From Xanthomonas sp. (GTDB lineage: Bacteria; Pseudomonadota; Gammaproteobacteria; Xanthomonadales; Xanthomonadaceae), in NCBI RefSeq assembly GCF_017163755.1, contig NZ_JAFIWC010000008.1, positions 1 through 64,000 of the forward strand: DNA of 64,000 bases. Reading direction: 5' to 3'. Shown piece after piece: positions 1 through 64,000 of this stretch (the first letter of the stretch is position 1; each line of letters opens with the position of its first letter). The notes beneath the pieces are model-generated. The model was not told where the DNA came from and did no database searches. It worked only from the letters and a program-made list of their open reading frames with translations. A program made the position numbers and the translations under genes.

Positions 1-20
1 GAGCTGGGACATGCTCCTGC

Positions 21-36
21 GGTCCCCGGTCCCGCG
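21..36. repeat. Right arm of a GGGACC-type paired repeat, cut by the window edge
   Basis: The run GGTCCCCGGTCCCG lies just downstream of the cheA stop codon. It matches the right arm of the four complete paired elements in this window, most closely the one between fliQ and fliR. The left arm would lie outside the window. Confidence 0.6.
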
Positions 37-41
37 CCACC

Positions 42-1811
42 TCAGTTCTTCAACCCATCCACATCCAGGATCAGCGCCAGCCGGCCGTCGCCGATCAGCG
101 TGGCGCCGGCGTAGCCGGGCAGGCCGCGCAAGGCGCGCGGCAGCGGCTTGATCACCACTTCCTCGCGGCCGCGCACCTGGTCCACGACCAGGCCCACGCG
201 CGATTCGCCGGCCTGCAGCACCACCACGGTCAGCAGCGGCAGCGGCGGCGCGTCGATGCCCAGCCACAGGCGCAGGTCCACCAGCGGCAGGGTGTGCGAC
301 TGGCGGTCGAGCACGGCGCGGCCGTCGAACCAGCCCAGCGAACGCAGCGGCGCGTGCAGCACTTCCACCACGCGCGCCAGCGGCAGCGCGTAGACGGTAT
401 CGCCGGCCTGCACCAGCAGCGTCGGCAGGATCGCCAGGGTCAGCGGCACGCGGATCAGGAAACGGCTGCCGCGGCCCAGTTCCGACTGGATCTGGATCTG
501 TCCGCTGAGTTCGCGGATGCGCGACTGCACCACGTCCATGCCCACGCCGCGGCCGGAGATGTCGGTGACTTCCTGCTTGGTCGAGAACCCGGGCAGGAAC
601 ACCAGGTGCAGGCATTCCTCGGTGGTCAGGCGGGCGGCGGCCTCCGGATCGATCAGGCCCTTCTCGCGCGCCTTGGCGCGCAGCCGTTCCGGATCGATGC
701 CGGCACCGTCGTCCTGCACCTCGATGCTGACGTAGTCGCCTTCCTGCTGCGCCGACAGGCGCACGTGGCCGCTGCGCGGCTTGCCCGAGGCCTCGCGCAG
801 CGCCGGCGCCTCGATGCCGTGGTCGATCGCGTTGCGCACCAGGTGCACCAGCGGATCGGCCAACGCCTCGACCAGGTTGCGGTCCAGCTCGGTGTCGGCG
901 CCGATCAGTTCCAGTTCCACTTCCTTGTTCAACGAACGCGCAACGTCGCGCGCGACCTTCGGGAAGCGCGAGAACACCTTGCCCACCGGCTGCATGCGGG
1001 TGCGCATCACCGCCGACTGCAGGCGCGCGGTGGCGATGTCCAGGCCGCTGACCGCGCGGTCCAGCTCTTCGTCGCGCAGGCGCACGCGCAGCGTCTTGAG
1101 CCGGTTGCGCGCCAGCACCAGTTCGCCGATCAGGTTGACGATCGCGTCCAGGCGCTTGGTGTCCACGCGCACGGTGTGTTCGGCCTCGGCGGGCTTGGCC
1201 GGCGCGGCGGCGGGCTTCGGGGCGGCCGAGGCCGCCGGGACTCGGGACTCGGGACTCGGGACTCGGGAAATCTGCGGTTCGGCACTGGGCGCGGCGCCGC
1301 CGTGCAAGCTGTCCAGTAGCGCTTCGAACTCGTCGTCGCTGATCAGTTCGGGATCAGCGGACTTCGCCGCAGGCGCCTGGCTTTTCCCGAGTCCCGAGTC
1401 CCGAGTCCCCGGTCCCGCAGCCGGCACAGCCGGCGCATTGACGTCGAACTGGGCGATCAGTTCCGGCGGCGCGTGCGGCGGTTCGCCGCCGCTGCCGAAC
1501 GCGTCGAGCATCGACTGCAGGTAGTCCAGCGACTGCTGCGCGGCGTCGAAGTGGTGCGCCTGCAGCGTCGCCTGGCCGGCGCGCGCCATGCCCAGGGTCT
1601 CTTCCGCGGCGTGGCACAGCTCGACCATGGCGTGGATGGCCAGGAAGCCGGCGCCGCCCTTGAGCGTATGGAAGCCGCGAAACACCGCGTTGAGCTGCTC
1701 GGTGTCCTGAGGCGCCTGCTCCAGCGACACCAGCTGCTCGCCGAGCCGGTCCAGGATCTCCTGGGCCTCGATGATGAAGTCGGCAGCGATGTCGTCGGGT
1801 ACGGCGCTCAT
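42..1811 (-). CDS. cheA: Chemotaxis histidine kinase CheA
   Basis: Cytoplasmic kinase that couples chemoreceptors to CheY; 589 residues. An N-terminal Hpt domain carries His48 in HTLKGGAGF. A long Ala/Pro linker follows, then the dimerisation helices from about residue 212, an HATPase with N box (LVRNAIDHGIE), G1 (DDGAGID) and G2 (GRGVGMDVV), and a C-terminal CheW-like domain. No clear P2 domain is visible. The start is ATG at 1811, giving MSAVPDD; the frame stays open upstream but that extension runs into cheZ and does not resemble CheA. It follows cheZ by 4 bases as the last visible gene of the fleN-fliA-cheYZA run. Oddly, the linker (about residues 132-192) is encoded by a paired repeat element. 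Confidence 0.96.
   Translation of the reverse strand: MSAVPDDIAADFIIEAQEILDRLGEQLVSLEQAPQDTEQLNAVFRGFHTLKGGAGFLAIHAMVELCHAAEETLGMARAGQATLQAHHFDAAQQSLDYLQSMLDAFGSGGEPPHAPPELIAQFDVNAPAVPAAGPGTRDSGLGKSQAPAAKSADPELISDDEFEALLDSLHGGAAPSAEPQISRVPSPESRVPAASAAPKPAAAPAKPAEAEHTVRVDTKRLDAIVNLIGELVLARNRLKTLRVRLRDEELDRAVSGLDIATARLQSAVMRTRMQPVGKVFSRFPKVARDVARSLNKEVELELIGADTELDRNLVEALADPLVHLVRNAIDHGIEAPALREASGKPRSGHVRLSAQQEGDYVSIEVQDDGAGIDPERLRAKAREKGLIDPEAAARLTTEECLHLVFLPGFSTKQEVTDISGRGVGMDVVQSRIRELSGQIQIQSELGRGSRFLIRVPLTLAILPTLLVQAGDTVYALPLARVVEVLHAPLRSLGWFDGRAVLDRQSHTLPLVDLRLWLGIDAPPLPLLTVVVLQAGESRVGLVVDQVRGREEVVIKPLPRALRGLPGYAGATLIGDGRLALILDVDGLKN
1237..1417. repeat. Paired inverted GGGACTCGGGA repeat inside cheA
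   Basis: The left arm (1237-1267) is four GGGACTC units. The right arm (1386-1417) is the inverse, CCCGAGT units ending GGTCCCG. The 118-base interior starts AAAT and ends GGCTTTT. The element lies within the CheA linker and is read through in frame, contributing GTRDSGLGK on one side and SRVPSPESRVP on the other. The other complete copies in this window are intergenic. Confidence 0.85.
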
Positions 1812-1815
1812 ATGG

Positions 1816-2424
1816 TTACAGTCCCAGTCCGGACAGCAGGTCGTCGGCGTCGTTCTGCGACACGCCATGACGGTCCAGGCCCGCCAGCGCGGGGCCGGCG
1901 AGGCTGCCATCGGGTTTCTTTTCTTCCTTCGGCGGCAGGCCCAGCGCGCCGAAGCCTTCGTGGACGCGGCGCACGATGCCGGCGACGCGGCGGATGATCT
2001 GTCCGGTCAGGTCCTGGAAGCTCTGCGCCAGGGCCATCTCGGTGAGGTTGTGGCGGATCTTGTCGAGGATCTCGCCCTGGTCGCCGGTGAGGCCGCCGGC
2101 GCGCAGCTGTTCGGCCAGCGCGCGGCATTCCTCGGCCAGGTCCAGGGTGCGGTGGCTGGCCTCCTCGGTCATCGCCACCACGTGGTCCAGCCGCGAGCAG
2201 GCGTCGTCGAGTTCGCCGGCCTCGGTCGGCACCGTGGGCAGCTCGCCCAGCGCCTGGCCCAGGTCGCGCGCCAGCCGGCTCAGGCCCTGCATCATCGGCC
2301 GCGTGCGCCACGCGGCCAGGGTGTCGATTTCCTTGCGCCAGCCGGCTTCGTCGCCTTTCTCCAGCGCGTCCAGCGCGCCTTGCAGGCGTTCGATCAGGGC
2401 GCTGCGTTCGGCCGTGGCTTCCAT
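1816..2424 (-). CDS. cheZ: Protein phosphatase CheZ
   Basis: Dephosphorylates CheY-P and so ends the motor signal; 202 residues, mostly long helices as expected for the CheZ four-helix dimer. The stretch DLAEECRALAEQLRAGG and the later QSFQDLTGQIIRRV correspond to the core bundle; QDLTGQ holds the catalytic Asp/Gln segment. The C-terminal tail SQNDADDLLSGLGL is the CheY-docking helix joined by a flexible linker. The ATG at 2424 shares one base with the cheY stop (TGATG), so translation is probably coupled. Confidence 0.95.
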   Translation of the reverse strand: MEATAERSALIERLQGALDALEKGDEAGWRKEIDTLAAWRTRPMMQGLSRLARDLGQALGELPTVPTEAGELDDACSRLDHVVAMTEEASHRTLDLAEECRALAEQLRAGGLTGDQGEILDKIRHNLTEMALAQSFQDLTGQIIRRVAGIVRRVHEGFGALGLPPKEEKKPDGSLAGPALAGLDRHGVSQNDADDLLSGLGL

Positions 2425-2816
2425 CAGGCGGTCGCTCCCATGCGCTCGAAGATCTTGCCGAGCTTCTCCTGCAGGGTCTGCGCGGTGAACGGCTTGATGA
2501 TGTAGCCGTTCACCCCGGCCTGCGCCGCTTCGATGATCTGCTCGCGCTTGGCCTCGGCGGTGACCATCAGCACCGGCAGGTGCTTGAGCTTGTCGTCGGC
2601 GCGGACGTTGCGCAGCAGGTCGATGCCGGTCATGCCGGGCATGTTCCAGTCGGTGACGATGAAATCGAAGGGCGCCGAGCGCAACGCGGTCAGCGCGCTG
2701 TTGCCGTCTTCGGCCTCTGCAGTGTTGGTGAAGCCCAGATCGCCGAGCAGATTCTTGACGATGCGCCGCATCGTCGAGAAATCGTCCACGATCAAAATCC
2801 GCATGTTCTTGTTCAC
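2424..2816 (-). CDS. cheY: Chemotaxis response regulator CheY
   Basis: Single-domain receiver that binds the FliM/FliN switch when phosphorylated; 130 residues. Visible residues are the acidic pair Asp11/Asp12, the phosphoacceptor Asp56 ([10 protein letters not shown]), Thr86 and Lys108 (YIIKPF). The chosen start is GTG at 2816 (MNKNMRIL), with GGGAG six bases upstream; an ATG four codons later (2804) is a weaker alternative because it lacks a well-spaced ribosome site. It lies 17 bases after fliA and overlaps cheZ by one base. Confidence 0.95.
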
Positions 2817-2833
2817 CGCAAACTCCCTTGGTC

Positions 2834-3583
2834 TTATTCTTGGTCTTCCAGCCCGGCGTCGGCCGCTTCGAACGCTTTCAAGCGTCCGCGCAACCGCACC
2901 GTGGCCTGGCCGTGGATCTGGCATACGCGCGACTCGCTGACACCGAGCACCGCGCCGATTTCCTTCAGGTTCAATTCCTGTTCGTAGTACAGCGACAGCA
3001 CCAGCTGTTCGCGTTCGGGCAGCAGGGCAATGGCCTTGCCCAGTTCGCGCCCGAACTCGCTGCGCTCGAGCATCTGCTGCGGATTGGGACCGCCCTTGGC
3101 GATGGTGTCCAGTTCGCCGTGGTCCTCGATCCGCGACTCCAGGCTCAGCACCTGGCCGCGGGCGGCGTCTTCCATCAACCGCAGGTAGTCCGGCAGCGGC
3201 ATGTCCATCGCCGCGGCCACTTCGTTGGCGGCGGCGGCGCGGCCGGTGCTCTGCTCGATCTTGCGGATCGCCGAGGCGGCGTCGCGCGCGCGGCGGTGCA
3301 CCGAGCGCGGCACCCAGTCGCCGCGGCGGATCTCGTCGATCATCGAGCCGCGGATGCGGATCGAGGCGTAGGTCTCGAACGAGGCGCCCTGGTCGGCGTC
3401 GTAGCTGCGCGAGGCCTCGATCAGGCCGATCATGCCGGCCTGGATCAGGTCGTCGATCTCCACGCTGGCCGGCAGCCGCGCCGCCAGGTGGTGGGCGATG
3501 CGGCGCACCAGGTCGGCGTGCTGGACGACGTAGTCGTTGTCGTTGTTGCGCTGGACGGCGCGGTACTGGGCGGCGGCGTTCAT
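2834..3583 (-). CDS. fliA: Flagellar sigma factor FliA (sigma28)
   Basis: Sigma28 for the late flagellar genes; 249 residues. Region 2 is clear ([12 protein letters not shown], then [18 protein letters not shown] and [18 protein letters not shown]). Region 3 follows, and region 4 carries [40 protein letters not shown] at 3583 overlaps the fleN stop as ATGA. Its partner anti-sigma gene flgM starts at the right edge of this window. Candidate sigma28 elements occur before fliC, fliD, fliS, flgM, cheV and the two cyclase genes. Confidence 0.97.
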
Positions 3584-4464
3584 GCGGCGACCCCCCGCTG
3601 GATGATCCGTTCGACGAAGAACTCGACGTTGCCGCGCGGCGCGGTCGGCGCCTGCCAGCGCGAGGTGCGGCGCGCGATCTCGGTGATCGCCTGCGCCGAC
3701 GGGCTGGACGGGTAGGCCTTGACCACCGGCTGCTGGCGCTGCACGGCCAGGCGCAGCCAGTCGTCCTGCGGCACGCAGCCCAGGTAGTTCAGCGACACGT
3801 CGCCGAGGAACTTCTCGCACACCCGGCTGAGCTTGTCGTACAGCAGGCGGCCTTCGTTGGGGTCGCGGACCATGTTGGCGACGATCTGCACCCGGTCCAC
3901 GCCGCGCTCGCGCGACAGCACCTTGATCAGCGCGTAGGCGTCGGTGATCGAGGCCGGCTCGTCGCAGACCACCACCACCGCGTCCTGCGCGGCCTGGCAG
4001 AAGGTCAGCACGCTGTCGGTGATGCCGGCGGCGGTGTCGATCACCATCACGTCCAGCTCGCGCTTGAGCTCGGAGAACACGTTGACCAGGCCCACGTGCT
4101 GGGCCGGCGGCAGCTCGGCCATGTGCCGGCGGCCGGAGGCGGCGGGGACCACCATCAGGCCGTTGGGCATGTCGACCAGCACCTCTTCCAGCGTGCAGCG
4201 CCCGGCGACCAGGTCGGCCAGGGTGAACTTCGGGGTCAGCCCGAGCAGCACGTCGACGTTGGCCAGGCCCAGGTCGGCGTCCAGCAGCAGGGTGCGCTTG
4301 CCGAGGTCGGCCAGCGCCATCGACAGGTTGACCGAAATGTTGGTCTTGCCGACGCCGCCCTTGCCGCCGGTCACGGCGATGGTGCGCACCGGCCCCAGGG
4401 GCTCGGTACGGGTCGCCGACAGGGGGAAGGCGTTGGTCAGCTTGGCGTAATCACGCGACGGCAT
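3580..4464 (-). CDS. fleN: Flagellar number regulator FleN/FlhG (MinD-like ATPase)
   Basis: MinD/ParA-type ATPase that limits the number of polar flagella; in Pseudomonas it binds and restrains FleQ. 294 residues with a deviant Walker [11 protein letters not shown] (33-42), and a switch region [17 protein letters not shown]. The N-terminal lead MPSRDYAKL precedes the ATPase fold. ATG at 4464 has CCGGAG about ten bases upstream. Its start lies inside the last codons of flhF (14-base overlap), the usual flhF-fleN order. A sigma28-like element inside the flhF 3' end could give it a promoter of its own. Confidence 0.95.
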
Positions 4465-6043
4465 GGTTCTGCTCCGGAGTACAGGGCTTATCGGCAGCGC
4501 GCCGCAAATCTTCAAGGCGCAATACGAGGCTGGCGGCGTTGGCGCGGTGCAGGTCGTCCGGCACGCGCTGACCATCGGTGACCCAGGTGATGGGAAGCCG
4601 GTGGTCCGCGACCACCGACAAGGCACTGCCAAACCGCCCGGTTTCGTCCAGCTTGGTCAAGATCACCCCCTGCGGATCGGCGCCGGCGAACCGGCGCACC
4701 ACCTCGTCCAGGTCGGAGAAATGAGCGTTGGCAGGGAGTACTAGCAAGGACCGGACCACTCGCGAGGCGCGCAGCCAGTGCAGCTGCGCGGCCAGGGCGC
4801 GGTCGCGCTGGCCCATGCCGGCGGTGTCGATCAGCACCAGCTTGTAGTCGCTCAGGCGCTGCAGCAGCTGCTGCAGCGCCGCGTCGCTGTCGGCCTCGTG
4901 CACCGCGATGCCGAGCTGTCGGCCGTAGCTGTGCAGCTGTTCGCGGCCGCCGACGCGGATGGTGTCGGTGGTGACCAGGGCCACGTCGCGCGCGGCATGG
5001 CGTTCGACGAAGCGCGAGGCCAGCTTGGCGATGGTGGTGGTCTTGCCGGCGCCGGTGGGGCCGACCAGGGCGATCACGCCGCCTTCCTCGAGCGGGTCGG
5101 TGGGGGCGATCGGCAGGCGCTTGGACAGCAGCCCCAGCATCAGCCCGCGGCCGCGATGCAGTTCGATGTCGGCCGGGATCTGCATCACCACGTCGCGGGT
5201 CAGGCCGGCGTCGAAGCCGTAGTCGTCCATCAGTTCCAGCGCCTGGGCGCGCACCGGCGAGCCGCGCAGGCGTTCGTCGGTGAGGCGGTTCATCTCGCGC
5301 TCGATCATCTGCCGCATCAGCGCCAGTTCGTCGCGCAGCTGAGTCAATTGTTCGTCGTTCTGCGGCGCGGCGAAGACCGGCGCGGGCGCCGGTGCCGGCG
5401 TGGCCGGCGCCGGGATTCCGGCGGCGGGGGCGAGCGGGGCGGCAACGGCCGCGACCGGCGCCGGGTTTGGCGCGGCCGGGGTCAGCGACACCGCGGCGAT
5501 GCTGTCCAGCCAGGCCGGGACGGTATCGGCGGCGGCCGGCGGCGTGGCCGCCGCGGCGAACGGGCTGCTGGCCATCGGCACGCGGATCGGCGCGCTGCGG
5601 AACACCTCGTCGGGAATGGCGAATTCGACCGGAGCGGCGGGACGCGGCGCCGCGGCGGCAGCGGCCGGCCGCTGCAGCCGTGGCGCCGGGGCCGGGGTCA
5701 GCGCCAGCGCCGCCTGCAGCGCGGCATCCTGCGGCGAGGCCGGCATCGGCGGCGCCGACGCGCGGCGCTCGCTGATCGCGGCCATCATCGCCATCGCCGG
5801 GTTGGCGGTGGCGCGCGGCGCCGGATGGGCGGCCGAGACCGGCTGGCGCGGCGCCTGCTCGTCCGGCACCACCGCATCCAGGGCGCGCTGCACCAGCGCC
5901 TCGTCGTAGTTGTTGGCGGCGACGATCTCGATGCCCTCGTCGGTGCGACGGTTGGACAGGATCACCGCATCCGGGCCGTGCTCGTCGCGCACCATGCGCA
6001 ACGCGGTGCGCATGTCGGGAGCTACGAAGCGTTTGATCTTCAT
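4451..6043 (-). CDS. flhF: Flagellar placement GTPase FlhF (SRP type)
   Basis: Signal-recognition-particle-type GTPase that marks the pole for flagellum assembly; 530 residues. The N-terminal B domain begins MKIKRFVAPDMRTAL. A long Ala/Pro-rich linker of low complexity covers about residues 85-225. The NG domain has the P-loop GPTGAGKTTT near residue 327, then LIDTAGMGQRD and TKLDETGRFG. ATG at 6043 has AAGGTG upstream. It follows flhA after 213 bases that are almost filled by a paired repeat element. Confidence 0.96.
   Translation of the reverse strand: MKIKRFVAPDMRTALRMVRDEHGPDAVILSNRRTDEGIEIVAANNYDEALVQRALDAVVPDEQAPRQPVSAAHPAPRATANPAMAMMAAISERRASAPPMPASPQDAALQAALALTPAPAPRLQRPAAAAAAPRPAAPVEFAIPDEVFRSAPIRVPMASSPFAAAATPPAAADTVPAWLDSIAAVSLTPAAPNPAPVAAVAAPLAPAAGIPAPATPAPAPAPVFAAPQNDEQLTQLRDELALMRQMIEREMNRLTDERLRGSPVRAQALELMDDYGFDAGLTRDVVMQIPADIELHRGRGLMLGLLSKRLPIAPTDPLEEGGVIALVGPTGAGKTTTIAKLASRFVERHAARDVALVTTDTIRVGGREQLHSYGRQLGIAVHEADSDAALQQLLQRLSDYKLVLIDTAGMGQRDRALAAQLHWLRASRVVRSLLVLPANAHFSDLDEVVRRFAGADPQGVILTKLDETGRFGSALSVVADHRLPITWVTDGQRVPDDLHRANAASLVLRLEDLRRAADKPCTPEQNHAVA
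4488..4514 (-). promoter_or_regulatory. Candidate sigma28 promoter within the flhF 3' end, for fleN-fliA-cheYZA
   Basis: On the minus strand it reads TGAAG, 14 bases, then a perfect GCCGATAA. The -10 ends 24 bases before the fleN ATG, leaving room for a short leader with a ribosome site. The -35 differs from the TAAAG/TCAAG seen at the other sites. Position and -10 are good, but the site lies in coding sequence and could be chance. Confidence 0.4.
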
Positions 6044-6060
6044 GCGGACACCTTGGGGGC

Positions 6061-6254
6061 GGGACTCGGGACGCGGGACTCGGGACTCGGCGAAAGCAAG
6101 CGCATGGAGGCTGCACCTTGCAATGGCGTCGGGCTGTGGATGTGTTTGCGAGCATTCATTTGTCTATTCCGATTCCTGACCGTTCCGATTCCTGACCGTT
6201 GCGCTTTTTCGAGCCCCGAGTCCCGAGTCCCGGGTCCCGGGTCCCGGGTCCCGG
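6061..6254. repeat. Paired inverted GGGACTCGGGA repeat between flhA and flhF
   Basis: The left arm (6061-6090) is GGGACTCGGGACGC-type units; the right arm (6214-6254) is the inverse, CCCGAGTCCCGAGTCCC followed by three CGGGTCC units. The interior begins CGAAAGC and ends GCGCTTTTTCG, so the inversion continues inside the arms. The interior also holds a 16-base tandem duplication, TTCCGATTCCTGACCG, at 6167-6182 and 6183-6198. The right arm ends two bases from the flhA stop codon, so the element fills the gap between two co-oriented genes. Confidence 0.9.
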
Positions 6255-6256
6255 CT

Positions 6257-8341
6257 TCAACTAATCGTCCCCACCAGCTTCAAGCGCTTGTCTTCCGGCA
6301 CTTCGCTGTAGGACAGCACCGACAGCGAGGGGACGCTGTGGCGGACCAGGCGGGCCAGTGCGGCGCGAACCTGCGCCGGCACCAGCACCACCGCCGGCTC
6401 GTTCCTGGCCTCCTGCTTGCTGACGCAGTCGGACAGGCTCTGGTGCAGCCGCTCGGCCAGACCCGGCTCGAGCGCGGCGCCGTTGCCTTGGGTAGAGTCT
6501 TGCAAGACGCGTTCCAATTGCGGGGCCAGGGTGAAAACCGGCAGTTCGGCGGACATGCCGGCGATTTCCTGGACGATGAACCGGCCCAGCGAGTTGCGCA
6601 CCGCGGCGGTGAGCGCGCCGGGTTCCTGACTCTGCGGCGCGTGTTCGACCAGCGCCTCGACGATCTTGCGCAGCTGCCGTACCGGGATCTTCTCGATCAG
6701 CAGGTTCTGCAGCACGCGCACCACCACCGACAGCGGCAGCGCCTTCGGGGTCAGGTCCTCGACCAGCTTCGGCGCGCTCTTGGCCAGGGTGGCCATGAGC
6801 TGCTGCACTTCCTCGTGGCCGAGCAGTTCCGGGGCGTGCTCGCGGATCAGGTGCGACAGGTGGGTGGCGACCACGGTGGCCGGGTCGACCACGGTGTAGC
6901 CCATGGTTTCGGCGTGGGCGCGCTGGTGCGGCTGGATCCAGATCGCGTCCAGCCCGAACGCCGGGTCCTTGCCGGCGATGCCGTCGATCTTGCCGAGCGC
7001 GCCGCCGGGATCCAGCGCCAGTTCGCGGTCCGGATGGATGTCGGCGGTGGCCACCGGCACCCCGTGCACCAGCAGCCGGTAGGCGTTGGCGGGCAGTTCC
7101 AGGTTGTCGCGGATGTGTACTGGCGGTATCAGGAAGCCGATGTCCTGGGTCAGCTTGCGCCGCACGCCCTTGATCCGCGCCATCAGTTCGCCGCCCTGGG
7201 CCTTGTCCACCAGCGGGATCAGCCGGTAGCCGACCTCCAGGCCCAGCGGGTCGATCGGGCGCAGCTCGTCCCAGCCCAGTTCGGCATTGGCCTGCGCGGC
7301 GGCGGCCGCGGCCGGCTGCACCGCCTCGGCGCCGGTTTCCTCGGCGACCAGGCTGCGCTTCCACATCTTCCAGGCCAGCACGCCCAGGATCAGCGCCAGC
7401 GTCAAGAAAGCGACGTTGGGCATGCCCGGGACCAGGCCGACCAGGCCCAGGATCGCCGCCGACACCGCCAGCGCTTTGTGCTGGCCGAACACCTGGCCCA
7501 TCATCGAGGCGCCCATGTCCTGCGCGCGCGAGGCGCGGGTGACCAGCATCGCCACCGCCGAGGACACCAGCAGCGCCGGCAGCTGCGCGACCAGGCCGTC
7601 GCCGATCGACAGCAGCGTGTAGGTGGAGGCGGCCTCGCCGACCGGCATGCCGTGCTGCAGGATGCCGACCGCGAAGCCGCCGAGCAGGTTGATGAACAGG
7701 ATCAGGATGCCGGCGATGGCGTCGCCGCGGATGAACTTGCTGGCGCCGTCCATCGAGCCGTAGAAGTCCGCTTCCTCGCGCACTTCCTCGCGCCGGGCCT
7801 TGGCTTCCTCGCGGGTCAGCAGGCCGGCGTTGAGGTCGGCGTCGATCGCCATCTGCTTGCCGGGCATGGCGTCGAGGATGAAGCGCGCGGTCACTTCCGA
7901 TACGCGCCCGGCGCCCTTGGTGATGACCACGAAGTTGATGATGGTCAGGATCGCGAACACCACGATGCCGACCGCGTAGTTGCCGCCGATCACGAACTCG
8001 CCGAACGCGGCGATCACCTTGCCGGCGGCCTCGTGGCCGTTCTGGCCGTTGATCAGGATCACGCGGGTGGAGGCCACGTTCAGCGCCAGGCGCAGCATCG
8101 TGGTCATCAGCAGCACGATCGGGAAGATGCTGAATTCCAGCGGCCGCTTCACGTACACCACCGCCAGCAGCACCATCAGCGAGATGGCGATGTTGAAGGT
8201 GAACAGCGCGTCCAGCACCGGCGCGGCCAGCGGCACCACCACCATGGCCAGCATCGCCATCACGATCAGCGGGGCGCCGAGCCCGTGCTTGACCATGTCC
8301 ATCATCTTGCGCGCGTTCATTTGCGATGCGGGCTTGCTCAC
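6257..8341 (-). CDS. flhA: Flagellar export gate protein FlhA
   Basis: Inner-membrane gate of the flagellar type III export apparatus; 694 residues. The N-terminal half has about eight membrane helices and the conserved cytoplasmic FHIPEP-type segment (RPLEFSIFPIVLLMTTMLRLALN; GRVSEVTARFILDAMPGKQMAIDADLNAG). The C-terminal half is the cytoplasmic ring-forming domain. The start is GTG at 8341, overlapping the flhB stop as GTGA, with GGGGAG eight bases upstream; an ATG at codon 8 is less well placed. Followed by a paired repeat and flhF. Confidence 0.97.
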   Translation of the reverse strand: MSKPASQMNARKMMDMVKHGLGAPLIVMAMLAMVVVPLAAPVLDALFTFNIAISLMVLLAVVYVKRPLEFSIFPIVLLMTTMLRLALNVASTRVILINGQNGHEAAGKVIAAFGEFVIGGNYAVGIVVFAILTIINFVVITKGAGRVSEVTARFILDAMPGKQMAIDADLNAGLLTREEAKARREEVREEADFYGSMDGASKFIRGDAIAGILILFINLLGGFAVGILQHGMPVGEAASTYTLLSIGDGLVAQLPALLVSSAVAMLVTRASRAQDMGASMMGQVFGQHKALAVSAAILGLVGLVPGMPNVAFLTLALILGVLAWKMWKRSLVAEETGAEAVQPAAAAAAQANAELGWDELRPIDPLGLEVGYRLIPLVDKAQGGELMARIKGVRRKLTQDIGFLIPPVHIRDNLELPANAYRLLVHGVPVATADIHPDRELALDPGGALGKIDGIAGKDPAFGLDAIWIQPHQRAHAETMGYTVVDPATVVATHLSHLIREHAPELLGHEEVQQLMATLAKSAPKLVEDLTPKALPLSVVVRVLQNLLIEKIPVRQLRKIVEALVEHAPQSQEPGALTAAVRNSLGRFIVQEIAGMSAELPVFTLAPQLERVLQDSTQGNGAALEPGLAERLHQSLSDCVSKQEARNEPAVVLVPAQVRAALARLVRHSVPSLSVLSYSEVPEDKRLKLVGTIS

Positions 8342-9468
8342 GGCTTGCTCCCCGGGGCGAATTCATCGACGTCCAGCGGCGGCAGCGGCGGCATCGGGCC
8401 GCTGCGCCAGGCGCGCAGCTGGTACACGTAGGACAGGATCTGGGCCACGACCGAATACAGTCTCACGGGGATTTCCTTGCCGAGTTCGCCTTCCCTATAC
8501 AAGGCGCGTGCCAAAGGCGGCGCGGAGATCACCGCGACCCGGTGTTGCTCGCCGATCTCGCGGATGCGGAAGGCCAGTTCGTCCACGCCCTTGGCGACCA
8601 CGGTCGGCGCGCGCATGCGCCCGCTCTCGTACTTCAGCGCCACCGCGTAGTGGGTGGGGTTGACCACCACCACGTCGGCGCTGGGCACCGCCTCCATCAT
8701 CCGCCGCTGCGACAGCTGCATCTGCATCTGCCGGATGCGGCCCTTGACCTCGGGGCTGCCTTCGCTTTCCTTCATTTCCCGGCGCACTTCGTCGCGGGTC
8801 ATCTTCAGTTTGCGGATGTAGTTCCACTTCTGGTACGGCGCGTCGATCGCCGCCAGCAGCGCCAGCGCGCCGGCGGTGTACAGCAGCAGGCGCTGGGTGA
8901 AGCCCAGGCCGTGGCCGATGGCCTGCTCCAGCGGCTCGTGCAGCAGGCCGCGCAGGTCGTCGAGCTTGCCCCAGGTGCACAGCACCGCGGCGCCGCCGAC
9001 GAACAGCAGGCGCAGCATCGACTTGAGCAGCTCGGCCAGGCTCTGCGGGCCGTACAGGCGGGCCAGCCCGCTCATCGGGTTGAGCCGGTTGAACTTGGGC
9101 ATCAGCGCGGCGCCGGAGAAGCGCAGGCTGCCCATCAGCGCCGGGGCGATGAAGCCGGCCAGCAGGCACACGCCGACCAGCGGCACGGTGATCTTCAGCA
9201 GGCCCAGCAGCAGCACGCCGACATGGCCGAACAGGGCGTCGGGATGGCCGTACAGCCCGGGGTCGGGGCGCAGCGCCAGCTTCATCCAGGCGACCGCGCC
9301 GGCGGCCATCGAACCGGACATCGCCATCAGCGCGAACACGCCGGCGCTGAACACCGCCGCCGTCGCCAGTTCCCGCGACTGCGGGATGTTGCCCTGCTCG
9401 CGCGCCTGTCTGAGGCGTTTTTCGGTAGGTTGTTCGGTGGGTTCGCCGGCTTGTTCGTTTTCGGACAT
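8338..9468 (-). CDS. flhB: Flagellar export switch protein FlhB
   Basis: Membrane protein that switches export from rod/hook to filament substrates; 376 residues with four N-terminal membrane helices. The self-cleavage motif NPTHY begins at residue 270, followed by the usual ALKYESGRMRAPTVVAKG. The N-terminus has the typical EKRLRQAREQGNIPQSRE segment. ATG at 9468. A sigma54 element lies 36 bases upstream, so it probably heads the flhB-flhA(-flhF) transcript. Confidence 0.97.
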   Translation of the reverse strand: MSENEQAGEPTEQPTEKRLRQAREQGNIPQSRELATAAVFSAGVFALMAMSGSMAAGAVAWMKLALRPDPGLYGHPDALFGHVGVLLLGLLKITVPLVGVCLLAGFIAPALMGSLRFSGAALMPKFNRLNPMSGLARLYGPQSLAELLKSMLRLLFVGGAAVLCTWGKLDDLRGLLHEPLEQAIGHGLGFTQRLLLYTAGALALLAAIDAPYQKWNYIRKLKMTRDEVRREMKESEGSPEVKGRIRQMQMQLSQRRMMEAVPSADVVVVNPTHYAVALKYESGRMRAPTVVAKGVDELAFRIREIGEQHRVAVISAPPLARALYREGELGKEIPVRLYSVVAQILSYVYQLRAWRSGPMPPLPPLDVDEFAPGSKP

Positions 9469-9503
9469 GGCAGGGGCTGGCCGGAAGGGATCCCGTCGGC
9501 TCT

Positions 9504-9519
9504 TGCAAGGACTGTTCCG
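9504..9519 (-). promoter_or_regulatory. Candidate sigma54 promoter of flhB
   Basis: The minus strand reads CGGAACAGTCCTTGCA, keeping the -24 GG and the -12 TTGCA with the 16-base frame seen at the other sigma54 sites here. The -24 half is weaker than at the others (GGAAC instead of GGCAC). It lies 36 bases before the flhB ATG. Confidence 0.6.
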
Positions 9520-9609
9520 TTTCGCCGCAGGCGCCTAGGCCCTAGTCCAGGCGGGCGTGGCCGTCCACGTGGCGGCAGCGGCCTGCGCCAGTGGAATGCC
9601 GCGGGACGC

Positions 9610-12561
9610 TCAGCCGCCGGCGAGCCCGTGCACGGGCGCATCCGGCGCCGCGCCGGGAACCGCGTCCAACTGCATTTCGATCCGATTGCGGCCCAGGTGC
9701 TTGGCCCGGTACAGCGCATCGTCGGCGCGGCCGAGCAACTGCTGCACGGTCTCGCCCGACCGGTACCAGGCCACGCCGATCGACGCGGTGAGCGTAAGCG
9801 TCTGGCTGCCCAGGCGCAGGGGCTTGCCGCCGATCGCCTCGCGCAGTTCCTGCAGCCGCTCGTGCGAGGGCATCGGCAGCCCGGGCAGCACCCCGAGCAG
9901 CTCTTCGCCGCCGTAGCGTCCGATCAGGTCGGCGCCGCGCAGGTTGGCGGTCAGGCGCTGCCCGACCATGACCAGCACCGCATCGCCGACCAGGTGGCCG
10001 TGCTCGTCGTTGACCCGCTTGAAATGGTCCAGGTCGATCATCGCCACCGCCAGCGGGCGGCCGTCGGCCTGGCTGTGCCCGATCTGCTCGATCAGCGCGT
10101 CGAGCACGCCGGCGCGATTGGGCAGGCCGGTCAGTTCGTCGTGCGAGGCCTTCACCGCCAGCGCCGCGCGTGCTTTCTCCAGCTCGCGCTTGTCGTGCTC
10201 CAGCTCCCGGGTGCGCAGCGCCACCAGGGCGGCCAGTTCGCGTTGTTGCCGGCGCAACTGGCGTTCGCGCCAGCGCACCAGGGCGATCGCCAGCCCCAGC
10301 GCCGCCAGCGCGTACAGGCCGAGCATCGGCGCGCTGCGCCACCACACCGGCGCCACCGAGAACGCCACGCGGGTCAGCGGCGAGGCGCTGCGCCGGTAGC
10401 TGTCGAGCAGTTGGATCTCGAACACATAGTCGCCCGGCGCCAGCGGCGGATGTTCGATCTCGAAGTTCGGGGTGGAGATCCACTGGCTGTGCTGGCCGGC
10501 GAAGCGGTAGCGCAGCGTCGCCCGGTGGCGGTCGTCGTACAGCGCCGGCGTGGTCACTTCGATGTGCAGCGGCTGCTCGCTCCACGGCAGCCGCGCGCCG
10601 GCGCCGATGGCGCGGTCGCCGCGGGTGAACCGGCTCAGCGTCACCGCCGGCGTGTCGCCCTGGAACAGGCGCTGCGGGTCCAGGACATGGCTGACGCCCT
10701 TGCTGTTGCCGATCCACACCGAGCCGTCGCGGTCCTCGAAATAGGCGCTTTCGGAGGTGTCGTCCCACAGCAGGCCCTGCGACTGGCTCAGCCGCGACCA
10801 GCGTCGCCCGTCGTACACGTCCAGGCCCTGGTTGTGGCCGACCCAGATCCGCCGCGCGCGGTCCTGGCGGATCAGGTACACGCGCAGGCCCTTGAGCGGG
10901 GCGTCGTCCACCTGGCGCAACGCCAGGCCATCGCCGTCCACGCGGCCCCGCCACAGCCCGGGGCGCGACAGCGACGCCCACACCGTGCCGTCCCCGAGCA
11001 CCAGCAGCTTGTCCACCGCCGGCCGCGCCGGCTTGCCGTCCAGGCGCAGCTGCAGCGGCGACCAGTGCGCGCCGCGCAAGCGGTAGGCGCCGGCCGCGCC
11101 GGCGATCCACAGCGTGCCGTCGGCGCTTTCGTGGATGTCGGTGTACTCCACCATCGGCAGCGCCTGGACCCGATGCGGCCGGGTCTCCTCCTGCGGCCGC
11201 GGCAGCAGGTAGACGCCCTTCTGCGAGAGGAACCATAGCCTGCCGGCGCGATCCAGGTACAGCCGCTTGACCGCGCTGCCGAGGCGCGCGACCAGGCGGC
11301 CATTGCCGCCGTCGCCATCGTGGTGGCGCAGGTCGCCGAGCGAATCGGCGCTCCACAGCGAGCCATCGGCGGCGACCTGCAGGCCGACCAGCTGGATGCC
11401 GGCGTCGTCCAGCCAGGGCCGGAAGCGCGCGCCGGCACCGGACTGGCGGCTGCCGCCGCCCTCGTTGCCGAGCAGCAACGCGCCATGGCGGTCGCGCTGG
11501 ATCGCCCAGGTCGGGGCCATGCGCATGCCCTGCGACACGTCCCAGTTCTCGATCCAGTCGTAGCCGCTCCAGCGCACCACGCCTTCGCCGTCGACGGTCA
11601 TCCACAGGTCGCCCTGCCGGTCCAGCAGCAGCGCGACGATGGCGCTTTCCGGCAGTCCGTTGCGGCGGTCGAACAGGCGCCAGCGGCCGCCTTCCCAGCG
11701 CGCCAGGCCGGTGTTGGTACGCAGCAGCACGCGGCCCTTGGCATCGAGCAGGAGCTGCGCCTGGCGGCTGAACATCGCCACGCCGGCGCCGTCGACCGGA
11801 CGCGGCACGAATCGCGCCGCGCCGGCCGGCAGTTGCATCAGCTGGTGCTGGCCGCGCACCCACAGCGCGCCATCGCGGTCGTGCAGCACGCTGCGCCAGA
11901 CGTCCTCGGGCAAGCCCTGCGCCTGGCCGAATACCAGCACCGAACGGTCCGCGCCGATCCGGCACAGGGCGCGGCCGCAGCCCAGCCACAGCGCATCGCC
12001 TTCGGCCTGGGCGCTGACGATGCGGCCGAGCTGCGGGACGCGCGCCAACGTGGCGGCATCGAACAGCGGCTGCAGCCGCCAGCGTCCGTCGGGCTGGCGC
12101 TGCGCATGCAGCGCGCGTTCGCCGTCGATCACCACCGTGCCCCAGCGCGGGCTGGCCAGTTGCAGGCCGCCGTGCTGCAGCGGCCCGGTTTCCTGCACGC
12201 TCAATCGGCGCAGTCCCTGGCCTTCGTCGACGTACAGGTGTTCGGACGAGGCCACCCACAGGCGTTGCGCGGCGTCCTCTTCGGCATCGGCGATCAGGTG
12301 GCCGCCCTCGCCGTGCAGCGGCACCTGCTGGAAATCGCGTCCGTCGAAGCGGTACAGGCCGCTTTCGGTGCACACCCACAGCATGCCCTGGCGGGTCTGC
12401 AGCAGACAGGTGCCGGCCAGGCCGAGCAAGCCCTGGTCGTGGGCGTAGCGGCGCAGCGGAATCGACTGGGCGTGGACGCCGTCGCTCGCCCCCGGGCCCA
12501 GCCACAGCCATAGCCACAGCAACGTGCCGCACAGCCGCCAGGTCCGCCGGTTCGCGCGCAT
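9610..12561 (-). CDS. Sensor diguanylate cyclase (beta-propeller, Y_Y_Y, GGDEF), paralogue 1
   Basis: Predicted membrane-bound c-di-GMP synthase; 983 residues from ATG at 12561. A signal peptide (WRLCGTLLWLWLWLGPGASDGVHA) is followed by two-component-regulator-type propeller repeats (for example LWVASSEHLY, IWVGHNQGLDVYDGR, VWIGNSKGVSHVLD). A Y_Y_Y-like periplasmic domain, one membrane helix (LGLYALAALGLAIALV), a short coiled coil and a GGDEF domain complete it. The active site is GGEEL at 884-888, with an intact inhibitory RGAD site upstream. An in-frame GTG at 12597 would add 12 residues. It is paralogous to the next gene upstream, and both sit inside the flagellar cluster. The ligand is unknown. 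Confidence 0.88.
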   Translation of the reverse strand: MRANRRTWRLCGTLLWLWLWLGPGASDGVHAQSIPLRRYAHDQGLLGLAGTCLLQTRQGMLWVCTESGLYRFDGRDFQQVPLHGEGGHLIADAEEDAAQRLWVASSEHLYVDEGQGLRRLSVQETGPLQHGGLQLASPRWGTVVIDGERALHAQRQPDGRWRLQPLFDAATLARVPQLGRIVSAQAEGDALWLGCGRALCRIGADRSVLVFGQAQGLPEDVWRSVLHDRDGALWVRGQHQLMQLPAGAARFVPRPVDGAGVAMFSRQAQLLLDAKGRVLLRTNTGLARWEGGRWRLFDRRNGLPESAIVALLLDRQGDLWMTVDGEGVVRWSGYDWIENWDVSQGMRMAPTWAIQRDRHGALLLGNEGGGSRQSGAGARFRPWLDDAGIQLVGLQVAADGSLWSADSLGDLRHHDGDGGNGRLVARLGSAVKRLYLDRAGRLWFLSQKGVYLLPRPQEETRPHRVQALPMVEYTDIHESADGTLWIAGAAGAYRLRGAHWSPLQLRLDGKPARPAVDKLLVLGDGTVWASLSRPGLWRGRVDGDGLALRQVDDAPLKGLRVYLIRQDRARRIWVGHNQGLDVYDGRRWSRLSQSQGLLWDDTSESAYFEDRDGSVWIGNSKGVSHVLDPQRLFQGDTPAVTLSRFTRGDRAIGAGARLPWSEQPLHIEVTTPALYDDRHRATLRYRFAGQHSQWISTPNFEIEHPPLAPGDYVFEIQLLDSYRRSASPLTRVAFSVAPVWWRSAPMLGLYALAALGLAIALVRWRERQLRRQQRELAALVALRTRELEHDKRELEKARAALAVKASHDELTGLPNRAGVLDALIEQIGHSQADGRPLAVAMIDLDHFKRVNDEHGHLVGDAVLVMVGQRLTANLRGADLIGRYGGEELLGVLPGLPMPSHERLQELREAIGGKPLRLGSQTLTLTASIGVAWYRSGETVQQLLGRADDALYRAKHLGRNRIEMQLDAVPGAAPDAPVHGLAGG

Positions 12562-13033
12562 GCCGGTGGCGTCAGCCGTCGCCGGCGTTGCGCGCACCGG
12601 CGCGGTGGCCGGCGCGGCGGCGGGGAGTGCCGGAAAAAGGACGGTTCATGGCGTTCCGGTGGCGGAAGGTTGCGCAGCAGCAGTCGCGATGCCGCCAGCG
12701 CGCTGGCGGGTCCATTCGGATATCGGCCGCGCGCCGCCTGCGCTTGAGCCGGCGCCACGGTTGCGGGGTATTGCGCACGGCCGGCGCGATCGCGGCGCGT
12801 GCCGGGGCAGGGAAGGGCGAGGGCCGACGGGTGTGGAGGGCGTGCCGCACCGTAGGCCCTGAAGCTTGCGCATCGACGCAGGAACCTCGCCAACGCATCG
12901 ATCATGCAGGAAGGGCGCGCCGCACCCGTGACGACGCAGCCGACCCCTGGCCTCCCAGGAGGCTGCATGCCGGGCGCGCGTACATCCGCGAGCACGGCCA
13001 TCGCTGCACTGGCCGCACCCGGCGCCGGAACGG
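12562..13033. other. Gap between the two cyclase genes
   Basis: These 472 bases hold no convincing gene. The only signal seen is a sigma28-like element at 12720-12747 pointing at the downstream cyclase gene. No terminator with a T-run was found for the upstream cyclase gene. Confidence 0.5.
12720..12747 (-). promoter_or_regulatory. Candidate sigma28 promoter of cyclase gene 1
   Basis: The minus strand reads TCAAG, 15 bases, GCCGATAT. The same TCAAG-N15-GCCGATA arrangement precedes fliS and cheV. It would give a leader of about 150 bases before the ATG at 12561. Confidence 0.5.
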
Positions 13034-16000
13034 CTACGGCGCGCTGCGCTGCGCCGCCTCCAGATGCAGTTCGACCCGGTTGCGGCCGCCGTGCTTGGCC
13101 CGGTACAGCGCTTCGTCGGCGCGGTTGAGCAGCTGTTCGGCGCTTTCGCCGGGCCGGTACCAGGTCACCCCGATCGAGGCGGTGACCTCGATCACCCCGC
13201 CGTCGGTGATGAACGGCGTGGCGCCGATCACCTGGTGCAGCTCGTGCAGCCGCGCCCGCGCCGGCGGCGCCAGGCCCGGCAGCACCGCCAGCAGCTCCTC
13301 GCCGCCGTAGCGTCCGATCAGGTCCGAGCCGCGCAGGTTGGCGTTCATGCGCTTGCCGACCCGCGCCAGCACCGCGTCGCCGACCAGGTGGCCGTACTGG
13401 TCGTTGACGTGCTTGAAGTGGTCCAGGTCGATCATCGCCACCGCCAGCGGCTGCGGGTCCAGCGCATGCAGGCGGATCTGCGCGGACAGCGCATCGAGGA
13501 TGCCGGTGCGGTTGAGCAGGCCGGTCAGGTCGTCGCGGATCGCCTTCAGCGCCAGCGCCGCGCGCGCCTTCTCCAGCTCGCGCTTGTCGTGTTCCAGTTC
13601 GCGGGTGCGCTCGGCGACCAGCCGCGCCAGTTCGCGCTCGCGGGCGCTCAGCTGGCGGATCCGCCAGCGCCACACCAGGTGCACCAGCAACGCGGCGGCG
13701 AGCGCGTACAGCATCCACGCCAGCGGGCTGCGCCACCACGGCGGCATGACCTGGAAGTCCAGGCGCACGACGTTGCTGCGCGTGCGCTGGCGTTCGTCCA
13801 GCGCCTGCACCTCCAGCGTGTAGCGGCCCGGCGACAGCAGGGTGTAGGTGAGATGGCTCTGCTGGGTGGTGGCCCAGCGCGACTGCAGGCCGCTCAGGCG
13901 GTAGCGGAACTTGATGTGGTCGTCGCCGCCGACCGCGCCGGGGACCGCGAAGGCGACCTCGATCGGCTGTTGCGACCACGGCAGTTGCGCGCCCTGGGCG
14001 ACCGTGCGGCCGTCGCGCGAGGCGCGCAGCAGCTGCAGTTTCAGCGGATGGGCGGCGAACAGGCGTGCCGGGTCGAGCACCTGGCTGAGGCCCTTGCTGC
14101 TGCCGATCCACACCGAGCCGTCGCGGTCCTCGAACAACGCGAACTCGGAGATGTCGTCCCACAGCAGCCCTTCGGCCTGGGTGACGCGGATCCAGCGGCC
14201 CTGCGCCCACAGGTCCAGCCCCTGGCTGCTGCCGACCCACAGCCGCTGCCGGCGGTCCAGGTGCAGCACGTAGGGCAGCACCCGCGACAGCAGCGCGTCG
14301 TCGACCTTGCGCAGGTCCAGGGTGGCGGACTTCGCGTCGAGGCGGCCGCGCCACACGCCGACGTCGCCGAACGACAGCCAGGCCTCGTTGCCGCCCACGC
14401 TGAACTTGTCCAGGTCCGCGCCGGGCAGCGCGCCGCGCAGCCGGATCGGCTGCCAGCGCTGGCCCTGGTGCAGGTACAGGGCGTCGCGCGCGACCAGCCA
14501 CAGCCGGCGCTGCGCGTCGTAGCCGCCGCCGACGAACTGCCCGGACGGCACCCCGGCCGCCGCTGTCGCGGCACGGGCGCCCGGGGCCAGCTGGAACAGG
14601 CCGCGGGTGGTGAACAGCCACAGCATGCCGGCATCGTCGAAGAACATCGACTTGAGCGTCGACGGCACCTTGATCACCTCGCGCATGCGGCCGCGGCCGC
14701 GCTCCAGGCGCCAGACCCGCCCGGACGACTGCCCCAGCCACAGCGTGCCGCTGGCATCGTCCAGCAGCTGCACCGACTGCAGCAGCGCCTGGCCGCCGTC
14801 CCCGGTCAGCGGCAGCATGCGTTTGCTGCGTTCGTCGAGCACGTTGGCGCCCATCTCGCTGCCGACGTACAGGCGACCGTCGCCGCGGCTGCGCAGGATC
14901 GCCCAGGTCGGCCCCACCGCCAGGCCCTGCGGTTCCTCCCAGTGCTGGATCAGGCCGTAGCCGAGCCAGCGCTGCACGCCCAGGCCGCGGGTGCCCAGCC
15001 ACAGCCGGCCCTGGCGGTCGGCGAGCAAGGCGCCGAAGTTCTGCGCCAGCTTCAGCCCCTGGCTGCGGCTGAAGCTGCGCCAGCGCCCGCCCTCCCAGCG
15101 TACCAGACCGCCGTCGCTGCGGGTGAGCACGCGGCCGTCCGCGTCCTCGACCAGGTTGACGCCCACCGACAGCGTGGAGAACGCCACCCCCGGGGGCGGC
15201 GGCCGGTCGGCGAAGCCCGCCGCGCCGGCCGGCCACGCCAGCACGTGGTGCACGCCGCGCGCCCACACGGTGCCGTGGCGGTCGCGCAGCACGCCCAGCC
15301 ACAGGTCGTCGGGGACGCCGTCGGCCACGCCCAGCCGGCGCACCCGGCCGTGCGCGTCCATCCGGCACAACTGGCGGCCGCACCCCAGCCACAACGCATC
15401 GCCGACCGCGCTCACGCTGGACACCTCGCCCAGCGGAGCGCCGCTGGACTGCAACGGCGCCACGCGCCAGCGCCCACCCTCGCCGCTGCTGACGCGCAGC
15501 GGGCGCTTGTCGCTGAGCGCGACGATGTCATCGCCGAAGCGCGCCAGCGACTGGCCGATGTCGATCGACAGGCGTTGCCCGTCGGCGCCGGGCACCGGCG
15601 CGAAGCGCACGCCGTCGCCGACGTACAGCGCGTTGGACGCGCCGACCCACAGCCGTTGCCGGCTGTCCTCGCTCATCGCGTAGACCAGCGGACTATCCAG
15701 GCCGGTCTGCGCATCGAGCCGCTCGAAACGCTCGCGTTCGTAGCGGTGCAGGCCCAGCTCGGTGCACACCCAGACCACGTCGCGATGGTCCTGGAACAGG
15801 CAGTTGGTGCTCAGGCCCTGCAGGCCGTCGGCCTGGGCGTAGTCGCGGAAGCTGTAGTCCTGCGCCAATGCCGTGCCGCCGAGCGCGCCGAAAAGCGCCA
15901 GGCACGCGCCGGCGCGTCCCAGCGCCGCGGCGCGCAGACGGGACAGCCACGGCGGCAGGTGATCGGTCAGCACGGCGAGAACGGACGTCCCAATTGGAAG

Positions 16001-16039
16001 GCGCGCGCCGGTGGTCGATGCCGTCCGCACCGGGCTCAT
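13034..16039 (-). CDS. Sensor diguanylate cyclase (beta-propeller, Y_Y_Y, GGDEF), paralogue 2
   Basis: Same architecture as the neighbouring cyclase: secretion signal (ACLALFGALGGTALA), propeller repeats (VWVCTELGLHRYERERF, LWVGSSQGLDLW, VWIGSSKGLSQVLD), Y_Y_Y-like domain, one membrane helix, coiled coil and GGDEF. GGEEL is at residues 912-916 of 1001, with RGSD as inhibitory site. The ATG at 16039 has no ribosome site and lies four bases from a sigma28 -10. A GTG at codon 23 gives a more typical signal peptide (MLTDHLPPWLSRLRAAALG) and may be the true start. Tandem duplication with later divergence is likely. Confidence 0.86.
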   Translation of the reverse strand: MSPVRTASTTGARLPIGTSVLAVLTDHLPPWLSRLRAAALGRAGACLALFGALGGTALAQDYSFRDYAQADGLQGLSTNCLFQDHRDVVWVCTELGLHRYERERFERLDAQTGLDSPLVYAMSEDSRQRLWVGASNALYVGDGVRFAPVPGADGQRLSIDIGQSLARFGDDIVALSDKRPLRVSSGEGGRWRVAPLQSSGAPLGEVSSVSAVGDALWLGCGRQLCRMDAHGRVRRLGVADGVPDDLWLGVLRDRHGTVWARGVHHVLAWPAGAAGFADRPPPPGVAFSTLSVGVNLVEDADGRVLTRSDGGLVRWEGGRWRSFSRSQGLKLAQNFGALLADRQGRLWLGTRGLGVQRWLGYGLIQHWEEPQGLAVGPTWAILRSRGDGRLYVGSEMGANVLDERSKRMLPLTGDGGQALLQSVQLLDDASGTLWLGQSSGRVWRLERGRGRMREVIKVPSTLKSMFFDDAGMLWLFTTRGLFQLAPGARAATAAAGVPSGQFVGGGYDAQRRLWLVARDALYLHQGQRWQPIRLRGALPGADLDKFSVGGNEAWLSFGDVGVWRGRLDAKSATLDLRKVDDALLSRVLPYVLHLDRRQRLWVGSSQGLDLWAQGRWIRVTQAEGLLWDDISEFALFEDRDGSVWIGSSKGLSQVLDPARLFAAHPLKLQLLRASRDGRTVAQGAQLPWSQQPIEVAFAVPGAVGGDDHIKFRYRLSGLQSRWATTQQSHLTYTLLSPGRYTLEVQALDERQRTRSNVVRLDFQVMPPWWRSPLAWMLYALAAALLVHLVWRWRIRQLSARERELARLVAERTRELEHDKRELEKARAALALKAIRDDLTGLLNRTGILDALSAQIRLHALDPQPLAVAMIDLDHFKHVNDQYGHLVGDAVLARVGKRMNANLRGSDLIGRYGGEELLAVLPGLAPPARARLHELHQVIGATPFITDGGVIEVTASIGVTWYRPGESAEQLLNRADEALYRAKHGGRNRVELHLEAAQRSAP

Positions 16040-16043
16040 GCCG

Positions 16044-16070
16044 TTATCGGCGCGGGACGGCGGGGCTTGA
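16044..16070 (-). promoter_or_regulatory. Candidate sigma28 promoter of cyclase gene 2
   Basis: The minus strand reads TCAAG, 14 bases, then a perfect GCCGATAA. The -10 is only four bases from the annotated ATG, so the mRNA would start at or just inside the reading frame. The site lies within 32 bases after the fliR stop. Confidence 0.55.
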
Positions 16071-16075
16071 ACGGC

Positions 16076-16867
16076 TCACGCGGTGACCTGGCGCGCGGCA
16101 TCGAAGGCCGCATCGAACAGCCGTTGCACCGGCGGCCCCAGTTCCCCGGCCAGCACCGCCAGCAGCCCCAGGCCCAGCAGCACCGCCACCGGCAGGCCGA
16201 GCTGGATCGGGTTCAAGGCCGGCGCGGCCTTGGCCAGCGCGCCGAAGGCCAGGTTCACCGCCAGCATCGCCACCATCACCGGCAGCGCCAGCGATACCGC
16301 GCCGCGCATCATGGTCATGAAGAAATCCGGCGCCACCGCGGCCATCGCCTGCGCGTCGGGCACCGCGGTGCCGATCGGCAGCGCCTTGTAGCTGTCCACC
16401 AGCAGCGCGACCAGCGCCAGGTGGCCGTTGGCGGTGAAGAACAGCAGGCCGAAGGCCAGGTAGAACCATTGCCCGATCACGCCGGAGGTGACGCCGCGCA
16501 ACGGGTCGGCCATCTGCGCAAAGCCCAGGCCGGTGCTCTGCGAGACCAGTTCGCCGGCCATCGCGCCGGCCTCGAAGATCAGCCGCAGCATGAAGCCCAT
16601 GCTGGCGCCGACCGCCAGCTCGCGGGCCACGCTCAGCACCACCGCGGCGTTGAAGCCGTCCCAGTCCGGCACCGGCGGCAGCAGCGGCGCCAGCGCCATG
16701 GCCAGCGTCGCCGCCAGCATCACCCGGATCCGCGCCGGCACCGCGCGGGTGCCGACCAGCGGCATCACCAGCAGCAGCGCGCCGATGCGCAGCATCGTCC
16801 ACAGGATCGCGCCGACCATCGCGAAGGCCTGCTGGCCGTCGATGACCATTTGGGTTGCCGAATCCAT
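16076..16867 (-). CDS. fliR: Flagellar export gate protein FliR
   Basis: Part of the FliPQR export pore in the inner membrane; 263 residues with about six hydrophobic segments (for example FAMVGAILWTMLRIGALLLVMPLVG and LGLPVAVLLGLGLLAVLAG). The AVPARIRVMLAATLAMALAPLLP stretch is typical of the family. ATG at 16867 lies 5 bases from a paired repeat element and has no recognisable ribosome site (GGTCCCCGCCTG precedes it). It is last in the fliLMNOPQR run. Confidence 0.95.
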   Translation of the reverse strand: MDSATQMVIDGQQAFAMVGAILWTMLRIGALLLVMPLVGTRAVPARIRVMLAATLAMALAPLLPPVPDWDGFNAAVVLSVARELAVGASMGFMLRLIFEAGAMAGELVSQSTGLGFAQMADPLRGVTSGVIGQWFYLAFGLLFFTANGHLALVALLVDSYKALPIGTAVPDAQAMAAVAPDFFMTMMRGAVSLALPVMVAMLAVNLAFGALAKAAPALNPIQLGLPVAVLLGLGLLAVLAGELGPPVQRLFDAAFDAARQVTA

Positions 16868-16872
16868 CAGGC

Positions 16873-17002
16873 GGGGACCGGGTAACGGGGACCAGGAGCC
16901 GGGACCAGGGACCAGGGACCGGGGACCGGAAGAGCGCGTACGGGGAAAGCCCCGAGGTTGCCCCTGCTTTTCCCGGTCCCCGGTCCCCGGTTCCCGGTCC
17001 CG
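16873..17002. repeat. Paired inverted GGGACC-type repeat between fliQ and fliR
   Basis: The left arm (16873-16929) is a run of GGGACC units. The right arm (16972-17002) is the inverse, CCGGTCC units. The interior begins GAAGAGCGCG and ends CTGCTTTTCC. This copy uses GGGACC rather than GGGACTC units. It fills the gap between fliQ and fliR and abuts the fliR start codon. Confidence 0.85.
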
Positions 17003-17026
17003 CGCCAGCCCTTGCCATTCACGGCG

Positions 17027-17299
17027 CTAGCCCCCGATCAGATGCGGAATGCGCTGGAACAGCATCGTGGTGTACTCGACCAGGTGCGCCAGCAGCATGC
17101 TGCCGGTGGCGAACAGCATCGCGGTCAGCGCGATCACCTTGGCGACGAAGGCGATGGTCGGCTCGTTGAGCTGGGTGGCGGCCTGGATCACGCCGATCAC
17201 CACGCCGACCACCAGCATCGCCAGCAGCAGCGGGCCGGCGACCCACAGCACGGTGACCAGGCCGCCGCGCAGTTCGGTCAGGGCAAGTTCGGGGCTCAT
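17027..17299 (-). CDS. fliQ: Flagellar export gate protein FliQ
   Basis: Small export-gate subunit; 90 residues forming two membrane helices (VLWVAGPLLLAMLVVGVVIGVI and VIALTAMLFATGSMLLAHLV) linked by the conserved QAATQLNEPTIAFVAK loop. ATG at 17299 is four bases after the fliP stop. The length is normal for the family. Confidence 0.96.
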   Translation of the reverse strand: MSPELALTELRGGLVTVLWVAGPLLLAMLVVGVVIGVIQAATQLNEPTIAFVAKVIALTAMLFATGSMLLAHLVEYTTMLFQRIPHLIGG

Positions 17300-17303
17300 C
17301 GGC

Positions 17304-18131
17304 TCAGACTCCGTTGAAGCTGGCGGCGAGCGTGCCGACGGTCAGCACCCAGCCGTCGACCAGCACGAACAGCAGGATCTTGAATGGCGCCGACACCAGC
17401 ATCGGCGACATCATCATCATGCCCATCGACATCAGCACGCTGGCCACGACCAGGTCGATGATCACGAACGGGATGAAGATCAGGAAGCCGATCTCGAACG
17501 CGGTCTTCAGCTCGCTGGTGACGAACGAGGCCACCAGCACCGGGAACGGGATCGCGTCGGGACTGCTGTAGGTGCCGTCGCCGGCCATGCCGGCGAAGGT
17601 CATCAGGTCGGCCTCGCGCACCTGCGCCAGCATGAACGCGCGCAGCGGCTGCGTGGTCAGCGTCCACGCGGTCTGGAAATCGATCTGGCCGTTGAGATAC
17701 GGGCTCATGCCCTGGCCCCAGGCCTTCTCCCACACCGGCATCATCACCAGCGCGGTCAGGAACAGGGCCAGGCCCATCAGCACCTGGTTGGACGGGGTCT
17801 GCCCGGTGCCCATCGCCTGGCGCAGCAGGCCGAGCACGATGGTGATGCGGGTGAAGGCGGTCAGCACCAGCAGCATCGACGGCAGCAGGGTGATCGCGGT
17901 CATCAACAGCAGGGTCTGCAGCGGCAGGCTCACCGGCTGCGCGCCGACCTTGCCGACGTTGACTTCCGGCAGCGACGGCAAGGTCGGCGCGGCGCCGGTC
18001 GCGGCCGGCGCGGCCGGTGCCGCAGGCGCGGCCTGGGCCCAGCCCAGCGACGGCAGCAGGCTCAGCGTCAGCAGGATCAGCAGCAGGCGCAGGCAGCGGT
18101 TCCAACGGGTCCAGCGAGGCAACATGGTCAT
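17304..18131 (-). CDS. fliP: Flagellar export gate protein FliP
   Basis: Core subunit of the export pore; 275 residues. A cleavable signal (LRLLLILLTLSLLPSLGWA) is followed by an Ala/Pro stretch and then the FliP core: LLLMTAITLLPSMLLVLTAFTRI, QTPSNQVLMGLALFLTALVMMPV and FIPFVIIDLVVASVLMSMGMMMM. ATG at 18131 overlaps the fliO stop as ATGA; a second ATG two codons later is possible. Confidence 0.96.
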   Translation of the reverse strand: MTMLPRWTRWNRCLRLLLILLTLSLLPSLGWAQAAPAAPAAPAATGAAPTLPSLPEVNVGKVGAQPVSLPLQTLLLMTAITLLPSMLLVLTAFTRITIVLGLLRQAMGTGQTPSNQVLMGLALFLTALVMMPVWEKAWGQGMSPYLNGQIDFQTAWTLTTQPLRAFMLAQVREADLMTFAGMAGDGTYSSPDAIPFPVLVASFVTSELKTAFEIGFLIFIPFVIIDLVVASVLMSMGMMMMSPMLVSAPFKILLFVLVDGWVLTVGTLAASFNGV

Positions 18132-18544
18132 TTGTCCTTGCGCAGCTTCTGTGCCAGCAGCTGGGCGAAATCGGGAAGATGCTTGAGGTTCTTGAAGTTC
18201 GGCAGCGTCGGCGACGGCGCCTGCGGCAGCGGTTCGGGCAGCCTGTGCAGGGCCGAGATGCCGCCGGGCGACACCCCCAGCAGCAACTGCTCGCCGTTGA
18301 CGTCGACCACCACCACCCGTTCCTTGGCGCCGACCGACAGGCTGGCGACCACGCGCAAGCCGTCGGCGGGGCGGAAGCCGCTGCCCGGCATCCGCTTCAG
18401 CAGCCACGCCAGGCCCACGATCAGGCCCAGCACCAGCAGCAATGCAAAGAACGCGCCAATCAGCCCCGGCGGGGAAGGGGCGCTGCTGGCGGCCGGCGCC
18501 GCGCTCTTGGCGGTCTGCGCGGCGACGGCCAGCAGCAGGCTCAC
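18128..18544 (-). CDS. fliO: Flagellar biosynthesis protein FliO
   Basis: Assembly factor for FliP; 138 residues. It has one membrane helix (LIGAFFALLLVLGLIVGLAWLLKRM), then the conserved cytoplasmic domain (LRVVASLSVGAKERVVVVDVNGEQLLLGVSPGGI). The start is GTG at 18544 (MSLLLAVAAQ), overlapping the fliN stop as GTGA with GGAG just upstream. Weakly conserved across bacteria, but position and pattern are clear. Confidence 0.9.
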   Translation of the reverse strand: MSLLLAVAAQTAKSAAPAASSAPSPPGLIGAFFALLLVLGLIVGLAWLLKRMPGSGFRPADGLRVVASLSVGAKERVVVVDVNGEQLLLGVSPGGISALHRLPEPLPQAPSPTLPNFKNLKHLPDFAQLLAQKLRKDK

Positions 18545-18879
18545 CGCAGTCTCCGGATGCGCTCGCTCGGGCTGACCACGTCGGTCAGGCGCACGCCGAA
18601 GCGGTCGTTGATGGTCACCACTTCGCCGTGCGCGATCAGGGTGCCGTTGACGTAGACGTCCAGCGCCTCGCCGGCGCCGCGCTCCAGCTCCACCACCGAG
18701 CCCTGGTTGAGCTGCAGCAGGTTGCGGATCGGGATGCGCGAGCGGCCCACTTCCAGCGACAGCGTCACCGGCACGTCCAGGATCACGTCCAGGTTGAGGT
18801 CGTTGCCGTCGATGCTCTGCTCGGGCTGCAGGGTGTCGAACTGGGCCGGGGTGGCGCTGGGGATTTCGGTCTGGCTCAT
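18541..18879 (-). CDS. fliN: Flagellar switch protein FliN
   Basis: C-ring switch component that binds CheY-P and FliH; 112 residues. An acidic N-terminal tail precedes the SpoA domain (LNLDVILDVPVTLSLEVGRS, LLQLNQGSVVEL, VYVNGTLIAHGEVVTINDRFGVRLTDVV). ATG at 18879 overlaps the fliM stop as ATGA. Confidence 0.97.
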   Translation of the reverse strand: MSQTEIPSATPAQFDTLQPEQSIDGNDLNLDVILDVPVTLSLEVGRSRIPIRNLLQLNQGSVVELERGAGEALDVYVNGTLIAHGEVVTINDRFGVRLTDVVSPSERIRRLR

Positions 18880-19883
18880 GAGGCGTCTTCCTGGAGGGCG
18901 GGACGGCGCGGCAGGGCGCCCGGAGGTTGGTTGGAAACGATCTTGACCGCATTCTGGCCGCGGGAAACGCCGAACTCGCCGGTGAACACCGGGATGTTCT
19001 CCACGCACAGCGGCACCTGCTTGGGCAGCTCGATCGGCAGGACGTCGCCGACCTTCAGCCGGGTCAGTTCGCGCAGGCTGATCTGCTTTTGCGCCAGCAC
19101 GCTGGACAAGGTGACCTCGGCGTTGTTGAGCTGTTCGCGCAGCATGATGTTCCAGCTCTCGTCGCGGTCCACGCGGTCGCTCTGGATGCCGGCGTCGAGC
19201 AGTTCGCGGATCGGCTCGAGCATCGAGTACGGCAGGGTGATGTGGATCTCGCCGCCGCCGCCTTCCAGCTCCACGTGGAAGCGGCTGACCACCACGTACT
19301 CGCGCGGGGTGACGATGTTGGCGAAGTGCGGGTTGATCTCCGAGTTGATGTACTCGAAGTCCACGTCCATCACCGGCGCCCACGCCTCGTGCAGGTCGGC
19401 GAAGGTCTGCTTGAGCATCAGCTGGATCACCCGCATCTCGGTCGGGGTGAACTCGCGGCCCTCGATGCGGGTGGGATAGCGGCCGTCGCCGCCGAAGAAG
19501 TTGTCGACCACGGTGAACACCAGGGTCGGCTCGAACACGATCAGCCCGGTGCCGCGCAGCGGCTTGAACTTGATCAGGTTGAGGTTGCTCGGCACGTACA
19601 GCGAATGCATGTAGTCGTTGAACTTGATCAGGTCGATGCCGCGCACCGACATGTCGGCCGAGCGCCGGATCAGGTTGAACAGGCCGATGCGCCACAGCCG
19701 CGCGAAGCGCTCGTTGACCATCTCCAGCGTGGGCATGCGCCCGCGGATGATCCGGTCCTGGCTGGAGAAATCGTACTGGCGCGCTTCGCCCGGCGCCGGC
19801 GGCGCCGGGCCGGTATCCACCGCGCCGGCATCGACGCCATGCAACAGCGCATCGATTTCGTCTTGGGAAAGCAGGTCGCTCAT
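18876..19883 (-). CDS. fliM: Flagellar switch protein FliM
   Basis: C-ring protein that receives the CheY-P signal; 335 residues. The N-terminal CheY-binding segment is LLSQDEIDALLHGV. The middle domain includes MNDYMHSLYVPSNLNLI-type sequence (here FNDYMHSLYVPSNLNLIKF), and a C-terminal SpoA domain follows. The last about 20 residues (NQPPGALPRRPALQEDAS) are an Ala/Pro tail. ATG at 19883 lies 11 bases after fliL. Confidence 0.97.
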   Translation of the reverse strand: MSDLLSQDEIDALLHGVDAGAVDTGPAPPAPGEARQYDFSSQDRIIRGRMPTLEMVNERFARLWRIGLFNLIRRSADMSVRGIDLIKFNDYMHSLYVPSNLNLIKFKPLRGTGLIVFEPTLVFTVVDNFFGGDGRYPTRIEGREFTPTEMRVIQLMLKQTFADLHEAWAPVMDVDFEYINSEINPHFANIVTPREYVVVSRFHVELEGGGGEIHITLPYSMLEPIRELLDAGIQSDRVDRDESWNIMLREQLNNAEVTLSSVLAQKQISLRELTRLKVGDVLPIELPKQVPLCVENIPVFTGEFGVSRGQNAVKIVSNQPPGALPRRPALQEDAS

Positions 19884-19894
19884 CGTCGGGCGCC

Positions 19895-20419
19895 TTACTG
19901 GGTCACGAAGCTGGTGAACAGCAGGTCGTCGACGCACTTCTTGCCGGTCTCGGCGGTCATCAGCTTCTGCGCCTCGGCCAGCGCGGCGGCCTGCAGCTTC
20001 TTGCGCCCGGCGATGTCGGCGATGTCCTGCGCCTGCACCTGCGAGAACAGCATCAGCAGGTGCGCGCGGATCGCCGGCGCGTTCTCGGTGATCGACTTCA
20101 GCTCCTCCGGGTCGCGGGTCATCAGCTGCACTTCCAGCTGCAGGTAGCGCGGGCCGTCTTCGGCGCCGTTGAGGTTGACCACGAAGGCCGGGTCCATCGC
20201 GAAGTACTGCGCCGGCTTGGGCAGCTCGGCGTGCTTGGCCTGCGCCTTGCCGTGCGCGGCCTCGGGCTTCTTCAGGAAGAACCACGCGCCGGCACCGCCG
20301 CCGCCGAGCACCAGCACCGCCACGGCGACGATGATCAGCAGCTTCTTCTTCGACTTGCCGCCCTCGGGGGCGGCCTTGGCGTCGGCGGGTTTCTTCGATT
20401 TGTCGGCGGCAGCTGCCAC
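19895..20419 (-). CDS. fliL: Flagellar basal body protein FliL
   Basis: Inner-membrane protein around the stator and MS ring; 174 residues. A lysine-rich tail precedes one membrane helix (KKLLIIVAVAVLVLGGGGAGAWFFL), then the periplasmic FliL domain. The start is GTG at 20419, with AGGAG eight bases upstream. A sigma54 element lies 35 bases upstream, so it heads the fliLMNOPQR operon. Confidence 0.95.
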   Translation of the reverse strand: MAAAADKSKKPADAKAAPEGGKSKKKLLIIVAVAVLVLGGGGAGAWFFLKKPEAAHGKAQAKHAELPKPAQYFAMDPAFVVNLNGAEDGPRYLQLEVQLMTRDPEELKSITENAPAIRAHLLMLFSQVQAQDIADIAGRKKLQAAALAEAQKLMTAETGKKCVDDLLFTSFVTQ

Positions 20420-20453
20420 GGGGTGCTCCTGGAGGGACTCTTGGCCCTACAGA

Positions 20454-20469
20454 TGCAACCGGCGTGCCG
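20454..20469 (-). promoter_or_regulatory. Candidate sigma54 promoter of fliLMNOPQR
   Basis: The minus strand reads CGGCACGCCGGTTGCA, with the -24 GG and -12 GC elements in a 16-base frame. It is 35 bases before the fliL start. Confidence 0.8.
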
Positions 20470-20604
20470 AAACACGGGGATGGCGGCGGCGGATATTTGA
20501 CGGCGGCCGCCGCGGCCGCGAATGCTTTGCGGGAGGGGCTTCAGGCGGACCAGGCGTCGCCGGCGGTACCCGGCCGGCGACGAATCCGCGCCTGCGCTGG
20601 CAGG

Positions 20605-20620
20605 CGCCTAGCGCTAGGCG
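20605..20620. repeat. Perfect 16-base palindrome over the fliK stop codon
   Basis: CGCCTAGCGCTAGGCG is a perfect palindrome containing two CTAG tetramers and covering the fliK TAG stop (20614-20616). No T-run follows on the minus strand, so it does not look like an intrinsic terminator. Its role is unknown. Confidence 0.5.
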
Positions 20621-21843
20621 TAGGCGTCGAGCAGGCCGCGCTGGCGCAGCGCCGCTGCCGGAATCCCGACGCCGGCCAGGCCGTCGTCGCCGCCGTCGCC
20701 GGTGCCGAAGCCCGGCTGCGCCGGGTTCTGCGACGAGGCGTTGCGCTGCTGGCTGCCGACGTCCGCCTGACCCAGCTGGAAGCCCTGCTGGCCGAGCAAC
20801 TCGCGCAGCCGCGGCAGGCTGTTCTCCAGCGCCTGGCGCACGTCGGCCTGGGCGCTGCTGAAGCTGGCGTTGACCTGGTCGCCGCTGAGCTGCAGGCGCA
20901 CCTCGACCGGGCCGAGTTCGGCCGGGTTGAGCTTGATGTGGGCGTGGCCGATCTTCTGGTCGGCCAGCCAGCTCATGCGTGCGCCGAGCGCGTCGTCGAA
21001 GTCGTCGCCGTGCAGGTCCGGGGTCGGGGTCGGCGAACCCGTGAACGGCGCGGCGCCGTCCGCGCTGCGCGCCACCGACACCGCCGGGGTGTTGCCCAGG
21101 CCGAGCAGGTTCGACGGGTCCGGGCTGGCGATGTCGCCGCCGGCCGGTTGCGCGCCGTCGCCGGCGCCGGCCAGGGCGGCCAATGCCGCGGCCGGTGCCG
21201 CCGCCTCGGCGGTCGCGGCGTGCGCGGTGGCGCTGGCGGCCTGCGCCAGCAGGCCGGTGAAATCGCCGGCGGCGACCGCGGCGCTGGCGCCGGTGGCGGC
21301 CTGCGCGGCGCCGGGCAGTGCGCCCGCGGCGCCGGCGGTGGCTGGCGCGACGTCGCCGCCGAGCACGCCGGCCACGCCCTTGGCCGCGGCTGCGGCCACA
21401 CCGAGCGCCAGCCCGGCGGCACCGAGCGCGGTGGCGGTGGCGGGCAGCGCGGCGTTCAATGCCGGCATGATCGCCATGCCGAAGCCGGCCAGCCCGGCCG
21501 GCGGCCAGCCGGCATCGTCGTCGCTGTCGGCCCTGGTGTCCTTGTCGGCGCCTTCGGGCTTGTCGCTGTCGCGCACCGCCTGCTCGCCGGCCTGGGCGTC
21601 GCGCGTCGGTTCGGCGGCGCCGTCGGTCTGGGCAGGCGGCTTCGACGCGCCGCTGGTGTCGGCCGGCGCCTGTTGCTGGGTCTTGTCGCTGCCCTGGGCC
21701 TTGGGCTTGGGGGCGCTGTTGCCGTCGCCGTCCAGCAGCTTGGCGAAGTCCTGGCCGGACCCGCCGGCGGCCGGGGCGTTGCCGTCGCCGCCGGACACCT
21801 GCGGGGTGCGGCCGGCGCCGCCGAGGGCGGACAGGGCATTCAT
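20614..21843 (-). CDS. fliK: Flagellar hook-length control protein FliK
   Basis: Secreted ruler that sets hook length and triggers the FlhB switch; 409 residues. Most is a low-complexity Ala/Gly/Asp-rich ruler. The conserved C-terminal domain is visible: IKLNPAELGPVEVRLQLSGD, VNASFSSAQADVRQALENSL and LRELLGQQGFQLGQADV. ATG at 21843 overlaps the fliJ stop as ATGA. It is the last gene of the fliEFGHIJK run; a sigma54 site for fliL lies downstream. Confidence 0.93.
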   Translation of the reverse strand: MNALSALGGAGRTPQVSGGDGNAPAAGGSGQDFAKLLDGDGNSAPKPKAQGSDKTQQQAPADTSGASKPPAQTDGAAEPTRDAQAGEQAVRDSDKPEGADKDTRADSDDDAGWPPAGLAGFGMAIMPALNAALPATATALGAAGLALGVAAAAAKGVAGVLGGDVAPATAGAAGALPGAAQAATGASAAVAAGDFTGLLAQAASATAHAATAEAAAPAAALAALAGAGDGAQPAGGDIASPDPSNLLGLGNTPAVSVARSADGAAPFTGSPTPTPDLHGDDFDDALGARMSWLADQKIGHAHIKLNPAELGPVEVRLQLSGDQVNASFSSAQADVRQALENSLPRLRELLGQQGFQLGQADVGSQQRNASSQNPAQPGFGTGDGGDDGLAGVGIPAAALRQRGLLDAYA

Positions 21844-22295
21844 CGGCTGTCTCCGTTCTCGTTCTCGGCCGCGGCCAGGCGCACCCGGCGCGCGCCCAGG
21901 TCGTCCATCTCGCGCTGGCTGCGGCGGTCGTCCACCTTGCGCTCCTGGGCGCGGTAGCTGGCGGCCAGCTGCTCCAGCACCTGCTTGTCGCGGCTGGCCA
22001 GCAACAGCCGGCTGCGCTCCATCTCGACCTTCTCGCGGTTGCGGTCCACGGTCTGGCACTGCTGCTGCACCGCGCTTTCCAGCCGGTCCAGGAACGCGCG
22101 CCGGTTGGCCAGCTGCGCCAGGCTGGTGGCGGACATCTGGCTGTTGGCGTATTCCTCGGCGTAGCGGCGCAACTCCTCCAGCCGCGACTCGTGGGTCGCG
22201 AGCGCGCGCTGGCGCTCGGCCAGGTCGCGCGCGACCTCGTCCTCGTGCTGCTGGGCGCGGCGGAGCAGGGGATCGATACGTTGCGATTGCATCAT
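21840..22295 (-). CDS. fliJ: Flagellar export chaperone FliJ
   Basis: Coiled-coil stalk protein of the export ATPase; 151 residues, almost entirely charged helix (LERRYAEEYANSQ-type pattern: EELRRYAEEYANSQMSATSL, DRLESAVQQQCQTVDRNREK). The start has tandem ATG codons at 22295 and 22292. It lies 3 bases after the fliI stop. Confidence 0.9.
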   Translation of the reverse strand: MMQSQRIDPLLRRAQQHEDEVARDLAERQRALATHESRLEELRRYAEEYANSQMSATSLAQLANRRAFLDRLESAVQQQCQTVDRNREKVEMERSRLLLASRDKQVLEQLAASYRAQERKVDDRRSQREMDDLGARRVRLAAAENENGDSR

Positions 22296-22298
22296 GGC

Positions 22299-23675
22299 TT
22301 AGTTCTCACGTTCGACCAGGCGCTTCAACGCGGCCTGGCTGTGGGGCAGATCTGCGGCCTTGGCGACGTCCTGTCCGAGGAATTCCATGATCTCCGGCCA
22401 GCGTTCCAGCGCTTCGTCCACCGCCGGATCGTTGCCGCGCTGGTAGGCGCCGATGGTGATCAGGTCGCGGTTGGAAGAGTACGCCGAGACCAGCCGCTTC
22501 AGCGCGCGGATGCGCAGCCGCCACGGCTCGTCGGCGATGTCCTGGACCACGCGGCTGACCGAGGATTCCACGTCGATGGCCGGGTACAGGCCGCTGTCGG
22601 CGACGCGGCGCGACAGCAGGATGTGGCCGTCGAGGATCGCGCGCGCCGCATCGGCGATCGGGTCCTGCGGATCGTCGCCTTCGGTGAGCACGGTGTAGAA
22701 GGCGGTGATCGAGCCGCGGCCCTTGGCGCCGTTGCCGGCGCGCTCGACCAGCGCCGGCAGCTTGGCGAACACCGACGGCGGGTAGCCGCGGGTGGTCGGC
22801 GGTTCGCCGACCGACAGGCCGATCTCGCGCTGCGCCTGGGCGAAGCGGGTCAGCGAGTCCATCAGCAGCAGCACGTTCAGGCCCTGGTCGCGGAACCATT
22901 CGGCGATGGCGGTGGCGCGATAGGCGCCGTGCAGGCGCGCCAGCGGCGGGCGGTCGGCCGGGGCGGCGACGACCACCGCGCGGCGCAGGCCTTCCTCGCC
23001 CAGCGTGGTCTCGACGAAATCGCGCACTTCGCGGCCGCGTTCGCCGATCAGCCCGACCACGATCACGTCGGCGGCGGTGTAGCGGGTCATCATCCCGAGC
23101 AGGGTGGACTTGCCGACGCCGGAGCCGGCGAACAGGCCCACGCGCTGGCCGCGGCCGATCGGCAGCAGCGCGTTGATCGCGCGCACGCCCACGTCCAGCG
23201 GCATGGTGATCGGCTCGCGCGCCAGCGGGTTGATCGATACGCCGGCCATGCCCACCGAGCCCTCGGCGCGGATCGGGCCCTTGCCGTCCAGCGGCACGCC
23301 GTCCGAATCGATGACCCGGCCGAGCAAGCCTTCGCCCACTTCCACGCCGCCGCGGCGGCGCAGCGGCACCACCCGCGCGTTGGGCAGCAGGCCGTGGGTT
23401 TCGGCGCTGGGCATCAACGAGGTGCGGTCGCCGGAGAAGCCGACCACCTCGGCGTCGACCCAGCCGCCGTCGACCTCGACCTTGCAGGTGGCGCCCATCG
23501 GCGCCTCGCAGCCGACCGCTTCCAGGGTCAGCCCGACCGCGCGGCGCAGGATGCCTTCGCGGATCAGGCCGCGGCCGGCGGCGGGGTCGAGGTCGAGCTT
23601 GCCCAGGCGCGCGGACAGGCGCAGGTTGCGCGCGTCCAGCCAGTCGCCGGGATGGGTGCCGGACAGCGCGCTCAC
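22299..23675 (-). CDS. fliI: Flagellum-specific ATPase FliI
   Basis: Hexameric export ATPase related to F1-beta; 458 residues. Walker A is GSGVGKST at 184-191; LLLMDSLTRFAQAQREIGLSVGEPPTTRGYPPS is the family signature downstream. The start is GTG at 23675, overlapping the fliH stop as GTGA. Confidence 0.97.
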   Translation of the reverse strand: MSALSGTHPGDWLDARNLRLSARLGKLDLDPAAGRGLIREGILRRAVGLTLEAVGCEAPMGATCKVEVDGGWVDAEVVGFSGDRTSLMPSAETHGLLPNARVVPLRRRGGVEVGEGLLGRVIDSDGVPLDGKGPIRAEGSVGMAGVSINPLAREPITMPLDVGVRAINALLPIGRGQRVGLFAGSGVGKSTLLGMMTRYTAADVIVVGLIGERGREVRDFVETTLGEEGLRRAVVVAAPADRPPLARLHGAYRATAIAEWFRDQGLNVLLLMDSLTRFAQAQREIGLSVGEPPTTRGYPPSVFAKLPALVERAGNGAKGRGSITAFYTVLTEGDDPQDPIADAARAILDGHILLSRRVADSGLYPAIDVESSVSRVVQDIADEPWRLRIRALKRLVSAYSSNRDLITIGAYQRGNDPAVDEALERWPEIMEFLGQDVAKAADLPHSQAALKRLVEREN

Positions 23676-24289
23676 AGGCCCGCTCCGGACTTGCGCATCA
23701 CCGTTTCCAGCGCCGCGCGCAGGCGCGCGTCCAGGGTGCCGTCGATGCGCACCGACTCGGCGTGCACGCGCAGGTCGCCGCGGCTCAGGGTCAGGTCCGG
23801 CACCAGCCGGGTGCCGTCGGCCATCAGCGCCAGCAGCGGGGTCAGCGCGGCGATATCGTCCGGGTGCAGGCGCACCTCGACGTCGCGGCGCGCGCCGCCG
23901 ACCGCGTCCAGCGCCTCGCCGACCAGGTCCGACAGCAACGCCGGGTCGGCCTCGTAGGCGCGCCCGACCAGGCTGCCGGCGATGCGCACGGCCAGCTCGC
24001 CGAGCGCGCCGACCACTTCGTTCTCCAGCCGCGCCAGCGGGCGCGAGAAATTGTCCAGGATGCCTTCGATCTGCGCGGTCAGGCGGCGGACCTCGGCCTG
24101 GCCCTGGGCCAGGCCCTCGCTGTGGCCGCGTTCGAAGCCTTCGCGCTGCGCGGCTTCCTCGATCGCCTGGATCTCTTCCAGGCTCGGCGGACGCAGCACC
24201 GGCGCCTGCGGCTCGACGGGCTCGAGCGCCGGCGGCGGCGGGGCCGGATCCAGGTCCGGCGCCAGCCAGCGGACCACGTTGCCGCTCAT
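23672..24289 (-). CDS. fliH: Flagellar assembly protein FliH
   Basis: Regulator of FliI that links it to FliN; 205 residues. A Pro-rich N-terminus (DPAPPPPALEPVEPQAP) is followed by a helix with the GxxxG-like run EGFERGHSEGLAQGQAE, then the C-terminal ATPase-stalk-like domain (VEVRLHPDDIAAL). ATG at 24289 overlaps the fliG stop as ATGA. Confidence 0.94.
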   Translation of the reverse strand: MSGNVVRWLAPDLDPAPPPPALEPVEPQAPVLRPPSLEEIQAIEEAAQREGFERGHSEGLAQGQAEVRRLTAQIEGILDNFSRPLARLENEVVGALGELAVRIAGSLVGRAYEADPALLSDLVGEALDAVGGARRDVEVRLHPDDIAALTPLLALMADGTRLVPDLTLSRGDLRVHAESVRIDGTLDARLRAALETVMRKSGAGL

Positions 24290-25296
24290 ACCATCGCCTC
24301 CGCGCCGGCGCCGCCGAGGCTGATCACGCCTTCATCGGCCAGGCGCCTGACGATGGACAGGATCTCCTTCTGCGCCGCTTCCACGTCGGCCAGGCGCACC
24401 GGCCCGCGCGCTTCCATGTCCTCGAGCAGGATCTCGGCGGCGCGCTGGGACATGTTCTTGGTGATCTTCTCGCGCACCTTGATGTCGGCGCCGCGCAGCG
24501 CCAGGCCCAGGCGGTCGCCGGAGACCTCGCGCAGCAGCGTCTGCAGCGCGCGGTCCTCCAGCTCGACCAGGTTGTCGAACACGAACATCAGGTCCTGGAT
24601 GCGGCTGCTCAGCTCGGCGTCGATCTTGCCGATCGCCGCCAGCACGCCCTGGTCCTGGCCGCTGTCCATGAAGTTGAGGATGTTGGCGGCGACCTTGACC
24701 CCGCCGACGTTGGACGACTTCAGGTTCTGGTTGCCGGCGAACTGCCGCTCCATGATCTCGTTGAGCTCGCTCAGCGCGTTCGGCGGGATGCCGTCGAGCG
24801 TGGCGATGCGCATCAGCACGTCGGCGCGGGTGCGCTCGGGCAGCAGCTTCAGCGCCTCGGCGGCCTGGTCGCTGTCCAGGTGCGCCATCACGATGGCGAT
24901 GATCTGCGGGTGCTCGTTGCGCACCAGGTCGGCGACCGCGCGCGGGTCCATCCACTTCAGCGTGTCCAGGCCGGTGGTGTTGCGCCCGAGCAGGATACGG
25001 TCGATCAGCCCGCCGGCCTTGTCCGCGCCCAGCGCCTGCACCAGCACGTTGCGGATGTAGTCGTCGGCGCCCACGCCCAGCGAGGTCTTGCTGCCGAGTT
25101 CGGCATTGAACTCGTCCATCACCTTCTCGACCTGGTCGCGCGAGATGCCGCTCAGCGTCGCCATCGCGATGCCGATCTTCTGCACTTCCTTCGGGTCCAT
25201 GTGCTTGAGCACTTCGGCCGCATCGGACTCGCCGAGCGACAGCAGCAGCACCGCGGCGCGCTGCACCCCGTTCATCGCACTCGCATCAGCTTTCAT
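24286..25296 (-). CDS. fliG: Flagellar motor switch protein FliG
   Basis: Torque-generating rotor protein; 336 residues. Armadillo-like helices occupy the N and middle domains (EHPQIIAIVMAHLDSDQAAEALKLLPE). The C-terminal torque helix is charged as expected (VEDRALQTLLREV region, DIKVREKITKNMSQRAAEILLED). ATG at 25296 overlaps fliF by 11 bases. Confidence 0.97.
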   Translation of the reverse strand: MKADASAMNGVQRAAVLLLSLGESDAAEVLKHMDPKEVQKIGIAMATLSGISRDQVEKVMDEFNAELGSKTSLGVGADDYIRNVLVQALGADKAGGLIDRILLGRNTTGLDTLKWMDPRAVADLVRNEHPQIIAIVMAHLDSDQAAEALKLLPERTRADVLMRIATLDGIPPNALSELNEIMERQFAGNQNLKSSNVGGVKVAANILNFMDSGQDQGVLAAIGKIDAELSSRIQDLMFVFDNLVELEDRALQTLLREVSGDRLGLALRGADIKVREKITKNMSQRAAEILLEDMEARGPVRLADVEAAQKEILSIVRRLADEGVISLGGAGAEAMV

Positions 25297-26989
25297 TGGC
25301 GACCCATCCCTTCACGACCTGCGCGACCCGCTTGGAATCCTGCTTCACCGCTTCGCGCGCCAGGCGCAGGCGCTCTTCGTATGCATCGGGCAGGGCGATG
25401 GCGTGCTTGGCGCCGCCGGCGAGGCTGGCGGTGTCCTCGGCCAGCGACGGCAGCAGCGGGTCCTCGTCGTCCAGCATCGACACGCTGGCGCTCTGCGGTT
25501 CCTTGTCCTTGTCCTTGGCCGGCGCCGGGCCGGCGATCTGGCGCAGCGCCGGGCGCAGCACGCCGAACAGCAGCGCCAGCACCACCGCCGCGCCGAGCAG
25601 CAGGCGCAGCGCGTCGCGCATGCGCGGATCTTCCCACCAGCCGGGCTTGTCCGCCGCTTCCGGCGCCTGGCGCACGAACGGGGCGTTCATCACCGATACG
25701 GTGTCGCCGCGCTCGGTGTTGAAGCCCACCGCCTGCTTGACCAGGCCTTCGATCCGGGTCAGTTCGGCGGCGCTGAGCGGCTGCTCGGTGATCTTGCCCT
25801 TGGCGCCGGGCCGCGGCACGTTGTCGACCAGCACCGCCACCGACACGCGCTTGATGCGGCCGGGCGGCTGCCGGGTGTGCTGCAGGGTGCGGTCCAGCTC
25901 GTAGTTGCGGGTGGCGCTCTTGGAGCTTTCGGTCGGCGTGGCGGCGGCCGCGGTCTGCGCATTGGCCGGCGCGCCGGCGGCGTTGGGCTGGCCGGCCGCC
26001 GGCGCGGCGGCGCCGGGGCCGGGCGGGCTGTTGCTGGTCGCGCCGGGCACGCCCTGCGGGCCGCCGGCATTGCTGCTGCTGTCGCTGACCTGCTCGCTGC
26101 GCAGCTTCGGCGGATCGCCGTTGTACAGCTCGCGCGCTTCCTCGACCACCGAGAAGTCCATGTCCACGCTGACTTCCGGATTGACCCGGCCGGGGCCGGT
26201 CATCGGCTCGAGCAGTTCGCGGATGCGCTGGTTGTAGGAGCTTTCCTGGCGCCGCACCTGCTCGAACTGGGCGGCGTTGAGCGCCGCGTCGCTGTTCGGG
26301 TCGGCGATGGTGAGCATGCGCCCGCTCTGGTCGACCACGGTGACGCGTTCCGGCGCCAGGTCGGGAATGCTCGAGGCGACCATGTTGACGATCGCGTCCA
26401 CCTGGTTGCGCTCCAGGGTGTTGCCGCCGCGCAGTTCCAGCACCACCGAGGCGCTGGCGACCTCGCGCTGGCGGGTGAACGCGCTGGGCTTGGGAATGGC
26501 CAGGTGCACGCGCGCCTCGCGCACCGGGCGCAGGCTGCCGATGGTGCGCGCCAGTTCGGTCTCCAGCGCGTGCTGGTAGCGCGCGTTCTCGACGAACTGG
26601 CTGACGCCGAAGCCCGGGTCCTTCTCCATCACCTCAAAGCCCATGCGGCCGGTCTCGGTGAGCCCGGAGCCGGCCAGCTTCAGCCGCGCGTCGTACAGCT
26701 TGTCTTCCGGCACGGTGATCGCGCCGGTGGCCGGGTCGATCTTGAACGGGATCTGCGCGGTGCGCAGCAGGTCGGTGGCCTCGGCGGTGCCTTTCTCGTC
26801 CAGGCCGGTGTACAGCGGGGTGAAGGCGGGCTTCTGCGACCAGAAGAACACGAACAGCCCGGCCGCCACGGCGACCGAGATCATCGCCATCAGGCCGATG
26901 CGACGGGTGATCTGCAGGCTGCGCAGGCGGTCGAACCAGGCGCCTGCCTTTTCGCTGCTGAGGGAATCCTTGGTGAGCGCGAGGGCCAT
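25286..26989 (-). CDS. fliF: Flagellar MS-ring protein FliF
   Basis: Inner-membrane ring protein; 567 residues. It has two membrane helices, near the N-terminus (IGLMAMISVAVAAGLFVFF) and the C-terminus (LRLLLGAAVVLALLFGVL), with a periplasmic secretory-ring-like region between. An Ala/Pro/Gly-rich insert lies near the middle (about residues 300-350). The C-terminal tail DAYEERLRLAREAVKQDSKRVAQVVKGW binds FliG. ATG at 26989, 11 bases after fliE. Confidence 0.97.
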   Translation of the reverse strand: MALALTKDSLSSEKAGAWFDRLRSLQITRRIGLMAMISVAVAAGLFVFFWSQKPAFTPLYTGLDEKGTAEATDLLRTAQIPFKIDPATGAITVPEDKLYDARLKLAGSGLTETGRMGFEVMEKDPGFGVSQFVENARYQHALETELARTIGSLRPVREARVHLAIPKPSAFTRQREVASASVVLELRGGNTLERNQVDAIVNMVASSIPDLAPERVTVVDQSGRMLTIADPNSDAALNAAQFEQVRRQESSYNQRIRELLEPMTGPGRVNPEVSVDMDFSVVEEARELYNGDPPKLRSEQVSDSSSNAGGPQGVPGATSNSPPGPGAAAPAAGQPNAAGAPANAQTAAAATPTESSKSATRNYELDRTLQHTRQPPGRIKRVSVAVLVDNVPRPGAKGKITEQPLSAAELTRIEGLVKQAVGFNTERGDTVSVMNAPFVRQAPEAADKPGWWEDPRMRDALRLLLGAAVVLALLFGVLRPALRQIAGPAPAKDKDKEPQSASVSMLDDEDPLLPSLAEDTASLAGGAKHAIALPDAYEERLRLAREAVKQDSKRVAQVVKGWVANES

Positions 26990-27000
26990 CGTCTTCTACC

Positions 27001-27363
27001 TTACAGCGGCATGTTCATCACGTCCTGGTACGCCTGGACGAGTCGGTTGCGGACTTCCACGGTGGCGCGGAACGCCACCTGGGACTGTTGCGCGGCGAGC
27101 ATGACCTTGGCCAGATCGGCGTTGGGGTCGCCGAGCTCGAAGGCCTTGGCGAGGTTGCCGGACTTCTGCTGGGTCTCGTTGACGCCGCTGAGCGCGCTGC
27201 GCAGGGTCTCGCTGAAGTTGGGGGCCTGGGTGCCCTGGGTTCCGGTCAGGCCCTCGATCGCGTTGCTGCGCGCGGCGTCGCCGACCTGGGCCGGCGCCGT
27301 CTGGCTGACCTGGCTCTGGTAGGTGCGGATCTGCGACAGGATTGAACTGATGGAATCGCTCAT
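27001..27363 (-). CDS. fliE: Flagellar hook-basal body protein FliE
   Basis: Adaptor between MS ring and rod; 120 residues. The C-terminal half is typical (FSETLRSALSGVNETQQKS, VMLAAQQSQVAFRATVEVRNRLVQAYQDVMNMPL). ATG at 27363. A sigma54 element lies 40 bases upstream, so it heads fliEFGHIJK. Confidence 0.96.
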   Translation of the reverse strand: MSDSISSILSQIRTYQSQVSQTAPAQVGDAARSNAIEGLTGTQGTQAPNFSETLRSALSGVNETQQKSGNLAKAFELGDPNADLAKVMLAAQQSQVAFRATVEVRNRLVQAYQDVMNMPL

Positions 27364-27402
27364 ACGGGAAGGTCCATGCCGGTTCGGCTTACCCGGTTGT
27401 GA

Positions 27403-27418
27403 TGCAAGGGGCGTGCCG
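27403..27418 (-). promoter_or_regulatory. Candidate sigma54 promoter of fliEFGHIJK
   Basis: The minus strand reads CGGCACGCCCCTTGCA, 40 bases before the fliE ATG. The rest of the gap up to the glycosyltransferase stop at 27654 shows no other feature and no T-tailed terminator. Confidence 0.85.
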
Positions 27419-27653
27419 AAACGGGTGGATCCATGCGGTCGGGCTGCCAGGCGGTGTGCAACCGCCGTGCCGGCGCGGTGGGCGGGCGCTGGCCGGGTTT
27501 CCGACGCGCCGCCGCGCGTGCCCCGGGCGGCGCGCCGGCGAATTGACGCCGGGCTGCCGGCGTCGTCATGGCGGGGCTGGACTCCGGCCGCTTACCGGCC
27601 CGCGCGACCCGGGGCGGCGAGGCGATGGCCGCTGCGGCCGCCGGCGGCCGGGC

Positions 27654-30600
27654 TCAGTCCGGCAGCCAGGCGCTGCGCCAGGCCTGCAGGTGCGCGCCCT
27701 GCAGCATCCAGTCGCGGCGGACCGCCTCGCGCAGCGCATCGCCGGCGGCGGCGCGGCCCGGCGCGTCGGCCAGGTGCATGCGGATCGCCTGGATCCAGTC
27801 GCGGTAGCGGTTCTTGACCCGGGTCACCGGCAGCGCGCCGGCATAGCAGCGCAGGTCGCTGGCGACCACCGGGTAGCCGCAGGCGCCGTACTCGAGCAGG
27901 CGCAGGTTGCTCTTGCACTCGTTGAACAGGTTCTGCTCCAGCGGCGCCAGCGCCAGGTCCAGGTCCAGCGCGGCGAGCGCGCGCGGGTAGCGGGCCAGCT
28001 CGACGCCGGCATGGACCTCGTGCACGTAGGGACGCAGCTTGTCCGGGCACAGGCCGAAGAACACCCAGGTGACCTCGTCGGCCAGGTCGCGCACCACGTC
28101 GGCCAGCAGTTCCAGATCGCCGGTGTGGCTGGAGCCGCCGGCCCAGCCGACCCGCGGCTTGGCGCCGGCGTTGCGCCGCGACGGCGGCAGCGCGCCCCAC
28201 CACTGCGGGCCGAGCCGGTTCTCGACCACGCGGATGTCGGCGTGGTAGCCGGCATAGGCCTCGGCCAGCGCCGCGGTCGAGACCACGAACCGGTCCATGT
28301 ACGCCAGCGCCTTGCGCACCGAGCGCGCGATGTCCTTGGGCATGTGTTCGCGGTGCACGCTCTTGGGCGGCAGCTTGGGCAGGAAATCGTCCAGCTCGAA
28401 GACCTTGAACGCGCGCGAATGCCGGTGCATGCGCTGCATCAGCCGCAGCGCGTCGTCGCCGACCCGCCGCAGCACCACCGCGTCCGGGGCGAAGCGGTGC
28501 AGTTCCACCGTGTCCAGCAGCCTGGCGTGGTACGCGCCGTCGATCAGGCCGGCATCGCGCAGCGCCAGGAACGGCTGGATCACCCGGTAGTGGCCGCTGC
28601 CGAACGCGTCGTCCGGATGCGCCAGCACCACCGGCAACGGGCGCCCGGGCAGCGGCCGCCACGAGAACTCCGATTCGTCCAGCCTGAAGCCGCCGGCACG
28701 GTCCAGGCGCAGGTTCGGGTTGTAGGCCGGATCGTGCGCCAGCTGCGGCAGCCAGCGCTCGAACAGGCGTTCGTGCACCGCGTCGGGCGCGCGCTCGGCG
28801 GTTTCGCCGCGCAGCAGCAGCGCGTGCGGGGTCCACACGGTCAGGTAGCCGAGGACGCCCGCGCGCAGGCACAGGTCGATGTCCGCGCCCTGCTGCGGGA
28901 ACGTCTCGGCGTCGAAGCCGCCCAGTTCGGCGAACAAGGCGCGGCGCAGCAACAGGCAGGCGTCGGACACCGCGCTGTAGTTCTGGTCCACCTGCAACCG
29001 GCCCATGTAGCCCGGCGCGGTCATCGCCTCGCCGACGAACGCATGGCCGCCGCCTTCGAGCAGGCCCGGCAGCAGCCCGGCATGGGTGATGGCGCCGTCG
29101 CCGGACACGGTGCGCGCGCCGACCACGCCCACTTCCGGGCGTTGGCCGTGGTTGAGCAGCGCGTCCAGCCACTGCGCCTGCACGACCGCGGTGTCGGCGC
29201 GCAGGAACAGCAGGTAGTCGCCTTCGGCCTGCGCGGCGCCGAGATTGCAGGCCTGGGCATGGCCCAGCGGCTGCTCGGCGCGGATCACCCGGATCCGCCC
29301 GGCGGCCAGCCCGGCGACCGCGTGCAGCCACTGCCGGGTATCGGCGCCGGCGCTGGCGTTGTCGACCAGCAGCACCTCGTAGTGGGGGTGGGCGGTCTTC
29401 TCCAGCAGGCCGACCAGGCAGCGCTGCAGCCGCGCCAGGTCGTCGTGCGCCACCAGCACGATCGACACGCTGGGGCGCTGCCCGTGCGCATAGTCGATGC
29501 GGTACAGGCCGGGCTGGATCGCCGCCACCAGCGCGTCGGGGTAGCCGCGCTGCTGCAGGTGCTGCTGGATCGCGCGCATCTGCGCCTGCGGGTCGTCGCG
29601 CAGCGTGGCATCGCAGGTCAGCAGCGGCTCGGGCAGATGGCCCAGGCCGGCCAGGCCGCCGTGCTGGATCAGCTGCAGGATCAGGGCCAGTTCCAGCGCG
29701 CCGGGATGGTCGGCGGAAAAGCCGCCGGCCGCGAGCACCGCGTCGCGGCGGAACACCCAGTGCCGCGCCATCGCCGCCGGGTTGCTCAGCAGCAGGTCCA
29801 GGTTGACGTCCGGGCGGAACACCGCGCCCAGGCCGCCGTCGCCGCCGCGCTGCCACTCGTCGGCGTAGAGCGCGCGCAGCGGCGGTTGCGCCTGCCGCAG
29901 CTCGAGCAGCAGCCGCAGCAGGCCGCTGGCGGCGAATTCGGTGCCGGCGTCGACGCGCACCAGCCAGTCCACGTCCCATGCGCCGATCGCCGCGTTCAGC
30001 GCGTCGGCCGGATAGGCCGGGTCGAACGCGACGCTGCCCAGCTCGCCGCTGCCGATCGCCGCGCCCGGCGGCACCGCCGCGCCGAGCAGCCATACCGACA
30101 GGTTGGCGTACAGCGCGCCGGGCAGCGCCAGGCTGGCCAGCGTGCGCTGCAGCGCGGCGGCGTCGCCGTCGCGCGGCGCCGACACCAGCACGCCCAGGCG
30201 CGGGCCGGGGCCGGCCTGGCGCAGGTGCGCGTCGAGCAGGGCCTGCTGCGCCGGCAGCAGCGTGCGCCGCGCCTGCCAGTCGCGCAGCTGGCGCTGCGCC
30301 AGGTCGCGCGCCAGCGCGGCGCGCAGCGCCTGCAGCAGATCGACCCGGGCGAAGCCGGCGCTGCCGTCCAGCGGCGCCACCGCCACCTCGCCGGCGCTGC
30401 CGTCGTCGCGGCTCCAGCCCAGGTCGCGGATCGCGCGGCGCAGCGCCTCGTGCCCGGGCGTGCCGATGCCGGGCCGGTCGCGGCCGAGCTGGCTGAACTG
30501 CTCGCGCGAGATGCGGAAATCCAGCAGCGGCCGCGCCAGCATCGCCAGCGGCCCGTCGCGCAGCAGCTTCACGTACAGCGCCAGGTCGGCGACCCAGGTG

Positions 30601-31199
30601 ATGCGCACGCCGTTGAGCGTGGCCAGTCCGTCGCCGAGCGCCAGCAGCGGCGCGCGCCGGCACAGCACCGCGCTGGGTTCGCCGATGAAGTTGACCGTGT
30701 GCTCGGCGAGAAACGCGGTCAGCTCGCGGCCGTCGATCAGCACGTCGTGCGCGAACGGGAAGCTGGTGCTCAGTTCGTCCGGCAACGGCGCGCCGTCCGC
30801 ATCGACCAGGCGCCGCCGCGCCGCCGCCAGCGCGGCGTTGGGCGTCGCGCGCAGCGCCGCCAGCAGCGCGGCGATGCAGTCCGGATGCAGCACGTCGTCG
30901 TCGTGCAGGAACTTGATGTACTCGCCCGAGGCCAGCGCCACGCCGCGGGCGGTGCTGCGCACCTCCCACAGCCGGGTCGGGTTGCGCCGGTACAGCACCG
31001 GGAAGTCGACCTCGGCGGCGAAGGCCTCGACCATCGCCTGGATCTGGCCGTCGTGCGAATCGTCGCAGACCACCAGCTCCAGCGGGCGGTGGGTCTGCGC
31101 GCGCACGCTGTGCAGCGCCTGCGCCAGGTAGCGCGCCTTGTAGGCCGGCATCACCACGCTGACCAGCGGCGCTGCGGGGGAGGAGGGGGCGTGGCTCAT
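27654..31199 (-). CDS. Multidomain glycosyltransferase (GT2, GT2-like, GT2, GT-B modules)
   Basis: Large cytoplasmic glycosyltransferase of 1181 residues, probably building or attaching the flagellin glycan. An N-terminal GT-A/GT2 domain (VSVVMPAYKARYLAQAL, with HDDDV as metal-binding motif) comes first. A second, degenerate GT2-like segment (LGVLVSAPRDGDAAALQRTL, with VDAGT) follows, then a third GT2 domain (VSIVLVAHDDLARLQRCL, LVDNASAGADT, FLRADTAVV). A C-terminal GT-B-like domain ends it (VGWAGGSSHTGDLELL, NLFNECKSNLRLLEYGACGYPVVAS). ATG at 31199 overlaps the upstream stop as ATGA. Acceptor and sugars cannot be told from sequence. Confidence 0.85.
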   Translation of the reverse strand: MSHAPSSPAAPLVSVVMPAYKARYLAQALHSVRAQTHRPLELVVCDDSHDGQIQAMVEAFAAEVDFPVLYRRNPTRLWEVRSTARGVALASGEYIKFLHDDDVLHPDCIAALLAALRATPNAALAAARRRLVDADGAPLPDELSTSFPFAHDVLIDGRELTAFLAEHTVNFIGEPSAVLCRRAPLLALGDGLATLNGVRITWVADLALYVKLLRDGPLAMLARPLLDFRISREQFSQLGRDRPGIGTPGHEALRRAIRDLGWSRDDGSAGEVAVAPLDGSAGFARVDLLQALRAALARDLAQRQLRDWQARRTLLPAQQALLDAHLRQAGPGPRLGVLVSAPRDGDAAALQRTLASLALPGALYANLSVWLLGAAVPPGAAIGSGELGSVAFDPAYPADALNAAIGAWDVDWLVRVDAGTEFAASGLLRLLLELRQAQPPLRALYADEWQRGGDGGLGAVFRPDVNLDLLLSNPAAMARHWVFRRDAVLAAGGFSADHPGALELALILQLIQHGGLAGLGHLPEPLLTCDATLRDDPQAQMRAIQQHLQQRGYPDALVAAIQPGLYRIDYAHGQRPSVSIVLVAHDDLARLQRCLVGLLEKTAHPHYEVLLVDNASAGADTRQWLHAVAGLAAGRIRVIRAEQPLGHAQACNLGAAQAEGDYLLFLRADTAVVQAQWLDALLNHGQRPEVGVVGARTVSGDGAITHAGLLPGLLEGGGHAFVGEAMTAPGYMGRLQVDQNYSAVSDACLLLRRALFAELGGFDAETFPQQGADIDLCLRAGVLGYLTVWTPHALLLRGETAERAPDAVHERLFERWLPQLAHDPAYNPNLRLDRAGGFRLDESEFSWRPLPGRPLPVVLAHPDDAFGSGHYRVIQPFLALRDAGLIDGAYHARLLDTVELHRFAPDAVVLRRVGDDALRLMQRMHRHSRAFKVFELDDFLPKLPPKSVHREHMPKDIARSVRKALAYMDRFVVSTAALAEAYAGYHADIRVVENRLGPQWWGALPPSRRNAGAKPRVGWAGGSSHTGDLELLADVVRDLADEVTWVFFGLCPDKLRPYVHEVHAGVELARYPRALAALDLDLALAPLEQNLFNECKSNLRLLEYGACGYPVVASDLRCYAGALPVTRVKNRYRDWIQAIRMHLADAPGRAAAGDALREAVRRDWMLQGAHLQAWRSAWLPD

Positions 31200-32527
31200 C
31201 GGTGGGCTCGTTGCGCGATCGCCGCGCGCAGCCGCTGTACCAGCCGCTGCGAGTTGTGCGCGTCGCGATGGTTGAAGAACATCCGCTGCGCGGCGCGGTA
31301 GCGCGCGTCCGGCGCCTGTCCGCGCTGCTTCAGCGCCGCGTCCAGCGCCTCCAACAGCGTGTCGAAGTCGGTCGCCACCGGCCCGGGAAAGGCCAGCGCC
31401 ATGTCGTACAGCAGGCCGTTCTGGCGCGTGCGGTAATGCTCCAGGTCCCAGGCGAAGCTCAGCACCGGCAGGTCCAGGTACATCGCGTCGATGTATACCG
31501 ACGAGTAGTCGGTCAGCACCACCGCCGCCTCGCGCAGCAGCGGCGCGATCTCCGGGAAACGCTCGTGCTCCAGGTCCAGCAGCACGTCGTCGTCCAGATG
31601 GCGCTGCGGGTCGAACGGCGGCGCGGCATTGCGCAGGTAGTGCCCGCGCACGCCGAGCACCGCACCGGCGGCCTGCAGCAGCTCGCGCAGCCGCGCCACT
31701 TCGCCGTCGCTGAAGGCATGGCTTGGCGTGGCGGCTACGCTAGTGTCGCGGTAGGTCGGCGCGTACAGCACCAGCGGCCGCCCGCGCCGCAGCTGCCGCA
31801 GCCGCTCGGTCTGCTCGCGCAGCGTCGCTGGCAGCGCGTCCTCGGGCATGCGCAGGAAGTCGTTGCGCGGCAGGCCGGTCACCCATACCCGGTCGGGCGG
31901 CAGCGGATGGAAGATCGCCGCCATCGCGTAGCTGTCCACGTCCGACGAGGCCACCAGCCCGGCGTAGTGGCGGCGTTCGCGGCGCCGCGCCGCGTTGCGG
32001 TCGCCGTGCCGGCGCTGCTCGGGATTGGCCAGCGCGAACAGCCGCTTGAGCGGGATGCCGTGCCACAGGTTGACCACCACGCGGCGGCGCAGGCTCGCGC
32101 GCGGCGCGTCGTAGCTGCCATCGCGCCAATGCAGCGACAGGTCCATGGCCACCGAATTGGTCAGCAGCAGCACGCCGCAGCGCGCCAGCGCGAGCAGGCC
32201 GGCGATGCTGCCCAGTTCGAGCACGCGCGTATTGCACGCCGCATCCAGGCGCAACGGCGGCGCCGCGCCGCGCACGAACACCAGCTTGTAAATGCCGGGG
32301 TCGGCGCCGACCTGCTCGAACACCGCGCGCGCGTTCTCCACGAACTGCGTCGGTTTCAGCGGGTGGGCGAAGAACGCCCAGTGGTCGTCGCGCTTGGGCA
32401 GCAGCCGGTCCAGGCACCACCACAGCGCCAGCACCGCGCGGCCCAGCCGGACGCTGCCGATCCCGCGCCGCCACCATGGCGCGTCGCACGATGCCGGCAT
32501 CGCCGCGGACGCCTGCCGCTGGGTCAT
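31196..32527 (-). CDS. CDP-glycerol glycerophosphotransferase family protein (TagF-like)
   Basis: 443 residues resembling the catalytic part of TagF/TagB, which move glycerol phosphate from CDP-glycerol onto a glycan. Hallmarks are NLWHGIPLK near residue 151, LYAPTYRDT near 255 and LTDYSSVYIDAMYLDLPVL near 338. It has no signal peptide; a hydrophobic patch near the N-terminus (RAVLALWWCLDRLL) suggests membrane contact. ATG at 32527 overlaps the aminotransferase stop as ATGA. A TagD-like cytidylyltransferase in the same island could supply CDP-glycerol. Confidence 0.8.
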   Translation of the reverse strand: MTQRQASAAMPASCDAPWWRRGIGSVRLGRAVLALWWCLDRLLPKRDDHWAFFAHPLKPTQFVENARAVFEQVGADPGIYKLVFVRGAAPPLRLDAACNTRVLELGSIAGLLALARCGVLLLTNSVAMDLSLHWRDGSYDAPRASLRRRVVVNLWHGIPLKRLFALANPEQRRHGDRNAARRRERRHYAGLVASSDVDSYAMAAIFHPLPPDRVWVTGLPRNDFLRMPEDALPATLREQTERLRQLRRGRPLVLYAPTYRDTSVAATPSHAFSDGEVARLRELLQAAGAVLGVRGHYLRNAAPPFDPQRHLDDDVLLDLEHERFPEIAPLLREAAVVLTDYSSVYIDAMYLDLPVLSFAWDLEHYRTRQNGLLYDMALAFPGPVATDFDTLLEALDAALKQRGQAPDARYRAAQRMFFNHRDAHNSQRLVQRLRAAIAQRAHR

Positions 32528-33651
32528 GCCGCGCGGCGCCGCGCCGGGGCCAGCAGCACCTCGCAGATCCGCTCCACGTCGTCTTCGCTCAGGTCCGGGT
32601 AGATCGGCAGGCACAGCACCCGGCGCGCGGCGGCGTGCGCGACCGGCAGGTTGGACGGCAGCGCCGACGGCAGCCCGCGGTACATCGGGAACTCGCTGAT
32701 CAGCGGGAAGAAGTAGCGCCGCACCAGGATGTCGTGGTCGCGCATGCGCTGGAACAGCTCGTCGCGCGACAGCGGGTACTCGTCCTGGACCATGATCGGG
32801 AAGTAGGCGTTGTTCGGGCTGATGTGGTCGCTGGCGCGCAGGCAGTGCAGCCCCGGCACGCCCGCCAGCCGCTGCCGGTACAGCGCGTCGATCTGCGCGC
32901 GGCGCGCCAGCGCCTGGTCGATGTGCTGGAGCTGGAGCAGGCCGAACGCGGCGCAGACCTCGTTCATCTTGCCGTTGATGCCGGGGGCGACCACGGTGAC
33001 CTCGTCGACGAAGCCGAAGTTCTTCAGGTGGTTGATGCGCTGGCGGGTGCGCGCGTCCGGGCAGATGATCGCGCCGCCCTCGAAGGTGTTGAACACCTTG
33101 GTGGCGTGGAAGCTGAGCACCGACAGGTCGCCGTGGCGCAGCACGCTGCCGCCGGCGTCGCGTACCGAGAACGCGTGCGCCGCGTCGTAGATCACCCGCA
33201 GGTTGTAGGTGTCGGCGATGCGCTGGATCTCGGCCACGTCGCACGGGGTGCCGTAGCAGTGCACCGGCATGATCGCGGTGGTCTTGGGGGTGATCGCCGC
33301 CTCGATCCGGGCCGGATCCAGGTTGAGGGTGACCGGGTCGATGTCGACGAACACCGGCTTGATCCCGTTCCACAGCAGCGAATGCGCGGTGGCCACGAAC
33401 GAATACGGCGTGGTGATGACCTCGCCGGTGACGCGCAGCGCCTGCAGCGAGGTCAACAGCGCCAGCGTGCCGTTGGCGAACAGGGCGATGTGCTCCACGC
33501 CCAGATAGTCGCACAGCGCCTTCTCCAGCGCCTGGTGCATGCTGCCGCCGTTGGTCAGGATGCGGCTGTCCCAGATCCGCTGCAGGTACGGGATGAACTC
33601 CTCCAGCGGAGGCAGCAGCGGGCTGGTGACGGGAATGGGCTTGGCTTTCAT
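32524..33651 (-). CDS. DegT/DnrJ/EryC1-type sugar aminotransferase
   Basis: PLP enzyme of the family that aminates nucleotide-linked 4-keto (or 3-keto) deoxysugars; 375 residues. The PLP lysine is Lys185 in SFHATKVFNTFEGG, with ANGTLAL in the cofactor-binding loop and YDAAHAF carrying the aspartate. It is close in style to VioA, which makes the dTDP-sugar found on Pseudomonas flagellin glycans, but the exact substrate is inferred. ATG at 33651; a sigma54 element lies 55 bases upstream. It heads the run aminotransferase, TagF-like, multidomain glycosyltransferase. Confidence 0.85.
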   Translation of the reverse strand: MKAKPIPVTSPLLPPLEEFIPYLQRIWDSRILTNGGSMHQALEKALCDYLGVEHIALFANGTLALLTSLQALRVTGEVITTPYSFVATAHSLLWNGIKPVFVDIDPVTLNLDPARIEAAITPKTTAIMPVHCYGTPCDVAEIQRIADTYNLRVIYDAAHAFSVRDAGGSVLRHGDLSVLSFHATKVFNTFEGGAIICPDARTRQRINHLKNFGFVDEVTVVAPGINGKMNEVCAAFGLLQLQHIDQALARRAQIDALYRQRLAGVPGLHCLRASDHISPNNAYFPIMVQDEYPLSRDELFQRMRDHDILVRRYFFPLISEFPMYRGLPSALPSNLPVAHAAARRVLCLPIYPDLSEDDVERICEVLLAPARRRAA

Positions 33652-33705
33652 CCGGACGGCTCGGCGGCAGGCGACGGCGCCGGCGCGGCACCACCCCGAT
33701 GATGA

Positions 33706-33721
33706 TGCAAAACCCATGCCG
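33706..33721 (-). promoter_or_regulatory. Candidate sigma54 promoter of the aminotransferase operon
   Basis: The minus strand reads CGGCATGGGTTTTGCA, 16 bases with the -24 GG and -12 GC elements, 55 bases before the aminotransferase ATG. It links glycan genes to RpoN-dependent flagellar control. Confidence 0.75.
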
Positions 33722-33742
33722 CCGGGCGGCGGGCGGCGGCCG

Positions 33743-35050
33743 TCACCCGCGCAGGTCCAGCAGTTGTTCGATGGCGTCCAGGTCGAACACCGGCAGGCCG
33801 TGGACCCGGTGCACGTCGGCACGCTCGCGGAACGAATCGTCGATGAAGATCGCCGCCACGCCCGCTTCGATCGCCGCGCTCTTCGGCGAGCCGTCGCGCA
33901 GGTGCACGATCTCGGCGAACAGACCGGCGCCGATGTGGTGGCGCGCCAGCGTGGCCAGCGGGTCGGCCGCGTGGCGGGTGAGCATGACCACGTCGATCCG
34001 CTGCGCGTGCCACTGGTGGAGCAGGGCGATCAGCCACGGGTTGACCCGGTCGCCGGCGATCAGCGTGTCGTCCAGGTCCAGGTACACCCGGCCGTAGCGC
34101 AGCTCGGTGCGGTAGCGGTTGCCCAACGCGCGGTCCAGGACCAGCGGCCATTGCTGGTCCAGCACCCGGAACGGCCGGCCCATGTGCGCCAGCAGCCCGA
34201 GCAGGCTGTGGTTGACCCCGCGCATCCTCGCCAGCGCCATGGACCCGGCGATCCGCGGCGCGACCTCCAGCAGCTTCGGTTCGCCGTGCCGGTCCAGCTT
34301 GAGCTGGAAGAACCAGGCGCCGCGCAGCCGCAGTTCGCCGGCGATGGCGCGGGCGATGGCCGCCACGCGCGGGTCGGCCGCGGCCGGCTCGGTACGCACG
34401 CTGATGCCGGACTTGATCCGGGCGCGGCGGCGCGCGGCGACGTGCAGCAACTGCCCCTCGGCGTCGGACAGGCAATCGACGGTGTATTCGGCGCCCGGCA
34501 GGTACTCGCTGAAAACGTAGTCGACCCCGCTTTCGCGCAGCCGACGGTGGTGCCCGGCGTCGTCGACCCGCTGCGCGCCCTGGCTGCCCTGGCCGATCGC
34601 GGGCTTGGCGAAGATCGGATACGCACAGCCGTCGCCATCGGCGTCGGCGTCGGCGTCGGCGGGCACGATGCCGAGCGGCCGCAGCCGCGCATGGGTCAGC
34701 CGCTTGTCGCGGCAGATCGCGGCGATGTCCGGATCCGGTACCGCCGCCTTGGCATGCAGGCGCCCGCCGGCGGCCGCGAGCACGGGAATGACGTCGTCGT
34801 GCGCCGGCAGCACGATGTCGATGCCCCATTCGTCGATCAGCGCGTTGAGCTGGTCGATGAATCCAGGCGCGCGCGCATGCGCGCCGATCTGGCGGTAGCG
34901 CGCGTAGACGAACTCGCCATGGTCCTCCGCCGACGATGCGCCGTACAGGCACACCTCCTTGGCGTGGCGCAGGGCGGCGTGGATCTCCAGGCCGATCTCC
35001 GAGCCGCAGGGAAACACCAGCACGTTCATGCGCATCCGTTCGCCGGTCAT
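33743..35050 (-). CDS. ATP-grasp ligase fused to a HAD hydrolase
   Basis: 435 residues with two domains. The N-terminal two-thirds is an ATP-grasp enzyme of carbamoyl-phosphate-synthase style (VLVFPCGSEIGLEIHAAL, DKRLTHARL, IFAKPAIGQGSQG, PKLLEVAPRIAGSMALARMRGVN). From about residue 315 a HAD domain follows: VYLDLDDTLIAGDRVNPW (motif I), MLTRHA (II), a lysine in GSPKSAA (III) and IFIDDSFRERADV (IV), so both appear intact. ATG at 35050 overlaps the upstream stop as ATGA; ATG at 35035 or 35029 is also possible. It may ligate an amino acid or acid group onto a glycan precursor, but its substrate is unknown. Confidence 0.8.
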   Translation of the reverse strand: MTGERMRMNVLVFPCGSEIGLEIHAALRHAKEVCLYGASSAEDHGEFVYARYRQIGAHARAPGFIDQLNALIDEWGIDIVLPAHDDVIPVLAAAGGRLHAKAAVPDPDIAAICRDKRLTHARLRPLGIVPADADADADGDGCAYPIFAKPAIGQGSQGAQRVDDAGHHRRLRESGVDYVFSEYLPGAEYTVDCLSDAEGQLLHVAARRRARIKSGISVRTEPAAADPRVAAIARAIAGELRLRGAWFFQLKLDRHGEPKLLEVAPRIAGSMALARMRGVNHSLLGLLAHMGRPFRVLDQQWPLVLDRALGNRYRTELRYGRVYLDLDDTLIAGDRVNPWLIALLHQWHAQRIDVVMLTRHAADPLATLARHHIGAGLFAEIVHLRDGSPKSAAIEAGVAAIFIDDSFRERADVHRVHGLPVFDLDAIEQLLDLRG

Positions 35051-38000
35051 GCTTGGTCGGCGGGCGCGACGATGCGCTCGAACTGGGCCAGCGCGCTGCG
35101 CGCATAGGCCTGCGCGTCCCAGGCCTGGCCGGCGGCCGGCGCCGCCAGCCAGCGGCGCATGCCCTCGAGCAGGCCCTGCGTCGAGTTGTCGACCAGCCGC
35201 TGCCGGTCGCCGGCCAGCACGCTGTGCGGACCGGGGATGTCGGTGGACAGCACCGGCGTGCCGAGGGTCAGCGCTTCCAGCAGCACGATCGCCTGGCCTT
35301 CGTACAGCGAAGGCAGCACGAACAGGTCCAGCTCGCGCATCAGCGGATACGGATTCTCCAGCGCGCCGAGCAGGCGCACCGTGTCGGACAGCCCCAGCCG
35401 CGCGATCTGCTCGAGCAGCGCCGGTTTCTCGGCGCCTTCGCCGGCGATCGCCAGCAGCGCCTGCGGGAACTGGCCGCGCAGCGCGGCGAAGGCGTCCAGC
35501 AGGCGCGCATGCCCCTTCTCCGGCGACAGCCGGCCGACGCTGCCGATCAGGACGTGGCCGCGCCGCCAGGCCAGCAGCGCTTCGGGCACGGGTGCCTGCG
35601 CATGGGCGCGGATGAAGTCCGGATCGATGCAGTTCTCGGCCACGCGGAAGCGCTGCGCATCGTAGTCCACGCAGTCGGCCAGGGTGCTGGCGTTCACCTC
35701 GTGCAGGCTCTGCGACACCGATACCAGCGCGTCGCAGTAGCGGTACTGCCGGAATACGCGCGCCAGCTGCGGGTGGCGGGTGGCCGCCTCCTGGCGCATG
35801 TCGTTGTGCAGGTAGGTCACCGCGCGCACGCCGTGCGGCCGGCCGCGCGCGAACAGGCCGGTCCAGAACGCGGTGTAGCCGGCGAAGTCGATCGCCGCGT
35901 CGATCCGCGCCGAGCCGAACTGGCGCCGGTACTCGCGCGCCAGGATCCGGTCGAGCTGGCGCTGGGCACGCTCGGCCAGGGTGTCGGGCATGCCCAGCCG
36001 CTGGTGCAGCCACTGGTCCTCGACGCTGGTCACCGGATGGCTCACCCGTCCCCAGCGCTGCACGTGCGCAGGCAGTTCGCCGTAGCGCTGCAGGCGCTGC
36101 GGGTAGCTCTCCATGCTCCAGGGATCGGCGACCACGGCGACCGAGAACTTCGCCGGGTCCAGCTGCGATACCAGCCGGTTGAACGAAGCGGTCACGCCGT
36201 TGGGATTGAAGTTGCCGGCCTGGAACAGCAGGCTGCGCTTGCCGGTCGGCGGCAGCGCCACCTCGCCGGGGACGCGGGCGTCGTCGAAGAAGAAGTCCAG
36301 GACGCGTTCGCCGGCGGCGCCGTCCTCGTGCGCGCAGTACTCCGCCAGCGCCTCCTGCAGGGCGGCGGCCGGCGCCGCGCCGGGCGCCAGCGCCTCGGTC
36401 AGCGCCGACGCCAGCGCCTCGGGCGTGCGGCTGAACCGCGCGGGCAGGGAGGCGATGTCGCGGTACAGGCCGCGTTCGCGTGCGTACTGCTCGGCGTCGG
36501 GGACGTGCAGGATCAGCGGACGCCGCGACGGCAGGTAGTCGAACAGGATCGACGAGTAGTCGGTGACCAGCACATCGACGATCGCCAGGGCCTCGGTGAT
36601 GTCCACGCCGTTCGGGAACGCGCGCGCGCCGGCCGGCAGCGGGCCGAGCTTGCGCGCCACCAAGTGGTGCGCGCTGAAGAGCAGGGCGACGCCGGGGCGC
36701 GCCATGTGCTCGATCGCCGCGGCCACCAGCGCCGTGTCGAGCGATGCGCCGCCCAGGCTGCCGCGCCAGGTCGGCGCGTACAGCACCACGCGCTCCCCGC
36801 TGGCCACGCCGAGGCGCTCGCGCAGGCGCGCGCGGTCCGCGTCGGTGGCGTTGAGCATCAGGTCGATGCGCGCGTGTCCGGTCGCGGCCACGCGCGCGGC
36901 GAACACGTCGCGCACTTGGTTCGCATGCAGCAGGGTATGCCAGGTATGGGCGTTCGGCGCGGCCAGATGGGTGACCTGCAGCAGGTTGCGCGTGCAGTTC
37001 TTGTGGTCGAACAGCGCGCCGGGGATGTCGGCGCCGAGCTTCTTCAGCGGCGTGCCGTGCCAGACGTTGAGATAGCGCTGCCGCGGCCGGCGCACGAAAT
37101 AGGGCATGAACGTGTTGTTGTTGACCAGCCAGCCGGCGGTGGCCAGATAGCGCACGTACAGTGCGCTGCCATGGCGCACGAACAGCACGTCCGGCAGCGC
37201 CGCGTACTCGGGCGGCACGCTGGCGTCGGATCTGACCGCCCATACGTGCAGCCGGCCGCTTCCGGCGAAGCGCCGGTATGCGCGGCGGAACACCGCCAGC
37301 GGATTGCAGCTGACCGAGGCGCCGTGGAAGCTCTCGTACAGGACGATGCCGTCGTCGACCTCCAGCGTGTCGAGGAATTCGGCGTAGGTCGTCTTGATGT
37401 CCTCCGGCGGCTGCGGCAGGTGCGAGAAATCGCGCCTGTACAGGCGCGTGTCCTGCAGCGCATGGCAGGCCTGGGTCAGTTCGCCCAGGCGGTACAGCAC
37501 CGCGCCGAGCCGGTAATGGTCGCAGGCGCGGTGATCGCCGCGGCGCCGCGCCGCGCCGCGGTAGGCGTCGGCCGCCTCCGCCAGCAGGCCCAGGCGCTCG
37601 CAGACGGTGCCGAGCCGGTAGTGGGTGTCGGGGTCGAGCTGGCTGCCGGCCAGTTCGGCGCGCAGCGCGTGGCGCCGCTCGTGCAGCGCCGACGGGGCTT
37701 CGTCCATCGCCAGCTGTTCGGGCTGGTCCGGCAGGCAGCGCAGCCACGCGGCGATCGCGGCGCGGGCGTCGCCGGCGCCGAACAGGCTGCTGGCCTGGCG
37801 ATAGCGCCAGTCGGCGTCCTCGCGCAACTGCAGCGCCTGCGCGTAGGCGTCGGCGGCTTCGGCATGGCGCTCCAGGCGCTCGAGCATGTAGGCCCGGCGG
37901 TAGTGCCAGTCGGCCTGGCCCGCGTCGGCCGCCAGCGCGCGGCGGTAGGCCGCCTCGGCGTCTTCCCAGCGCAACAGCATTTCCAGCGCCAAGCCGTGGG

Positions 38001-38931
38001 CGAAATGCAGCGCTGCCGGCGCCGCTGCGCCGGCTTGCCCGGCGCGCCGCGCGTAGGCGGCCTCGGCGGCGCTCCAGTCGTTCTCCTGTGCGTGCAACGC
38101 CCCCACGCCCAGCTGGGCGATCTGCGGATTGATCGCCGCCAGCCGCTCGTAGCAGCCGGCCGCGTCCTGCGCGGCGCCGCGTTGTTCGTACAGGTAGCCG
38201 AGGCGGTACAGGGTGTCCTCGCGCGCGTCGTCCAGCGCCAGCGCCTTGCGGTAGGCGTCGATCGCCTCGTCGAGCCAGTCCAGGCGTTCGCAGGCGTAGC
38301 CCAGTTCGTGGAACCAGGCGGGGTGTCGGTCGTCCAGGCGCGTGGCCTTGCGCAGCGGATCCACCGCGCGCCGCCAGCCGCCGCGCTTGGCCACGATCCG
38401 CGCCAGCAGGACCAGGTTGGCGGCGTCGTCCGGATCGAGCGCGCAGGCGCGCACGGCGATCATGTCGGCCACCTCCCACAGCTCCATGCGCGCCAGGTTG
38501 GCGGCGATGCGCGCCAGCACCTGCGGCGGCGCCTCCAGCCGCTTGAACAGGGCCAGGCTGCGGGTATTGAATTCGGTGCGCTGCGCGACCTCCAGCCGCT
38601 GGCTGGGGAGCAGGGTGGTGCTCAGGCCCAGCGCCTGGCCGTGCGCTGCGTAGTGGGCGCCGGGATCGCGCTCCAGGTCCGAATCCAGGTGCCGGATGCA
38701 ATACCACCACAGGTCGAAGCCGGCGGACGGATTGCGGAACTCGCGCCAGCCGCGCTCGCGGAAATGCGCGTAGGGCGTGGTGCCCGCCATGTCCACGTCG
38801 GGGTTGTGCAGCAGGTAGAAGTCCGCATCGAACCACGCCGGCGCCGACTGCGCGGCCACGGCGGGCCGATGCCCGGGGATCGGCAGGTCGGGGGCGGGGA
38901 CGGCCGGGTCGCTTGGCTGGCTGGAGATCAC
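35047..38931 (-). CDS. TPR, TagF-like and GT4 glycosyltransferase fusion
   Basis: 1294 residues. A short N-terminal motif (FDADFYLLHNPDVDMAG, HFRERGWREFRNPS) seen in other large glycosyltransferases comes first. About ten TPR-like repeats fill roughly residues 110-480 (for example FHELGYACERLDWLDEAIDA). A TagF-like glycerophosphotransferase follows, with NVWHGTPLKKLG near 621, LYAPTWRG near 714 and VTDYSSILFDYLP near 795. A GT4 domain ends the protein, with GSVGRLSPEKGHARLLDAF near 1135 and LPSLYEGQAIVLLEAL near 1210. The start is GTG at 38931, 12 bases after tagD. The TPRs may bind a protein acceptor such as flagellin (inference). Confidence 0.82.
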   Translation of the reverse strand: MISSQPSDPAVPAPDLPIPGHRPAVAAQSAPAWFDADFYLLHNPDVDMAGTTPYAHFRERGWREFRNPSAGFDLWWYCIRHLDSDLERDPGAHYAAHGQALGLSTTLLPSQRLEVAQRTEFNTRSLALFKRLEAPPQVLARIAANLARMELWEVADMIAVRACALDPDDAANLVLLARIVAKRGGWRRAVDPLRKATRLDDRHPAWFHELGYACERLDWLDEAIDAYRKALALDDAREDTLYRLGYLYEQRGAAQDAAGCYERLAAINPQIAQLGVGALHAQENDWSAAEAAYARRAGQAGAAAPAALHFAHGLALEMLLRWEDAEAAYRRALAADAGQADWHYRRAYMLERLERHAEAADAYAQALQLREDADWRYRQASSLFGAGDARAAIAAWLRCLPDQPEQLAMDEAPSALHERRHALRAELAGSQLDPDTHYRLGTVCERLGLLAEAADAYRGAARRRGDHRACDHYRLGAVLYRLGELTQACHALQDTRLYRRDFSHLPQPPEDIKTTYAEFLDTLEVDDGIVLYESFHGASVSCNPLAVFRRAYRRFAGSGRLHVWAVRSDASVPPEYAALPDVLFVRHGSALYVRYLATAGWLVNNNTFMPYFVRRPRQRYLNVWHGTPLKKLGADIPGALFDHKNCTRNLLQVTHLAAPNAHTWHTLLHANQVRDVFAARVAATGHARIDLMLNATDADRARLRERLGVASGERVVLYAPTWRGSLGGASLDTALVAAAIEHMARPGVALLFSAHHLVARKLGPLPAGARAFPNGVDITEALAIVDVLVTDYSSILFDYLPSRRPLILHVPDAEQYARERGLYRDIASLPARFSRTPEALASALTEALAPGAAPAAALQEALAEYCAHEDGAAGERVLDFFFDDARVPGEVALPPTGKRSLLFQAGNFNPNGVTASFNRLVSQLDPAKFSVAVVADPWSMESYPQRLQRYGELPAHVQRWGRVSHPVTSVEDQWLHQRLGMPDTLAERAQRQLDRILAREYRRQFGSARIDAAIDFAGYTAFWTGLFARGRPHGVRAVTYLHNDMRQEAATRHPQLARVFRQYRYCDALVSVSQSLHEVNASTLADCVDYDAQRFRVAENCIDPDFIRAHAQAPVPEALLAWRRGHVLIGSVGRLSPEKGHARLLDAFAALRGQFPQALLAIAGEGAEKPALLEQIARLGLSDTVRLLGALENPYPLMRELDLFVLPSLYEGQAIVLLEALTLGTPVLSTDIPGPHSVLAGDRQRLVDNSTQGLLEGMRRWLAAPAAGQAWDAQAYARSALAQFERIVAPADQA

Positions 38932-38943
38932 GTCCGCGCCTGT

Positions 38944-39375
38944 TCAGCCATGCGTGCCGGCGACTGCCAGCACCGGTGGCGGCTCGGCTCCCTGGCGGAT
39001 CAGCGACTTGAGCGAGGAACTGGAGATGTCGGCGGTGCGCGGCAGGTAGCGCACCTGGCACAGCGTGGACAGCGCATCGAAATGGCCGCTCCAGTCCGAG
39101 CCCATGACCAGCAGGTCCGCGCCGAGCCTAAGGATGTCCTCGGCCTTCTGTTCCCAGGTGTGTTCCGGGAACACGTCGTCCACGTAGCGGATCGCCCGCA
39201 GCACCACTTCGCGGTCGGCGTAGCTCTGCGTGGCGCGCTTGTGCTTCAGCGCGTTGAAGCTGTCGCTGGACAGCCCCACCACCAGGCGGTCGCCCAGCGC
39301 GCGGGCGCGGCGCAGCAGGTTGACGTGACCGACATGGAGCAGATCGAAGGTGCCGTACGTCACGACGAGTGCCAT
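38944..39375 (-). CDS. Glycerol-3-phosphate cytidylyltransferase-like protein (TagD family)
   Basis: 143 residues of the nucleotidyltransferase fold. The signature HVGH occurs in YGTFDLLHVGHVNLLRRA. The later motif TADISSSSLKS matches the ISSS-type C-terminal signature of TagD/GCT enzymes. Predicted to make CDP-glycerol from CTP and glycerol 3-phosphate, feeding the two TagF-like modules nearby; other cytidylyltransferases share the fold, so the substrate is an inference. ATG at 39375; a sigma54 element lies 42 bases upstream. Confidence 0.82.
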   Translation of the reverse strand: MALVVTYGTFDLLHVGHVNLLRRARALGDRLVVGLSSDSFNALKHKRATQSYADREVVLRAIRYVDDVFPEHTWEQKAEDILRLGADLLVMGSDWSGHFDALSTLCQVRYLPRTADISSSSLKSLIRQGAEPPPVLAVAGTHG

Positions 39376-39416
39376 GGTGGAGTTTCCGCAAAGTGGAAGG
39401 GAACGTCGCTACGTGA

Positions 39417-39432
39417 TGCAAACGGTGTGCCG
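39417..39432 (-). promoter_or_regulatory. Candidate sigma54 promoter of the tagD-like operon
   Basis: The minus strand reads CGGCACACCGTTTGCA, 42 bases before the ATG of the cytidylyltransferase gene. It would drive cytidylyltransferase, TPR-TagF-GT4 and ATP-grasp/HAD. Confidence 0.8.
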
Positions 39433-39453
39433 CGGCGCCCGGCGCGGCGCGCC

Positions 39454-40110
39454 CTATCGGGTGATGCGGATGCCGACCTGCACCCATTCGGTCTTCCACA
39501 GGTACTCGAAGTCCCGGTCGTAGGTCCGGCACCAGTCCAGCAACGCGCGATGCTCGTCGTCCTGGAAGCGGTCGCCGACCTGCATGAAGTATTCATCGAA
39601 CACGATCACCGTGCCCGGCGCGATGCGCGGCTCGAGCCCGGACAAGGCCTCCAGGGTCGAGCTGTACAGGTCCGCATCGGCGTGGATCATGGCCAGCGGC
39701 GCATCCAGCCCCTCGGCGAGCCCCGGGACCGTGTCGCGGAACCAGCCCGGCACCACCTTCACGTTCGGCGCGTCGAACGTCGGGATCTCGTCGCCGGCCA
39801 GCGAGAACGCGCCCTTCTTCCACGGCCCCATCCAGTCCTCGGGCAGGCCCTCGAAGCTGTCCAGCAGGTACAGCGTACGCTCCGGCGGAATGAGCCCGGC
39901 CAGGAACCTGGCGCAGTGTCCCTTGTAGACGCCGAGCTGGAGGTAGTCGCCCGGCAGCGTGACTTCGCCGACGCCTTCGTACAGCGAGGTCAGCTTGTAG
40001 CTGTACCAACGGTCCTCGTTGTCGGCGAACGTGCGCGTGCGCAGTTCGGGAACCCCGGGCAGCCGTTCCCGGATCTGCTGGAACTTCTCCGACTGCGTGG
40101 CACTGGCCAT
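39454..40110 (-). CDS. TylF/MycF-type class I methyltransferase
   Basis: 218 residues resembling macrocin O-methyltransferase (TylF/MycF) proteins. Visible are LPGDYLQLGVYKGHCARFLAG (SAM-binding region), LYLLDSFEGLPE, MIHADADLYSSTLEAL with the metal-binding Asp pair, and VIVFDEYF. Likely methylates a sugar of the glycan. The chosen start is ATG at 40110, 10 bases after the upstream gene, with GAGGCGG nearby; an in-frame ATG at 40131 would overlap that gene by 11 bases. Confidence 0.8.
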   Translation of the reverse strand: MASATQSEKFQQIRERLPGVPELRTRTFADNEDRWYSYKLTSLYEGVGEVTLPGDYLQLGVYKGHCARFLAGLIPPERTLYLLDSFEGLPEDWMGPWKKGAFSLAGDEIPTFDAPNVKVVPGWFRDTVPGLAEGLDAPLAMIHADADLYSSTLEALSGLEPRIAPGTVIVFDEYFMQVGDRFQDDEHRALLDWCRTYDRDFEYLWKTEWVQVGIRITR

Positions 40111-40120
40111 GCCCGCCGCC

Positions 40121-41149
40121 TCAGACCGCATGGGCCGCGCGCAGCGCGGCCAGGTGCCGGTCGTCGACGTCGATGCCGCAGAGCATCAGGTTCAACAGCG
40201 CGACCTGCAGTCCCATCGACCAAGGCGCCACGTCCGGATGATCCTTGATCGCCGGGCTTTGCACGTCGATGAAGGCGATGTCCTTGCCCCGCGACGACTG
40301 CATGGCGATGTCGCGGATGTAGGGGAACTGCGGCGACTTGTCCGAATAGATCACCACGCGTTCGGCCGGCGCGCCCTCGGCGGCCAGGTGATGGGCGAAC
40401 AGCGCCTGCTTGCTGCGCGGGAACAGCCCCTGGGTGAAGTGCGAGTCGCGGTAGCGATGCAGGTAGTAGTCGTCCGACAGGATCGGCTCGACGCAGACCA
40501 GCTTCATGCCCGAGCGCAACGAATGGAGCAGGGCGCCGGACGCGCCTTTCGATGCGCCGTACAGGACGATGTGCTGCGGCGCTATCGCAAGGTCCAGCGC
40601 GACCTTGGCGATGAGCGCGGCGACGCGCTCCTCGTTGTCCGGCTGCGCATTGGTGTTGGTGTAGAACGCGCCGACCACCCCGCCGAGGTCGGCGATGCGC
40701 AGCACGGCGGTATCGAAGGGCGTGTATTTCGCCGCCTGGTTGAGGTTCCGGGCGAAATACCGGGCGGAGAAGCCGGCCTCGTACATCTGGTCGACCTTGG
40801 AGATGCAGGAAAAGACCACCAGCAGGCGGCGCGCGACGACGTCCTGCTGCTGCTCCAGCTTGTAGCAGACGCCGTTGTATTCCCTCAGCCCGAAATCGGT
40901 TTTCTCGGCCCAGAAGCTCGGCGCGATGGACGCGTGCACGAACGAGGTGACCGCCGCGCCGTCGTTGGCGTATTTGTAGACCAGGAAGCCCTGGTCGACC
41001 AGCGACACCAGCGATTCCTTCAGCTGTGGGTCCCTTCGCGAGAGCCGGATGCAGTTGTCCTCGCCCGGGTGGCGCAGGTGCACGAACCGGGCCTGCCCGA
41101 GATCCGCGCCGGCCAGCTCGCTTGCGTCAATCTTCACCGCTCCACTCAT
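40121..41149 (-). CDS. Alpha/beta-hydrolase-like protein, possibly XcbB/CpsF- or Asp2-like
   Basis: 342 residues, not securely assigned. It contains a GxSxG nucleophile motif in LYGASKGASGALLHSL, preceded by a hydrophobic strand, and FHLVVFSCISKVDQMY-like core sequence (VVFSCISKVDQMYEAGF). The overall pattern recalls XcbB/CpsF capsule proteins and Asp2, which acetylate or process bacterial surface glycans. No signal peptide. ATG at 41149 has GAGGAC upstream; a near-perfect sigma54 element lies 107 bases upstream. It forms a two-gene unit with the methyltransferase gene. Confidence 0.6.
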   Translation of the reverse strand: MSGAVKIDASELAGADLGQARFVHLRHPGEDNCIRLSRRDPQLKESLVSLVDQGFLVYKYANDGAAVTSFVHASIAPSFWAEKTDFGLREYNGVCYKLEQQQDVVARRLLVVFSCISKVDQMYEAGFSARYFARNLNQAAKYTPFDTAVLRIADLGGVVGAFYTNTNAQPDNEERVAALIAKVALDLAIAPQHIVLYGASKGASGALLHSLRSGMKLVCVEPILSDDYYLHRYRDSHFTQGLFPRSKQALFAHHLAAEGAPAERVVIYSDKSPQFPYIRDIAMQSSRGKDIAFIDVQSPAIKDHPDVAPWSMGLQVALLNLMLCGIDVDDRHLAALRAAHAV

Positions 41150-41255
41150 CGATCGTCCTCTGGAATGCTTGCAAGCGCCCGGCCGGGACGGCCCCATGCC
41201 GCATGACCGGCGCCGTGGCGCGCGCGCTCTCGGGCGCACGGCACCCTGCCTGGGA

Positions 41256-41271
41256 TGCAAGCAGGATGCCA
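41256..41271 (-). promoter_or_regulatory. Candidate sigma54 promoter of the hydrolase-methyltransferase operon
   Basis: The minus strand reads TGGCATCCTGCTTGCA, close to consensus. It lies just downstream of fleQ and 107 bases before the hydrolase-like ATG. A weaker TTGCA-containing sequence lies nearer the gene at about 41171-41186. Confidence 0.8.
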
Positions 41272-41306
41272 ATCGAAGTCGAAAAAGGGGCGCCGGGAAG
41301 GCCGGC

Positions 41307-42793
<1,487 letters not shown>

Positions 42794-42797
<4 letters not shown>

Positions 42798-43177
42798 GCC
42801 GGTACTCCTTCGGTGCGTAAGCCCTCCAGGATCGGCATCACTTCCTGGATGTAGGACAGCTTGCTGACGAAGTTGTCGGCGCCGGCGCGCATCGCGTGCT
42901 CGCGGTGCTCGGCATCGTCGAAATGGCTGGCGATCACGATGTACGGCGCCTGGTCCTGGGTCTTGATCAGGCGCGTGGCCTGCAGACCGCCCATTTCCGG
43001 CATCGCCAGGTCCATCAGCACCACCTGCGGGCGCAGCGACTCGGAGCGTTCGATCGCCTCCAGGCCGTTGGCGGCGCTGCCGACCACTTCCATCCAGTCC
43101 AGCTTGCGGAAGTGGCGCATCGCCGCGTTGATGAAGCCTTCGTGGTCGTCGACCAGCAGTACGGACAGTTTGTTCAT
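42794..43177 (-). CDS. vemR: Stand-alone response regulator VemR
   Basis: Receiver-only protein of 127 residues with Asp10/Asp11, phosphoacceptor Asp56 (VVLMDLAMPEMGG) and Lys106. It sits between rpoN2 and fleQ, the arrangement described in Xanthomonas, where VemR controls motility, exopolysaccharide and virulence and acts through FleQ and RpoN2. ATG at 43177 lies 13 bases after rpoN2. Confidence 0.92.
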
Positions 43178-43190
43178 GTGCAAGGGTTCC

Positions 43191-44591
43191 TTAGCCCGCG
43201 CGGGCCAGTAGCGGCTTGGCGCCGCGACGGCGTTCGCGAGCCGGGGCGATGTCCAGTTGTTCACGATACTTGGCCACGGTACGCCGCGCCACGTTGACGC
43301 CCTGTCGCGACAGCAGCCCGGCGATGGCCTCGTCGGCCAGCGGACGGCCGGCCGGCTCCGATTCGATCAGGCGCCGCACCATCGCGCGCACCGCCTGCCC
43401 GGACACCGTGGCGCCTTCCAGGCGCACGGCGAAGAAATGCTTCAGCTCGAAGGTACCACGCGGCGTCTGCAGATACTTGCCGGTGGTGATGCGCGAGATG
43501 GTGGACTCGTGCATGCCGATCTCGTCGGCCACTTCCTTCAGGGTCAGCGGTGCCATCGCTTCCTCGCCCTTGACCAGGAACGCGGCCTGGCGCTCGACGA
43601 TGGCGCGGGTGGCGCGCAGCAGGGTCTCGTAGCGCATCGACAGGCCGCGGGTCAGCCAGCGCGCTTCCTGCAGCATCTCGCGCAGCGGCTGCGCGGCGTC
43701 GCCGGCTTCGGCCAGGGCGCGCTCGTGCATGGGGTTGATGGTGACGCGGTGGGTGGTGGCCGGGTTCAGCGCCACCCGCCAGCTGCCGTCGGCGTGCCAG
43801 GCGATCACGTCCGGGATCACGTGGCCCAGGTTCTCCGGCTGCAGGCTGTCGCCCGGGCGCGGCTGCAGCGACAGGATCAGCCGCACCGCCTCGCGCACGT
43901 CGTCGGCCTCGGCGTCGAGCTGGCGCGCGATCAGCGGATAGTCGTGGCTGGCCAGCAGGTTCAGGTCGCCGTCGAGGATGCGCGCGGCCAGGTGGCGGGC
44001 GGCGACGCGGCCGGGCAGGGCGGCCAGCTGCACGCTCAGGCATTCGCGCAGGTCGCACGCGGCCAGGCCGGTCGGGTCGCCCTGCAGCAGGCGCTGGCGC
44101 ACCGCCTCCACCCGCGCGGCATCCAGGTCGAAGCGCGCCGAGGCGAGCAGGGTCAGCGTGTGCAGCGACTCACTCAGGTAGCCGGCGTCGTCGGTGTGTT
44201 CGAGCCAGAACGCGGCCACTTCCAGTTCGCGTTCGTCCAGTTCCAGCGCCAGCCGCTGCAGCACCCGCACCTGCGGGTCGGTGGACTCGCCGGCGGCGAT
44301 GCGCTGCATGCGGTCTTCGTCGCCTTCGCTCCAGCCGGCGGCCGGGGTATCCCACATCGAGGTTTCCGGCAGCTCGTCGAAGGCGGCCGTGTCCAGCGCC
44401 GCGTCGTGCTGCACCACCGGCTCGAGCGCGCCTTCGGACTCTTCCAGTTCGAGCAGCGGATTGGTCTCCAGCGCGCGCCGGATCTCCAGTTCCAGCTGCA
44501 TGCCGTCGAGCTGCAGCAGCCGGATCGACTGCAGCAGCTGCGGGGTCAGGTGGAGTTGCTGGCCAAGCTGGACGGAGACGGTCGGCTTCAT
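43191..44591 (-). CDS. rpoN2: RNA polymerase sigma54 factor RpoN2
   Basis: 466 residues. The N-terminal activator region (QQLHLTPQLLQSIRLLQLDGMQLELEIRRALETNPLLE) is typical. The DNA-binding domain includes TLKEVADEIGMHESTISRITTGKYLQTPRGTFELKHFF, and the RpoN box is ARRTVAKYREQL. ATG at 44591 has AAGGAA upstream. It heads rpoN2-vemR-fleQ. A sigma54-type element and a palindrome lie in its upstream region, suggesting feedback control. Confidence 0.96.
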   Translation of the reverse strand: MKPTVSVQLGQQLHLTPQLLQSIRLLQLDGMQLELEIRRALETNPLLELEESEGALEPVVQHDAALDTAAFDELPETSMWDTPAAGWSEGDEDRMQRIAAGESTDPQVRVLQRLALELDERELEVAAFWLEHTDDAGYLSESLHTLTLLASARFDLDAARVEAVRQRLLQGDPTGLAACDLRECLSVQLAALPGRVAARHLAARILDGDLNLLASHDYPLIARQLDAEADDVREAVRLILSLQPRPGDSLQPENLGHVIPDVIAWHADGSWRVALNPATTHRVTINPMHERALAEAGDAAQPLREMLQEARWLTRGLSMRYETLLRATRAIVERQAAFLVKGEEAMAPLTLKEVADEIGMHESTISRITTGKYLQTPRGTFELKHFFAVRLEGATVSGQAVRAMVRRLIESEPAGRPLADEAIAGLLSRQGVNVARRTVAKYREQLDIAPARERRRGAKPLLARAG

Positions 44592-44706
44592 GGGTCGTTC
44601 CTTGGGTGACGCCAACTCTCCGGCGCCTTGGAACGCATATTGCTTGCCGCCTGTCGGGAAGAGAATCAGGACGTTCCTGAGGCGTGTAGTCAAATTCCTG
44701 ACGGGG

Positions 44707-44725
44707 TGTAGGGAATTCCCTTACA
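44707..44725. promoter_or_regulatory. Palindrome upstream of rpoN2
   Basis: TGTAGGGAATTCCCTTACA has a perfect GGGAATTCCC core flanked by TGTA and TTACA, a near-perfect inverted repeat with one extra base. It lies between the candidate sigma54 element and the gene. The half-site GTAGGGA recurs in a palindrome upstream of fliD. Confidence 0.4.
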
Positions 44726-44811
44726 GAGGTGTCAGGAGCGCCGGTAGTCCGACGGCGCAATCCCAGTGCTGGCGCGGGGTGCCGGTCCGGCGTCGCAAGC
44801 TGACCGGTTTA

Positions 44812-44827
44812 TGCAAGCCTGGTGCCA
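44812..44827 (-). promoter_or_regulatory. Candidate sigma54 promoter upstream of rpoN2
   Basis: The minus strand reads TGGCACCAGGCTTGCA, the best match to consensus in the window. It points at rpoN2 with a leader of about 210 bases. It could autoregulate rpoN2 or drive a small RNA from the 220-base gap. No terminator separates it from rpoN2. Confidence 0.7.
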
Positions 44828-44856
44828 TTCGTAGACGGCGGGATCCCGGCGGCGGC

Positions 44857-45489
44857 TCAGGTCAGCTCGTTCTGGTGCCGCGCGGCCAGCAGCACCAGGT
44901 CGTTGGCGCGCCGGCAACCCAGCGATTCCATCATCCGCGCGCGGTGCGTCTCCACTGTCTTGACGCTGATGCCCAGGTCCGCGGCGATCTCCTTGTTGCT
45001 CTGGCCGCGGCCGATCTGGCGCAGGATCTCGCGCTGCCGCGGCGACAGCGCGGCGATGCCGACCGGGCGCTCGCGGCCGAGCATCGGCGCCATCATCTTC
45101 GAGGAGATCTGCGGGCTCAGGAACAACTGGTTGGCGCTGGCCGCGCGCAGCGCCAGCTCCAGTTCCAGCGGCGCGGCGTCCTTGACCACGAAGCCGGTGG
45201 CACCGCGGTCCAGCGCGTCGCGCACGTGCGCCGGGTCGTCGTGCATCGACATCATCACCACGCGGGTCTTGGGCGAGATCTGCAATACATCGGTCAGCGC
45301 GTCCAGGCCGCTGCGCCCGGGCAGCGACAGGTCCATCAGCACCAGGTCGGGGCGGTGCAGGGTGGCCAGGTCGACCGCCTGCTGGGCGTTGCTGGCTTCG
45401 GCGACGACATCGACGTCGGCAAACGTCTGCAGCAGCCGGCTCAGGCCTGCGCGGACCAGATGATGATCGTCGACGATGATGACTCGCAC
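44857..45489 (-). CDS. NarL/FixJ-family response regulator (orphan)
   Basis: 210 residues: receiver domain with Asp7/Asp8, Asp53 (LVLMDLSLPG) and Lys103, then a LuxR-type helix-turn-helix (LSPRQREILRQIGRGQSNKEIAADLGIS, VKTVETHRARMM). No histidine kinase gene is adjacent. The start is GTG at 45489, with GAGGG about 11 bases upstream. It follows the PilZ-like gene by 91 bases and is likely on the fliS transcript. Target unknown. Confidence 0.88.
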   Translation of the reverse strand: MRVIIVDDHHLVRAGLSRLLQTFADVDVVAEASNAQQAVDLATLHRPDLVLMDLSLPGRSGLDALTDVLQISPKTRVVMMSMHDDPAHVRDALDRGATGFVVKDAAPLELELALRAASANQLFLSPQISSKMMAPMLGRERPVGIAALSPRQREILRQIGRGQSNKEIAADLGISVKTVETHRARMMESLGCRRANDLVLLAARHQNELT

Positions 45490-45580
45490 GTTGGAAAGTC
45501 CCTCTCTCTAGTCCCGCACCTTAGCCGAGCGCGCCGCCGCCGCCAACCATGGCCGGCCACGCGGCGGCCGGCGCGCGCGC

Positions 45581-46165
45581 TCAGCGCAGGCGCCGGCTCT
45601 CGGCGATCTGGCGCCGGTGCATGCGGAACAGGTGCCGTTCCAGGGCTTCTTCGAGCGCGGCCGGCTGGTCGTCGAAGCGCAGCCACAGGTGGAATCCGGC
45701 GCCAGCGCCGGCATCGGCCTCGGCCACCACCCGTACCGGCAGTTCGAGATAGTCGGGCAGCCAATCGGAGGGTTGCAGGCGCACCAGGCCGGCCGCACCG
45801 GGCGAAGCGCCGCTGCGCGAGCCGAGCTCCAGTCGCAGGCCGCGGCGCGACCAGCGCAGCGGGCGCAGCGGCAGGGCGTCCTCGTTCTGCCGCGCCAGGC
45901 GGCCGAGCAGGACCAGCATCAGGTCCAGCTTGGCGTCCATGCGCTGCAATTGCAGCGGCAGTTCGCCGCGCTCCTCGTTGCCGTCGTCGCTGCGCATGTC
46001 CTCGACCTGGGCCAGGCCGCGCAGCAGCGCCTCGCCGGCGCTGAAGCGGCCGACGCCGTTGCCGACCCGGAAGTCGGCCGGCAGCGCCAGGTCGCAGCTG
46101 AGCGTGTCCTGGAACAGTTCGGTTTCGGCGGGGTGCTGGATGCCGCCGTCCGATGCCGCGTTCAT
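45581..46165 (-). CDS. Atypical PilZ-domain-like protein
   Basis: 194 residues resembling the atypical PilZ proteins encoded in Xanthomonas flagellar clusters, which influence motility and c-di-GMP output. The LRPLRWSRRGLRLELG stretch and the beta-rich C-terminal half (LELPVRVVAEADAGAGAGFHLWLRFDD) fit a PilZ barrel. The full RxxxR and D/NxSxxG pair is not obvious, so c-di-GMP binding is uncertain. ATG at 46165 overlaps the fliT-like stop as ATGA. Confidence 0.65.
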   Translation of the reverse strand: MNAASDGGIQHPAETELFQDTLSCDLALPADFRVGNGVGRFSAGEALLRGLAQVEDMRSDDGNEERGELPLQLQRMDAKLDLMLVLLGRLARQNEDALPLRPLRWSRRGLRLELGSRSGASPGAAGLVRLQPSDWLPDYLELPVRVVAEADAGAGAGFHLWLRFDDQPAALEEALERHLFRMHRRQIAESRRLR

Positions 46166-46470
46166 CGCAGCGATCCGGCCTGCGAATAGGCGCGCGCGGC
46201 GTTGTTGGACTGGCGGCTGGCGCGCAGCCAGGCGCCGGCTTCGTCGCGCGCCTCGCGCATCCGCGCCATCAGCCGCTGCTGCAGTTCCAGCAGCGAGGCC
46301 ATCCCGGCGATGGACGCCTCGCGCCCGGCCTGGGCGATGTACTGGCGCAGGTGGCGGTCGTGGTCGGCGACCATCTGCGCCGCCAGCGCGTGCTCGTCGC
46401 GGTCCAGGGCGTCCTGCAGCGCAAGCAGCTCGGCATGCAGCGACTCGATGCTGGAAGCGGCCGCGTTCAT
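46162..46470 (-). CDS. FliT-like small helical protein
   Basis: 102 residues, all helical (ESLHAELLALQDALDRDEHALAAQMVADHDRHLRQYI). Size, position right after fliS and helical pattern suggest a FliT-type chaperone for FliD, but sequence support is weak. ATG at 46470 overlaps the fliS stop as ATGA. Confidence 0.6.
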   Translation of the reverse strand: MNAAASSIESLHAELLALQDALDRDEHALAAQMVADHDRHLRQYIAQAGREASIAGMASLLELQQRLMARMREARDEAGAWLRASRQSNNAARAYSQAGSLR

Positions 46471-46886
46471 GACGCGACCGCGGCCGACAGCTCGCGCTGC
46501 TGATGCGGAATGGCGTTCCACGCCGCGTCGATCTCGCTGAGCAGTTCCAGCGACTCGACCAGCGCGCTGTCGTCGTTGTGCAGGTTGGCCTCGGTCAGGC
46601 GGTGCATGACGTAGTCGTACAGCGCCGAGAGGTTGTTGGCGATCTCGCCGCCGGCCTCGTGGTCGAGCGAGCCGTTGAGGTGGCCGACGATGGCGCAGGC
46701 CTCGCCGATCGCCTTGCCCTTGCGCGCCTGGTCGCCCTGCGCCAGGCATGCCTGCGCCTGGCGGATGCGCTGGCAGGCGCCGGCGAACAGCAGCGAGACC
46801 AGCTTGTGCGGGTCGGCGTCGGTGACGCTGGTGGACACGCTCATCTTGCGATATTGCTCGGCGAATTGGCGAGTGGAACCGTGCAT
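46467..46886 (-). CDS. fliS: Flagellin export chaperone FliS
   Basis: Binds flagellin before export; 139 residues of four-helix bundle type (QFAEQYRKMSVSTSVTDADPHKLVSLLFAGA, LNGSLDHEAGGEIANNLSALYDYVMHRL). ATG at 46886. A sigma28-like element lies about 105 bases upstream, in the 163-base gap after fliD. Confidence 0.95.
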   Translation of the reverse strand: MHGSTRQFAEQYRKMSVSTSVTDADPHKLVSLLFAGACQRIRQAQACLAQGDQARKGKAIGEACAIVGHLNGSLDHEAGGEIANNLSALYDYVMHRLTEANLHNDDSALVESLELLSEIDAAWNAIPHQQRELSAAVAS

Positions 46887-46991
46887 GAAAAACTCCCTCG
46901 GGTGACGTGGCGGCCGCTTGCCACGGCGCGTGGCGATGGCGCCACGGCGGCGGTACTCGGAGCCGGTCCGGAATGACTGTCGATACTAAAG

Positions 46992-47019
46992 TTATCGGCC
47001 ACTAGGCGGTTCGACTTGA
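46992..47019 (-). promoter_or_regulatory. Candidate sigma28 promoter of fliS
   Basis: The minus strand reads TCAAG, 15 bases, then a perfect GCCGATAA. It lies in the fliD-fliS gap and would drive fliS, the fliT-like gene, the PilZ-like gene and perhaps the NarL-type regulator. Confidence 0.65.
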
Positions 47020-47049
47020 GTCCGGTGAAGGGCATATCGATAACGATTA

Positions 47050-48390
47050 TCAGCTGTTGGTGGCGAACTGCTGCGCCAGGTAGTTGCTGGTGGTCTGCAT
47101 CTGCGCGACCAGCGTGTCCATCGCGGTGAAGCGCGCGGTGTACTGCTTGGTCAGCGTCTCCATGCGCTTGTCCAGCGCGTCGAGCTGGTCGGTCAGGTCC
47201 TCGATGTGCTTGCTCAGGCTGGCGGTGCGCTGGCTCAGGGTGCCGTTGGTCGCATCCAGGTTGCTGTCCAGCACCTTGTCCAGGCCGCTGGCGAAGCTGC
47301 CGTCGGCGCCGAACATCGCCTGCGCCGCGGCCGGGTCCTTGGCGATGGCCGAGTCGAACTTGGCGCCGTCGAAGCTCATCACCCCGTCCTTGGAGATGGT
47401 GACGCCCAGTTCCTTGAGTTCGTAGACGTTGCCGGTGACCTGCGCGCGCAGCGACTGCTGCAGCCCGCGCACCAGCGAGTCGCCGGTCAGCGCCGAGGCG
47501 GTGTTGGTGGTGGAGTTGTAGGCCGTGGACGACTTGAGCACGGTGTTGACCGCGTTGTAGGCGCTGGCGAAGGCGGTCAGGTTGGCCTTCAGCGCGGTGT
47601 TGTCCTTGGCGATGCTCAGGTTGTACTTGCTGCCCTCGGCGGCCTTGGTCAGGTTCAGCGTCACCCCGGGCACCAGGTCGCTGACCGCGTTGCTGCTGGA
47701 GGTGCGCTCGAAGCCGTCCACGCGCACCACCGAGTCGGTGGCCGGCACGGTCTGGGTCATGCCGCCGGCGGCGCCTGCGCCGTAGGTCAGCGCGCTGAGC
47801 CCGCCGTTGCCGCCGGAGGCGGTGATGGTCAACGCGCCCTTGGTGCCGGAATCGACCGCGTTGAGCACCAGGTGGTCGCCGTCGTCGGCGCTGACCACGC
47901 TGGCGGTCACGCCGCTGCCGTTGGCGGCCTTGTTGATGGCGCTGGCGATGTCGCTGAGGGTGCTGCCCTGGGCGACGCTGACGTTGAGCGAGCTTTCGCC
48001 GTAGGCGATGGTCAGGGTGCCGTCGCCGACCACCGCATCGTCGGCGAACGCGGCCGAACTGAGCTTCTGCCGCTCGGCCAGCCTCACCACTTCGATGCTG
48101 TAGGTGCCGGCGCTGGCGCTTTCGGTGACGCTGGCGGTGTAGCCGGCGCCTTCGGCGACCGTGGCCTTGTAGGCAGCCTTGGTGCTGGCCGTGGTCAGCG
48201 CGGTCAGCGCGGTCTGCAGGTTGGTCAGTCCGCTCTTGATCGTGCCGAGCGCCGAAAGTTTGGCGCTGGAGGCGGTGCCGTCCTTGTTGATGCGGTTCTC
48301 GGCCGGGGCGCGCTCGGCCTTGACCAGGTTGGCGACCAGGGTGGGGATGTCCAGGCCGGAGCCGACAGCGCTGAGCGATGAAGCAGCCAT
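47050..48390 (-). CDS. fliD: Flagellar filament cap protein FliD
   Basis: Caps the growing filament; 446 residues. The N-terminus is typical (GLDIPTLVANLVKAERAPAENRI), and the C-terminus has the coiled-coil LTDQLDALDKRMETLTKQYTARFTAMDTLVAQMQTTSNYLAQQF. ATG at 48390 (MAASSLSAVGS), with AAGGACG upstream; an open frame 9 codons longer has no support. Two promoters of different classes lie upstream. Confidence 0.96.
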   Translation of the reverse strand: MAASSLSAVGSGLDIPTLVANLVKAERAPAENRINKDGTASSAKLSALGTIKSGLTNLQTALTALTTASTKAAYKATVAEGAGYTASVTESASAGTYSIEVVRLAERQKLSSAAFADDAVVGDGTLTIAYGESSLNVSVAQGSTLSDIASAINKAANGSGVTASVVSADDGDHLVLNAVDSGTKGALTITASGGNGGLSALTYGAGAAGGMTQTVPATDSVVRVDGFERTSSSNAVSDLVPGVTLNLTKAAEGSKYNLSIAKDNTALKANLTAFASAYNAVNTVLKSSTAYNSTTNTASALTGDSLVRGLQQSLRAQVTGNVYELKELGVTISKDGVMSFDGAKFDSAIAKDPAAAQAMFGADGSFASGLDKVLDSNLDATNGTLSQRTASLSKHIEDLTDQLDALDKRMETLTKQYTARFTAMDTLVAQMQTTSNYLAQQFATNS

Positions 48391-48444
48391 AACGAGCGTC
48401 CTTACGGTAGCTGGCACGGGCGGAACCGCCAGCAGTTGATGGTC

Positions 48445-48471
48445 CTATCGGCCGGTGGCGCGCAAGCTTTA
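48445..48471 (-). promoter_or_regulatory. Candidate sigma28 promoter of fliD
   Basis: The minus strand reads TAAAGCTT, 11 bases, GCCGATAG, close to the enterobacterial sigma28 consensus. It lies 55 bases before the fliD ATG. Confidence 0.8.
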
Positions 48472-48487
48472 GCGCGCCGGTCGCCCG

Positions 48488-48506
48488 GGTAGGGATTGTC
48501 CCTACC
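48488..48506. promoter_or_regulatory. Palindrome upstream of fliD
   Basis: GGTAGGGA and TCCCTACC are perfect inverted copies around a 3-base centre. The site overlaps the expected start point of a sigma54 transcript from 48511-48526, so it could be an operator. It shares GTAGGGA with the palindrome before rpoN2. Confidence 0.45.
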
Positions 48507-48510
48507 GCCA

Positions 48511-48526
48511 TGCAAGTCCCGTACCT
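48511..48526 (-). promoter_or_regulatory. Possible sigma54 element upstream of fliD
   Basis: The minus strand reads AGGTACGGGACTTGCA. The -24 GG and -12 TTGCA are kept, but GGTAC departs from GGCAC. It lies 121 bases before fliD and just downstream of the fliC terminator. Confidence 0.4.
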
Positions 48527-48551
48527 GGAACCGCGCCCAAAAGGCCGGCGC

Positions 48552-48583
48552 AAAAAAAAAGCCCCTCCGAAGAGGGGCTTTGG
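48552..48583 (-). terminator. Intrinsic terminator of fliC
   Basis: The minus strand forms AAAGCCCCTC, loop TTCG, GAGGGGCTTT, followed by a run of T. It sits 33 bases after the fliC stop codon and is the only strong T-tailed hairpin seen in the window, as expected for a highly expressed monocistronic gene. Confidence 0.95.
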
Positions 48584-48615
48584 ATCGCGCCGCGGGTGCG
48601 GGCGAACCGGGCCTG

Positions 48616-49794
48616 TTACTGCAGCAGGCTCAGCACGTTCTGCGGGACCGACTTGGCCTGCGCCAGCATCGCGGTACCGGCCTGCTGCAGGATCTGCGTG
48701 CGGGTCAGTTCGGCGGTTTCCTTGGCGTAGTCGGTATCGCGGATGCGGCTGCGCGAGGCCGACAGGTTCTCCGAGGTGGAGCTCAGGTTGGCGATGGTCG
48801 AGGTGAAGCGGTTCTGCACCGCACCCATGTCGGCGCGCGAGGAGTTGACCGAGGTCAGCGCCTTGTCGACGATTTCCAGCGCCTTCTGCGCGCCGGAGAA
48901 GGACGAGATGTCAAGGTCTTCCAGGGTGCTGGTGGTGCCGGCGACCGCGGTGGCGGTGGCGTTGATGCCGCCGAACGCTACGGCCAGGCCGGTGGCGTCG
49001 CTGGTGCCGGCGGTGAACGAGAAGTCCTTGCCAGCCTTCAGCGATTCCAGCTTCAGCTTGCCGGCGGAGTCGATCGAGGCGTACACGCCGGTCTGGTCCA
49101 GCTTGTCGTTGATGGCCGCGGCGATCTTCTTGTCGACATCGGCGGCGGTGTCGCCCACGGCGACCTTGACGCTGGCGATGCTCTGGCCGTTGACCTGGAC
49201 GCCCGAGACGCTGCCCGAAGCGGTAGCGGTACCGGTGACGAAGTCGGCGGTGCTGGTCTGCGCGGCGGCGAAGCCGGCCTTGCCCAGCGAATCGACGTTG
49301 GCGTCGACGATCGAGTTGATGCCGATGGTCTGGCCGGCGTCGGCGCCGACCTGGAACAGCGCGCCGGAGAAGTCACCGTTCAGCAGCTTGGTGCCGTTGA
49401 AGCTGGTCTGGTTGGCGACGCGGTCGATTTCCGACAGCAGCTGCTTGACTTCCGAGTTCAGCGCCTCGCGGTCGGTGTCGGAGTTGGTGGCGTTGGCCGA
49501 CTGCACCGACAGCTCGCGGATACGCTGCAGGTTGTTGCCGATTTCGACCATCGCGCCTTCGGCGGTCTGGGCCAGCGAGATGCCGTCGTTGGCGTTGCGC
49601 GAGGCGACGTCCAGGCCGCGGATCTGGGTGGTGAAACGCTCGGAGATCGCCAGACCGGCGGCGTCGTCCTTCGCGCTGTTGATGCGCAGGCCCGAAGACA
49701 GGCGCTGAATCGTCGTCGCCATGCTCGAGCTGGTGCTGTTGAGGTTACGCTGAGCGTTCAGCGACATTACGTTGGTGTTGATTACCTGTGCCAT
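48616..49794 (-). CDS. fliC: Flagellin FliC
   Basis: Filament subunit; 392 residues. The conserved D0/D1 ends are intact ([40 protein letters not shown]) around a Ser/Thr/Ala-rich variable centre, a likely substrate for the glycan genes. The flg22 region (residues 30-51) contains [11 protein letters not shown] with Asp43, the form associated with plant FLS2 perception. ATG at 49794 has GAGGAG just upstream. It has its own terminator and one or two sigma28 promoters. Confidence 0.98.
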
Positions 49795-49890
49795 TTTGAT
49801 ATCTCCTCTAAGCGATTTATCCGGCCACCTGTCGGTGCCTGGAGCCTCCGCAGGGGGGCCATCAATTGGCCGTTGCCGCTGCTGAGATAG

Positions 49891-49917
49891 GTAACGGCGC
49901 CGTGTCAACAACCTTTA
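49891..49917 (-). promoter_or_regulatory. Candidate sigma28 promoter of fliC (proximal)
   Basis: The minus strand reads TAAAGGTT, 11 bases, GCCGTTAC. The same GCCGTTAC -10 occurs at flgM. It gives a leader of about 90 bases. Confidence 0.8.
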
Positions 49918-49995
49918 GCGATTTTCTGCGGAATATTCGCGATTCGCTGCATCGGGCAGGGCGGTCGCAGGTTGCGCGGGCGGCGCGAAGAGCTT

Positions 49996-50022
49996 GTTTC
50001 GGCCGCGGATTGCCAAACTTTA
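49996..50022 (-). promoter_or_regulatory. Possible second sigma28 promoter of fliC (distal)
   Basis: The minus strand reads a perfect TAAAGTTT, 11 bases, GCCGAAAC. The -10 differs from consensus at two positions. It lies 105 bases upstream of the proximal element. Confidence 0.45.
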
Positions 50023-50336
50023 GAGTTGCTGCGCAGGCGCCACCCGCGGCCGACGGCAATGACGAACCCGGTATAAAGGAAGCGTCGCCTCGCTTCGGGC
50101 CGAGGAGGACTTCACCCGATTGCGGATAAGCGGCAAGAACGCCGTCCGGAAGGTCGGCGCAAGGAAACAACGCGTAAGGCGCAAAGACCATAAAGGCGGC
50201 CAAGAGGATCCGGCCAGGCGCGGGTAAGAACGCTACGCCAGGAAGGGCATCGAGAGCGGTACGAAGAAACGCCGCAGGCAATGCGCGGCGGTGTATCCGT
50301 GGCCCCCGCGGCCCAGGAACAGCGCAGCCTGGGCGA
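50023..50336. other. Intergenic stretch upstream of fliC
   Basis: These 314 bases between the fliC promoters and the stop of the unknown membrane protein gene contain no convincing gene. No T-tailed hairpin or sigma54/sigma28 element was found beyond those listed. Confidence 0.45.
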
Positions 50337-51158
50337 TCAGCGCGCCGCGGCGGGCACCGGCGCCGGTTTCGCCGCCGGTGCCGGGGCCGGGCGCTTGGCC
50401 GGCACCACCCCCGACTGCAGCCGGCGGATCGAGGCGATCGGCACCGCTTCGGCGCGACGTTGCGTGGGCCACCACAGGAATACGAACGCGCTGCTGGACC
50501 CCAGCAGTTTCGCGTTGCCCGGCAGCGCCGCGCGGTCGCCGCTGAGCATCACCTGCACCGGCGTGCCCGCGCGGCCATCGCGGATCTTCTCGGCCGTGTT
50601 CGAGGCATACAGTGCCGCACCGATGGCCATGAAGCAGACCACCGCCATGCACATGCCGGTCAACGGCCGCAGCCCGGACAGTTCCCAGCTCATCCACGGC
50701 GAATGCGAGAACAGCAGCCGCCAGCCCCAATGCCGCGCGCGCAGGCGCTCCACCTTGGCCGGGTTGCGGCGGCGCAGCGTCTCCGGCCAGCCGAGCACCA
50801 CCGCGATCAGGATGCCCAGCAGCAGGATCAGGATATAGGCCGGATCGCGCAGGCCGGCGACCAGGAAGTCGCTTACCTGCAGGTAGTCCAGGATCGACAG
50901 CTGGAAACGCCGGTAGAAGAAATAACTCGACCACAGTCCCAGCGCGGACAGAAACACGTAACCGGCACTGACCATCAGCGCCGGCTCCTGCCGCAGCAGG
51001 CGCCAGATCTCCGCGACCATCGAGTCCTGGTTGACGTGCTTGACCGGCAACAGCGACCAATCGGTCGGCGTCTGCTCGATCGCCCCGGCATCCTGCCCGC
51101 CGCCAGCGGCGACCGCCGCCCCATCGCGGTGGATACCGTCCTCTTCCCTGGTGCTCAT
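50337..51158 (-). CDS. Membrane protein of unknown function between flgL and fliC
   Basis: 273 residues; family not recognised. A hydrophilic N-terminus is followed by three predicted membrane helices near residues 60-82 (LMVSAGYVFLSALGLWSSYFF), 105-124 (PAYILILLLGILIAVVLGW) and 165-185 (LTGMCMAVVCFMAIGAALYA). A soluble domain follows (VQVMLSGDRAALPGNAKLLG), then a low-complexity Ala/Pro/Lys tail. ATG at 51158 has GGGAG upstream. It is flanked by gaps of about 150 and 300 bases and is not fused to either flagellar operon, so it may be an insertion. Base composition is not obviously different from its neighbours. Confidence 0.75.
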   Translation of the reverse strand: MSTREEDGIHRDGAAVAAGGGQDAGAIEQTPTDWSLLPVKHVNQDSMVAEIWRLLRQEPALMVSAGYVFLSALGLWSSYFFYRRFQLSILDYLQVSDFLVAGLRDPAYILILLLGILIAVVLGWPETLRRRNPAKVERLRARHWGWRLLFSHSPWMSWELSGLRPLTGMCMAVVCFMAIGAALYASNTAEKIRDGRAGTPVQVMLSGDRAALPGNAKLLGSSSAFVFLWWPTQRRAEAVPIASIRRLQSGVVPAKRPAPAPAAKPAPVPAAAR

Positions 51159-51309
51159 GCGCTTCTCCCCCGTTCGGCAGAGCATCGCGCAATTTCGTGG
51201 CCGATGAAAGCCACCCTCGGCGCCGCAGCGGCGCTGCGGTCGCACATCGGTGCGTTGAGCTCCGCCGGAACCGTGGCGCCGTCGGCACGGACTGTCATGC
51301 GCGCAGGGG

Positions 51310-52512
51310 TCAGCGGATCGAGTTGAACAGCGACATCGACTGCATCTGGGTGAAGATGGTCTGCGCCGCCTTCAGCGCCGCCTGTTCGAGCTGGTACTGG
51401 CCGATCGCCTCGGCGTAGTCCAGGTCGCGCAGCGACGACAGCGTGGTCTTGAGCGTCACCGTGTTGGACTCGCGCAGTTCGCTGGCGTTGTCCAGCGCGG
51501 CCAGCTGCGCGCCGCCGGAGGCGCGCGCGTCGATCATCTTCGCCGAGGCCTGGCTGATGTCGCGCATCGACGACTGCAGGGTGTTCTGCAGCGCGGCCTT
51601 GTCCGCGGCGGTCAACGGATCGGAGCCGAGCGCGTCGACCAGGTCGGTGATGGTGGCGAACACGTCCTTGTTGGTGGATGCGCCGATGTCGAAGCTGTCG
51701 CCGGCCGCCGGCGCGCCGTCCAGGCGCAGCGTCAGGCCGTTGAAGCCGATGCTCTCGCCGGCGACATAGGTGCCGGTCTGCAGCACGGCGCCGCCGCTGT
51801 CGCGCACTTCATAGGTGTCGGCGGCGGTGAACGCGACGCTGTAGCTGCCGCCGTTCCAGGTGCCGGAGCTTGCGTCGCGGCCGTAGCTGAGCAGCAGCCC
51901 GGTGCCGGTGTTGGCGCCGGCCGCGTGCGCGTCGACGGTGCCGTCGCCGGTGCGGATGCGCATGAATACCTCGCTGCCGGGCAGGGCGTCGGCGACCTTG
52001 GTGTCCGGCGCCACTTCCACGCTGCGCTGGGTCTGGTCGCCGTTGTAGACCACCTGGCCGCCGACCACCGCGAACGGCGCGCTGTCGTCGGCGGTGCCGG
52101 CGAACAGATAGCGGCCGCTGCCGTCGGTGCTGTTGGCCAGGCTCAGCAGGCCGTCGTGCAGCGACTTCAGTTCCGAGGCGATGGCCTTGCGGTCGTCGCT
52201 GGTCAGCGCCGAGCTGTTGGCCTGGATGGTCAGCTCGTTGACCCGCGCCATCAGTTCGCCGGCCTGGGCCAGCGTGTTCTCCTGCAGGCCGAGCCGGTTC
52301 TGCACGTTGTTGGCGTTCTGGCCGAAGCGCTCCAGCTCGGCGACCGCGCGATCCAGATTGACCGCGGTGCCGGCGGCGACCGGGTCGTCGGCGGCGGTGA
52401 CCAGGCGCTTGCCGCTGGCCAGCTGCGCTTCCAGGTGCGAGATCTTGGCCTGCTTGCCCAGCATGGTGGACACGGACTGGTTGAACATCATGCCGGTGGA
52501 GATGCGGTTCAT
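51310..52512 (-). CDS. flgL: Hook-filament junction protein FlgL
   Basis: Second hook-associated protein; 400 residues with flagellin-like ends (MNRISTGMMFNQSVSTML; LRDLDYAEAIGQYQLEQAALKAAQTIF). ATG at 52512 overlaps the flgK stop as ATGA. Last gene of flgGHIJKL. Confidence 0.95.
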   Translation of the reverse strand: MNRISTGMMFNQSVSTMLGKQAKISHLEAQLASGKRLVTAADDPVAAGTAVNLDRAVAELERFGQNANNVQNRLGLQENTLAQAGELMARVNELTIQANSSALTSDDRKAIASELKSLHDGLLSLANSTDGSGRYLFAGTADDSAPFAVVGGQVVYNGDQTQRSVEVAPDTKVADALPGSEVFMRIRTGDGTVDAHAAGANTGTGLLLSYGRDASSGTWNGGSYSVAFTAADTYEVRDSGGAVLQTGTYVAGESIGFNGLTLRLDGAPAAGDSFDIGASTNKDVFATITDLVDALGSDPLTAADKAALQNTLQSSMRDISQASAKMIDARASGGAQLAALDNASELRESNTVTLKTTLSSLRDLDYAEAIGQYQLEQAALKAAQTIFTQMQSMSLFNSIR

Positions 52513-54383
52513 CGGATTGCACTCAGGATGGACTGGAACATCGTGTCGGCGGTGGAGATCAGCTGCGACGCGGCCTGGTAGGCCTGCTGCAGGCGCAGCA
52601 TGTCCGAGGCTTCCTCGTCCAGGTTGACGCCGGAGACCGAATCGCGCGCGTCCTGCGCGTTGGTGTGGATGATCTGCTGCGCCTCGGCCGAATACGAGGC
52701 CTGCCGCGCCGCCGAACCGATCGAGGTGGTCAGCCCGGACACCGCGCCGTTGAGGGTGATGGTGTTGCCGTTGAACGCCTTGGCGTCGTCCAGGTTGGCC
52801 AGCAGCAGGGCGTTGCCGTTGTCGCTGGAGCCGGCGCCGGTCGGGCCGACGCCGAAGCTGTCGCCGGCGACCGGGGCGCCGTCCAGGGTCAGGCTCCAGC
52901 CGTTGGCGCTGATGGTCTGCCCGGCGGTGTAGGGGAACGGTCCGGCGCCATCGATGGTGTACTGGTTGGCGTCGATGAACTCGATGTTCGCCGGAACCAG
53001 CAGGTTGGCGTTGCCGGCATCGGTGGCGCGCACCTTGCTGACCACGCCGGTGCCCAGATTGGCCAGGTCGGTGGTGGCCTTGATCGGCGTGGCCGCGGCG
53101 ATGCGCGAGGGATCGGTGATCGCCACGGTCAGCGTGCCGGCCACGCCGGCGGTGGGCTGCAGCAGGAACCTGTCGCCGGCGGCGGCGGTGCCGGACAGCT
53201 GCAGTTCCACGCCGTTGACCACGAACGGGTCGGCGCCGGTGCCGGTGCCGGTCAGCGCCACGCTGGCGCCGGTATCGGCACGGTTGGCGGTCCAGGCGCT
53301 GCCGTCGAACTTGAGCACCAGGTTCTGCCCGTCGAGCTTGCTCAGGTCGCCGACGCTGGCGCTGAAGCTGGCGCTGCCGGTGTTGGCGCTGTGGCCGTTG
53401 ACGGCGGGCGAGGGCAGCGAGAAGAAGTCCCCGCCCAGGTTGCCGTACAGGTCCATGCCGCCGCTATGGGTCTGGTTGTAGGTCACCGCCAGGCCGGTGG
53501 CGATGCGCCCCAGGTCGGCGATGGCCGGATCCAGCACGCTGCTGCGGAACTCGAACAGGCCGCCGATCTGGCCGCCGAGCGCGTTGCCGTTGAGGGTGAT
53601 GGTGCCGCCCTGCGCCTTCAGCGCGACCTGCAGCCGCCCGGGCTGGTACGGATCGGCGACCGTGGTCAGGGTCGAGGCGGTGGTGCCGACCACCATCGCC
53701 TGGCCGCCGGTGGTGTAGACGTTGATCGCGCCGCCGTCCTGGCTGACCGCGGTGCCGCCGGTGTAGCCGACCAGCTGGCTGATCAGCTGGTCGCGGCGGT
53801 CGAGCAGGTCCGGCGCCGCGCCGGCGGCGTTGCTGCCGATCGTGCCGTTGAGCTTGGCGATCTCGGTGGCCAGGCGGTTGGCTTCGGCGGTGCTGGACAG
53901 CAGGCCGTTGTTGACCTCGTTGTCGAGCGCGTCCAGCTGGCCGTCGAGCTGCTTGAAGCGGGTGGTCAGCGCGGTGGCGTTGTCCAGCAGGCTCTGCCGG
54001 CTGGCGGTGGAAGACGCGTTGGACGACAGCCCGCTGCTGGCGTCGAAGAACTTCGACCACAGGCCGGAAATGTTGGTCGCGGTGTCGGAGAACAGCCCGT
54101 CGACGCGGCCGGCCAGGCTGGACAGCTGCTGCAGCCGCGCCAGTTCGCCGCCGCTGTCGAGCAGGCGCGAGGTCGCCAGCTGGTCGGCGATGCGGCTGAT
54201 GTCGGTGATCTGGGTGCCGTTGCCGATGTAGTCCGAGCCGTACCGGGTCGGCGTGGAGGTGGCGAAGGACACCCGCTGCCGGCTGTAGCCGTCGGTATTG
54301 ATGTTGGCGACGTTGTGGCTGACGGTGGCCAGCGCCCGCTGGAAGGCGATCAGCGCGTTGGTGCCGGTGGAAAGTACGGACAT
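52509..54383 (-). CDS. flgK: Hook-filament junction protein FlgK
   Basis: First hook-associated protein; 624 residues. The N-terminus is typical (TNALIAFQRALATVSHNVANINTDGYSRQRV), and the C-terminus carries VSGVNLDEEASDMLRLQQAYQAASQLISTAD. ATG at 54383, 11 bases after flgJ. Confidence 0.96.
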   Translation of the reverse strand: MSVLSTGTNALIAFQRALATVSHNVANINTDGYSRQRVSFATSTPTRYGSDYIGNGTQITDISRIADQLATSRLLDSGGELARLQQLSSLAGRVDGLFSDTATNISGLWSKFFDASSGLSSNASSTASRQSLLDNATALTTRFKQLDGQLDALDNEVNNGLLSSTAEANRLATEIAKLNGTIGSNAAGAAPDLLDRRDQLISQLVGYTGGTAVSQDGGAINVYTTGGQAMVVGTTASTLTTVADPYQPGRLQVALKAQGGTITLNGNALGGQIGGLFEFRSSVLDPAIADLGRIATGLAVTYNQTHSGGMDLYGNLGGDFFSLPSPAVNGHSANTGSASFSASVGDLSKLDGQNLVLKFDGSAWTANRADTGASVALTGTGTGADPFVVNGVELQLSGTAAAGDRFLLQPTAGVAGTLTVAITDPSRIAAATPIKATTDLANLGTGVVSKVRATDAGNANLLVPANIEFIDANQYTIDGAGPFPYTAGQTISANGWSLTLDGAPVAGDSFGVGPTGAGSSDNGNALLLANLDDAKAFNGNTITLNGAVSGLTTSIGSAARQASYSAEAQQIIHTNAQDARDSVSGVNLDEEASDMLRLQQAYQAASQLISTADTMFQSILSAIR

Positions 54384-54394
54384 GGTCGGCTACC

Positions 54395-55606
54395 TCAGCG
54401 GCGGTTGATGCGGGACGCATCGGAGTTGCTGGCGAACACGCGCTCGACGCCGGCCACCGCCGCGCTGCCGATCGCGGCGACGGCGCGGCCGATGGTCGGG
54501 CCGCCGGCGATCGCGGCGATCTTGGCCGCGTACGACGGGTCGGTGGCGTAGCCGGCGCGCTGCAGGCCCTGGGCGAAGCCGCGGATATCGGTACCGGCCT
54601 TCAGCGCCTGCTGGTAGCGCGGGTTGGTCTTCAGCAGGCGCACGTAGTCGGCGAAGCTCTCCGCCGCCGAGGCGTAGGCACGGAAGTCGGCGGTCTGCGA
54701 CTGCTTGACCCCGTTGACGTATTCGTGGGTGCCGGTGGTGGCGCGCTCGCCGCTCCAGCCGGTGGCCTTGATCCCGAACAGGTTGTTGGAGCTGCCGCCA
54801 TCGTTGCGCTGGATGCCCTTGCGCCCCCAGCCGGTCTCCAGCGCGGCCTGCGCGACCAGCGCGCGCGCGTCCACGCCCAGTTCCTTGGCCGCCTTCTGCG
54901 CGTGGGTCCAGATCTGCGCGACGAAGCCTTCCGGGGTGCGCTCGCCCAGGCTCGCCGCTGCCGCCGTGGCGGCCGCGCTGGCGTCGGCATCGGTCTGCGC
55001 GCCGGCGCCGTCGGTGGCGGCCAGGTCCTGCCAGCGGTCGTCGGCCATCGGCCAGGCCAGCGGCACGTTGCCTTCGGCCGGGCTGCTGCCGATCGCATCG
55101 TGCATCGCGCTGGTCTCGCGGCCGGCGATCAGGTCCAGCACGCGGTCGATCTGGTGCTGCGGCGCATTGCCGGCATCCAGGCCGGCCAGCGCGCCGTCGT
55201 CGTTGCCGCTGGCGGCGGCCGCGCCCGCCGCGGCGATGCCGTTGCCGCTGCCGGCGCCTTGCCCGGACACCAGCGAGTACGCCTTGGCCGCGGCCTGCGC
55301 GTTGCCCAGCGAGGTGTTGACCGGTGGCGCCGGCTCGTTCTTGCCGCCGCCCAGCTGCTTGGCGATCATCGCCGCCAGTCCCAGGCCCTTGCCGTCGGTC
55401 AGCGACTTGGCCATCTGCTGGTCGTACATGTCGCGGAACGTCTGGTTCTCGCCCGGGAACAGCGAGTCGCCGAAGCTGGCGTCGCGCATGCTCTTGACCA
55501 GCATCTGCGCGAACTGTCCTTCGAGCTGGCGCGACACCTTGTCGATCCGGGCCGGATCGTTCTGGGTGGTCGGGTTCAGCTCGATGGGAGAGGCGGAGAT
55601 GCGCAT
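54395..55606 (-). CDS. flgJ: Rod assembly protein and muramidase FlgJ
   Basis: Two-domain protein of 403 residues. The N-terminal rod-binding domain (QLEGQFAQMLVKSMRDAS) is followed by an Ala/Gly linker. The C-terminal glucosaminidase domain has QAALETGWGRKGIQ with the catalytic glutamate, then NNLFGIKATGW. It opens the peptidoglycan for the rod. ATG at 55606 directly follows flgI. Confidence 0.95.
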   Translation of the reverse strand: MRISASPIELNPTTQNDPARIDKVSRQLEGQFAQMLVKSMRDASFGDSLFPGENQTFRDMYDQQMAKSLTDGKGLGLAAMIAKQLGGGKNEPAPPVNTSLGNAQAAAKAYSLVSGQGAGSGNGIAAAGAAAASGNDDGALAGLDAGNAPQHQIDRVLDLIAGRETSAMHDAIGSSPAEGNVPLAWPMADDRWQDLAATDGAGAQTDADASAAATAAAASLGERTPEGFVAQIWTHAQKAAKELGVDARALVAQAALETGWGRKGIQRNDGGSSNNLFGIKATGWSGERATTGTHEYVNGVKQSQTADFRAYASAAESFADYVRLLKTNPRYQQALKAGTDIRGFAQGLQRAGYATDPSYAAKIAAIAGGPTIGRAVAAIGSAAVAGVERVFASNSDASRINRR

Positions 55607-55607
55607 G

Positions 55608-56726
55608 TCAGATCACCTCAAGCTCCGCGCTCAGCGCGCCAGCCTGCTTCAGAGCTTCCAGGATCGCGATCAGGTCGCCGGGGGCGGCGCCGACTTCGTT
55701 GACCGCGCGTACGATCTCGTCCAGCGAGGTGCCGCCTTCGAACTTGAACATGCGGCTGCCTTCGTTGGTGGCGGTGATGGTCGACTTCGGCGCGACCACG
55801 GTCTGGCCGTTGCTCAGCGCGTTGGGCTGGCTGACCTCGGTGCCCTCGCTGATGGTGACGGTCAGCGAGCCGTGCGAGATCGCCGCCGGGCTGACCCGCA
55901 CCTGCGAGCCGATCACCACCGTGCCGGTGCGTGCGTTGACCACCACCTTGGCCGGCGCCGCGCCCGGCGACAGCTCGATGTTCTCGATCCGCGACAGCAG
56001 GCCGATGCGCGCGCCCGGGTCGGTCGGCGCGCGCACCGCCACGGTGACGCCGTCGACCGCGCGGGCGCTGCCGGCGCCGAATGCGTTTTCCAGCGCCGCG
56101 ACCATCCGCGACACCGTGGTGAAGTCGTTCTGGTGCAGGTTCAGGGTGATCTCGCCGCTGGCGCCGAACACGTCCGGCAACGCGCGCTCCACCGTCGCGC
56201 CGTTGGGGATGCGGCCCACGCTCGGCACGTTGACCGAGATCCGCGAGCCGTCCTTGCCCTGCGCGCCGAAGCCGCCGACGATCAGGCTGCCCTGCGCGAC
56301 CGCGTAGATCTGGCCGTCGGCGCCCTTCAGCGGCGCCATCAGCAGCGAGCCGCCGCGCAGCGAGACCGCGTTGCCGATCGAGGACACGGTGATGTCGATC
56401 GGCTGGCCGGGCTTGGCGAACGGCGGCAGCTCGGCGTGGATCGCCACCGCGGCGACGTTCTTCAGCTGCGGATTGACGTTCGCCGGGACATTGACGCCCA
56501 GCTCGCCAAGCATGTTCTTCAGGCTCTGCACGGTGAACGGCGCCTGGCTGGTGCGGTCGCCGCTGCCGTCCAGGCCGACCACCAGGCCGTAGCCGACCAG
56601 CGCGTTGCCGCGCACGCCGCCGACCTGGGCCAGGTCCTTGATGCGTTCGGCGGCGGCCGGAGCGGCGACGCCGCAGCACAGCACGAAGGCGGCGAGCAGG
56701 CGGCAGGGCAGGGAGGAGATGCTCAT
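55608..56726 (-). CDS. flgI: Flagellar P-ring protein FlgI
   Basis: Periplasmic P-ring subunit; 372 residues. The signal peptide is [21 protein letters not shown]. The mature part begins [31 protein letters not shown], typical for the family. ATG at 56726, 8 bases after flgH. Confidence 0.96.
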
Positions 56727-56733
56727 GGAAGCC

Positions 56734-57432
56734 TCAGTACGGCGAGAAGCGCGAATTGAAGAAGCGGCTCAGCCAGCCCATCGCGTTGGATTGCGCGATG
56801 GCGCCGCGGCCGCCGTAGGCGATGCGCGCCTCGGCCACCTTGCTGGAGGGAATGGTGTTGTCCGGGGCGATGTCGGCGGCGCGGACGATGCCTTGCACCT
56901 GCACCAGTTCGTCGCCCTGGTTCAGGCGCAGGTTCTTCTGCCCCTGGATCACCAGGTTGCCGTTGGGCAGGCGCTGCATCACGGTCACGGTGATGCTGCC
57001 CTGCATCCGGTTGCTCTGCGCCGAGTTGCCCTTGCCGGCGAAGCTGCGGTCGCCATTGGTGGAGTTGCTCAGCACGTCCAGGCCGCCGACGGTCAGCGGC
57101 GCGCCGAGCAGCGTCGGCGAATCCATCGTCACCGTGTCGGCCTTGCTGATGCTGGTGTTGGCGCTGGAGCTGGCGGTGGTGCTCTCGACCAGGGTGATGG
57201 TCAGCAGGTCGCCGACGTCGCGCGCGCGGCGGTCCGAGTACAGCTGCAGCCCGGGGCCGGCGGCGTAGATCGCGCCGGCGCTGGCCTGCGCCATCGGCGC
57301 GACCACCGGCACGATCGGCGCCATCGGCGCGTACGGGCGCACGTCGCCGGCGGCGACGCCGATGCTGGCGCAGCCGCCCAGCAGGGGCAGGGCGAGGGCG
57401 ACGGTGAACGGGAGAGCGGACAGACGCGACAT
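56734..57432 (-). CDS. flgH: Flagellar L-ring lipoprotein FlgH
   Basis: Outer-membrane L-ring subunit; 232 residues. The lipobox LGGC gives Cys21 as the lipidated residue. The body has [28 protein letters not shown] and ends [16 protein letters not shown] at 57432. Confidence 0.96.
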
Positions 57433-57455
57433 GGCAGGTTCCAGGAAAGTCGGGA

Positions 57456-58241
57456 TCAGACGTTGTTGTTCAGATAGCCGAGCATCGAATCGGTGGTGGA
57501 GATCGCCTTGGCGTTCATCTCGTAGGCGCGCTGGGTCTCGATCATGCTGACCAGCTCCTCGACCACGTTGACGTTGCTGCCTTCCAGCGAGGCCTGCACG
57601 GTGGTGCCCAGGCCGTTGAGGCCGGGCGTGCCGTTCTGCGCCGGACCGGAGGCGGTGGTTTCCGCGTACAGGTTCTCGCCGCGCGCCTGCAGGCCCGACG
57701 GATTGATGAAGTCGGTCAGGGTCAGCGAGCCGATCTCCAGCGCCGCGGCGGTGCCGGCCATCTGCACGCTGACGGTGCCGTCGGTGCCGATGGTCAGCGA
57801 CTGCGCGCCTTCCGGGACCTGGATGCCGGGCTGCACCGGATAGCCGCTGTTGGTGACCAGCTCGCCCTGCGCGTTGATCTGGAAGCTGCCGTCGCGGGTG
57901 AACGCGGAGGTGCCGTCGGGCATCAGCACTTCGAAGAAGCCGCGGCCGTTGACCATCACGTCCAGCGCGCGGCCGGTCTGCTGCGGGTTGCCCTGCTCGA
58001 AGTCCTTGGAGGTGGAGACCACGCGCACGCCGGTGCCCAGCTGCAGGCCCGACGGCAGCTGCGTCTGCGCCGACGTGGAACCGCCGGGCTGGCGCACCTG
58101 CTGGTACAGCAGGTCCTCGAAGCTGGCACGGTCGCGCTTGAAGCCGGTGGTGTTGGTGTTGGCCAGGTTGTTGGAGACGACCGACATGCGCGTCTGCTGC
58201 GCATCCAGTCCGGTCTTGGCGACCCACAAAGCCTGATTCAT
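57456..58241 (-). CDS. flgG: Distal rod protein FlgG
   Basis: 261 residues with the rod/hook N-terminus (LWVAKTGLDAQQTRMSVVSNNLANTNTTGFKR) and C-terminus (NVNVVEELVSMIETQRAYEMNAKAI). ATG at 58241. A sigma54 element lies 55 bases upstream, so it heads flgGHIJKL. Confidence 0.97.
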   Translation of the reverse strand: MNQALWVAKTGLDAQQTRMSVVSNNLANTNTTGFKRDRASFEDLLYQQVRQPGGSTSAQTQLPSGLQLGTGVRVVSTSKDFEQGNPQQTGRALDVMVNGRGFFEVLMPDGTSAFTRDGSFQINAQGELVTNSGYPVQPGIQVPEGAQSLTIGTDGTVSVQMAGTAAALEIGSLTLTDFINPSGLQARGENLYAETTASGPAQNGTPGLNGLGTTVQASLEGSNVNVVEELVSMIETQRAYEMNAKAISTTDSMLGYLNNNV

Positions 58242-58295
58242 GACCCGATTCCTCTGATGGTGGCCCCGAACGCTGCGACGGGGCACTGGGACTGA

Positions 58296-58311
58296 TGCAT
58301 GCGCCGTGCCA
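58296..58311 (-). promoter_or_regulatory. Candidate sigma54 promoter of flgGHIJKL
   Basis: The minus strand reads TGGCACGGCGCATGCA. The -24 is perfect; the -12 is ATGCA. It lies in the 103-base flgF-flgG gap. Confidence 0.75.
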
Positions 58312-58344
58312 AAGCGGTCGCCGGGTTTCCGGCGACCGCCGGCG

Positions 58345-59100
58345 TCAGCCGTTCAGGCGCAGCAGGGTGTTGGCGGACTGCGCGTTCTCGTCGCCGTGCT
58401 TGATCACCTTCACCTGCATCTCGAACTGGCGCTGCAGCTGGATCATCTGCACCAGCGCGCCGGCCGCATCGACGTTGCTGCCTTCCAGCGCGCCGCTGTT
58501 GACCGCGCGGCCGGTGGCCTGGACGAAGGCCTGGGCCGGATCGGTGCTGATGTTGCGCATCAGCCCGTCGGGGCGGCGGGTCAGCCGTTCGGCCGGCGCC
58601 TGCACCACCTTCATCTGCCCGACGATGGTCATGGTCTGCGGGCCTTCGCCGAGCGGCACGATCGAGATCGTGCCGTCGCTGCCGATCTCCATCGACTGGT
58701 TCGGCGGGATCGCCATCGGGTTGCCGTTGGTGTCCAGCACCGCGCGGCCGCTGGCGGTGACCAGCTGGCCGTTCGGGGTCAGCGCCAGTTCGCCGCCGCG
58801 GGTGTACGCCTCGCTGCCGTCGGCCGCCTGCACCGCCAGCCATGCGTCCTGGCCCAGCGACACGTCCAGCGCGTTGCCGGTGACCTGCTGCGCGCCGACC
58901 TCGCGGTCGAAGCCCTGGTCCACGTGCATGGCGTCGATCCGCGACGGATAGCCGGCGCCGCGGATGCGGAACGCCTCGGTATTGGCCAGCGCCGCCTTGA
59001 ACCCGGGCGTATCGACGTTGGCCAGGTTGTGCGACACGGTGCCCTGCGCCTGCAGCGAGGCGCGGGCGCCGGTCATGGCGACGTAGAGTGCTTTGTCCAT
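58345..59100 (-). CDS. flgF: Proximal rod protein FlgF
   Basis: 251 residues: ARASLQAQGTVSHNLANVDTPGFKA at the N-terminus and GALVQMIQLQRQFEMQVKVIKHGDENAQSAN at the C-terminus. ATG at 59100 has AGGAG upstream. Last gene of flgBCDEF; a paired repeat separates it from flgE. Confidence 0.96.
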   Translation of the reverse strand: MDKALYVAMTGARASLQAQGTVSHNLANVDTPGFKAALANTEAFRIRGAGYPSRIDAMHVDQGFDREVGAQQVTGNALDVSLGQDAWLAVQAADGSEAYTRGGELALTPNGQLVTASGRAVLDTNGNPMAIPPNQSMEIGSDGTISIVPLGEGPQTMTIVGQMKVVQAPAERLTRRPDGLMRNISTDPAQAFVQATGRAVNSGALEGSNVDAAGALVQMIQLQRQFEMQVKVIKHGDENAQSANTLLRLNG

Positions 59101-59118
59101 CGGAAGCTCCTGGGGGCC

Positions 59119-59233
59119 GGGACTCGGGACTCGGGACCCGGGACTCGGAAAAGCGCGGAGATCGGCAGGTGTGCGTTATGCCGCCGCTGCCGTCGCTTTT
59201 CCGAGTCCCGAGTCCCGGAACCCGAGTCCCGGG
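59119..59233. repeat. Paired inverted GGGACTCGGGA repeat between flgE and flgF
   Basis: The left arm (59119-59148) is four GGGAC[T/C]C units. The right arm (59201-59233) is the inverse. The interior opens AAAAGCG and closes CGCTTTT, extending the pairing beyond the repeats. The right arm ends 7 bases before the flgE stop codon. This is the cleanest copy. Confidence 0.9.
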
Positions 59234-59240
59234 TTCACCA

Positions 59241-60464
59241 TCAACGGATATTGATGATGGTCTGCGTGACCTGGTCCTGCGTGGAGATCATCTGCGAGTT
59301 GGCCTGGAAGTTGCGCTGCGCGACGATCATGTTGACCAGCTGTTCGGTGAGGTCGACGGTGGAGGATTCCAGCGCGCCGGCCTGGATGTCGCCGAAGTCC
59401 GAGGTCGCCGGCGCGCCGGTGCGCGCGTTGCCGGAGGCCGAGCTCTCCGCCCACACGTTGTCGCCCAGCGAGGTCAGCCCCTGCGGGTTGACGAAGTTGG
59501 TCATCGCCACCTGGCCCAGCGCGCGGTCGGCGTTGTTGGAGTAGCGCGCGTAGACCACGCCGTTGGCGTCGATGCTGATCTCGTTGAGCTTGCCGCTGGC
59601 GTAGCCGTCCTGGCGCGCGTCGCGCAGCGCGAACGATTCGCCGTACTGGGTGGAGCCGCTCACGTCCAGGCTCAGGTTGAGCACGCCGGCGCCGGTGCTC
59701 GGGGTGAACGGATCCAGGGCGATGCGGCCGTCGGCCGGTGCGGTCAGCGCGCCGTTGCCATCGAACTGCAGCGTGCTCGGCGTGCCGACCGCCGCGCCGT
59801 CGACGTAGTTGTGGACCATCCACTGGTTGGGGGTGGCGGTCTTGACGAAGTACGAGGTCTGGGTATGGCTGACGCCCAGCGAGTCGTAGACGGTGATGCC
59901 GCCGGTGGAATGGTTGTAGCTGTTGGCGTCGGTCGGGCTGAAGGTGGCCACGGTCGGCGCGGTGGCATTGGCCGGCAGGGTGAACATCAGGTTCACCGCG
60001 TCGGTCTGCTTGGGCGAGCTGTCGGTGGTCAGCAGCTGCAGGTCGGTCAGGGTGCCCACGGCGAAGCCGTTGCCGTTGGCCGCCGGCGGAAACACCTGCA
60101 ACCGCGCGCCCTGCGGATTGACCACGTAGCCGTTGCCGTCGGTCTGGAAGTTGCCGGCGCGCGAGTACACCTTGGCGCCGTTGGAGGTCAGGGTGAAGAA
60201 GCCCTCGCCGGAGATGGCCAGGTCCAGGTTGCGCCCGGTCGGATCGACGTTGCCCTGCGAGAACTGCTGGGCGACGTTGCTGACCCGCACGCCGGCGCCG
60301 ACCGCGTTGCGCGACAGGCCGTAGCCGGTGGTCGAGAACAGGTCGGCGAACTCCGCGCGCGATTCCTTGAAGCCGGTGGTGTTGACGTTGGCGATGTTGT
60401 TGGCGGTGACGTTGAGGTCGGTATTGGCCGCTTTGAGGCCGGACAGCGAAGTGTTGAAACCCAT
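59241..60464 (-). CDS. flgE: Flagellar hook protein FlgE
   Basis: Hook subunit; 407 residues. The N-terminus is FNTSLSGLKAANTDLNVTANNIANVNTTGFKE, and the C-terminus includes STVDLTEQLVNMIVAQRNFQANSQMI. ATG at 60464, 25 bases after flgD. Confidence 0.97.
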   Translation of the reverse strand: MGFNTSLSGLKAANTDLNVTANNIANVNTTGFKESRAEFADLFSTTGYGLSRNAVGAGVRVSNVAQQFSQGNVDPTGRNLDLAISGEGFFTLTSNGAKVYSRAGNFQTDGNGYVVNPQGARLQVFPPAANGNGFAVGTLTDLQLLTTDSSPKQTDAVNLMFTLPANATAPTVATFSPTDANSYNHSTGGITVYDSLGVSHTQTSYFVKTATPNQWMVHNYVDGAAVGTPSTLQFDGNGALTAPADGRIALDPFTPSTGAGVLNLSLDVSGSTQYGESFALRDARQDGYASGKLNEISIDANGVVYARYSNNADRALGQVAMTNFVNPQGLTSLGDNVWAESSASGNARTGAPATSDFGDIQAGALESSTVDLTEQLVNMIVAQRNFQANSQMISTQDQVTQTIINIR

Positions 60465-60489
60465 GATGGACTCCTGTGGATTGACCGGC

Positions 60490-61161
60490 TCAGCTGATGC
60501 GGAGCACGTCGGCGATCGGAACTGTGCCCAGCCCCGTCAGATCGAGATAGATGCTGTCCGAGCCGAGCGTTGCGCTCTCGACCGGGGCCTGCACGAAGGT
60601 GGAGAGCTTGCTGTCGGTGCCGGAGCCGTCGGTGTGGACCGCGGCGATGGTGTACTTGCCCGCCGGCAGGCGGTTGCCGTTGGCGTCGGTGCCGTCCCAG
60701 CTGAAGTTGGTTTCGCCGGCCTTGCTGGCGGTGACGCTGATCTGCTTGACCGCCACGCCGTTGGCGTCGGTCACGGTGAGGTTGACGATGCCGGCGCTGG
60801 GCGCGGCGACCAGGCCGTTGGCATTGCCCTCGGCGTTCAGCGGCACGGTCGCCGACGGCACCAGCACGTCGTGCCCGACCAGCGCCGCGCCGCGCAGGAT
60901 CTGGTCGGCATTCATCGACGCCGACAGCGCGGTCACGGTCTTGTTGAGGTCGCCGATGCCCTGCACGGTGGACAGCTGCGCCATCTGCGAGACCATCTGG
61001 CTGTTGTCCATCGGCTTGAGCGGGTCCTGGTGCTGCAGCTGCTCGGTCATCAGTCGCAGGAAGTCGGCCTGGTTCAGCGACGACGACGACTCGGGGGTCT
61101 TGGTGGTACTGGCGGAGGTCAGCCCGAGGCTGGCGTACAGGTCGCTGGAAACGGTGCTCAT
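60490..61161 (-). CDS. flgD: Hook cap protein FlgD
   Basis: Scaffold for hook growth; 223 residues. The N-terminal secretion region has LNQADFLRLMTEQLQHQDPLKPMDNSQMVSQMAQLS, followed by the tudor/Ig-like cap domain (GETNFSWDGTDANGNRLPAGKYTI). ATG at 61161. Confidence 0.96.
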   Translation of the reverse strand: MSTVSSDLYASLGLTSASTTKTPESSSSLNQADFLRLMTEQLQHQDPLKPMDNSQMVSQMAQLSTVQGIGDLNKTVTALSASMNADQILRGAALVGHDVLVPSATVPLNAEGNANGLVAAPSAGIVNLTVTDANGVAVKQISVTASKAGETNFSWDGTDANGNRLPAGKYTIAAVHTDGSGTDSKLSTFVQAPVESATLGSDSIYLDLTGLGTVPIADVLRIS

Positions 61162-61202
61162 CGGATAGGTCCTAGGCCGCTAGGCGGCGGGGGTGAGGGC
61201 GC

Positions 61203-61610
61203 TCAGCGGCCCATGGTCAAGGTGGCCAGCGCCAGTTCCTTGGCGGTGTTGAGGACTTCCACGCCCGCCTGGTAATTGCGCGAGGCGGAGATCAGGTTGA
61301 CCATCTGCGACACCGGGTCCACGTCGGGCGTATAGATGTAGCCGTCGGCGTCGGCGAGCGGATGGCCCGGTTCGTAGCGTTTGAGCGGCGGGTCCTTGCT
61401 CTGGGTGATCTCCTTGACGTTGACCGAGGTCAGGCTGCTGTCGCGTGGGTTCTTCACCGCCTGGAAGATCGGCTCGATCGGCTTGTAGGCCGCCTCGGCC
61501 GAGCCGGCCACCGAATCGGCGTTGGCCAGGTTGCTGGCGATGGTGCTCAGGCGCACCGACTGCGCCTTCAGCGCCGAGCCGGCGACATCGAAGATCGGGA
61601 GGTTGCTCAT
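61203..61610 (-). CDS. flgC: Proximal rod protein FlgC
   Basis: 135 residues with LKAQSVRLSTIASNLANADS at the N-terminus and VSQMVNLISASRNYQAGVEVLNTAKELAL at the C-terminus. ATG at 61610 is 3 bases after the flgB stop. Confidence 0.96.
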   Translation of the reverse strand: MSNLPIFDVAGSALKAQSVRLSTIASNLANADSVAGSAEAAYKPIEPIFQAVKNPRDSSLTSVNVKEITQSKDPPLKRYEPGHPLADADGYIYTPDVDPVSQMVNLISASRNYQAGVEVLNTAKELALATLTMGR

Positions 61611-61613
61611 GGC

Positions 61614-62018
61614 TTATTGGCCTGTGATCGCGGTGAGCAGGGTGCGCACCTTGGATTCGACGAAGCTCAGCGAGGCGCGGTACTCCAGCGCGGCGCGGCC
61701 GTAGGCGGCGCGCTCGGCATCCGGATCGACGGTATTGCCGTCCAGGCTGGGCTGGGCGGCCTGGCGTGTGATCTGGAACGGGTTGAGCGCATCGCCGCTG
61801 CCGCCGACCGCAAGGTGCCGGCTGTCGGTCACCGCCAGCTGGCGGCCGTCGCGCTGGCCCTGCGCCTGGCGCATCGCCGCGTCGAAATCCAGGTCCTGCG
61901 CCTGGTAGCCGGGCGTGTCGACGTTGCTCAGGTTGCTGGCGATCAGCTTCATCCGTTGCTCGCGCAGCGGCAGGGCGTCGCCGTGGACCCCCAGATAGGA
62001 TGAAATCAGATTGGACAT
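61614..62018 (-). CDS. flgB: Proximal rod protein FlgB
   Basis: 134 residues; LREQRMKLIASNLSNVDTPGYQAQDLDF is the family N-terminus. ATG at 62018 has GGGAG upstream; a longer in-frame extension has no support. A sigma54 element lies 33 bases upstream, so it heads flgBCDEF. Confidence 0.96.
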   Translation of the reverse strand: MSNLISSYLGVHGDALPLREQRMKLIASNLSNVDTPGYQAQDLDFDAAMRQAQGQRDGRQLAVTDSRHLAVGGSGDALNPFQITRQAAQPSLDGNTVDPDAERAAYGRAALEYRASLSFVESKVRTLLTAITGQ

Positions 62019-62050
62019 GGCGCGCTCCCGCGGTGTGGTGCAAGGAGACA

Positions 62051-62066
62051 GGCAAGTGCTGTGCCA
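62051..62066 (-). promoter_or_regulatory. Candidate sigma54 promoter of flgBCDEF
   Basis: The minus strand reads TGGCACAGCACTTGCC, with a perfect -24 and a -12 of TTGCC. It is 33 bases before flgB. Confidence 0.8.
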
Positions 62067-62179
62067 AACAGCGCCCCGGGAGCGGGCAGGGGGCGAATCG
62101 GAGGCGGGCCTGGGCCCGTGCACTGCCGCTGCGCGGCAATGGGAAGCGCCGCCGGCGTTGCGCCGGCGGCCGCGGAAAC

Positions 62180-63130
62180 TCAGGCCGCCTGGGCCTGCGC
62201 GACCACCCGCAGGCGCGCCAGCACGTAGTCGGCCAGTTCGTGCGGGCTGTACTTGGCGACGAAGGCGTTGGCGCCCACGCGTTCGACCATCGCGTTGTTG
62301 AACACGCCCGACAGCGAGGTGTGCAGCAGCACGTACAGGCCGGCCAGGCCCGGATGGCGCCGAATTTCCGTCGTCAGCGTATAGCCGTCCATCGCCGGCA
62401 TCTCGATGTCCGAGATCACCATGGCGTAGCGGTCGGCCGGATTCTCGCCGCCGGCGTGGATCTGCAGGAGATGGTCCAGCGCCTGGCGGCCGTCGGACAG
62501 CAGGGTCGCGCCGACCCCGAGCTGGTCCAGCACGCTTCGGATCTGCTGCCGGGCCACGCGCGAGTCGTCGACCACCAGCACCTGCAGCTGCGGGCCGTTG
62601 GAGGACAGCGCCAGCGACGGGTCGATCTTGGCCTCCATCCGGGTCTGGGCGATGTCGGCCAGCACGCTTTCCACGTCGATGACCTGGATCAGCTCGCCCT
62701 GGAAGCGGGTCACCGCGGTCAGGTAGCTGGCCTCGGCGCCCATTTCCGGCGGCGGATGGATGTCCTCGACCGCGATGTTGACTATGCGCTCCACGCCGCT
62801 GACCAGGAAGCCCTGCACCGAGCGGTTGAACTCGGTGACCACCAGGTAGCGTGGCGCCTTGTCCGGGTCGGTGTCGCGCTCCGGGTGGCCGATCGCCAGG
62901 CCCAGGTCGAGCACCGGCACCGAGCGGCCGCGGACGTCGGCGACGCCGGAGAATTGCAGCGGCAGCCCCGGCACCTGGAACAGGTCCGGCCGGCGCAGCA
63001 CTTCCTGCACCTTGAACACGTTCACGCCAAAAAGCTGACGACCGCCCAGCCGGAACAGCAGCAGGGCCAGCCGGTTATGGCCCGCCAGGCGGGTGCTCTG
63101 TTCGATTCGGTTGAGCAGATCATGTGACAT
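62180..63130 (-). CDS. cheV: Chemotaxis coupling protein CheV
   Basis: 316 residues: an N-terminal CheW-like domain (LLLFRLGGRQLFGVNVFKVQEV) and a C-terminal receiver with AMVISDIEMPAMDGYTL holding the phosphoacceptor Asp. It couples receptors to CheA and buffers the signal. ATG at 63130 has no ribosome site and lies 7 bases after a sigma28 -10, so the mRNA may be leaderless. It stands alone between flgB and flgA. Confidence 0.94.
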   Translation of the reverse strand: MSHDLLNRIEQSTRLAGHNRLALLLFRLGGRQLFGVNVFKVQEVLRRPDLFQVPGLPLQFSGVADVRGRSVPVLDLGLAIGHPERDTDPDKAPRYLVVTEFNRSVQGFLVSGVERIVNIAVEDIHPPPEMGAEASYLTAVTRFQGELIQVIDVESVLADIAQTRMEAKIDPSLALSSNGPQLQVLVVDDSRVARQQIRSVLDQLGVGATLLSDGRQALDHLLQIHAGGENPADRYAMVISDIEMPAMDGYTLTTEIRRHPGLAGLYVLLHTSLSGVFNNAMVERVGANAFVAKYSPHELADYVLARLRVVAQAQAA

Positions 63131-63137
63131 GGCGTTC

Positions 63138-63165
63138 TTATCGGCGCATCGGCGGCGGAACTTGA
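63138..63165 (-). promoter_or_regulatory. Candidate sigma28 promoter of cheV
   Basis: The minus strand reads TCAAG, 15 bases, then a perfect GCCGATAA. Only 7 bases separate it from the cheV ATG. Confidence 0.75.
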
Positions 63166-63197
63166 GCAGGACCGCGATGCGCGGCGCCGGCCAATCG

Positions 63198-63213
63198 CGG
63201 CACGGCGATTGCA
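63198..63213 (+). promoter_or_regulatory. Candidate sigma54 promoter of flgA
   Basis: The plus strand reads CGGCACGGCGATTGCA, 44 bases before the flgA ATG. It is divergent from the cheV sigma28 element and 33 bases from it. Confidence 0.8.
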
Positions 63214-63256
63214 TGGCCCTGGACGACCCTATCGTCTCTGCGGAGTGCCCGGCCCC

Positions 63257-63901
63257 ATGCGCCTGATCCTGATTCTGATCCTGTTGGTGGCGGCACCGGC
63301 CTGGGCGGCCGAGTTCCAGTCGGTCGAGTCGATCCGCGCCGCGGCGCTGTCCACCATCGGCGCCGACGCCGAAGCCGACGCCACCTTGGACCCGTCGCTG
63401 CGGCTGCCGCTGTGCCCGGGCCCGCTGCAGGCGCAGCCCACCGGCACCACGACGGTGGAGGTGAGCTGCCCGCGCGAGGCCGGCTGGCGCCTGTTCGTGC
63501 CGGTCAAGGTGCGCCGCTTCCAGAACGTGCTGATCCTCACCCGCGGCCTGGCCGCTGGAGAAACCGTCGGCGCGGCCGATCTCACCTCCGAGCGGCGCGA
63601 CGCGGCGCGCATCGTCGGCGCGGTGCTGACCGATCCGGCCGCGGCCGTCGGCAAGGTGGTGCGGCGCACGCTGCCCGCCGGCAATCTGTTGTCGGCCACC
63701 GATCTGGTGCCGCAGCGGCTGGTCCGGCGCGGCGACAATGTGGCGCTGGTGGCGCGCCGGGGCGGCCTGGAGGTGCGCATGGCCGGGCGCGCACTGGCCG
63801 ATGCGGGGGAGAACGAGCGGATATCCGTCGAAAACCTGTCGTCACGGCGGGTCGTTCAGGGAACGGTGTCACAAAATGGCGACGTTTTCGTGACGCGGTG
63901 A
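63257..63901 (+). CDS. flgA: P-ring assembly chaperone FlgA
   Basis: Periplasmic chaperone for FlgI; 214 residues. The signal peptide is LILILILLVAAPAWA. The C-terminal SAF-like domain includes LTRGLAAGETVGAADLTSERRD and RRTLPAGNLLSATDLV. ATG at 63257 is preceded by GGAG; an in-frame start 16 codons upstream lacks support. The first of two plus-strand genes. Confidence 0.94.
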   Translation: MRLILILILLVAAPAWAAEFQSVESIRAAALSTIGADAEADATLDPSLRLPLCPGPLQAQPTGTTTVEVSCPREAGWRLFVPVKVRRFQNVLILTRGLAAGETVGAADLTSERRDAARIVGAVLTDPAAAVGKVVRRTLPAGNLLSATDLVPQRLVRRGDNVALVARRGGLEVRMAGRALADAGENERISVENLSSRRVVQGTVSQNGDVFVTR

Positions 63902-63911
63902 AATTTCCTCC

Positions 63912-63938
63912 TAAAGTTCGGACGGAGGTCGCCGTTAC
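63912..63938 (+). promoter_or_regulatory. Candidate sigma28 promoter of flgM
   Basis: The plus strand reads TAAAGTTC, 11 bases, GCCGTTAC, with the same -10 as fliC. It sits between flgA and flgM and would let flgM be made by the sigma factor it inhibits. Confidence 0.8.
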
Positions 63939-63968
63939 CTTCACCGAACCCGTTAGCAGGACTCCGCC

Positions 63969-64000
63969 ATGAGCCAGAAGATAGAAGGGAACTCGCCGAC
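63969..64000 (+). CDS. flgM: Anti-sigma28 factor FlgM, cut by the window end
   Basis: Only the first ten codons are present (MSQKIEGNSP). The N-terminus, the position after flgA and the sigma28 promoter match FlgM, which holds FliA inactive until the hook is complete. Confidence 0.8.
   Translation, partial: MSQKIEGNSP

Follow-up and report, generated by a model that had tools for sequence, protein, structure and literature searches.

We found that an eight-gene cassette inside a flagellar gene cluster of Xanthomonas sp. probably makes a flagellin glycan containing glycerol phosphate and attaches it to flagellin. The cassette lies on the minus strand of the window, by which we mean the whole 64,000-nucleotide stretch that was analysed, and extends from 27654 to about 41149 between fleQ and fliE (Table 1). 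A sequence-only reading had placed a TagD-like gene, a TagF-like gene and a second TagF module in a large fusion protein between these two flagellar genes. Pfam matches and coordinates confirmed all three, each as an open frame, and showed the cassette to be larger than had been drawn, neighbouring genes that also belong to it having been overlooked. In our best reading flagellin would carry a glycan in which glycosyl-glycerol-phosphate occurs once or a few times, the nature, length and target of the product being predicted from the genes.

Table 1. Cassette genes, flanking flagellar genes and sigma-54 type sites in the window
Feature	Position	Strand	Support
fleQ, flagellar sigma-54 activator (flank)	41307..42797	-	PF06490, PF00158
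Sigma-54 type (-24/-12) site TGGCATCCTGCTTGCA, between fleQ and cassette gene 1	41256..41271	-	sequence match
XcbB/CpsF-family capsular polysaccharide biosynthesis protein, cassette gene 1	40121..41149	-	NF033892 255.5 bits, cut-off 125
TylF-family methyltransferase	39454..40131	-	PF05711 71.5 bits, cut-off 23
Sigma-54 type site before TagD-like gene, in 78-bp gap after TylF	39417..39432	-	sequence match
TagD-like cytidylyltransferase, predicted CDP-glycerol maker	38944..39375	-	PF01467 72.4 bits, cut-off 21
TPR - TagF-like (glycerol-phosphate transferase) - GT4 fusion, Cps3D relative, 1294 aa	35047..38931	-	PF04464 229.5 bits, TPRs, GT4 domain
ATP-grasp enzyme, HAD motifs in C-terminal part	33743..35032	-	PF15632 71.7 bits, cut-off 29.1
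Sigma-54 type site before DegT, gap after ATP-grasp gene	33706..33721	-	sequence match
DegT/DnrJ/EryC1/StrS-type aminotransferase	32524..33651	-	PF01041 338.6 bits
Stand-alone TagF-like transferase (TagF2)	31196..32527	-	PF04464 151.2 bits, cut-off 22.1
Large glycosyltransferase, two GT2 stretches	27654..31199	-	PF00535 148.5 bits, 2 stretches
fliE (flank)	27001..27363	-	PF02049

Gene starts and some gene calls came from simple custom scripts. The span of TagF2 was chosen because the Pfam domain lies inside it and an ATG stands at its start; the mechanical ORF at 31196-33694 was rejected as too long, its upper part overlapping the DegT gene in another frame. For the XcbB/CpsF-family gene an in-frame ATG was taken as the start of an ORF that extends to 41272. 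Within its own genome the TagD query gave one match and PF04464 three, the third of them marginal (22.8 bits against a cut-off of 22.1).

The large fusion matched Cps3D (8qoy), a capsule polymerase that combines TPRs, a glycerol-phosphate transferase and a galactosyltransferase, in two stretches over nearly its full length (E 3.8e-164), with the TPR, transferase and GT4 regions all covered. WHG is a motif of TagF-like glycerol-phosphate polymerases, whereas hexose-phosphate transferases carry QHG, and Cps3D itself is described as processive (PMC11666461). The fusion has WHG at 624, HHL at 755, DYSS at 791, GRLSPEK at 1133 and EX7E at 1211, so that the architecture of the Cps3D family, TPRs, a TagF-type transferase with WHG and a GT4 domain with EX7E, is found in a single chain in which the EX7E and GR.S.EK of the GT4 region are intact. 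TagF2, whose solved relatives are TarL (8va1) and TagF (3l7i), carries WHG at 155 and DYSS at 340, and both TagF domains of the cassette therefore have WHG. This call rests on direct reading of the window proteins and not on the wider TagF motif scan, in which several distant TagF matches lacked the motif and the motif given for L036 and L121 was a different stretch that fitted the pattern earlier. The TagF2 tree contained one very long branch, that of the fusion domain, and we drew no origins from it. PF05159, which we take to comprise the poly-Kdo enzymes of the group 2 capsule system and to be linked to the Cps3D family, had no match in the organism's own genome and matched 2 of 14 control genomes. 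For this reason we class the fusion as a relative of a capsule polymerase and not as a capsule polymerase. From its domains and motifs it is a Cps3D-type enzyme with predicted polymerase activity, an identity missed by the sequence-only reading.

How many units such an enzyme would add is a question within our preferred explanation. It is possible, but rather unlikely, that the product stops at one glycerol phosphate, with the fusion acting as a one-shot transferase. The export channel for flagellin is narrow, and flagellin bearing a long polymer could scarcely get through it. A plain TagF takes the place of the fusion in 3 of 6 cassettes, which have no fusion. However, the TPR and GT4 regions have been retained in the fusion with their motifs intact.

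Among solved structures the TagD-like protein matched B. subtilis TagD (1coz, E 3.9e-42), to which its residues 2-125 align without a gap. The residues that we chose as presumed markers of glycerol 3-phosphate cytidylyltransferases, HxGH, K44, K46, R55, R63, W74, D94, R113, T114 and S118, were invariant across eight aligned sequences, and the window's protein has them. On the other side, it scored 154.5 bits against the curated TagD equivalog TIGR01518, under the cut-off of 165.4, and we therefore call it TagD-like only. All six flagellar TagD-like proteins scored, the window's included, fell under this value (144.7-158.8), which means that the substrate may have shifted, whereas the protein encoded at L041, a transporter locus, passed with 186.7 and one from Bacillus with 231.6. 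We consider glycerol the likely substrate.

A shifted substrate is central to a second explanation, which we regard as improbable, namely that the phosphate bears an amino acid or amino alcohol instead of glycerol. The TagD-like enzyme would then act on a phospho-amino compound made with the ATP-grasp/HAD protein and methylated by the TylF-like enzyme, and the TagF domains would move this compound onto the sugar, comparable to the CDP-threonine proposed for C. difficile type A and P. aeruginosa b-type flagellin. Similar parts, a methyltransferase, HAD motifs, a cytidylyltransferase, a TagF-like transferase and a glycosyltransferase, are described in a flagellar locus there (PMC10714395, PMC11833859). 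In addition to the scores below cut-off, serine prevailed among the flagellar proteins at TagD alignment positions 93 (S in 16/20 flagellar rows, D in 15/19 others) and 119 (S in 19/20, T in 13/19 others). However, CD0242 has been likened to GDP-mannose pyrophosphorylase and phosphocholine cytidylyltransferase, not to TagD (PMC10714395); the cassette enzyme, a PF01467 protein nearest to TagD, may differ from the CD0242/PA1090-type nucleotidyltransferases, and its gap-free alignment with TagD also argues against this explanation. Furthermore, ATP-grasp and DegT often occur together where TagD is missing, no TagD match being present in the stretch examined in 57 of the best 80 of 168 loci. The cassettes of G007, G278, G194 and G180 gave no TylF match, and two related islands carry a polyol-type enzyme, an IspD-SDR fusion.

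Among the remaining genes, the XcbB/CpsF-family protein matched no Pfam family. In the ATP-grasp enzyme, D318, D320, D321, K383 and D397 were invariant over 42 aligned sequences; we read its C-terminal part as HAD-like from the motifs, Pfam making no HAD call, and our literature search on ATP-grasp enzymes with Qui4N found no such pathway. The best solved chain for DegT was 2po3, named a 4-dehydrase, and the organism's own genome has RmlB (510.5 bits, cut-off 365.1). Viosamine was dropped as a stated DegT product; its support consisted of vioA, known in P. syringae (PMC3927599), and of L060, the one other island of the genus annotated in part, where DegT stands with FabH-like, SDR, Rieske and hexapeptide acyltransferase genes. 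The large glycosyltransferase is likely to be a flagellin or core-glycan transferase.

Scanning the whole window with a strict sigma-54 pattern, which was fixed after seeing the matches of a looser one (70 against 30 expected), gave 8 sites where 0.36 would be expected, and the cassette holds 3 of the 8. With glycan genes inside the flagellar cluster and sigma-54 type sites, which are sequence matches only, the cassette has the gene-level features of a flagellin glycosylation island. In 17 other cassette loci, which include one genome twice (L039, L112), the strict pattern found a site before TagD in 6 and before DegT in 4; none was found before TagD in L038, L039, L049, L112, L126, L116, L118, L120, L122, L123 and L124.

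The same core is also present beside fleQ in other Lysobacteraceae, and in Pseudomonas/Stutzerimonas it sits immediately upstream of fliC. Stutzerimonas stutzeri 28a22, Stenotrophomonas acidaminiphila and Pseudoxanthomonas daejeonensis are among the relatives that carry it. Among the best 80 of 168 loci, 7 had TagD with fleQ and another 7 had TagD, ATP-grasp, DegT, TagF2 and the large glycosyltransferase, with fliC adjoining in 6 of the latter. The simplest reading of the TagD tree is that TagD entered flagellar loci twice. Outside the genus, 71 genomes had FliF; the fleQ side was examined in 43 and usable in 37, with L077, L078, L099, L100 and L106 dropped at contig ends and L108 with no fleQ seen. 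Three pairs with identical TagD rows (L036/L121, L037/L115, L039/L112) count the same genome twice. Only one TagF was detected with the HMM used in L118, L120, L122, L123 and L124. Two related fleQ-fliE islands, L070 and L081, had an IspD-SDR fusion and LicD with no TagD match, suggesting ribitol-type alleles of the same island in which a CDP-ribitol-type enzyme stands in place of TagD. Within the genus the present cassette was found in only 2 of 20 genomes, and a relative of the large glycosyltransferase in all 19 other islands examined. It is very unlikely that the enzymes serve LPS, capsule or another surface polysaccharide and that their place among the flagellar genes is incidental: Cps3D and XcbB are capsule proteins, and in both L041 and L042 relatives of TagD and TagF2 (in L041 also of Cps3D) adjoin ABC transporter genes, but the same core occupies two different flagellar settings, the cassette has sigma-54 type sites, PF05159 is unmatched in its genome, and 18 of 19 other genus genomes fill this slot with a different gene set that keeps DegT and a related large glycosyltransferase.

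Our preferred explanation, a flagellin glycan with glycerol phosphate, is favoured by the gene families, WHG in both TagF domains, the Cps3D match with intact GT4 motifs, the sigma-54 type sites, the two flagellar settings, the L070/L081 islands and the TagD tree, and also by TagD, TagF2 and Cps3D relatives serving ABC transporter loci within the same family, by the absence of a PF05159 match in this genome and by its RmlB. Counted against it were the missed TagD cut-off, the processivity of Cps3D, the plain TagF in half of the six cassettes, the five loci with a single TagF, the rarity within the genus and the eleven loci with no site before TagD. In the pathway that we infer, with substrates, step order, target and chain length all predicted, the TagD-like enzyme would convert glycerol 3-phosphate and CTP to CDP-glycerol. 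DegT would turn a 4-keto sugar from the genome's RmlB into a 4-amino-6-deoxy sugar nucleotide, to whose amino group the ATP-grasp enzyme would join an amino acid or similar acid. The large glycosyltransferase would place the core sugar or sugars on flagellin in the cytoplasm, TagF2 would add the first glycerol phosphate, and the Cps3D-like fusion would use its two active sites to add one or a few hexosyl-glycerol-phosphate units. The methyltransferase and the XcbB/CpsF-family protein may finish or regulate the chain, and RpoN with FleQ would switch the cassette on together with the flagellar genes. The sequence-only reading had predicted a polyol phosphate on a glycan, possibly on flagellin, under flagellar control; the sigma-54 type sites, the two settings, WHG in both domains and the ribitol-type alleles support this by inference, glycerol itself being only likely. 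More tentatively, a Cps3D-type polymerase might build a short teichoic-like chain of hexosyl-glycerol-phosphate on flagellin, and related bacteria might differ in the polyol that this island supplies, either glycerol (TagD-like) or ribitol (IspD-SDR fusion with LicD/TagF), so that the flagellum would be serotyped by teichoic chemistry.

The enzymes' union under flagellar control, which had been taken as the unusual part, has precedents. In Enterobacterales flag-2 variable region 1, TagD was reported in 235 strains and TagB in 65, and a teichoic-type flagellin glycan was proposed in 2020 (PMC6993521), the same idea for a tagD-type gene in a Gram-negative flagellar locus. The flagellar system is a different one, and the part of that report consulted names no Cps3D-type enzyme. 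In two E. coli flag-2 regions the TagD-like gene comes after fliJ, and the adjoining glycosyltransferase matches GT2 but not PF04464. The TagD-like protein from E. coli shares 48% identity with that of the cassette and scores 114.5 bits. TagF-like transferases are also described as acting on flagellin glycans of C. difficile and P. aeruginosa PAO1, with phospho-threonine (PMC10714395, PMC11833859). Those type A and b-type systems likewise use a TagF-like phosphotransferase, a cytidylyltransferase and a methyltransferase on a flagellin sugar, but their moiety is a methylated threonine, with ions at m/z 130.086 or 214.048 known from PAO1 and C. difficile, and, as described there, their cytidylyltransferase is of another family. 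The Cps3D/Cps7D polymerases of A. pleuropneumoniae share with the fusion the TPR, glycerol-phosphate transferase and GT4 in a single chain, with WHG and EX7E (PMC11666461, PMC5974469); the cassette fusion differs in its flagellar locus and its genome without a PF05159 match, and has only a predicted acceptor and product. What appears new is the Cps3D-type enzyme in a flagellar setting, of which we know no earlier description, along with the apparent two TagD recruitments and the two islands with a CDP-ribitol-type enzyme. Teichoic acid synthesis likewise relies on CDP-polyols and TagF-family enzymes and exists in a glycerol and a ribitol form (TagD, TagB/TagF, TarI/TarJ/TarL); here that chemistry lies in a flagellar locus under flagellar control, with no wall polymer known.

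If our explanation is correct, the gene-content prediction made for flag-2 (PMC6993521) would become testable by mass spectrometry and single deletions. A Gram-negative flagellar filament would bear a type of polymer found in Gram-positive walls and some Gram-negative capsules, and its charged surface could change how plants, phages and immune systems recognise it.

The TagD-like, TagF-like and fusion genes that the sequence-only reading placed between fleQ and fliE are there at the coordinates tabulated below; all are open reading frames of the minus strand and exceed their Pfam cut-offs. They belong to a run of eight genes encoding, in order, an XcbB/CpsF-family protein, a TylF-family methyltransferase, the TagD-like cytidylyltransferase, a Cps3D-like fusion, an ATP-grasp protein with HAD motifs, DegT, a stand-alone TagF-like transferase (TagF2) and a large glycosyltransferase (GT). 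The gaps between them are −11, 78, 12, 14, 82, −4 and −4 bp, with 290 bp more to fliE; the 82-bp gap becomes 91 bp if DegT starts at the ATG at 33651. One flank carries fliE, fliF, fliG, fliH, fliI and fliK, and the other fleQ, response regulators, rpoN, a PilZ gene, fliS, fliD and fliC. The first gene belongs to a capsule family, and we take CsxB to be XcbB under a newer name. CsxB is one transition-transferase candidate in excerpts of PMC11666461.

Features and loci discussed
Feature	Position	Strand	Remark
fleQ	41307-42797		
TagD-like gene	38944-39375	minus	
Cps3D-like fusion	35047-38931	minus	1294 aa
TagF2	31196-32527	minus	
Large GT	27654-31199	minus	
fliE	27001-27363		
Strict sigma-54 type site	63198-63213	plus	near window edge; beside the ORF of the next row
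ORF	63209-63901	plus	
L003, same genome	G000:C75:2585-2956		third PF04464 match, marginal
E. coli TagD-like genes	L203:8992-9396, L204:8992-9396		directly 3' of fliJ, second flagellar locus; GT2 gene nearby
fleQ-fliE islands	L070:9056-14016 (G356), L081:6935-12691 (G142)		IspD-SDR fusion, LicD, TagF-like genes
ABC transporter loci	L041:4398-19291 (G157), L042:8036-13423 (G213)		TagD and TagF2 relatives; two TPR-TagF-GT4 fusions in L041
Stutzerimonas stutzeri V81	L122:6945-8288		CTP_transf_3 cytidylyltransferase and RraA-like domains in one gene, inside flagellar cassette

Among solved structures the fusion matched Cps3D (8qoy) over residues 439-1289 (E 3.8e-164) and again over residues 192-370, within its TPR part; its TagF domain alone matched Cps3D at 6.5e-79 and TagF at 4.6e-25. 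It carries the motifs WHG, HHL, DYSS, GR.S.EK and EX7E. According to excerpts of PMC11666461, Cps3D joins TPR, glycerol-3-phosphate transferase and galactosyltransferase parts, and its product is a poly(galactosyl-glycerol-phosphate) capsule backbone. Searches of one open-access library yielded no paper that places a Cps3D-type enzyme at a flagellar locus, which does not prove absence, and the string "flagell" is absent from PMC5974469; as far as searched, this setting is new here. The marginal third PF04464 match of the genome scores 22.8 bits against a cut-off of 22.1, and no WHG motif was seen in its ORF.

The union of TagD and TagF in a Gram-negative flagellar locus had been thought the unusual part, but the general idea is already published. 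For the flag-2 variable region, PMC6993521 counts 235 strains with TagD, 65 with TagB and 30 with LtaS, and suggests that the flagellin glycan includes teichoic-type polymers. Other sources describe a Geobacillus flagellin island with tagD (PMC5109656), an enterobacterial one with ribitol genes (PMC4875605), and TagF-like transferases on flagellin glycans (PMC10714395, PMC11833859). Of 5426 E. coli genomes, 1200 gave a partial match in a DNA search with the TagD-like gene, in no case covering more than 80% of the query; in both regions inspected, flagellar genes flank a TagD-like gene positioned after fliJ.

No gaps are needed to align the TagD-like protein with Bacillus subtilis TagD, and the protein retains the residues that we take to form the active site. 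Its score of 154.5 bits is below the TIGR01518 cut-off of 165.4, as are those of all six flagellar TagD-like proteins scored, itself included (144.7-158.8). Above it are L041 (186.7), Bacillus (231.6), Mesobacillus (197.2) and a Chitinophagaceae protein (192.9). Because all six fall below, their substrate may be other than glycerol 3-phosphate. A point for a polyol is that islands L070 and L081, with no match to TagD, have LicD and an IspD-SDR fusion instead; the two fusions share 70.7% identity. We take the CDP-ribitol enzymes Acs1/Bcs1 to be built in this way. The fusions score 176.1 and 179.6 against the IspD model (cut-off 181.3) and 140.6 and 139.0 against the ribitol-5-phosphate cytidylyltransferase model (cut-off 166); as these scores are under both cut-offs, L070 and L081 are read as a possible ribitol-phosphate version of the same island.

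The ATP-grasp/DegT pair might make an amino sugar with an amide-bound amino acid, a reading to which the best solved ATP-grasp matches, 2pn1 (1.2e-5) and the L-amino acid ligase 3vot (2.2e-5), lend slight weight. Among the best 80 of 168 ATP-grasp relatives collected in an alignment scan (L111-L190), a DegT gene is at most 150 bp away in 36, at most 2 kb away in 59 and at most 5 kb away in 72; none was seen in seven, five of them on contigs under 13 kb. The pairing reaches far beyond flagellar loci, across many phyla from Bacillus to Methanobrevibacter.

A loose sigma-54 pattern matched 70 times in the window against 30 expected. The strict pattern YGGCAYN5TTGCW, chosen after these matches were known, gave eight against 0.36 expected from shuffles. 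Three lie within the cassette: in the gap between fleQ and the first gene, and before the TagD-like and DegT genes, inside its two widest internal gaps. Two more precede fliE. In 17 other cassette loci a strict site precedes TagD in six (L036, L037, L113, L114, L117 and L119, 123 bp upstream in L119) and DegT in four (L036, L037, L038 and L117); the strict pattern found no such sites in the others. We conclude that a real teichoic-type glycan cassette sits within the flagellar cluster; its promoter sites are of flagellar type and its chemistry is putative.

All 20 genomes of the genus have FliF. When the fleQ-fliE island of each was inspected, TagD and TagF genes were found in two, the window and G007; in the other 18, DegT and a related large GT are accompanied by different genes, which in L060, the only one annotated, and in part, include FabH-like, SDR, Rieske and hexapeptide acyltransferase genes. 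Third-position G+C in G007 is 0.70-0.73 for the middle genes against 0.95 each for DegT and the large GT, which suggests that the middle block was exchanged. Outside the genus 43 fleQ sides were fetched and 37 were readable; the TagD cassette is present in G028 and G278, and the IspD-SDR version in G356 and G142. G194 and G180 were located through a TagD search. All six cassettes compared (window, G007, G028, G278, G194 and G180) share TagD, a TagF, ATP-grasp, DegT, TagF2 and large GT; the Cps3D-like fusion is in three (window, G028, G180) and also in S. acidaminiphila (L114).

In a TagD tree (39 rows, 200 bootstrap trees), 13 Lysobacteraceae flagellar rows grouped together (support 100/100), and a moderately supported node (91/83) united them with TagD of L041 and L042. 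ABC transporter genes adjoin both loci, which we regard as LPS loci. Seven Pseudomonas/Stutzerimonas flagellar rows formed a separate clade (99/95). The flagellar label required two changes, and a single change sufficed in none of the bootstrap trees. One gain with later losses is possible; the simplest reading is that TagD was recruited twice, separately, to flagellar loci, and this likely double recruitment is, as far as searched, new here.

Among the same best 80 relatives, TagD and fleQ occur together in seven Lysobacteraceae loci (Stenotrophomonas daejeonensis, S. acidaminiphila, two other Stenotrophomonas, Pseudoxanthomonas daejeonensis, Pseudoxanthomonas J31 and a MAG). Seven further loci (three Stutzerimonas stutzeri, three Pseudomonas, one MAG) hold TagD, ATP-grasp, DegT, TagF2 and large GT. 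The large GT is in 12 of these 14; the L114 stretch stops before its position, and L113 has none between TagF2 and fliE. In six of the seven further loci fliC adjoins, and this recurrence of the core in a second setting is the strongest argument that flagellin would be the target of the cassette.
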